Shown here: one piece after another, positions 1-24,017 of the stretch
Layout: every line of letters starts with the position of its first letter
How positions within the stretch are numbered: the first letter of the stretch is position 1
IMG/VR virus record: IMGVR_UViG_3300007871_000054
Coordinates: 1-24,017 of that record
Origin: a virus
Strand: one strand, 5' to 3'
DNA length: 24,017 nt
The notes under the pieces: generated by a model
Databases searched by the model: none
What the model saw: the letters and a program-made list of their open reading frames with translations, nothing else
Told to the model about the DNA's origin: nothing
Program-made: the position numbers and the translations under genes

Positions 1-2
1 GT

Positions 3-3000
3 GTATACTCAATCGGGCAAAGAGAGTGGCAGGAGTGGGTAGCCAAGCGTCCTGAGTTAGTTCCTAGAACCGAGTGGGCTGAGGGTGTGGTCAAGCATCC
101 TGAGCTGGCTGGCGACCCTATGTATTGGGCTTACGAGTTTGCCTCAACCGCTCCTTTTATGATGGCGATAATGGGAACTACCGTAACCGTTGCTCTGGCT
201 ACTGGCAATCCAGCTTTGGGCATCGCTGCTGGTATGGCGATGGCTACGCCTCCGCAGGCTCAGGAAGCCTACGATGCACTTATAGCTCACGGAGCTACTG
301 AGGAGCAGGCTGGTCTGATGGCTCTCCCTATAGGCGTGCTAGTATCGGCTATTGAAGTAGCAGGGGACTTGCCTTACCTCAAGCAAGTGTTCCCTAGTAT
401 ATTTAAGATATTCTCTAAAGAGGTAACTGAGCAGATAGCCCAGAGGACTTTGCTCAGCCTGACCAAGAAAGGACTCATTACATTCGGCACGATTGAGATA
501 ACTGAGGCACTTGAGGAAGTAGCTCAACAGGCAGTTATGAACGCTGCTATCAGGGTCGTTGACGAGAACCAGAGCTACTTTGAGGGGTTAGGTGATGTGT
601 TTGCGAGAACTTTAATTGCCACCGCTCCTGTCGCCGTGTTCGGAGCTGTTTACGCTTCATTGCATCGGGTCAGCCCATCGGATATTGTGGGCAAGACCCC
701 CGACCAGTTGAAAGCTCTGGGATATGAGCAAGACCCTGAAACTGGCAACTGGTATGAGCCTGCTAAACTGCCATCTGATGTGGAGCAGAGAGCTAGGATA
801 GTTAAGGGTGTTATCCCCACGACACCAGCCGAAGCAGCTAGGATGGCTGCGGAGTTGGAGGCTGAACTTACTCCTCCTCCAAAGGCAAGGATACAGCCAC
901 CGAGAGTTCCGAAGAAACCAGCTCCGTCTGTGGTCTCACCTGCTGTTCCAGTAGCTCCTGCACCGCCAGCAAGAACGGCAGCAGGTAGGGTAGCCCAGAG
1001 GATTGAGATAGAGCCTAGCGATGTAGGTATAGCCGACAAGATTAAGAGGGGCTGGCATACCTTTCAGGTTAAGATGGTGGACGACCTCTACGCAATCAAG
1101 ATGTTTACTAAGGAAGCGGTTAAAGGTGGGATTGACCTACAAATAGAGCAAGACCCATACATAGCAGCTAGAATGATAAGGGGTATTATCGGCAAGGCGA
1201 ATGTCTTTATTGAGTATGGCACTCTGGGGAAGGTAACTTATAAAACTGTTAAAGGCAAGGCAGTCCCTAATTATACTGGCGAGTCTCTTGAGAGCATCCT
1301 CCACGTTGTCAAAGAGCCTAAGAAGTGGAGAGATTTCAGCACCTACCTTGTAGCTCGCAGGGCAGTAGAATTACACGGCAGGGAGATAGAAACTGGTATA
1401 ACATTGGAGGATGCTAGGGATACGGTAGCACAACTGTCTGGCGAAAATACATATTTCCCTGAGCTGGCAGATAGGCTCTATAAGTATCAGGATAACTTAC
1501 TCTCTTACGCTAGTGAAATGGGTCTGCTAAGCCCTGAGCTACTTGAAAAATTGAGGCAGTTCGGTGCTTATGTCCCATTCTACCGAGTCTATAATGAGCT
1601 GGCAGCTAAGGGCTTTATGGGTAAGAAGATGGCTAACATCGCTCAACCTATCAAGAGGATAAAAGGCTCAGAGCGTGAGATAGTCAATCCTCTTGAGAGT
1701 ATAGTCAAGAACACCTATGTATTGGTGAGTGCTGCCGAGAGAAACCAAGTTGGGATAATGATGGCAAATCTGGTAGACCAGAACCCAGAGCTTGCCGATA
1801 GGTTTGAGAGGGTTAAAACACCTATAGCCAAAGTAGCTAGAGTATCCGCAAAGGAGGTAGGTGTTGAGATTGAGGGGCTAACAGATGCGGAGAATGAGCA
1901 AGTCGTGGACATCTTCCGTCCATCGTTCTTTGTTCGTGGTGATGAGGTTACAGTTCTAATTGATGGTAGAAAGAGACATTTTAGGGTAGACCCAGACTTG
2001 CGTGATGCCCTGCTTAATCTGGATAGAGAGTCAATGGGTCTCATTGGCAAGTTCCTTTCCTATCCTGCTAAATGGCTGCGAGCTGGTGCTACTCTGAGTC
2101 CTGACTTTATGGTTCGCAATCCTGCCAGAGACCAACTAACTGCCTTTGTTTACTCTCTGTATAATTTCCTGCCTGCCGTAGATTTTATGAGAGGCGTGGC
2201 AAGTATTATACGGAGGGATGCTGATTACCAGATGTATCGTGCTTCTGGTGCTGAGCGTTCTATGTTGGTCTCAATGGACAGGCAATATCTTACCAAGTCC
2301 TTTAAGGAGGTCGTGGAGGGTCATAAGTTTACATCATATATCAAGCATCCTTTGGAGTTCTTTCAGATACTAAGCGAGCTAGGAGAGAAGGCTACTAGGC
2401 TTGGTGAGTTCAAGGCTGGCATAAGGCGTGGTGCTGTTCCCCTTGAAGCTGGCTACTCTGCTAGGAATGTGAGTTTGGACTTCGCACAAGCAGGGACTAC
2501 AGCTCACTCTATAAATAAATTGGCAGCCTTCTTTAATGCGAACCTGCGTGGTTGGTATCATATAATAAGCTCGTTCAAAGAGCAGCCAGTTAGAACATCA
2601 ATGAAGATATTTGTCGGCATAACTTTGCCGTCAATCTTGCTTTATTATGCTAACAGAGACGACCCACGCTGGAAAGAGATACCTCAATGGCAAAAGGATT
2701 TATTCTGGATTATCTTTGTTAAACCTCCGCCTGATAATTGGGATGAAATGACCGCAAAGGAAAAAGCCGAATGGATAAATGACCCTAACCTATTCAAGAC
2801 TGGTATTTACCGCATACCAAAACCTTTTGAGCTAGGCATTATATTTGGCTCTATCCCTGAAAGGTTTTTGGAATACTCAGATACAAAAGACCCTGACATT
2901 ATGAGAGACACCTTACTTGAGATAGTTGAGCAAGGTGCTCCTAATCCAGTGCCAACGGCTCTCATCCCTGTTTGGGAGTGGATAACTAATTACAGCTTCT

Positions 3001-5885
3001 TTATGAAAAGAAAAATCGTGCCTGCGAGTAGGGAGACAATGCCTCCTGAGCTTCAATATACTGGCTGGACTTCGCCGTTTTCCAAGAAGATAGGCGAATG
3101 GCTGAACATATCGCCAGCCAAGTTTGAGAATGTGGTAAGAGGCTGGACAGGTGGCTTAGGTGCTTATACTCTGGACATACTGAGTGCTATCTTGAAAGGC
3201 ACAGGCATCAGCCCAGACATACCAGAGCCATCGCCAACGCTGGCTGACATACCAGTATTAAAGGCTTTCGTAGTCCGCAATCCGTATGGCTCAGCAGGCG
3301 AGACGGTCAACCGCTTCTACGAGCTGTTAGAGGAATACCAAGAAGGCGAGAACTACCTCAAGGAAATGCTGTCGCTGGATGAGCAGGAGAAGTTTGAGAC
3401 CTACAAGGCAGCTCATCCAGAGCTATTGTTCTATTTTGACTTTGAGGGGGATACGTCTTACTCTGCCTCTGCACGGTATCTGAGGAGGGTCGCAAGAGAT
3501 TTATCTGAATTACGCCAGATGCAGGATGAGGTATACAAGTCCAAGACTATGACCCCAGAGGAGAAGCGATTAAAAATTGACGAGATAGACCAGCTCAAGA
3601 CAGAGGTAGCTCAAAGGGCTATGGACTTATTCTTAGGTGAAATCCCGATAGTAATGGAGCACGAACTAAGTAATGCTGAGGGTAGGCTAGGCGAAATCAT
3701 TGAGGGCGTGCCTGTGTTGTCGCTGGATGAGCCTGATATTTACGATATGCGAGAACTCAACACAGCATATGCAGGGCTATTGGAGGGAATTACTGCTGCC
3801 GACTTGGAGGGCAAGGCTGGTATACCAGATACAGTGTTCAACTGGTATGACAAGGAAGCCAGCGAGACGCTAGTGGGTGCTTATCCCAACACTTCAATCT
3901 ACAGGATTAACGCTGACCCAGAGAAAGGCACTACCTTTGAGGGATACTACCAGCAATGGCAAGAGCGTCAAAGGATAACCGACCCAGAGGAGTTAGCTGC
4001 ACACATCAAGCTGTATCCTAAAGCGTATCTGGGTAACTTAACGAAGCGACAGCTAGACCTTATCCGCAGGTATCACCGTGCCAGTGAAGATGAACAGGAG
4101 CGGATGCTCAAGGAGATACCAGAGCTTAGAGTCAATCCTAAACTTGATTGGCTGGTAGCCCACCCAGAGGATAACGCCAGATTAGCTCTCTGGGGGCAAG
4201 CCCCGATACTCACGATTGAAGCGTATAACGAGTTCAACAGGCTGGTCGCCGACCTTGATATACCCGATGATGCCGTTCCGTCCCTCACCTTACCTCCTGA
4301 GAAGTCAATAGAGACGCACTTCCTCTATGAGCAACTGGTAGCAGAGGGCAGGTCTAGCAGTTGGGAGGCTCAGCTTCTCAAGGCTAATGACCCAGACTAT
4401 TGTGAGTGGCGTGGCATTGAAGTCCCAGATGTGCCCACACCATCGCTTGAGCTGAAAACTACGCATAGGAAGCTCTACGATGCTTGGGATTTGGCTAAGG
4501 ATATTGAGGATTTGGAGCTGAGAGAGGCTGCTATAGAAAAGATAATGCTGACCGATGTCGGCGGTGGTCTACAGTTCAGGGACATTCTGAGGCAGGTGGA
4601 GGCGATTGAGGTCGGCACTAACGAAGTCCCTACTCCTGACAAGATAATCAACGCTTGGATTGACAGGGGCAAGGTGATAGATGAGTTCACCGCAGGCAGC
4701 TCCGAAGCTAAGATGTGGCTGGTAGATAATCTGGACGCTTACCGTTGGGCTTTGGAGAACGGAAAACTTACCGATGATGGAGGTCTGCCTGATAACGATG
4801 TCTATATCCTTGAGAATGGCAGGAGTGGGGTCAGGTGGAATATACCTGTCCTGAGCATCAACAGGACTTGGCGTGAGCAGGACACTTTTTATAACGTAGG
4901 TATACCTGAGAAATACGCTCACATCAGCAATGATGAGGAGAGGCTTCTGGGTATCAAGCGAGAGCGTGCTGCTTATCTTGAGGAGAATGAGGAATACAGG
5001 CTTGATAGGTGGAGGCGTGATGCCTACGGTGGCGTAGGAGCTGAGCCTGATTTCCTGCGGTTCACTCCCGAACAGGTAGAATTGTATGTCCAGTATTATG
5101 AACTACCGTCAGAGGGATACAGGCGAGAGAGATTTCTGCTTAACCATCCTGAGTTCGCTGAGGCTATGAATATCATTGAGGGCGTGGATACCCCGAAAGC
5201 TGAGGGCGTTCCTGTCGTCCAGTATGATGAGATTACCGAGCAGTATCAAGACCTGTTTGACATCTGGGATGCTTATGGTGATGAAAACGACACTGAATAC
5301 ATAGCCGACACGGAGGCTAGGGCGGAGCAAAGGTCAAAACTATTTTTGGGCACTTTAGGCAAGGAGTTCAAAGAGGCTCGCTTCCGCAGGAGTGCCTACA
5401 AATCCCTGATAGGGCACGAAGAACAAGTAGATAACTTCGTTGGTTACTACCTGATAATAGATGCTGGCAAACCAGACTATCAAGATGAGTGGTATGATGA
5501 TGATTGGTTCTTAATGGAGCATCCTCAGTTCCACGATACTATGCTCGCTCTGGGTATCTTTAAGAAACGCAGAAACTTTGAGAAAGTGCCGTCAAGAGAA
5601 GTATGGCAGCTCTACCTGATATATCAGGAAACTCCGAAGGGTGAGCCTAGATATGAAATGAGGGTTAAGTATCCTGAGCTGGACGCTTGGCTGCTCATAA
5701 CAGGCAAGGTATCTAAGGGTGTTGAGCAGCGAGAAATGGATGCAGGTATGTCCGATGCGGAGAGGGCTGCCAGAGCTGCTGCTCAGGAGGCTGCGGAACG
5801 TAGAGCTAAGTGGGCTGGATACGAGGAGCAGTCCGCAGAGCTGGACGAAATCTTACGGTTATGGAGGGAGCGTATGTTAAGATAG
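3..5885 (+). CDS. Large polyvalent virion protein with LPD38-like region, 5'-truncated
   Basis: The frame is open from the first bases of the window, so the GTG at 87 is internal and the N-terminus is missing; 1932 residues follow it. Counting from 87: hydrophobic Gly/Ala-rich helices at about 15-205, a Pro-rich linker at about 260-305, then a helical region. At about 655-960 the protein looks like the large polyvalent protein-associated domain LPD38: 'SPDFMVRNPARDQLTAF' near 671, 'TLPSILLYYANRDDPRW' near 845, 'RIPKPFELGIIFGSIPER' near 910. The acidic helical C-terminal half repeats short elements of the type [H/Y/N]P[E/Q/K][F/L], for example HPELL, HPEFAEA, HPQFHDT and YPELDAW. Such giant proteins are known from phages, usually near portal and capsid genes, and are thought to be packaged and ejected with DNA; that role is inferred here. 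No protease or polymerase motif was recognised in this part. It precedes the scaffold-like and capsid genes. Confidence 0.8.
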   Translation, partial: VYSIGQREWQEWVAKRPELVPRTEWAEGVVKHPELAGDPMYWAYEFASTAPFMMAIMGTTVTVALATGNPALGIAAGMAMATPPQAQEAYDALIAHGATEEQAGLMALPIGVLVSAIEVAGDLPYLKQVFPSIFKIFSKEVTEQIAQRTLLSLTKKGLITFGTIEITEALEEVAQQAVMNAAIRVVDENQSYFEGLGDVFARTLIATAPVAVFGAVYASLHRVSPSDIVGKTPDQLKALGYEQDPETGNWYEPAKLPSDVEQRARIVKGVIPTTPAEAARMAAELEAELTPPPKARIQPPRVPKKPAPSVVSPAVPVAPAPPARTAAGRVAQRIEIEPSDVGIADKIKRGWHTFQVKMVDDLYAIKMFTKEAVKGGIDLQIEQDPYIAARMIRGIIGKANVFIEYGTLGKVTYKTVKGKAVPNYTGESLESILHVVKEPKKWRDFSTYLVARRAVELHGREIETGITLEDARDTVAQLSGENTYFPELADRLYKYQDNLLSYASEMGLLSPELLEKLRQFGAYVPFYRVYNELAAKGFMGKKMANIAQPIKRIKGSEREIVNPLESIVKNTYVLVSAAERNQVGIMMANLVDQNPELADRFERVKTPIAKVARVSAKEVGVEIEGLTDAENEQVVDIFRPSFFVRGDEVTVLIDGRKRHFRVDPDLRDALLNLDRESMGLIGKFLSYPAKWLRAGATLSPDFMVRNPARDQLTAFVYSLYNFLPAVDFMRGVASIIRRDADYQMYRASGAERSMLVSMDRQYLTKSFKEVVEGHKFTSYIKHPLEFFQILSELGEKATRLGEFKAGIRRGAVPLEAGYSARNVSLDFAQAGTTAHSINKLAAFFNANLRGWYHIISSFKEQPVRTSMKIFVGITLPSILLYYANRDDPRWKEIPQWQKDLFWIIFVKPPPDNWDEMTAKEKAEWINDPNLFKTGIYRIPKPFELGIIFGSIPERFLEYSDTKDPDIMRDTLLEIVEQGAPNPVPTALIPVWEWITNYSFFMKRKIVPASRETMPPELQYTGWTSPFSKKIGEWLNISPAKFENVVRGWTGGLGAYTLDILSAILKGTGISPDIPEPSPTLADIPVLKAFVVRNPYGSAGETVNRFYELLEEYQEGENYLKEMLSLDEQEKFETYKAAHPELLFYFDFEGDTSYSASARYLRRVARDLSELRQMQDEVYKSKTMTPEEKRLKIDEIDQLKTEVAQRAMDLFLGEIPIVMEHELSNAEGRLGEIIEGVPVLSLDEPDIYDMRELNTAYAGLLEGITAADLEGKAGIPDTVFNWYDKEASETLVGAYPNTSIYRINADPEKGTTFEGYYQQWQERQRITDPEELAAHIKLYPKAYLGNLTKRQLDLIRRYHRASEDEQERMLKEIPELRVNPKLDWLVAHPEDNARLALWGQAPILTIEAYNEFNRLVADLDIPDDAVPSLTLPPEKSIETHFLYEQLVAEGRSSSWEAQLLKANDPDYCEWRGIEVPDVPTPSLELKTTHRKLYDAWDLAKDIEDLELREAAIEKIMLTDVGGGLQFRDILRQVEAIEVGTNEVPTPDKIINAWIDRGKVIDEFTAGSSEAKMWLVDNLDAYRWALENGKLTDDGGLPDNDVYILENGRSGVRWNIPVLSINRTWREQDTFYNVGIPEKYAHISNDEERLLGIKRERAAYLEENEEYRLDRWRRDAYGGVGAEPDFLRFTPEQVELYVQYYELPSEGYRRERFLLNHPEFAEAMNIIEGVDTPKAEGVPVVQYDEITEQYQDLFDIWDAYGDENDTEYIADTEARAEQRSKLFLGTLGKEFKEARFRRSAYKSLIGHEEQVDNFVGYYLIIDAGKPDYQDEWYDDDWFLMEHPQFHDTMLALGIFKKRRNFEKVPSREVWQLYLIYQETPKGEPRYEMRVKYPELDAWLLITGKVSKGVEQREMDAGMSDAERAARAAAQEAAERRAKWAGYEEQSAELDEILRLWRERMLR

Positions 5886-5914
5886 TTGACAAATCAAAAG
5901 TATTGTGCTATTAC
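5886..5914 (+). promoter_or_regulatory. Candidate sigma70-type promoter for the scaffold-capsid operon
   Basis: Immediately after the TAG of the polyvalent gene there is a perfect -35 hexamer, TTGACA (5886-5891). A 17-base spacer leads to TATTAC (5909-5914), which matches four of six -10 bases and is preceded by TGC, the extended -10 form. The start of transcription would lie just before the AGGAGG (5925-5930) of the scaffold-like gene. This is one of the few non-overlapping junctions of the late operon. It was found by eye and has no experimental support. Confidence 0.5.
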
Positions 5915-5940
5915 TAATAAATATAGGAGGTTGACCAATA

Positions 5941-6693
5941 ATGAGTCAACAAGGGGACAAACCAAATCTGAACGAGGACGCACTTGGCACTGACCAGAAG
6001 CCGACAACTTCTCGTAAAGCTGAGGCTACTTCCAAAGAGGGCAAGAAAGTTAGCATAACCCAAGCAGCATACGATAAGTTGAAGTCCGATGCTGAGGCTT
6101 CGGCTGGTAGAGCCAAAGAGTTGACGAAGGCAAAGAGTGAGAGGGATACCCTGAAAGGTCAGAATGAGTCCCTTAATACTCGCCTTACTAATCTTGAGGC
6201 TCAAAGCCGAAACACAGCAAGGGAAGCAGCTCGCAGCTCAGCAGAACCAAGTGCAATGGCTACGTTTGAAAGAACGGAAGCCTTAAACCAGCGAGAAAGA
6301 GAATTAGATGAGGGTCAAACCGAACTCAAGAGGGGGCAGCTACAGTTGAAGGCTGACCAAGAGGAGGTAGGCAGAGACAAGGGGGTCTTAACCATCCCCA
6401 AGATTGTTGCTAAATACAAACTTGACGAGGATGCACAGGCTCACCTTGAAGGTCTAGGCTTAACCGATGAGGAGACCCTTGACAAAATCGCTGCCAGACT
6501 CGCTGGAACGAAAGCTATACCTGAGAGCCTAGCTGAGGCTGAGGAGGGGGCTGAGGGATTAACCGAAGTCAAGTCCTTTGAGCCACTTTCAACTGAGTCC
6601 ACTGGTGCTAGGGAACAAGCTCTAACGGCTGAGACGGCTGAAAGTATGCCGACAAGGGACTTAGAGCAAAAACTTGCCCCACCGCCTAAATAA
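5941..6693 (+). CDS. Probable capsid scaffolding protein
   Basis: A 250-residue, highly charged protein rich in Lys, Glu, Gln and Ala with no cysteine. Residues about 30-150 form a long predicted coiled coil in two runs (LKSDAEASAGRAKELTKAKS; then a Gln/Glu-rich stretch ending near 145). A disordered acidic C-terminus ends in a Pro/Lys tail. ATG is preceded by AGGAGG ten bases upstream. Its place directly before the major capsid gene, its low-complexity helical make-up and its size are what is expected of a P22-like scaffolding protein, which organises coat subunits into the procapsid and then leaves. There is no sequence signature that proves this; it could instead be a minor capsid-associated protein. 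Confidence 0.65.
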   Translation: MSQQGDKPNLNEDALGTDQKPTTSRKAEATSKEGKKVSITQAAYDKLKSDAEASAGRAKELTKAKSERDTLKGQNESLNTRLTNLEAQSRNTAREAARSSAEPSAMATFERTEALNQRERELDEGQTELKRGQLQLKADQEEVGRDKGVLTIPKIVAKYKLDEDAQAHLEGLGLTDEETLDKIAARLAGTKAIPESLAEAEEGAEGLTEVKSFEPLSTESTGAREQALTAETAESMPTRDLEQKLAPPPK

Positions 6694-6717
6694 TAAATAA
6701 GGAGGGACAAGAAACCA

Positions 6718-7857
6718 GTGAATACGTTGATTACCCCAACGGCTGTAGCCAAGATGAGCTTAATCGCTCTCTTGAACAACTGGGTATTTGGCGGTCTCGT
6801 TTACAAGGATTACTCTAAGGAGTTTAAGAAAGTCGGCGAGTCCGTTAAGGTTCGTAAGCCAATATCAGTAGACGCTGTTGAGTTTGATGGAGACCTCACA
6901 GGGCAGTTCCAGAACGTAACTGAGGAATACGTTGAAGTTCCTATGGACACTATTCTCACCGTGCCTTTACAGGTCGGTGCGAAGCAGTTGACCCAAGAAG
7001 TTGAAAGTTTCTATGGTCAGTTCGTTGAGCCTGCTGTGCAGGCGATTGCCGATGCGGTTGATGTTAAACTGGCTCGGCTCTATAAGGATATACCCTACTA
7101 CTATGACATCACGGAAACCAACGTTTTAACCATTGTCCAAAGTTTGCTAGGTGGTCGTCAGGTTTTGGGAGACAACAAAGCTCCGCAGAGGGGCAGGGTA
7201 GCGGTGATGAGTCCGCTTACCACAGCTTTGTTACTCTCCACAGACCCCTTCCGAGACCTAGACAAGACAGGGCAGACGACTGCTCTCCGTGAAGCCTCTC
7301 TGGGGCGTATCTTTGGCTTTGACTTCTTTGAGAACCAGAATATCCAGACCCACGCCATAGGCTCTGCCACTGTAGCAGGTGCGATTGATAGCCCTGCTGC
7401 TGCGGACTATCCTGTTGGCACAGCCACCATCCACATTGACGGCTTAGGAGCTACGGATACTTATGCGAAAGGCAGTATTCTCGTCATAACAGGCGTAGCA
7501 GGACATTATGTTCTTACTGCTGACACGACCTGTTCTGGTGGCGAGGCTGACTTCCCCATTTATCCTGCCCTAGAAGCTGTCGCTTCTGATGGTGATGTGG
7601 TTACGTTCCACGCTGCTGCCACGACAAGCAAGGAAAACCTGTTATTCCACAAGAATTGCTTTGCGATGGTGTCAGCACCGTTAGAACCGCCTCTGGGTGG
7701 AGCTAAGGGAGCTACTGTAGCTTATAACGGTATCTCAATGAACGTGGTCTATGACTACGTTACACCGCAGTTCAAGAACTTAATGACCATTTCCTTGCTC
7801 TGTGGCTTCAAGACCCTGACACCCGAACTCGGCTGTCGTCTGTATGACGCTAGTTAA
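6718..7857 (+). CDS. Major capsid protein, P22 coat protein-like (HK97 fold)
   Basis: 379 residues starting at GTG, with GGAGGG eleven bases upstream. The N-terminus 'TPTAVAKMSLIALLNNW', the following 'YKDYSKEFKKVGESVKVRKP' and the segment ending 'EEYVEVPMDTILTVPLQV' match the layout of the P22 coat protein family (gp5-like), whose members tile the icosahedral head. Residues about 224-300 form a beta-rich insert ('GSILVITGVAGHYVLTAD' and 'DGDVVTFHAAATT'), in the position of the extra domain found in this family. The conserved C-terminal 'YNGISMNVVYDYV' follows. Length fits the family (P22 coat is 430 residues; shorter relatives are common). It sits between the scaffold-like and fibre-like genes. 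Confidence 0.85.
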   Translation: MNTLITPTAVAKMSLIALLNNWVFGGLVYKDYSKEFKKVGESVKVRKPISVDAVEFDGDLTGQFQNVTEEYVEVPMDTILTVPLQVGAKQLTQEVESFYGQFVEPAVQAIADAVDVKLARLYKDIPYYYDITETNVLTIVQSLLGGRQVLGDNKAPQRGRVAVMSPLTTALLLSTDPFRDLDKTGQTTALREASLGRIFGFDFFENQNIQTHAIGSATVAGAIDSPAAADYPVGTATIHIDGLGATDTYAKGSILVITGVAGHYVLTADTTCSGGEADFPIYPALEAVASDGDVVTFHAAATTSKENLLFHKNCFAMVSAPLEPPLGGAKGATVAYNGISMNVVYDYVTPQFKNLMTISLLCGFKTLTPELGCRLYDAS

Positions 7858-7879
7858 TCTCTGGTCAAAAATAAAGGTC

Positions 7880-7905
7880 GGGAGGGGGACGTAACACTTC
7901 CTCTC
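7880..7905 (+). other. Intergenic G-rich hairpin after the capsid gene
   Basis: GGGAGGGG (7880-7887) can pair as RNA with TTCCTCTC (7898-7905): five Watson-Crick and three G-U pairs, loop of ten bases. An A-rich, U-poor stretch and then the ribosome binding site AAGGAG follow, so it is not a classic intrinsic terminator. It could be a processing or mRNA-stability element below the capsid gene. A similar hairpin follows the next gene. Confidence 0.35.
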
Positions 7906-7937
7906 TAATGAAAATAAAATAAGGAGAAAAGTGAGAA

Positions 7938-8789
7938 GTGAAAACTCTAACTTTACTAGCTTTGTGGAACTCATACATCACGGCAGCGATAACAGCTTCG
8001 GCTACGTCTCTGGTGGTCAAGAGTGTTACCGATATTCCTACTGCTCCTTTTATGGCTCTACTGGACGTTGGGACTGATGATGAGGAGGTTGTAAAGGTTA
8101 CGGCTGTAACCACAGCCACCAAGACTCTAACCATCGTCAGGGCACAGGGGGGCACTACGGCGGTAGCACACGCTAAGGAGACGCTGTTCCATCATTGCGA
8201 AATCGGTGCTGTGAACATCAACCTTGATGGGCTGGCGGTAACACTGGCTGGCTCTACGGCGTTGAACGCTATATTGCTGACCGTTACCGACAATCTCACC
8301 TGTGCTAGTGGCAGAACTGCTGGTCTCAAGATTGCCTATACCTGTGCTGGTATTCATACCGCCACTGGATACACTGAGGGCATTTCGGTAGATATAACTA
8401 TTAGTGCTGCCAACCCCATCGTTAGCGGTATGTATATCCATACCAATACTATGTCTGGCAACCACGCAATGGAAATGCTACTGGGTATCTATATTGATTT
8501 GAATGACCCAGGGACGGCTGTCAACAGATGGTTTGCCTTCAACGTGGATATGGATTTGAGAAGTGCTCCATTGGGCGAGACTGGTATGTTGAGGTTCAGG
8601 AACTCTGGGACTAGAGCACTCAACTCTATCTTCCAGATAGAGCACACGAACCCTGCTACCTACCTGTTTGACTTCATAGGTGCTGGCAACCCGTATGTTT
8701 CGCAAAACGCAGCTACCGCAGATGGTTCTCTCAAACTCAGGGTGTTTGGGACGGACAAATACCTAGCACTCTACAATGCGGCAACATAA
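7938..8789 (+). CDS. Putative head fibre or decoration protein
   Basis: 283 residues from a GTG start with AAGGAG about twelve bases upstream. Residues about 15-100 are a small beta domain with 'TLTIVRAQGGTTAVAHAKE'. The same pattern (TLTVTRAQ..TTAVAH) recurs in the N-terminus of the 764-residue protein encoded further downstream, so the two share an attachment-like module. The rest is beta-rich, Thr/Ala/Asn-rich and lacks catalytic motifs, ending in 'KLRVFGTDKYLALYNAAT', a typical fibre-like tail end. Position just after the major capsid gene suggests a head decoration or head fibre protein. No named family was recognised beyond this, so the role is inference. Confidence 0.55.
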   Translation: MKTLTLLALWNSYITAAITASATSLVVKSVTDIPTAPFMALLDVGTDDEEVVKVTAVTTATKTLTIVRAQGGTTAVAHAKETLFHHCEIGAVNINLDGLAVTLAGSTALNAILLTVTDNLTCASGRTAGLKIAYTCAGIHTATGYTEGISVDITISAANPIVSGMYIHTNTMSGNHAMEMLLGIYIDLNDPGTAVNRWFAFNVDMDLRSAPLGETGMLRFRNSGTRALNSIFQIEHTNPATYLFDFIGAGNPYVSQNAATADGSLKLRVFGTDKYLALYNAAT

Positions 8790-8803
8790 CCAAGATAAGG
8801 CAA

Positions 8804-8829
8804 GGGGGAGAGCCTTAAAAATCTCCCCT
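8804..8829 (+). other. Intergenic hairpin after the head fibre-like gene
   Basis: GGGGAGA (8805-8811) and TCTCCCC (8822-8828) form a perfect seven-base-pair stem with a ten-base loop, and one more G-U pair is possible. There is no T-tract after it; an A-rich spacer and AAAGGAG of the next gene follow. It could attenuate or mark an RNA processing site between capsid-level and lower-level structural genes. Confidence 0.45.
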
Positions 8830-8856
8830 AAATAAACTCGGAAAAGGAGTATAAAA

Positions 8857-9306
8857 GTGAAACTGACCATACTGGAAAGGACACAATTACTAGGGGCTTT
8901 GCCAGAGAAAGAGGACATACTGACCATCAAAATCCTGCGTAAGCTCCGAGAGACCTTGAGCTTTAGCGAGGAGGAGTTGAAATCTTTTGAGGCACGGAAT
9001 GAATATATGTGCCCTTATCGTGGGGAAGATGCTGACGGCAAACGGCTTACCTGCGACAACAAGGGGTTCTTTTTAGAGCAACCTACCTGTGGGAAACACG
9101 ATATTGCGATGATACCTACTGGACAGATGAACCTCTTTATTCCCCCAGAGTCGGTGAACCTAGAGAAAGAGATACATCTGGGCACTAAGGCTCACGGCAT
9201 AGCTTCTGCTGCCTTGAAACGGCTCAACGATACCAAGCAATTAACCGAAGCCCACGTAAGCCTCTACGAGAAGTTCTTTCCACCAGAGGAGGAGGAGAAA
9301 GAGTAG
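8857..9306 (+). CDS. Hypothetical structural-operon protein, 149 aa
   Basis: GTG start with AAAAGGAG nine bases upstream; ends in an acidic tail 'PPEEEEKE'. Residues 1-50 look helical and charged. Residues about 51-80 hold three cysteines and a histidine ('MCPYRGEDADGKRLTCD', then 'TCGKHD'), which could form a small metal site or disulphide. Residues 100-140 are a helical hairpin. It is not secreted (no signal peptide) and has no membrane segment. It lies between the head fibre-like gene and the head-tail adaptor-like gene, a place often held by head-completion or connector genes. I do not recognise the family. Confidence 0.7.
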   Translation: MKLTILERTQLLGALPEKEDILTIKILRKLRETLSFSEEELKSFEARNEYMCPYRGEDADGKRLTCDNKGFFLEQPTCGKHDIAMIPTGQMNLFIPPESVNLEKEIHLGTKAHGIASAALKRLNDTKQLTEAHVSLYEKFFPPEEEEKE

Positions 9307-9315
9307 GGGGCAAAG

Positions 9316-9477
9316 ATGCCATATCAAGTTAGGGGTAAAGCGGTGTATCATTTGAAAAACGGCAGATGGGTAGTAAAGCAGCGATGCGACTCACACGAGA
9401 ACGCTCTCGCTGCTGTCCGTCTATTAGAAGGGCTAGAACACGGTAGCATAAAGCCCGAAGATGTGAGGAATAGCTGA
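9316..9477 (+). CDS. Small basic protein, 53 aa
   Basis: A short frame running from ATG at 9316 to TGA at 9475-9477. It is preceded by AGGGGG five bases upstream, and its stop overlaps the next start (TGATG), which is strong evidence for translation. The product begins MPYQVRGKAVYHLKNGRW and continues with VVKQRCDSHENALAAVRL. It looks like a small beta hairpin followed by an alpha helix, slightly basic. The beta-strand pattern 'YHLKNGRWVVKQ' plus a helix with LLEGLEHG gives a compact fold, possibly nucleic-acid or protein binding. Function unknown. Confidence 0.75.
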   Translation: MPYQVRGKAVYHLKNGRWVVKQRCDSHENALAAVRLLEGLEHGSIKPEDVRNS

Positions 9478-10082
9478 TGGCAAAGAACCACATAGATGGT
9501 ATCCGTGCTCTAGTTCGTCAGTTGTTAAGGGATGAGTTTGACCCTGCTGGAACAATGGAGTGGCAGGATGATGAGCTAGACATTTACATAGGTGCTCGCC
9601 TTGCCGACATATCGGATGCGAGACCCTATGAAGTCAAGGAGTCGGTTTCGCTTACAGTCAACTCTATTGAGTATGACGTGAGTGATATTGAGGATTTGAT
9701 TGAGGTTACACACGCCGAGTATCCTGTCGGCACGACTAACCCTGACCTGCGGAATGTAAGCAGATGGGGAGATACGGTCAGGATAGATACGACTCGGCGA
9801 CCTTCTGGGACTGAGGACGCATACCTCTACTGCCATAAACTCCATAGTGTAACGGAGTCTACCTCCACGTTGAATGTCCGACAAGAGAAGCTACTTGTGG
9901 TTGGCGTGGCTGCTATGGCAGCTAGGGCTAAGTCTCGCACACAAATCAATAAACAGACCGTAGGTGGGACTAGAGTGCCCAGAGACCATCTAACGTGGGC
10001 ACAAATTCAGGAGGAGAAGTTTCAAGCTGGCTTGAGGCTTATCACAAAGCAAAGGATAAAGCAACGCTATCCAGTGGATTAG
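9477..10082 (+). CDS. Putative head-tail adaptor (connector) protein
   Basis: 201 residues, starting inside the stop of the 53-residue gene. It has the usual layout of phage adaptor proteins that dock under the portal. A first helix with 'IRALVRQLLRDEFD' leads to an acidic 'EWQDDELDIYIGARLADIS' segment. A beta-rich middle ('YDVSDIEDLIEVTHAEYPVG'; 'YLYCHKLH') follows, then a long C-terminal helical region ('KLLVVGVAAMAARAKSR'; 'IQEEKFQAGLRLITKQR'). This resembles the SU10-type/gp6-like adaptor group in order and size. Position between capsid and fibre genes agrees. There is no diagnostic motif, so another connector or a small virion protein remains possible. Confidence 0.6.
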   Translation: MAKNHIDGIRALVRQLLRDEFDPAGTMEWQDDELDIYIGARLADISDARPYEVKESVSLTVNSIEYDVSDIEDLIEVTHAEYPVGTTNPDLRNVSRWGDTVRIDTTRRPSGTEDAYLYCHKLHSVTESTSTLNVRQEKLLVVGVAAMAARAKSRTQINKQTVGGTRVPRDHLTWAQIQEEKFQAGLRLITKQRIKQRYPVD

Positions 10083-10094
10083 GCAGGTGATATT

Positions 10095-12389
10095 ATGGGC
10101 GAGACTGAGTTTCTGGTAGTAAAAAACAGAGCTTACAGCACTCTCCTTACAGCTATTGACGATGATGATGTCAGCGTTGTGGTGGCTGCTGGCGAGGGGG
10201 CTAGGTTTCCTTCCACTTATCCTTTTGACATAACCATTGAAGATGAAATTATGCGGTGCACTAATCGTGCTACCGATACCTTGACAGTTACTAGAGCACA
10301 GCAGAGCACAACGGCTGTTGCTCATTCTGTCGGTGTTCAAGTCTCCCTGAACATAACGGCGAAGTCCATTACTGACCTTAATACCGCCGTCAATTTCATT
10401 GAAAAATATGCTGACTATGGTCTGGCTTTCTACGGTGTAATAACCACCATTGATGATACCACTCATTTCAGAGTAGCAGGTCTGGCGGGTATGGGAACTG
10501 GCTGGTTTAAGACTACTGCTGGGACTCCTTATGAGATACTCGTTGTTCAAGCTGATGGGGCAGCCCCAGAGGGTCAACAAACACCAGTAGTAGCCTATAC
10601 ATCAACAGGTGGTATATTCCAACACGCTGCTTTTTCTGGTGGCAATCCAGAAGTAGGCGATGAGGTTCTGATTATCAATCCCCTTCTCGCCTCACTAGGC
10701 ACGAAGGCTACCGCAGCAGCTACAGGAGCGGTAACGACCACAGACTATATGATGGCTTATGTGAAGCAGTTAGTTACTGAACTGCAAACCTTAGACGCTC
10801 TAGTTGATGCTATTAAGGCAGTTACCGATGTTATCCCTGACGCTGGTGCTTTGACCGCTCTCCTTGCAAGCATCGCTTCTATCTTGGAGGATACAGGGAC
10901 AACGCTTCCAGCTACCTTATCTACGATTGATACGGTAGTGGACGGTATTCAAACAGATTTAAGCAATGCCACAGATGGGCTAGGTGCTCTCAAGGCACTA
11001 ATTGACGCAGTTCAAACTGATGTAGGCGACCCAACTGGTGAAACCCTAGCCTCTATCTCGGCTAAGATAGGGGATATAGCTAGGTCTCTGGACGTGATTA
11101 TCGGAGCAAGGTGGGACTCCTCTAGTGATTTGGGAACAGATATAGCTCAACTCCTGACCTATACTGACATTCTGGATGATGCCACCAATGGTTTAGCCAA
11201 TATCAAGAGCCTTATTGATACCCTCACCACCAATGTAGGGACTGTGGATACTGTGGTTGATGGTATCCAGACAGACCTGAGTAATGTAACAGATGGTCTG
11301 GGGGCATTAAGAACTCTTATTTTGGCAAATGCTACCTTGATAGGGGCATTGGACGCCACAGCTACGGCTGATGACCTCTCAGACATAGCCACAACTGATA
11401 TAGCTGCTAAGGTTGGTAGATTACTACTTCGGTTTTCAGCCGATGCCTTTTCAGCAACGATTGGTGGCTCTGCACGCACAGATGTTGAGGCTATGTTCCA
11501 AGCTCTAGCCAATTATATTTCTGATAGCGGTGGAGCTTATAGCGTCTCGCTTGATGGCTCTGCCCGAACAGATATTGAAGCTCTACACGCAGCACTAGCC
11601 GTAATGCTTGGGACTAGAGACCAGACAGTATCTGCTGGTGTCTTAGCTGATACCGAGTCCGCCTTTGCTCTACTGAGGCGACTAGCTACTTCTGGCTCAC
11701 TGGTTCACTTCGGAGATATTACTGCGGTGTCGGCTGGCGTATCATCTACTATCGCTGACCTCATAGGGTGGGAGGATGATTACTTTCTCGGTTGGTGGAT
11801 GATGATTGTCAGGGATGATGGCGGTGCAGGAGCAGCACCACAGGGCGAGTATAGACAGATAAGTTCCTATACCAGCACGACAGGGCTAATGAACCACACA
11901 GCCTTCTCTGCTGCCGATGTAGTAGGCGACCAAGCTATGCTAATCCACCCTCTACTTTATGGGCTATTCGCAGCTACTAGAGGCTCAGGGGTTAGAAGCC
12001 TTGAAACATTAGGTGAAGACCAAGATGCTGGGCTGGATGTTGCCAGAGGTAAATATACCAAGACAATGACTGGTGCTGCCAATGACCTGTATGGGGAGAG
12101 TTCTGACGCCGAGTTTGTTCTCCAAGAGTTCAGGGTTGACCTTCACAATATGGCTGAAGGTGATACCATAGTCTTTAAGGTTCTCACAACTGAGGATGGC
12201 ACTGAGAGACAGATTAGTGATGATGAGGCTAATACCTTTGTCGGTCCGCAAGACCCAGCTAGAGTTGAGATAATTGGCTCGGCTAATCAGGTCTGGGGTA
12301 GAGAAGATATAAGCATAACAGCTACGCAGACTACTGGGACTAACAGGGAAATAGTCTGCTATTGGCGTGATGCCAAGAGGGGGAGCTAA
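10095..12389 (+). CDS. Repeat-rich virion fibre-like protein, 764 aa
   Basis: ATG with a weak AGGTGA upstream. Residues 1-95 share a module with the protein encoded after the capsid gene ('TLTVTRAQQSTTAVAHSVG'). Residues about 110-203 and 535-625 are two copies of one beta domain: each begins around F-x-G-x-[IV]-T, has a Gly/Ala-rich turn with AP or APEGQ/APQGE, then YTST.G and HxAFS, then GD followed by an aliphatic run ending HPLL or NPLL. Between them lie Leu/Asp/Thr-rich helical repeats ('DTVVDGIQTDLSN.TDGLGAL' at residues 279 and 385) and a duplicated 'GSARTD.EA'. The C-terminus is a beta sandwich-like region. Overall it looks like an elongated trimeric fibre or stalk protein of the virion. 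It has no enzyme motif. Its stop overlaps the next start (TAATG). Confidence 0.65.
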   Translation: MGETEFLVVKNRAYSTLLTAIDDDDVSVVVAAGEGARFPSTYPFDITIEDEIMRCTNRATDTLTVTRAQQSTTAVAHSVGVQVSLNITAKSITDLNTAVNFIEKYADYGLAFYGVITTIDDTTHFRVAGLAGMGTGWFKTTAGTPYEILVVQADGAAPEGQQTPVVAYTSTGGIFQHAAFSGGNPEVGDEVLIINPLLASLGTKATAAATGAVTTTDYMMAYVKQLVTELQTLDALVDAIKAVTDVIPDAGALTALLASIASILEDTGTTLPATLSTIDTVVDGIQTDLSNATDGLGALKALIDAVQTDVGDPTGETLASISAKIGDIARSLDVIIGARWDSSSDLGTDIAQLLTYTDILDDATNGLANIKSLIDTLTTNVGTVDTVVDGIQTDLSNVTDGLGALRTLILANATLIGALDATATADDLSDIATTDIAAKVGRLLLRFSADAFSATIGGSARTDVEAMFQALANYISDSGGAYSVSLDGSARTDIEALHAALAVMLGTRDQTVSAGVLADTESAFALLRRLATSGSLVHFGDITAVSAGVSSTIADLIGWEDDYFLGWWMMIVRDDGGAGAAPQGEYRQISSYTSTTGLMNHTAFSAADVVGDQAMLIHPLLYGLFAATRGSGVRSLETLGEDQDAGLDVARGKYTKTMTGAANDLYGESSDAEFVLQEFRVDLHNMAEGDTIVFKVLTTEDGTERQISDDEANTFVGPQDPARVEIIGSANQVWGREDISITATQTTGTNREIVCYWRDAKRGS
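10929..11000 (+). repeat. Coding repeat, copy 1 (DTVVDGIQTDLSN type)
   Basis: Encodes 'DTVVDGIQTDLSNATDGLGA' and a few more residues of the 764-residue protein. A second copy starts 318 bases (106 codons) downstream at 11247. The two differ mostly at third codon positions, so the protein repeat has been kept while the DNA drifted. Confidence 0.75.
11247..11318 (+). repeat. Coding repeat, copy 2 (DTVVDGIQTDLSN type)
   Basis: Encodes 'DTVVDGIQTDLSNVTDGLGA', nearly identical in protein to copy 1 at 10929 but with many silent differences. It probably forms a repeated coiled-coil segment of a fibre shaft. Confidence 0.75.
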
Positions 12390-12913
12390 TGTCAAAGATA
12401 GATGATGCGATACTAGCATATCACCATATCCACAGAACCAAGCATATCACCATAAACGGGGATACCGAAACTGTAGTCTCTAACCTATTCAAAGTAACTG
12501 GGCTAGTGAGAGTTATCTTCTTAGGTGGAGTGGTAGAAACGGCAACTCTGGGGGCTAATGTAACCGACTGCTGGTTTGACTTGTTCCCGACTGCTGGAGC
12601 ATCAGTCCCCTTAACAAAGGAATTGGGAGCACCAGCTATGAGTGCCTTTGAGGTTGGCTCTGCTATTGTTAAATCTATGGTGGCTGGTGAGATAGCCAAT
12701 GTCCTAAGAGCCAATGTAGGTATGTTTTTAGAAGAAGATGCCGACTACAAGTTCCCATTTAAGTCATTCTTGGTGGGCAAGGATAGTGATGCTGTAACCC
12801 AAATAAGGTTTATGTATACCACCAATGCCGACTTGGGAGCTGAGACAGGGGAACTTGACTTTGAAGTGATTTATGAACCTATTACTAATGGGTCTGGAAT
12901 AGTCCCAGCATAA
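12389..12913 (+). CDS. Hypothetical beta-rich virion protein, 174 aa
   Basis: Its ATG shares a base with the stop of the 764-residue gene (TAATG), so the two are likely translationally coupled. The product begins with a short helix ('KIDDAILAYHHIHRTKHI') and is then beta-rich with little charge clustering ('LVRVIFLGGVVETATLG'; 'QIRFMYTTNADLG'). One cysteine, no signal peptide or membrane segment. The region 'LVRVIFLGGVVET' with a following ligand-like loop recalls small phage structural proteins made of one beta barrel, but I cannot assign a family. Probably a partner or cap of the fibre-like protein encoded just before it; that is inference from order alone. Confidence 0.65.
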   Translation: MSKIDDAILAYHHIHRTKHITINGDTETVVSNLFKVTGLVRVIFLGGVVETATLGANVTDCWFDLFPTAGASVPLTKELGAPAMSAFEVGSAIVKSMVAGEIANVLRANVGMFLEEDADYKFPFKSFLVGKDSDAVTQIRFMYTTNADLGAETGELDFEVIYEPITNGSGIVPA

Positions 12914-12923
12914 GGAGTGAGAT

Positions 12924-13145
12924 ATGTTATCAGACATAGAATATCAGGAAATTATGGAGAGGCGGAGAGTCCTTGAAGGCATTATGGAAGGGGCTGAGAG
13001 AGATAAAGACAAATACCAAGATATGAAGAAGGCAGCTATTGATAGAAAGCAGGATGCTAATGCACGGCTGACCCTCTATGATAACTTCCTTAGTGATGCC
13101 GTCAAGGAATACGAGGACGCTCATCCCCCTGAACCGCCAGCATAA
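12924..13145 (+). CDS. Small coiled-coil protein, 73 aa
   Basis: Preceded by AAGGAG eight bases before the ATG. Almost entirely charged helix: residues 3-62 read as one or two coiled coils ('EIMERRRVLEGIMEGAERDK'; 'DANARLTLYDNFLSDAVKEY'), ending in a Pro-rich tail 'HPPEPPA'. No cysteine or membrane segment. In this position (between fibre-like genes) it could be a chaperone for fibre assembly or a small structural spacer. No family recognised. Confidence 0.7.
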   Translation: MLSDIEYQEIMERRRVLEGIMEGAERDKDKYQDMKKAAIDRKQDANARLTLYDNFLSDAVKEYEDAHPPEPPA

Positions 13146-13155
13146 GGAGTCTTAG

Positions 13156-13809
13156 ATGAAATCAACAGGTCTAGTATTTGCCGAGAAGCCGTCTATAGGC
13201 ATTGAACCTACCAGACTTTATGATAGGTCTAGGTTCGGCAATCATGGTGTGCATACTGATATTACTATGGGTCAGCGTCCTAGCGGACTATGGGTGAGGA
13301 GCTTTAACGGCACAAGTTCTTATGTGGATTTAGGCAGCGATGTTTCTATTAAAAACTTCTCTGCCATAACCATACTTTTCTGGTTCAAGGGGGTCACTGC
13401 CTCTGGTCTAAATACAATCCTAGATTCAGGGTATTGGGCAGCCGATTATGGTTACTATGCTTATATGGCAGATGGGACTAATACAATAAGCACAAAAGTC
13501 CGTGATAAAAATGGTGCTGTATCAACTGGGACTGAAACCTTTACTAATAATGTTTGGGTTCAGTCAGGACTTACCTACGATCGTGCTACATTATATTCTG
13601 TCAAGAATGGAGCACTTGCTATAGGTGGCGTTCAAAATGCTGACGCAGAGATAACTTCAAGCCAAAATCCACTTATTGGTCGTCGTTCAAATGACACCGT
13701 AGATTATTTAACTGGCAAAGTTGGGCTACTCAGGATTTACAACTACGCCCTCTCCGCAGGTCAGATAAAGAAAATCTTTGAGGCTGAACGCCATTGGTTT
13801 GGGAGGTAA
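13156..13809 (+). CDS. LamG/concanavalin A-like lectin domain protein
   Basis: AAGGAG precedes the ATG by about eight bases. 217 residues. After an N-terminal 'MKSTGLVFAEKPS' the protein shows the LamG jelly-roll pattern: 'SFNGTSSYVDLG' near residue 53, 'SAITILFWFKG' near 73, 'YYAYMADGTNTISTKVRD' near 105, 'WVQSGLTYD' near 134, and 'GKVGLLRIYNYALSAGQIKK' near 190, where the last two strands close the sandwich. Such domains bind sugars or act as fibre tips in phages. The following gene is a diverged copy. Function inferred: adsorption or virion surface decoration. Confidence 0.8.
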   Translation: MKSTGLVFAEKPSIGIEPTRLYDRSRFGNHGVHTDITMGQRPSGLWVRSFNGTSSYVDLGSDVSIKNFSAITILFWFKGVTASGLNTILDSGYWAADYGYYAYMADGTNTISTKVRDKNGAVSTGTETFTNNVWVQSGLTYDRATLYSVKNGALAIGGVQNADAEITSSQNPLIGRRSNDTVDYLTGKVGLLRIYNYALSAGQIKKIFEAERHWFGR

Positions 13810-13810
13810 G

Positions 13811-14374
13811 ATGAAGTCAACAGGATTAGTATTTAAATCCAGAGATTATATCAGGAGTGCTGAACCCCCTGCCACTGTCCTTGAGGACGAGATTAGAGGA
13901 CATCACGGCTCTATGACCACTGGTAAGCCTGACTTGGTTAGACATTCTTCTGGTTTATGGGTGTTCAGCTATAATGGAACTGATGCTGTGGTAGATGTTG
14001 GGGACTTAGAAAGGAATGTAAGGGGTATCTGCCTCTGGATATACCCCGATGATAATACTGAGAGGTCAATCCTTGACTTGGATGCTGGAACACACAGCCT
14101 AGAATTAGATGCTAGTGGCGACCTCACAGCTACAGGTTGGACTTCACCTACCCGATATGTCAATGCTCTTGTGGCTAATGCCGTAGCTCAGTCTGCGTGG
14201 AGTTTTATCGCAGTTACTACAGCCACAGCCATAGACCCCTCAGATGTAGACTTGGGCAAAGAAGCCAGTTTTTTTGACGGTTATCAAGCAAAATATAAAA
14301 TGTTTGAGTATCCTCCATCTAAGGAGCTGCTACAGGCAATTTACCAAGATGAGAAGCGTTGGTTTGGAGGGTAA
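13811..14374 (+). CDS. Second, diverged LamG-like paralogue
   Basis: A start at 13811 is chosen because it has GGAGG four to nine bases upstream and gives the same opening as its neighbour (MKSTGLVF); an upstream start at 13778 would run back into the preceding gene. 187 residues. It keeps landmarks of the first copy: 'HSSGLWVFSYNGTDAVVDVG' against 'GLWVRSFNGTSSYVDLG', and the ending 'YQDEKRWFGG' against 'FEAERHWFGR'. The inner strands are shorter and more divergent, so it may be a reduced jelly roll. Probably arose by tandem duplication, followed by change of binding specificity. Confidence 0.75.
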   Translation: MKSTGLVFKSRDYIRSAEPPATVLEDEIRGHHGSMTTGKPDLVRHSSGLWVFSYNGTDAVVDVGDLERNVRGICLWIYPDDNTERSILDLDAGTHSLELDASGDLTATGWTSPTRYVNALVANAVAQSAWSFIAVTTATAIDPSDVDLGKEASFFDGYQAKYKMFEYPPSKELLQAIYQDEKRWFGG

Positions 14375-14377
14375 ATA

Positions 14378-14575
14378 ATGCCACTATTTGATGATATGTA
14401 TTTTGACCAGAAGTGGTCTATGTGGGATAGTTGGATTTATTCTATAGGTCGCAAGCTGAGAGTCGCTGCTATGACTACGCAGCATCGGCTCGTCAACGTG
14501 ATTACGGCTCAGAATAGGCTGGTCAATTTCATTACTGCTCAATACCGCAAGATAGGATTACATATCGGAGGTTAA
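14378..14575 (+). CDS. Small protein with three 10-residue repeats, 65 aa
   Basis: GGAGGG seven bases upstream of the ATG; four bases after the previous stop. The N-terminal half is aromatic and acidic ('MYFDQKWSMWDSWIYSIG'). Residues 32-61 are three in-frame copies of a ten-residue unit: MTTQHRLVNV, ITAQNRLVNF, ITAQYRKIGL. Each copy is thirty bases. A repeat of ten does not fit a simple heptad coil; it may form an amphipathic helix or a repeated docking strand. Ends 'HIGG' and the next gene starts two bases after its stop. Function unknown. Confidence 0.7.
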   Translation: MPLFDDMYFDQKWSMWDSWIYSIGRKLRVAAMTTQHRLVNVITAQNRLVNFITAQYRKIGLHIGG

Positions 14576-14577
14576 TT

Positions 14578-14889
14578 ATGGCTATCAAGGTCGTTACTGA
14601 ATTTCTAAAAAACGCTACCATCAGGGTCATAGCTTATGTATATGATGATGATGGCGACTTAGTAGCCCCTAGCTCTGTTACGATTGACCTGTGGGATGCC
14701 GATGGAACACCGCTACAAGAGGCTACAGCTATGGACGTAACAGGAGCTACAGGGGTTTACGAGCACTACGAATACACCGATACCGACAGCCCTGTTGGGC
14801 ATTGGAGGGGTGTGGTCTGGGCTATTGATGGTGATGGAGCTACGGCAAAGAAAAGCGAGGGTAGCTTCGGCTTTAAGGTAAAGGCATAA
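14578..14889 (+). CDS. Small beta-sandwich protein, 103 aa
   Basis: CGGAGG about eight bases before the ATG. Beta-rich product with an Ig/CNA-B-like rhythm: 'NATIRVIAYVYDDDGDLVAP', 'SVTIDLWDADGTPLQEAT', 'GVYEHYEYTDT', 'VGHWRGVVWAIDGDG'. This layout (a strand with DxDG loops, 'GVYEHYEY' and 'GHWRGVVWA') is commonly seen in small phage virion proteins that carry an Ig-like domain. No enzyme motif. It overlaps the next gene by one base (TAATG), so it is probably made together with the tail protein that follows. Confidence 0.7.
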   Translation: MAIKVVTEFLKNATIRVIAYVYDDDGDLVAPSSVTIDLWDADGTPLQEATAMDVTGATGVYEHYEYTDTDSPVGHWRGVVWAIDGDGATAKKSEGSFGFKVKA

Positions 14890-17800
14890 TGAGAGCACTA
14901 TCGGCAGAGCTATTAAAAGCCCAGAAACAACAGGACTTTGATAGTCTCTGGAAGATAGTGCTGACTAAAGGTGGCGATACTTATACTTACGACAGGGACG
15001 TTATCAGCTATCTAGCCCACCTTGAGTCTGATTATAGCCAAACTGCCGATGTTGTTATCAATGACCCAGATAATGACCTTGTTGACCTAGCCCTACAGGG
15101 CTTCAAAGGCGTTATCAGTTACGGTCTTGTGCTCCCTAACGGAGCTGAGGCATATTCAGCCACCGCTCCGCTATGGGTGATACCGCAGCAGGGTCATTCT
15201 CTTGGCTCAGGCTCTTATTCTCGGCTGAGTCTTGGTGGCATCTTTAACCAGATGAACGCAGACCAAGCGAGTGTAGCCTATGAGCCTGATGCTGATGATA
15301 CAACCACCATTCAAGCCCTCATCAATGCCATAGCTGGTGCTACCCTTGCCTGCTATTCCCATTGCACGGCTTGGGAAGTGGTCTGGGATAGTGTGGACGG
15401 CATCATAGAAACCTACCAGCCAAAGGATATGTTCAATATCGCAAAGCGAGGTAGCCGTCTGTCAGCCATTAAGAAACTGATGAGCTGGACTAACTGCGTG
15501 GCTATAGTAAAGAGCGATGGTAAAATCCATATATTAGTTCCTACTACATCGGGCACAGACTACGACTACCAGTATGAGCTTGCTGAGGTTGACGTAGGTA
15601 AGCACACATTCTTTGCCAAGACCTATCGTAAGCGAGTCGTGATACCTAACTACATAGTTGTTGAGTCCCACGAAAGCCACTCCGTCCAGTATTCAGGCTA
15701 TGCCCAGACTACGGATTATGACGACCTCCCCGATGAGTTGAAAAAGAGGGACTTCATTACACTCAGGCTCTCAAGCAATACTCAAGCCACCGCCATAGCT
15801 GAGGCTATCAGGGATAAGTATGTCCTTGACTCAGAGCGTGGCTCTGGTAAAGTTCCTATGAACGCAGGGCAGGAGCAATATGACTACGTTAATATGATTG
15901 ACGCTAGGACAGGCGATGAGGTCGCTGGTAATGCAGGATACATTAAGAGGGTCTGTCAGCCATCCCCAGATATAGAGAAGGGCTTTTCTATGAGCTTCGG
16001 CTTCGGCAAGATGATGGAGTATAACCCTCTGGGTCTTGCACCAGCTTCGTCTCCTCTCGGTGTCGGCACGCCTGACTTTAATACTCTAGTTGAGGCTCTG
16101 AACGAAACCATTGATAACCTTAATAATCTCTGGGAGTCTCACATAGGGCTACAGCAAGCCTTCATCAGCTTGGGTGATTACCTTGAGCGTATCAGGATAA
16201 CTCCTTCTCAGTTTGGTTTCAGAACAGATTGGGAGAGCCTTGATGGTTGGGACGTTACTGGATGCACAGGGACAGGTGCAGCGAGCACGGATAAGACAGG
16301 CTTGACACTTACTGTTGGAGTTACACCAGCCAGCATTGCCAAGATACTGACCGAGAAGCGTGGCGGTGTCGTATTGCAGTTTGCTAAGGAGAGCGTGTTT
16401 AAGACCCTGATGGCTGTCAGTAGCGTAGCCTCCGATGTCGTATCTTATGCGATACTAGGAGACAAGGACATCGGTTCTGGTTATGGTTTCAAGCTCATAG
16501 GGTCTACGCTCTACGGCTACGTTAGGAACATAGGCTCTGAGGAGACTGTAGAACTAATCACTAACTTCAACGCCGATTGGGACTACATTTTGCAGGCTCA
16601 TTACACGCCAGATGTAAGCGTTGCCTTCTATGTGGATAATGAGTATAAGGCTGAGATAACTGCTACATTACCTGACGCAGACAATGAGGGTATACAGTTC
16701 CAGATTACCACGACTACAACAGCCAATGCCAAGCTCTACGACAGGACGGCTCAGGTCTACATTGACTTCCTGAGCGGTCATTCAGCTACAGGCTTGTGGC
16801 TGATAGACGCAGACGGCACTCAAGGGCATATAGCTAGGGATGCTACTGGTGTCCTTTGGTGCGTTTATGTGAATGGGCTATCAATTATGGCTCGCTGGTC
16901 AGGCGATAATGGCGAGACTTGGAGCGAGCCTGAGACGGTAGTTACCGAGAGTTATGAAGGGGTCGCTGATGGTGCTGAACTTGATATGAGGGTGGACTCT
17001 AGCGGTAAGGTTCAGGTTGTCTACGCTGTGAGGACAGGGGTAAGCGGAAGTTACAGAACACTTTATCATATCTACCGAGACACCATAACTGGCTGGACTA
17101 CGAAAGAGGACATCATAGGCTCGGAAAAATATATTAAATATCCACGAATGGCATTAGACAGCTCCGATGATATTCACGTCATTTACCACGAAGGCACTCT
17201 GGGTGGTGCTTCTGCCGATTACATTAAGAGAGCATCAGGGGTGTGGGGTAGCCCTTACACCCTTGAGACTCACACATACCATAATATATGGTCTCACGAT
17301 ATAGCCGTAGATGAGACTGATAGTGTTCACTGTGTCTATATCTCAAGGCGTGGTCGGTCTGTCTACCACAGGGAATACAGAGGTAGTTGGCTGGCAGAGG
17401 ACACACTATTCACCACCGATGATTATGATGTAGACCAGTTCGGCGTGAAGATAGCGATTAACTCAGGCGGTCAATGTCAGGTTGTTTGGGCTGGACATAA
17501 TGAAGCTGGCACTTACCCGACCAAGCATCAAATCCGCTTTTGCAAGGGGATAACTGGCTCGTTTGCTGCCGTTGAGGAGTTGACAGATGTTAATGCCCAC
17601 CAAGTCGCTACCTTCGGTCAGAACGCCACAATCTACGACTTGGATATAACTATAGATTACCTTGATAGGATTGATATTGTCTGGAAGGGCAATGCAACAG
17701 AGGTATTAGGGACTACTGTTAGTCGTATCCGTTATGATGGAGCTTGGAGCGATATTGCTGCCCTCTTTGACGTGGCTGCCACTGTCTATGATATGCTCTG

Positions 17801-17891
17801 GGCTTGGCATCCTGAGTTTTATAATGTATTATCTAATAGTTATATGCTCACCATTACTGTCGCAGCAGGGCTGAGCCTTTACAGGAGTTGA
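14889..17891 (+). CDS. Tail/receptor-binding protein: hub-like N-terminus, beta middle, six-repeat propeller
   Basis: 1000 residues. About 1-420: a region that looks like a tail hub or baseplate protein ('LWKIVLTKGGDTYTYDRDVI', 'SYLAHLESDYSQTADVVIND', 'SRLSAIKKLMSWTNCVAIVK' followed by 'SDGKIHIL'). About 430-640: a jelly-roll-like stretch with 'YGFKLIGSTLYGYVRN' and 'VAFYVDNEYKAEITATL'. About 645-990: six repeats starting near 645, 697, 751, 802, 852 and 917, each with an aliphatic strand, D-S/D-x-[GD] and a [VI]-x-[VI]-[VW]-[YW] strand; one Asp-box 'SGDNGETWS' at about 671. This matches a six-bladed sialidase-like beta-propeller, but no sialidase Arg triad was identified. Likely binds or trims host surface sugar. 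Confidence 0.7.
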   Translation: MRALSAELLKAQKQQDFDSLWKIVLTKGGDTYTYDRDVISYLAHLESDYSQTADVVINDPDNDLVDLALQGFKGVISYGLVLPNGAEAYSATAPLWVIPQQGHSLGSGSYSRLSLGGIFNQMNADQASVAYEPDADDTTTIQALINAIAGATLACYSHCTAWEVVWDSVDGIIETYQPKDMFNIAKRGSRLSAIKKLMSWTNCVAIVKSDGKIHILVPTTSGTDYDYQYELAEVDVGKHTFFAKTYRKRVVIPNYIVVESHESHSVQYSGYAQTTDYDDLPDELKKRDFITLRLSSNTQATAIAEAIRDKYVLDSERGSGKVPMNAGQEQYDYVNMIDARTGDEVAGNAGYIKRVCQPSPDIEKGFSMSFGFGKMMEYNPLGLAPASSPLGVGTPDFNTLVEALNETIDNLNNLWESHIGLQQAFISLGDYLERIRITPSQFGFRTDWESLDGWDVTGCTGTGAASTDKTGLTLTVGVTPASIAKILTEKRGGVVLQFAKESVFKTLMAVSSVASDVVSYAILGDKDIGSGYGFKLIGSTLYGYVRNIGSEETVELITNFNADWDYILQAHYTPDVSVAFYVDNEYKAEITATLPDADNEGIQFQITTTTTANAKLYDRTAQVYIDFLSGHSATGLWLIDADGTQGHIARDATGVLWCVYVNGLSIMARWSGDNGETWSEPETVVTESYEGVADGAELDMRVDSSGKVQVVYAVRTGVSGSYRTLYHIYRDTITGWTTKEDIIGSEKYIKYPRMALDSSDDIHVIYHEGTLGGASADYIKRASGVWGSPYTLETHTYHNIWSHDIAVDETDSVHCVYISRRGRSVYHREYRGSWLAEDTLFTTDDYDVDQFGVKIAINSGGQCQVVWAGHNEAGTYPTKHQIRFCKGITGSFAAVEELTDVNAHQVATFGQNATIYDLDITIDYLDRIDIVWKGNATEVLGTTVSRIRYDGAWSDIAALFDVAATVYDMLWAWHPEFYNVLSNSYMLTITVAAGLSLYRS

Positions 17892-17894
17892 AGT

Positions 17895-18305
17895 ATGGCA
17901 AATAAAAGTAGTTTCGTAACACCCCTAGTCGTGGAGGAGTATGGTGGCAGGTTGTGGAGATTGCACTTCCAGTTTACCTATGAGCGGTGGTGCAAGGGGA
18001 GTAGAGACAGGATAACCGTCCCTGCTGGTTTCGTCTTTGATTTCGCCAGCATCCCCAAGTTCTTACTTCCGCTCCTACCGTTCTGGGCTAAGTATAATAA
18101 AGCCTGTGTCCTCCACGATTATCTATACCGCCCTGATTGTAGATATTGGGCAGGTAAGTTGAGCCGTAAGATGGCTGACTATGTATTTCACGGAGCTATG
18201 CTTGTCGCTTTCAGGCATCATCGCTCTGGCAGGGTGGTAGCCTATCTTGAGTGGCTGGCAGTCAGGTTATTCGGCTGGTTAGCCTATAAGAAAAGGAGTG
18301 AATGA
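17895..18305 (+). CDS. DUF1353 family protein
   Basis: AGGAG precedes the ATG by seven bases. 136 residues with the DUF1353 signature: 'VPAGFVFDFASIPKFLLP' (42-59) and 'KACVLHDYLYRP' (69-80), followed by an aromatic, basic C-terminus with a hydrophobic helix ('YLEWLAVRLFGWLAYKKR'). DUF1353 proteins are common in tailed phages and often sit by holin and lysis genes; their biochemical role was not known to me. The Asp, Ser and His-Asp of the motifs could be catalytic. Here it directly precedes a holin-like gene (overlap TGATG) where an endolysin would often be. Confidence 0.8.
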   Translation: MANKSSFVTPLVVEEYGGRLWRLHFQFTYERWCKGSRDRITVPAGFVFDFASIPKFLLPLLPFWAKYNKACVLHDYLYRPDCRYWAGKLSRKMADYVFHGAMLVAFRHHRSGRVVAYLEWLAVRLFGWLAYKKRSE

Positions 18306-18547
18306 TGATTGAGTTTCTACAATCGGCTGGTGCAATATGGGGGTTCGGGGCTGTCTTTGCTGTCCTGATGTTCTTTATCTTGATGAGGATAATGAAGTAT
18401 TATACCTCCCAGATGAGAGAGGACAGGAAGTATATGGAGGACAGGCTCTCTGGTATCCTTGCTGCCTATGACAACTCTACCAAAGAAAACACGCAAGTCC
18501 TCTCACAGTTGTTTCAATACCTAAAAGGCAAGAACGGTAATAAGTAG
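18305..18547 (+). CDS. Holin-like single-span membrane protein
   Basis: Two ATGs lie in tandem at 18302 and 18305; the second is chosen since GGAG at 18295-18298 gives it a six-base spacing and it overlaps the DUF1353 stop as TGATG. 80 residues from that start: a short periplasmic end ('MIEFLQSAGAIWGFG'), one membrane helix at about 14-30 ('FAVLMFFILMRIMKYY'), then a charged coiled-coil tail ('MREDRKYMEDRLSGIL') ending 'KGKNGNK'. This is the BhlA/UviB-like holin layout. It is the last gene of the late operon. Lysis role is inferred from size, topology and place. Confidence 0.65.
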   Translation: MIEFLQSAGAIWGFGAVFAVLMFFILMRIMKYYTSQMREDRKYMEDRLSGILAAYDNSTKENTQVLSQLFQYLKGKNGNK

Positions 18548-18611
18548 CCCTTACCAGACGCACTCAGCCGTAAATCTAAGGGGGTGTATGTTTTGGTTAA
18601 TAGTTTACTAT

Positions 18612-18800
18612 TCAGGAGGGTAGCTTCACCCCTTTCGGCAAGATAAGCCCACTCTTGGGTAGGGTCTGTGCCTTAGCCAGCTTATCAATATACCAATCAA
18701 AGGCAGCTAGTATTTCTGTATGCCGACCACAGACACCATACTTGGAGGTCGGCAGTATATTGTGGTCGCATCCACTAATGGGGCAGGGGTTTCGTTTCAT
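18612..18800 (-). CDS. Small Cys/His protein, likely zinc-binding, 62 aa
   Basis: Its ATG overlaps the stop of the methyltransferase gene (ATGA), so translation is probably coupled; no strong ribosome site of its own is seen. The first 30 residues hold C6, C11, H13, C24 and H27 ('CPISGCDHN', then 'CGRHTE'), a plausible zinc site. A helix ('ILAAFDWYIDKLAKA') and a Pro/Lys/Gly-rich tail follow. It is the last gene of the early operon and ends near the convergence point. Function unknown. Confidence 0.7.
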   Translation of the reverse strand: MKRNPCPISGCDHNILPTSKYGVCGRHTEILAAFDWYIDKLAKAQTLPKSGLILPKGVKLPS

Positions 18801-19324
18801 AATTCTATATCCGACTCCACTTCGTTACCCCAACAATCCCAACCCTCTACCCTTTGTCGGGCAAAGAGTTCTATGCGTGGTAAATCTCCTGAGCATTTGA
18901 CAATTAGTTCTCTAAATAGGTCGGGCTTCTTTGAATGTCGCTCTCTATTGGCAGTAACATCTGTGCTTTGCCTTCTATCTAGTGTTCTTAATGAGCCACG
19001 AACCCCAAATAATAAGTGTTCAGTAGTGTTGCGAAAATAATAACCTATTCCTATTTGCGGTTTTACCCAAGTGATTATGTTCTTCAGGGTAAATCCCCAA
19101 CTCTCATAAACTCTCTTTCCCCAACCATTGCCTAATTGCTGGCTAGGTATCCACAAGTATAGGTGGCTATTCTCAGCAATGTAAGTTCGCAAGGGTATCC
19201 CCAAGTTACATATCTCAGTTATAGTCATAGTGGGATAATGAGAGGAAGCTCTACTATTCTGGCGTTCCCATAAACCCTTTAAGAATTCCCACGGCGGGTC
19301 AGCGTATATTATCGGATACCTCAT
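18797..19324 (-). CDS. MT-A70 family DNA N6-adenine methyltransferase
   Basis: 175 residues with AGGAGGT eight bases before its ATG. It opens 'MRYPIIYADPPWEF', carrying the DPPW catalytic motif (D9-W12) of MT-A70-type enzymes, which methylate adenine N6 using S-adenosylmethionine. Then 'SSHYPTMTITEICNLGIP', 'HLYLWIPSQQLG' and 'NIITWVKPQIGIGYYFRN' follow, and the cofactor-side end 'HSKKPDLFRELIV' with 'RIELFARQRVEGWDCWGNE'. Length suits phage members of the family. No restriction gene lies beside it, so it is an orphan that may guard phage DNA or regulate. Overlaps the preceding 90-residue gene by 26 bases. Confidence 0.9.
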   Translation of the reverse strand: MRYPIIYADPPWEFLKGLWERQNSRASSHYPTMTITEICNLGIPLRTYIAENSHLYLWIPSQQLGNGWGKRVYESWGFTLKNIITWVKPQIGIGYYFRNTTEHLLFGVRGSLRTLDRRQSTDVTANRERHSKKPDLFRELIVKCSGDLPRIELFARQRVEGWDCWGNEVESDIEL

Positions 19325-19571
19325 TTCTCACTACCTCCTGAAAGTCTTTTATCGGTATTACCCTTAGCCTAGTCCCCTTAGTTACCTGAACAGGATAGGT
19401 CATAGCTTTAGCTGTCGCCATTCGGTAAAGGTGGGGGTAGACCCTCCGACCACTCTTATCCTTGTAGAGAATATCAACCTCAATAACAGCATCGTTCATT
19501 CTCCACTCAGCCACACCTACCTTCTGATGCCCCCATATCGGCTTCTCTATGTTAATCCTGTTTACACCCAT
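19299..19571 (-). CDS. Hypothetical small protein, 90 aa
   Basis: The frame is open further upstream, but the ATG at 19571 is chosen: it has AGGAG seven to eight bases before it, and the upstream part is occupied by two other coupled genes. The product is one compact beta-rich domain with basic residues: 'INIEKPIWGHQKVGVAEWRM', 'VIEVDILYKDKSGRRVYPHL', 'LRVIPIKDFQEVV'. This looks conserved in style (alternating hydrophobic strands, KSGRRVYP turn) but I recognise no family. It overlaps the membrane gene before it by ten bases and the methyltransferase after it by 26. Confidence 0.7.
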   Translation of the reverse strand: MGVNRINIEKPIWGHQKVGVAEWRMNDAVIEVDILYKDKSGRRVYPHLYRMATAKAMTYPVQVTKGTRLRVIPIKDFQEVVRNEVSDNIR

Positions 19572-19726
19572 AAGAACACTCCTGCGAAGAAGAAGCCCCA
19601 GATTAAAACCGCAAATCCTAGCCAGAACTGAGACTGTTTCTGTGGCTTCCATCCTCCTAGCTCGGCGAGTTTGAACAAAACTCCAAGCCCAAAGTGTATA
19701 GCTAACAATATCGCAAACCAGCTCAT
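19562..19726 (-). CDS. Small two-helix membrane protein, 54 aa
   Basis: A short frame hidden beneath a longer open frame. ATG at 19726 has AAAAGGAGGAG five to eight bases upstream, a very good ribosome site, and overlaps the stop of the previous gene (ATGA). The product begins MSWFAILLAIHFGLGVLFKL, then a short loop (AELGGWKPQKQSQ), then FWLGFAVLIWGFFFAGVFLW and V. It has two hydrophobic helices of about eighteen residues with a basic turn, i.e. a helical hairpin in the membrane. It could be a lysis accessory, superinfection exclusion or host-envelope protein; nothing decides between these. Confidence 0.8.
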   Translation of the reverse strand: MSWFAILLAIHFGLGVLFKLAELGGWKPQKQSQFWLGFAVLIWGFFFAGVFLWV

Positions 19727-19908
19727 TTCTCTCCTCCTTTTCTATGGCAGGGTCTCTTGAAGTATAACCTGTAATGCTCTCTGGCTGACTTCGTGGATGG
19801 CGTGGGCTTGCCGATAGGGAGCATACATTCGTTCTTGCCCTGATAGTAGTAACAGCCAGCACAGGTCGGTGAGTCTTTTGTATTATCTACAATCTCTTGC
19901 GATGTCAT
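19723..19908 (-). CDS. Small four-cysteine protein, 61 aa
   Basis: ATG overlaps the stop of the ASCH-like gene (ATGA). The product carries C16, C19, C28 and C54 ('CAGCYYYQGKNEC' and 'RPCHRKGG'), enough for one zinc or iron-sulphur site; the basic tail 'KRPCHRKGGEK' suggests nucleic-acid contact. Similar short Cys-rich proteins are common in phage early operons. Function unknown. Confidence 0.75.
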   Translation of the reverse strand: MTSQEIVDNTKDSPTCAGCYYYQGKNECMLPIGKPTPSTKSAREHYRLYFKRPCHRKGGEK

Positions 19909-20546
19909 TTAAGGCGGACTCCGAAGGCATTATGAGTTATGACCCAGACATAGGGATTAGTGTCCCACCCATAGCCACGCTTCTTGTTGATGGAGTCCCA
20001 CAATTCAATGAAGTTCCATCTTGGGTCAGGTGGTTCATCTGCCAAGACACCCCTTGCTAATGTGTATGGCGAAATACCCTCTCTTATAACATCTTCCTCT
20101 GTTATCTCCTGCACCCTCTCAATTCGGCAAGACTCACTAAGCGTCAGCCATATCCTAGCCAATCTCTTGGGCATAAACATAGCAGACTTCCAGCCGTCAG
20201 CAGGCTTGGGTCTCTCCTCTTTCTCCCACGCCAGATTAGCCTTATACACGACAGCTTCACCAGCACATTGAAAGTTATAGTAGGTCTCCTTGACCCATAT
20301 CTGGTCGCCTGCTCCACCGTAGGGGCACTTAATCTTTTTACCCTTCTCATTCAAGAGGTAGAACCAGCCATCAAACTCAATGCGGTTACGGATAACACAG
20401 AGGTATCCATTGCCATCTATGTAAGGCTTACCAGCATTAGGGGACAGCCCGAATTGTGGGTGCACTACTCGTCTGGTCTGCGTCTTGAGACCTTTGGCTA
20501 TGCGAATAACATTCTCGGTGCTGAACATTAGCGGAGTCTCTTTCAT
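19905..20546 (-). CDS. ASCH-like (PUA-fold) phage protein
   Basis: The ATG at 20546 is chosen because it overlaps the stop of the zinc ribbon gene (ATGA); an upstream start at 20603 would run back through that gene. 213 residues. Landmarks: 'MFSTENVIRIAKGLKTQTRR' (7-26), where G19-x-K-T-x-T-R-R is the recurrent ASCH-type motif; 'GDQIWVKETY' (80-89); 'RIERVQEITEEDVIREGI' (141-158); and 'LWDSINKKRGYGWDTNPYVW' (182-201). These recur in phage proteins loosely labelled morphogenetic or ASCH domain. The ASCH fold is related to PUA and is thought to bind RNA or modified nucleotides; the phage function is not settled. Confidence 0.8.
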   Translation of the reverse strand: MKETPLMFSTENVIRIAKGLKTQTRRVVHPQFGLSPNAGKPYIDGNGYLCVIRNRIEFDGWFYLLNEKGKKIKCPYGGAGDQIWVKETYYNFQCAGEAVVYKANLAWEKEERPKPADGWKSAMFMPKRLARIWLTLSESCRIERVQEITEEDVIREGISPYTLARGVLADEPPDPRWNFIELWDSINKKRGYGWDTNPYVWVITHNAFGVRLK

Positions 20547-20683
20547 TTTATCTTTACCTGATACCATTCTTCTTCGGGGGATTTCCACCATACCCTTCTG
20601 CACTTCTTACAGCCCCACATCTGGACACCACCGAGAAGCACCCCTAGTTTTATCAACCCCTCTTTACACTTTGGACATTTCAT
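20543..20683 (-). CDS. Small zinc ribbon protein, 46 aa
   Basis: ATG at 20683 has GAGGAGG about eight bases upstream and overlaps the previous stop (ATGA); its own stop overlaps the ASCH-like start. Two CxxC pairs at 3/6 and 25/28 ('MKCPKCKEG' and 'CKKCRRVWW') form a zinc ribbon knuckle pair, with a basic, Trp-rich tail. The ASCH-like frame extends across this region in another frame, which hides the gene. Likely nucleic-acid or protein binding. Coordinates are firm from the overlap pattern. Confidence 0.85.
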   Translation of the reverse strand: MKCPKCKEGLIKLGVLLGGVQMWGCKKCRRVWWKSPEEEWYQVKIK

Positions 20684-20958
20684 TTCAACTGCCTCCTCTC
20701 CATTGGCACATAAACATTGCTTAGAGCCTCACTGCAATTAAGTATATCTTGGATGGTCGGGTAGGGTAAGCACATATCAGCGAACAGGCGAGCCATTTCC
20801 TCAGTCAGTTCGTGCTGCTCCCTATAGAGCTTCGGCATCATAAAGGCAATCCAAGCATCAATAGCCTTCGCTCTGGCTCTCAGCCACTCCTGCCTCCTCA
20901 TTTCCATCCGTGATACTAGAGCCTCTAAGCTAGGCTGGCACAAGTTCTGGTTCTCCAT
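20680..20958 (-). CDS. Hypothetical helical protein, 92 aa
   Basis: The start is placed at ATG 20958; the TTG just before it (20961) is possible too. GAGGAGG lies nine bases upstream, inside the 3' end of the previous gene, so the two overlap by about 29 bases. The product is mostly helical: 'SRMEMRRQEWLRARAKAIDA' and 'LYREQHELTEEMARLFADM', then 'LPYPTIQDILNCSEALSN'. Three cysteines, no pair motif. It may be a small regulator. No family recognised. The stop overlaps the zinc ribbon start. Confidence 0.7.
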   Translation of the reverse strand: MENQNLCQPSLEALVSRMEMRRQEWLRARAKAIDAWIAFMMPKLYREQHELTEEMARLFADMCLPYPTIQDILNCSEALSNVYVPMERRQLK

Positions 20959-21115
20959 CAATCCTTACCTCCTCTTTAGGATAGGCACAGTCTAAGCAGA
21001 GCTGCCTTCCGTCCCTGAACACGATGCAGTTCTGGCAGATGTGCCGATGGCATTTGTCGCACAAGAAGCTCACCCCTGCCTCACGACCACAGCGTTCACA
21101 TACCCAACTGCTCAT
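20930..21115 (-). CDS. Small protein with four CxxC pairs (FYVE/RING-like spacing), 61 aa
   Basis: ATG has GAGGAG nine bases upstream and overlaps the nuclease stop (ATGA). Cysteines at 6/9, 19/22, 27/30 and 40/43, with H23 and H25 between pairs two and three: C-x2-C-x9-C-x2-C-x4-C-x2-C-x9-C-x2-C. This spacing fits two interleaved zinc sites, as in FYVE/RING-type treble clefs or B-box-like fingers. The tail 'KEEVRIDGEPELVPA' is acidic and probably disordered. Its neighbours are a nuclease and replication genes. It may be an adaptor that binds a host protein; only the metal site is shown by the sequence. Confidence 0.8.
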   Translation of the reverse strand: MSSWVCERCGREAGVSFLCDKCHRHICQNCIVFRDGRQLCLDCAYPKEEVRIDGEPELVPA

Positions 21116-21528
21116 TTCAATATCTCCTCTATCTCATCCCTCTGGCTAGGTCGCCAGATGTAGACTTCGGGTATAGTCAATGAGTCCATCAGACCTTTTA
21201 ATTCTAGCGATGCTTCCCGACCCACTACTATCATAGGCTCAAGTAAGATAACTTTCTGACACGCTTCTAAGGTATCAAACCAGAGCTGCTGGTCTGGGCT
21301 TACCTTGCCTGTCTCGCTCTTGAGTTCCGCAAAGATGAGGCGTTGCTTTACTTCGTGGGCTATCGTGTAATCAAGGTAGCCCTTGTGTCCAGTGTAGGCA
21401 GTCTCGTATACGTCCTTACCACCACGCCTGACTCTGGCTGGTCGGGGGTGCATCCACCTGTAACCATAGGTATCAAGCAGCTCCTCAAACCAAGTGGCAA
21501 AGTCTTTCTCACTAATGGTCTGACCCAT
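21112..21528 (-). CDS. VRR-NUC domain nuclease, stand-alone
   Basis: The ATG at 21528 overlaps the loader stop (TGATG) with AGGAG six bases upstream; a GTG one codon earlier would be too close. 138 residues. The PD-(D/E)xK core is visible: E16/E17 in the first helix, D53 in 'GHKGYLDYT', E68 and K70 in 'IFAELKSETGKVS', Q80/Q81 on the next helix. 'HPRPARV' is typical of phage members. VRR-NUC proteins cut branched DNA; single-domain phage forms act as structure-specific or Holliday junction-type nucleases. Possible roles: resolving replication or packaging intermediates. Confidence 0.85.
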   Translation of the reverse strand: MGQTISEKDFATWFEELLDTYGYRWMHPRPARVRRGGKDVYETAYTGHKGYLDYTIAHEVKQRLIFAELKSETGKVSPDQQLWFDTLEACQKVILLEPMIVVGREASLELKGLMDSLTIPEVYIWRPSQRDEIEEILK

Positions 21529-22355
21529 CACTTTCTCCTGTAGCTTTTACCGCTCATATTGATACGCTTGCCCTTAATCATTTCAGCGAAGCGGTCAAAG
21601 GATGCTTCCTCTAAGTGAGCCTTGAGACCATCAGCATCAAGGTTAGCCGTCAGTATTATAGGTAGCTCCGCTTTGTATCTACCGTCTATGATACCGAACA
21701 GAGTCCTTTGGATAAATCTGGGGTCTTGTCTCCGCTCCTTACCAACATCGTCCAGTAAGAGGAGGTCGCAATATGTGAGCTTTTTGATGATGTCGTCCTC
21801 AGACTCTCTCATCCGCTTCTCCTCTTGGTCAAAGCTATACGTTGCCTGTATACTCCTGAACAGGTCAGGCTCACTCACAAAGATTATGCGTGGGCAGCCA
21901 CGCTCCGCACCTTTCCAGTTGTCTAATATCCTGTGGGCTATGGCACAGCTAAGGTGAGTCTTGCCCACTCCATAGGTATCCTTTGAGTAGAGGTATAGCG
22001 ATGCAACGCCTGTCGGTCTCTTGTCGGTGGGAAAGTCGTTGGCATACTTCCAGCACTTGTTGAAGGCTGTATCCTGATAGCCCTTCTCAAAGTTACTAAA
22101 GTCCTTATTCATAAACAGTGGAGGTATACCACACTCTACCCTGCTCTTTCGCCTATCTCCCATAATCATTGCAGCTTGAGCAGCTTTCTCTTTGGCTATC
22201 TCATCATCGTAGGCTTTCTTGGCACAGTCTGGGCACAGACCACCCCCTCTCAGGATACGAGTGCCACTATGAGAACCCATATCAGTATCGGACACTCCCC
22301 AATACTTCGGCTCGTAGCCCCCACCACAGCTATTACATTTCAGAGTCTCGCTCAT
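21528..22355 (-). CDS. DnaC/IstB-like AAA+ helicase loader
   Basis: 275 residues, ATG overlapping the organiser stop (ATGA), GGAGG nearby. Residues 1-45: C7, C10, C41 and C44 form a likely zinc site ('CNSCGGGY', 'CPDC'). AAA+ core: Walker A at 126-133 ('DTYGVGKT'), with D126 where glycine is usual; Walker B at 198-203 ('LLLLDD'); sensor 1 near N238 ('ILTANLD'); box VII-like 'SFDRFAEM' with R255. A basic C-terminus ends 'SGKSYRRK'. These loaders place the hexameric DnaB-type helicase on DNA. As no helicase is visible here, it probably loads the host one. Works with the adjoining organiser. Confidence 0.9.
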   Translation of the reverse strand: MSETLKCNSCGGGYEPKYWGVSDTDMGSHSGTRILRGGGLCPDCAKKAYDDEIAKEKAAQAAMIMGDRRKSRVECGIPPLFMNKDFSNFEKGYQDTAFNKCWKYANDFPTDKRPTGVASLYLYSKDTYGVGKTHLSCAIAHRILDNWKGAERGCPRIIFVSEPDLFRSIQATYSFDQEEKRMRESEDDIIKKLTYCDLLLLDDVGKERRQDPRFIQRTLFGIIDGRYKAELPIILTANLDADGLKAHLEEASFDRFAEMIKGKRINMSGKSYRRK

Positions 22356-23089
22356 TCCTTATCCTCCACCAATCCCTGTTCATCACCACTCACTTCAACT
22401 GGTGGCTGCTTCTTAGCCCAAGCCTCTAGGCAGGTCTCAATATATTTTATAGGGCTATGGGCTTCGTGTATTTTTGCCTCCTCTACAGCCCTCTTGAAAT
22501 CAGCATCATCGTATGTGTCCAGTATGTCTTTCAGTGTATCAAACTCAAGGTTCTTTAACGGCTTACCAAAGGTCTCCTCAATTATCTTTACGGACTCCTG
22601 TAGTTTGGGGTCTAGCACTTCATCAAGCGGTGAGCTGGTTGCTGGTGGTGTCCCCCTCTTTTTCTTACCTGTCCCACCCCACATCTTGAGCAGGCTTTTG
22701 GGTGGGTTAGGAATATCAGAGTATCCGTATTTGCCTTTTGCTTCGTGGTCTTTGCGGAAGTTTATCTGCTCGCTTTCAAATCCAGCCATCCAGAGGCAAT
22801 GTATACCTTTGGCTGTATACCGCTCTATTAGCCCTAGTCCGTCCTCTCTCTTGGCTGCTTGTAAGGTGTTAAGCATAGAGTCTATCTGCTCGGTAGTCCA
22901 GTCCCTCTTAGGGAAGCATATACCCTTGAGAATAACAGGGTCTCCGTGTAGCCTGCCCTCAGCGTCTAGGTGTGGTATCATCATCAGGAAGCAGAGGAAG
23001 GTGGTATCGTCAAGGTCATTAACTTTAGGGTCAATGGCTATCTTTCTTGATACCATTCTGCCCCTGTTATAATATGTTCTTGTCGGCAC
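22352..23089 (-). CDS. Phage replisome organiser / DnaD-like replication initiator
   Basis: GTG start at 23089 with AAGGAG five bases upstream. 245 residues. N-terminal 1-125 is a winged-helix-like domain: 'RGRMVSRKIAIDPKVNDL', 'TTFLCFLMMIPHLDAEGRLH', 'LIERYTAKGIHCLWMAGFES', then 'QINFRKDHEAKGKYGY'. A basic Gly/Pro-rich linker (about 128-155) follows. The C-terminal part with 'NLEFDTLKDILDTYDDADFK' and 'SPIKYIETCLEAWAKK' resembles the C-terminal helical domain of DnaD/replisome organisers. Such proteins bind the origin and recruit the helicase loader, which is the next gene. An RNA structure lies just upstream of its ribosome site. Confidence 0.8.
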   Translation of the reverse strand: MPTRTYYNRGRMVSRKIAIDPKVNDLDDTTFLCFLMMIPHLDAEGRLHGDPVILKGICFPKRDWTTEQIDSMLNTLQAAKREDGLGLIERYTAKGIHCLWMAGFESEQINFRKDHEAKGKYGYSDIPNPPKSLLKMWGGTGKKKRGTPPATSSPLDEVLDPKLQESVKIIEETFGKPLKNLEFDTLKDILDTYDDADFKRAVEEAKIHEAHSPIKYIETCLEAWAKKQPPVEVSGDEQGLVEDKE

Positions 23090-23104
23090 TACTGCTCCTT
23101 AGAT

Positions 23105-23189
23105 GGGGGACTTGCTAGTAACTCTACCCACTTCTGGGACTGCATACACCAGCAAATCCCCCTACTTGCCAGCTCTCCACACTGGCAAG
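23105..23189 (-). ncRNA. Structured intergenic RNA (two stem-loops), possible cis-regulator or processing site
   Basis: Read as minus-strand RNA. Stem 1 starts right after the TAG of the 172-residue gene: CUUGCCAG pairs with CUGGCAAG (23189-23182 and 23172-23165), eight perfect pairs, loop of nine. Stem 2: GGGGGAUUUGCUGGUG (23162-23147) pairs with UACUAGCAAGUCCCCC (23120-23105): sixteen continuous pairs, of which three are U-G wobbles. On the plus strand those three become C-A mismatches, so the fold favours minus-strand transcription. A short inner hairpin CCCA-GAAG-UGGG sits in its loop. The ribosome site of the replication initiator follows four bases on. It lacks a U-tract. Confidence 0.55.
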
Positions 23190-23708
23190 CTATTTTTCTA
23201 TTAAGTCGGTTACGGCATTGACGACTTCAAGCCGTGCATCAATAACACTCGGCTCGCTCTGATACAGGTCTATCATCTTGTCTCTCTGCTCAGGGTCGTA
23301 GCAACGGACAATCTTAACATCAACAAGCTGCTCGGTGGACTGCTTCATTGTCCCCTCTTTCAATCCCCTGTCAGTGAGACCTTGATACATAGTGCACTCC
23401 TCACCAGCCAAGTCCCTGCGTCTGTGTATCCACTCAGCGATAGACTTCGTTACGTCTGAACCACCTGCACCTACAGCTATGGCGACCATAGTCTCTAGGT
23501 TGGTTCGCTGAATGGCAATACGGAGTCGCAGGATTTCCTTGAGAATGTCGGAGTGAGCCTGTATCCACCCTGCTACCTGTTTCGGCTGGTCTTTGTAGAC
23601 AGGGGTCTCAATGCTCAGGTGAGCGGAGTGCTTGGCTACCTTCTCTCGGAGGTCGTCAGCCTTTCTCTGCTCGTCTTTGATTTTTTTCAGTGCCTCAATT
23701 AGTTTCAT
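23190..23708 (-). CDS. Hypothetical early protein, 172 aa (possible DUF6847/septicolysin-like)
   Basis: First gene of the early operon; ATG with GGGAGAAAGG upstream. Residues 1-70 are a charged helical pair ('LIEALKKIKDEQRKADDLRE', 'DILKEILRLRIAIQRTNLE'), then a beta turn, then 'SIAEWIHRRRDLAG' near 90 and a helical/beta C-terminus ending 'VVNAVTDLIEK'. The order L-L-helix, I-x-R-T-N, a short strand pair, then A-x-x-x-R-R-D-L resembles the DUF6847 (septicolysin) family of phage proteins from memory; this is not a sure match and function is unknown. Its stop borders directly on the first stem of the RNA structure. Confidence 0.7.
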   Translation of the reverse strand: MKLIEALKKIKDEQRKADDLREKVAKHSAHLSIETPVYKDQPKQVAGWIQAHSDILKEILRLRIAIQRTNLETMVAIAVGAGGSDVTKSIAEWIHRRRDLAGEECTMYQGLTDRGLKEGTMKQSTEQLVDVKIVRCYDPEQRDKMIDLYQSEPSVIDARLEVVNAVTDLIEK

Positions 23709-23752
23709 AAACCTTTCTCCCTTTATTTATTTTAACCCTCCCAAACAGGAAG

Positions 23753-23797
23753 CCTAAGAAGTCCCGAACTTAACAGGGAAACTTAACTTATCTTAGG
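23753..23797 (-). promoter_or_regulatory. Imperfect dyad in the early leader
   Basis: CCTAAGA (23753-23759) pairs with TCTTAGG (23791-23797); inside, AAGT/ACTT and CCC/GGG continue the helix with a two-base bulge. It also holds two direct AACTTAAC copies (23767, 23780). It could be an operator or a leader RNA hairpin for the 172-residue gene that starts 45 bases on. Confidence 0.35.
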
Positions 23798-23814
23798 ACA
23801 TTCTCTCGGCTCTC

Positions 23815-23902
23815 GCCTTTGAGATACTGCCTTGCTCCCTTGCTCCGTGCTGCCTTGACATTTCTAACCCTTACTACTTTGACTCTTGAACCTTACTGCC
23901 TT
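23815..23902 (-). repeat. Imperfect spaced repeats (iteron-like) in the early leader
   Basis: On the plus strand GCCTT or a near match occurs at 23815, 23829, 23852, 23876 (ACTTT) and 23898; the last four are preceded by (T)ACT or TGCT and spaced 23, 24 and 22 bases. An AT-rich patch (23903-23916) follows. The layout recalls iterons beside an unwinding element, but the copies are short and degenerate. Confidence 0.3.
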
Positions 23903-23908
23903 TAGATT

Positions 23909-23937
23909 TTAATATTCTGCTGATGTTCAGTCAGCAA
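23909..23937 (-). promoter_or_regulatory. Weak sigma70-type promoter candidate with dyad in spacer
   Basis: Minus strand: TTGCTG (23937-23932), 17-base spacer, TATTAA (23914-23909). Matches to consensus are three of six and four of six. The spacer region holds a dyad GCTGA/TCAGC (arms 23919-23923 and 23931-23935), as a repressor site could. It is the best spaced pair in the leader, but this is weak evidence. Confidence 0.25.
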
Positions 23938-23955
23938 AACAGCTTAACTTGCTGC

Positions 23956-24017
23956 CTGTCTCTTATACACATCTCCGAGCCCACGAGACCGTACTAGATC
24001 TCGTATGCCGTCTTCTG
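23956..24017 (+). other. Illumina Nextera adapter read-through (artefact)
   Basis: CTGTCTCTTATACACATCT (23956-23974) is the Tn5 mosaic end in its read-through form; CCGAGCCCACGAGAC (23975-23989) is the Nextera read-2 adapter; CGTACTAG (23990-23997) is an i7 index (the Nextera N702 read form); ATCTCGTATGCCGTCTTCTG (23998-24017) is the P7 end. The order is exact. These bases are not from the organism and should be trimmed. Confidence 0.99.

Follow-up and report, generated by a model that had tools for sequence, protein, structure and literature searches.

In an uncultured phage, the early polycistronic mRNA contains a structured segment that spans the distance from the stop codon of one gene to the ribosome-binding site of the replication initiator gene and is predicted to fold into two stable hairpins. 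This segment is probably a genuine RNA element with an effect on the expression of the replication genes, because a distant relative keeps the hairpins though its neighbouring gene is a different one. The role that we favour, although tentatively, is that of a cis-acting intercistronic RNA element by which the initiator is uncoupled from the gene before it and the replication mRNA is bounded or protected. Such an element is apparently undescribed and of a familiar kind, that is, an intercistronic cis-acting mRNA structure, apparently with no new class of mechanism behind it. Initiator dosing inside tightly packed phage operons can seldom be read from the sequence; in this phage, the sole break among overlapping genes is an RNA structure that is kept with the initiator while the preceding gene is exchanged, providing a compact case, in an uncultured phage group, in which RNA-level insulation or processing can be put to the test.

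The early-operon gap and its two hairpins

The stretch of DNA under investigation ("the window") is a linear, 24,017-base virus record from IMG/VR. Positions 23956–24017 are non-viral and represent Illumina Nextera adapter read-through, composed of CTGTCTCTTATACACATCTCCGAGCCCACGAGAC, then CGTACTAG, presumably the Nextera i7 index, and then ATCTCGTATGCCGTCTTCTG, with the true contig end lying near 23956. Since the contig stops ~250 nt upstream of the DUF6847 gene that precedes the initiator, with adapter beyond, the designation of this gene as the "first early gene" in the initial annotation is uncertain; in the relative G001, described below, additional genes lie ahead of the two-hairpin element. 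An inverted repeat, TGCTGA-N7-TCAGCA (23918–23936), lies in the untranslated sequence ahead of the DUF6847 gene and is possibly a repressor operator. At the opposite end of the window, a polyvalent protein with an LPD38 domain (87–5885, 1932 amino acids) is truncated by the window start; a related locus (L002) encodes a 2498-amino-acid version of it.

The features around the gap are the following:

23190–23708, minus strand: upstream gene, DUF6847 (PF20935), 172 amino acids; Pfam score 27.5 bits (cutoff 27)
23165–23189, minus strand: hairpin 1, CUUGCCAGU / GCUGGCAAG, 9 pairs, 7-nt loop GUGGAGA
23105–23162, minus strand: hairpin 2, GGGGGAUUUGCUGGU / ACUAGCAAGUCCCCC, 15 contiguous pairs, 28 nt between the arms
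23127–23138, minus strand: small inner stem CCCA-GAAG-UGGG within hairpin 2
23087–23100, minus strand: Shine-Dalgarno sequence AAGGAG (23095–23100) and GTG start of the initiator gene (23087–23089), read from the sequence
22352–23089, minus strand: replication initiator-like gene, 245 amino acids, DnaB_2/DnaD-type domain (Pfam PF07261, E 1.9e-6)
21528–22355: DnaC-like ATPase (Pfam), next after the initiator

By tblastn, the initiator gene matches phage DnaD and replication initiation proteins. The junction between the DUF6847 gene and the initiator is a 100-nt gap filled by the two hairpins, and all other early junctions that were checked overlap, as the initial annotation had maintained; nine junctions measured further along the operon have overlaps of 4–61 nt, and a small gene ending at 19299 has a possible start at 19571 that produces an overlap with both neighbours.

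On the minus strand, the order is UAG, CUUGCCAGU, GUGGAGA, GCUGGCAAG, UA, GGGGGAUUUGCUGGU, 28 nt, ACUAGCAAGUCCCCC, AUCU, AAGGAG, CAGUA, GUG. Hairpin 1 directly adjoins the UAG stop codon of the DUF6847 gene (23190–23192) and has eight Watson-Crick pairs and one U-G pair; in the computed fold, one base of the stop codon is drawn into a tenth pair. Only two bases (UA) separate it from hairpin 2, which has two G-U pairs among its 15 and contributes approximately −33 kcal/mol on its own. Just ahead of hairpin 1, the bases AUAGAAAAAUA are A/U-rich and mostly unpaired in the window, a lead-in that is absent in G001. From the end of hairpin 2, it is 4 nt to the Shine-Dalgarno sequence and 15 nt to the GTG; no hairpin arm covers the Shine-Dalgarno sequence, a part of which is paired in the window by a weak downstream fold. 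The coordinates, strand and structure of the initial annotation were right, including the position of the element just ahead of the ribosome site and the three wobbles (one U-G in hairpin 1, two G-U in hairpin 2) that pair in minus-strand RNA only; its pair counts of eight and sixteen are replaced here by 9 and 15.

The stability of the fold stands out against dinucleotide shuffles. The minus strand of 23080–23200 reaches −53.4 kcal/mol compared with a shuffled mean of −32.1 (z −6.5), with none of 200 shuffles folding as well, while the plus strand reaches −37.9 kcal/mol (z −3.65). Upon scanning 2386 overlapping 100-nt segments from both strands, the element ranked first both by energy (−51.3 kcal/mol, equalled by none of 500 shuffles) and by z (−7.2), the next-best non-overlapping segment having −40.6 kcal/mol. 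Both hairpins form in longer sequence contexts, too.

The element in G001 and the gaps of other related initiators

The relative G001 (IMGVR_UViG_3300032731_000205) was reached via its coat protein, which is 77% identical. Its initiator is 42–44% identical to that of the window and is preceded, at the same place, by UAGCUGCCAGUUUGGAGAGCUGGCAAGUAGGGGGGUUGCUGGU...AGCCAGCAAUCCCCCUAAAGGAAUAAGUUAUG, which form two matching hairpins. A covariance model built from the window sequence alone matched this element (L006, 10358–10476) with 40 bits and an E-value of 5e-6 over 423 kb, and found no further copy in 47 other loci or 30 whole records. In hairpin 1 of G001 (L006, from 10358), the pairs are unchanged but for one deleted base. 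Hairpin 2 differs in three substitutions, each on one side of a pair, and in the loss of one whole pair, with the helix unbroken in both phages (15/15 pairs in the window, 14/14 in G001) and the wobbles arising from these differences pairing in coding-strand RNA only; the sequence of the inner stem is not conserved. The G001 element folds with z −6.1, and none of 300 shuffles is as stable. Both stems have, thus, been retained with pair-preserving changes and shuffled sequences fold worse, which together support the strand-specific functional RNA that had been proposed initially.

The gap DNA is 69% identical between the two phages, compared to 52% for the following coding sequence, and includes an identical run of 22 nt, TGGAGAGCTGGCAAGTAGGGGG. 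The upstream gene is RecT-like in G001, as judged by reading the sequence, versus DUF6847 in the window, with the initiator constant; no homologue of the DUF6847 gene was found in the G001 record. No pair is substituted on both sides between window and G001, and two sequences cannot give formal covariation; this evidence is thin because exactly this element was found in only one relative. Exact peptide-pattern searches yielded no direct relatives, DNA-pattern scans gave no match with a spaced pattern and G001 only with a loop/arm pattern, and BLAST of the window gap against phages returned chance-level matches or none.

A scan of 30 records revealed seven more related initiators. Four of them (L073, L074, L076 and L077) have little or no gap upstream; hence, initiators of this type can do without the element. 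In G006 (L075), a gap of ~250 nt, different in sequence, carries a good sigma-70-like promoter as well as a hairpin that has a T-run and is terminator-like. This gap (L102, reverse complement ~4823–5074, equal to L075, reverse complement ~1242–1494), located before a distantly related initiator, contains the promoter-like TTGACA-17-TATAAT and two arms that pair over 12 bp, ACTTGGTAGTGG/CCACTACCAAGT, and cross the terminator-like hairpin GCCCCGA..TCGGGGC with its 8 T; by its sequence, the arrangement resembles an attenuator of the initiator with a pseudoknot.

The two remaining gaps are 238 nt long in G010 (L072/L078), from a RecT-like gene to the initiator, and 153 nt long in G029 (L071/L098), ahead of an HNH endonuclease gene that overlaps the initiator. 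Free-standing homing-endonuclease-like genes (HNH, LAGLIDADG) occur in and around the replication module of these relatives (L098, reverse complement 5093–5668; L078, 827–1540 and 5700–6617). Although their initiators are less than 50% identical, both phages carry in these gaps the same 27-nt run, GGGCTCGGTATCCACTCCGAGTGAACC (L078 2801–2827, L098 3995–4021 (minus)), which is not present in the window and did not turn up in any other of the 47 records searched. The run sits in a hairpin with two compensated lower-stem pairs; two-sided changes in 2 of the 13 pairs of this core hairpin are, however, not significant, as they were matched by 110 of 500 shuffles. As a whole, the two gaps are only marginally more stable than shuffles (z −2.6 in G029, −1.45 in G010), the window-derived model, even unfiltered, did not recognise either of them, and BLAST against phages, for G029 also against plasmids, gave chance-level matches or none. 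Since only the position and short words (ATAGCTTGC...GCAAGTAG, GGGGG) are shared, kinship to the window element is not claimed; a relationship of these gaps is only suggestive. The two gaps suggest that structured and conserved non-coding sequence tends to occupy the place ahead of this initiator, but they do not establish a single RNA family. In all four relatives read, the stable fold ends 14–17 nt ahead of the start codon.

Possible modes of action

We propose that the hairpins separate the expression of the replication genes from that of the preceding gene. Situated right behind the stop codon, the structure would impede terminating ribosomes from continuing into the initiator gene, which would leave this junction alone translationally uncoupled, the others being overlapping. 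Predicted structure immediately after a stop codon is known to correlate with lower translational coupling (PMC12548453). In addition, were the mRNA to be cleaved within or ahead of the gap, the hairpins could serve as the protected end of an initiator-dnaC mRNA, comparable to papB-papA. The Shine-Dalgarno sequence lies outside both hairpins. In papBA and malEFG, hairpins between cistrons shield one of the two sides of a cleaved mRNA and bound differentially decaying operon segments, and in papB-papA, RNase E cleavage occurs upstream of the intercistronic hairpin (PMC5927463). A stable intercistronic hairpin lacking a terminator U-tract is indeed a feature of the window gap.

With its fixed, very stable structure, which extends from at or near the upstream stop codon to 14–17 nt before the start, the element looks more like an insulator or boundary than a switch. 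A switch controlling initiator synthesis, as initially considered, is unlikely according to the folding models, because, in both phages, the sole plausible alternative pairing is less stable by some 25 kcal/mol, and the Shine-Dalgarno sequence is not covered by any hairpin arm. The alternative, which involves pairing among the similar arms (all YUUGCYRG/CYRGCAAR), yields −26.5 versus −51.3 kcal/mol in the window and −24.3 versus −50.6 in G001, and is still worse when the first 12 nt are occluded (−21.0 versus −38.3). A search for terminators and promoters in the window identified none above shuffle level; G001 has 5 terminator-like sites compared to 2.6 expected, none of them at the element on its strand.

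Further candidates were rejected individually. In the window and its relatives, all Rfam families (release 15) stayed below their gathering scores, low-threshold matches (miRNA, snoRNA, HCV stem-loop) were at chance level, and a tRNA/tmRNA scan found none. The putative DNA operator repeat TTGCYRG occurs 17 times in the window, with 15 expected. A leader peptide of 16 codons (23099–23149), starting with GTG behind AGGGGG within hairpin 2 and ending at the Shine-Dalgarno sequence of the initiator, has no G001 counterpart as judged by reading the sequence. For a CsrA site, the GGA in the loop of hairpin 1 is, by eye, devoid of the usual ANGGA context.

Cleavage of hairpin 2 by host RNase III, likewise proposed initially and splitting the mRNA of the upstream gene from the replication mRNA, is a conceivable though rather unlikely alternative to insulation. 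Intercistronic RNase III sites are used by phages such as T7, and hairpin 2 is a long, nearly unbroken helix of 15–18 pairs in an early operon, with a comparable helix of 14–16 pairs in G001. However, RNase III usually prefers two full helical turns, which hairpin 2 falls short of, and both the loop and the inner stem differ between the window and G001.

The gaps before the related initiators might also be gathered into an undescribed, fast-diverging phage leader-RNA family preceding DnaD-type initiators, with a two-hairpin form (window, G001) and a form built on an invariant 27-nt core hairpin, GGGCUCGGUAUCCACUCCGAGUGAACC (G010, G029), that would be read by a phage or host protein or a ligand and, in this way, set initiator dosage and hence replication timing; we regard this as quite unlikely.

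Action at the DNA level is very doubtful. The inverted repeats would then operate as folded single-stranded DNA, either at a replication start or as a recombination joint at a module border, for which their location next to the replication initiator, at a site where the upstream module differs between relatives, could be adduced. However, all arm wobbles counted in the window, G001 and G029 pair in coding-strand RNA and become A-C mismatches on the other strand, the coding strand is favoured by 12–16 kcal/mol in these three (not in G010), and arms as far as 102 nt apart speak against a double-stranded binding site.

Two nearly adjacent stem-loops close to the front of an early operon are also reminiscent of the HK022 put-type antiterminators, RNAs of ~70 nt with two stem-loops near the early promoters (PMC9378689), in which case the element would bind the elongating RNA polymerase, suppress termination by way of its beta' zinc-binding domain and cause read-through of the remaining early operon. 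This is highly improbable, given that no terminators above shuffle level were found in the operon, that the site folds quite differently in two relatives, and that the window model, run unfiltered against 18.7 kb of HK022, gave a best match at chance level (13.4 bits, E 0.12) in a stretch that may not include the put sites. Finally, a trans-acting small RNA, either excised from the operon mRNA or transcribed from the operon, also among the initial proposals, is most improbable in spite of the compact, very stable ~100-nt fold, considering that neither a promoter nor a terminator rises above shuffle level and that the element keeps to the leader position of the initiator.

Comparison with known RNA elements

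The element resembles HK022 putL and putR in having two almost adjacent stem-loops in an early phage transcript (PMC9378689), but differs from them in sequence and helix lengths as well as in following a gene and lying directly before a ribosome site. With the RNase III sites of T7 and lambda, it shares the intercistronic hairpin in an early operon, whereas its unbroken helix is shorter. The decay hairpins of papB-papA and malE-malF resemble it in being stable, free of a U-tract and placed between two genes of one mRNA, near a stop codon and the next ribosome site (PMC5927463); unlike those, the phage element consists of two hairpins which take up the gap completely and remain associated with the gene downstream.

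Follow-up and report, generated by a model that had tools for sequence, protein, structure and literature searches.

The window analysed here, a stretch of 24,017 bases, is the entire virus record IMGVR_UViG_3300007871_000054. Without its last 62 bases, the record is an ordinary, incomplete tailed-phage fragment, which carries a 1960-residue frame, a P22-type coat protein and tail proteins on the + strand, and an MT-A70 methyltransferase and DnaC-like and DnaD-like replication proteins on the - strand. The 1960-residue frame (3-5885) is open at the left edge, contains an LPD38 (large polyvalent protein) domain and displays a strong match to phrog_9854, a family of unknown function; it lies directly upstream of a small gene, which is followed by the P22-type coat protein gene. 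A change in the sign of the GC skew was observed at approximately 18500-18800, at the junction between the virion genes, which read rightward, and the leftward block of replication and methyltransferase genes. A search with phrog_2, which we take to be the terminase large subunit, gave no hit in the window and a single weak one in another genome (G001); no firm conclusion is drawn from this search. The rightmost gene is a 172-residue leftward frame, for which no match was found in PHROGs, and it is followed by the last phage bases and then by the elements listed in Table 1.

Table 1. Features identified at the right end of the window.
Feature	Position	Strand	Basis
Final phage DNA, 247 bases, no evident gene	23709..23955		Six-frame reading
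Tn5 mosaic end of the Nextera adapter, 19 bases	23956..23974	+	Exact match, only copy in the window
Read-2 side part of the Nextera adapter, 15 bases	23975..23989	+	Exact match to the published adapter
i7 index CGTACTAG, N702	23990..23997	+	Reverse complement of the N702 primer index (PMC4730607)
P7 end, first 20 of 24 bases, last four (CTTG) missing	23998..24017	+	Exact prefix of the published string

A 62-base adapter pattern, consisting of 54 specified and eight free index bases, matched the window once, at 23956-24017 on the + strand and with no mismatches; none of 100 dinucleotide-preserving shuffles of the window contained a match. When the mosaic end was searched for alone, allowing up to three mismatches, its position in Table 1 was the only one found in the window, and a single such match was present in one of the 100 shuffles. 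Neither at the left edge nor elsewhere in the window were other adapter pieces detected when both strands were searched for exact copies of the first 12 bases of seven oligos. A chance resemblance within phage DNA, in which all 54 specified bases would have had to agree exactly, is vanishingly improbable and is ruled out by the shuffles.

For comparison with the published sequences, an expected 66-base string was built by joining the sequences of the Nextera adapter and N702 primer, both taken from PMC4730607. The 62 bases of the tail are an exact prefix of this string (62/62 identical and in the same order, 62 of the 66 covered), lacking the final CTTG of the P7 end. The mosaic end directly adjoins the read-2 part, with an exact match throughout 23956-23989, and this 34-base string also appears in the read-cleaning settings of PMC6460022. 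The eight-base index belongs to the set of the kit and is named N702 in PMC5570097 as well as in PMC4730607. The first-pass annotation had described a mosaic end, read-2 adapter, eight-base index and P7 in that order, had placed the last real base at 23955, and had proposed a comparison with published Nextera sequences; the exact 62-base match, its start precisely at 23956 and the agreement with the PMC4730607 oligos bear it out on the elements, their order and the last real base. Its description of the adapter as complete is four bases too strong, because CTTG is absent: the P7 end is truncated where the contig stops and is otherwise unchanged. The adapter points outward and reaches the very last base of the record.

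The 19-base element could also be read as a genuine transposon end of Tn5/IS50 inserted into the phage, as the ends of Tn5 and the mosaic end have related sequences (PMC3347997, in which the element bears this name). According to the same source, however, the mosaic end is a chimera that was optimised for work in vitro; it differs from the natural outside end, the end used for this comparison, at three of 19 positions (4, 17 and 18), and the element is therefore no wild outside end. Furthermore, it is followed by an exact read-2 adapter, index and P7 tail, and not by transposon sequence. A natural Tn5 end is ruled out by this laboratory chimera and the adapter, index and P7 letters after it, and we regard it as extremely implausible.

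In the viral contig collection, at least 120 stretches from other IMG/VR records carry the same adapter pattern. Among the matches listed (124 in 120 loci), 120 lie no more than 60 bases from a contig end and point outward. Twelve different index values occur among them, seven of which we take to be members of the Illumina set; the other five, N701, N702, N703, N704 and N705, are named in published passages. The listed matches come from 24 IMG datasets, 20 of which display one index (11 of these with two or more matches, nine with one), while four display two. One index per dataset in 20 of 24 datasets is the behaviour of a library barcode; for the four two-index datasets, pooled libraries are our guess. 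Since one string trails so many different contigs and varies in nothing but its barcode, mostly by dataset, it is a library adapter. This recurrence with differing indexes also supports the earlier claim that untrimmed reads had been assembled. In 110 of the 124 listed matches at least four bases are present beyond the match, and in all 110 the first of these are CTTG, the rest of P7; most of these other contigs run on through CTTG, usually into a run of A. Such a run is expected where a read continues past the end of the library molecule.

The four listed matches situated away from a contig end were those in loci L045, L093, L100 and L118. Locus L100 starts 38 bases past the end of the neighbouring locus on the same contig, and its match may lie beside a scaffold gap. 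In L045 (6346-6407), L093 and L118 the adapter is located kilobases inside the contig, with unbroken sequence on either side; these may be chimeric joins, and the G+C content, which is similar on both sides, is not decisive.

Taken together, we conclude that positions 23956-24017 are an Illumina Nextera i7-side library adapter that entered the assembly, an ordinary artefact, and assign this reading a probability of approximately 0.995. The identity and order of the elements, the index, their location at the end of the contig and the recurrence on many other contigs are direct observations. The points that count against this reading are the four of 124 listed matches that are not near a contig end and the four of 24 datasets with two indexes.

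In the Nextera method, Tn5 loaded with mosaic ends cuts the DNA and attaches the adapter at the cut, and an index PCR then adds the index and P7. Here, Tn5 carrying mosaic-end adapters would have cut the phage DNA directly after 23955, and PCR with the N702 primer would have added the index and the P7 end. The insert was presumably shorter than the read, in which case sequencing continues into the adapter, as described in the Trimmomatic paper (PMC4103590). The read would then have been incompletely trimmed, and the assembler probably extended the contig along it until support ended, four bases before the end of the adapter. As the start of the adapter is exact, 23955 is best interpreted as the position of a transposase cut, and not as a demonstrated genome end.

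An additional scenario accepts that the adapter is artefactual, and supposes that the phage DNA naturally ends, or has a packaging boundary, immediately to the right of 23955. The last Tn5 cut before the physical end would then have become the contig end, and the artefact would by coincidence mark a true terminus region. The last 247 phage bases, in which no gene is evident, and the inward reading of the outermost gene are in line with it. Against it, the same artefact terminates many unrelated contigs, and two relatives of the DnaC-like gene extend well past the matching genes on that side. These two distant relatives of the DnaC-like protein were found in viral_contigs, with 59% and 57% identity. 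Relatives were sought with six short peptide patterns per protein, scans by which distant relatives are missed; they returned no relatives of the DnaC-like protein in genome_contigs and none of the 172-residue protein or the DnaD-like protein in viral_contigs, and because of this property of the scans the outermost gene was not placed in a relative. When the adapter-free window was compared by BLAST with all fetched loci except its own (L121), no near-identical sequence was seen in this set, from which very near genomes were possibly omitted; the only DNA matches were to distant relatives, namely L122/L129 (one contig) and L123, at 67-86% identity. Similarly, the last 37 phage bases had no exact match in viral_contigs, in a scan that may omit the window's own and very near genomes.

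The L122 locus begins at base 18020 of its contig and has the same orientation as that contig; its DnaD-like match starts at locus position 5698, which places approximately 23.7 kb past the match, toward the side at which the window ends. The DnaD-like match of L123 begins near locus position 7600, with at least 7.6 kb beyond; the gene order of L123 differs, with the large tail gene on the side beyond the DnaD-like match. In these searches, the last gene and last bases of the window were shared by neither L122 nor L123. A continuation of the phage genome past 23955 is suggested by the gene neighbourhood and not by direct overlap. Relatives that extend further, together with the open left edge, indicate a fragmentary record, in which 23955 is no demonstrated terminus. 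A natural end shortly beyond this position is unsupported, and we consider it unlikely. The earlier statement that any terminus claim at the right end would be false is too strong; such claims are unsupported, not proven false.

The library-adapter artefact is of an already known type and is no real phage feature. Sequencing-adapter contamination concentrated at contig ends was described for MGnify genomes (PMC11536531), and as in those cases the adapter found here is located at a contig extremity and points outward. That paper counted the 12-base TruSeq adapter in MGnify assemblies, whereas the present one is a Nextera adapter in a virus record. The tail is uninformative with regard to the real end of the phage, and its importance is limited to data hygiene: 23956-24017 should be trimmed before gene calling, analysis of termini or attachment sites, and clustering. 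The artefact is nevertheless common in the viral contig collection, and in a few records it is internal. Of three adapter-coded peptides none matched a PHROGs family, and for one of them no mention was found in a literature search.

GenBank phage records of many hosts also carry the adapter. Of the annotated phage collection, 35 records share sequence with the window; every one of the 20 listed does so at the adapter only. In one GenBank phage record, LR597652.1 (Escherichia phage Lambda_ev110, L128 1-83, record positions 46688-46770), the adapter has been annotated as a protein: the hypothetical protein VUF54222.1 is mostly translated Nextera adapter, the stretch in question being VSYTHLRAHETVLDLVCRLLLEKKAP. 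Two Tequatrovirus records labelled 'complete genome', MK327946.1 (L126 1501-1562) and MK327937.1 (L127 1501-1562), contain an internal adapter match. In MK327946.1 this match (93.7%) is situated between two genes, each annotated as baseplate hub subunit and tail lysozyme, an arrangement suggestive of a single gene interrupted by an assembly join.
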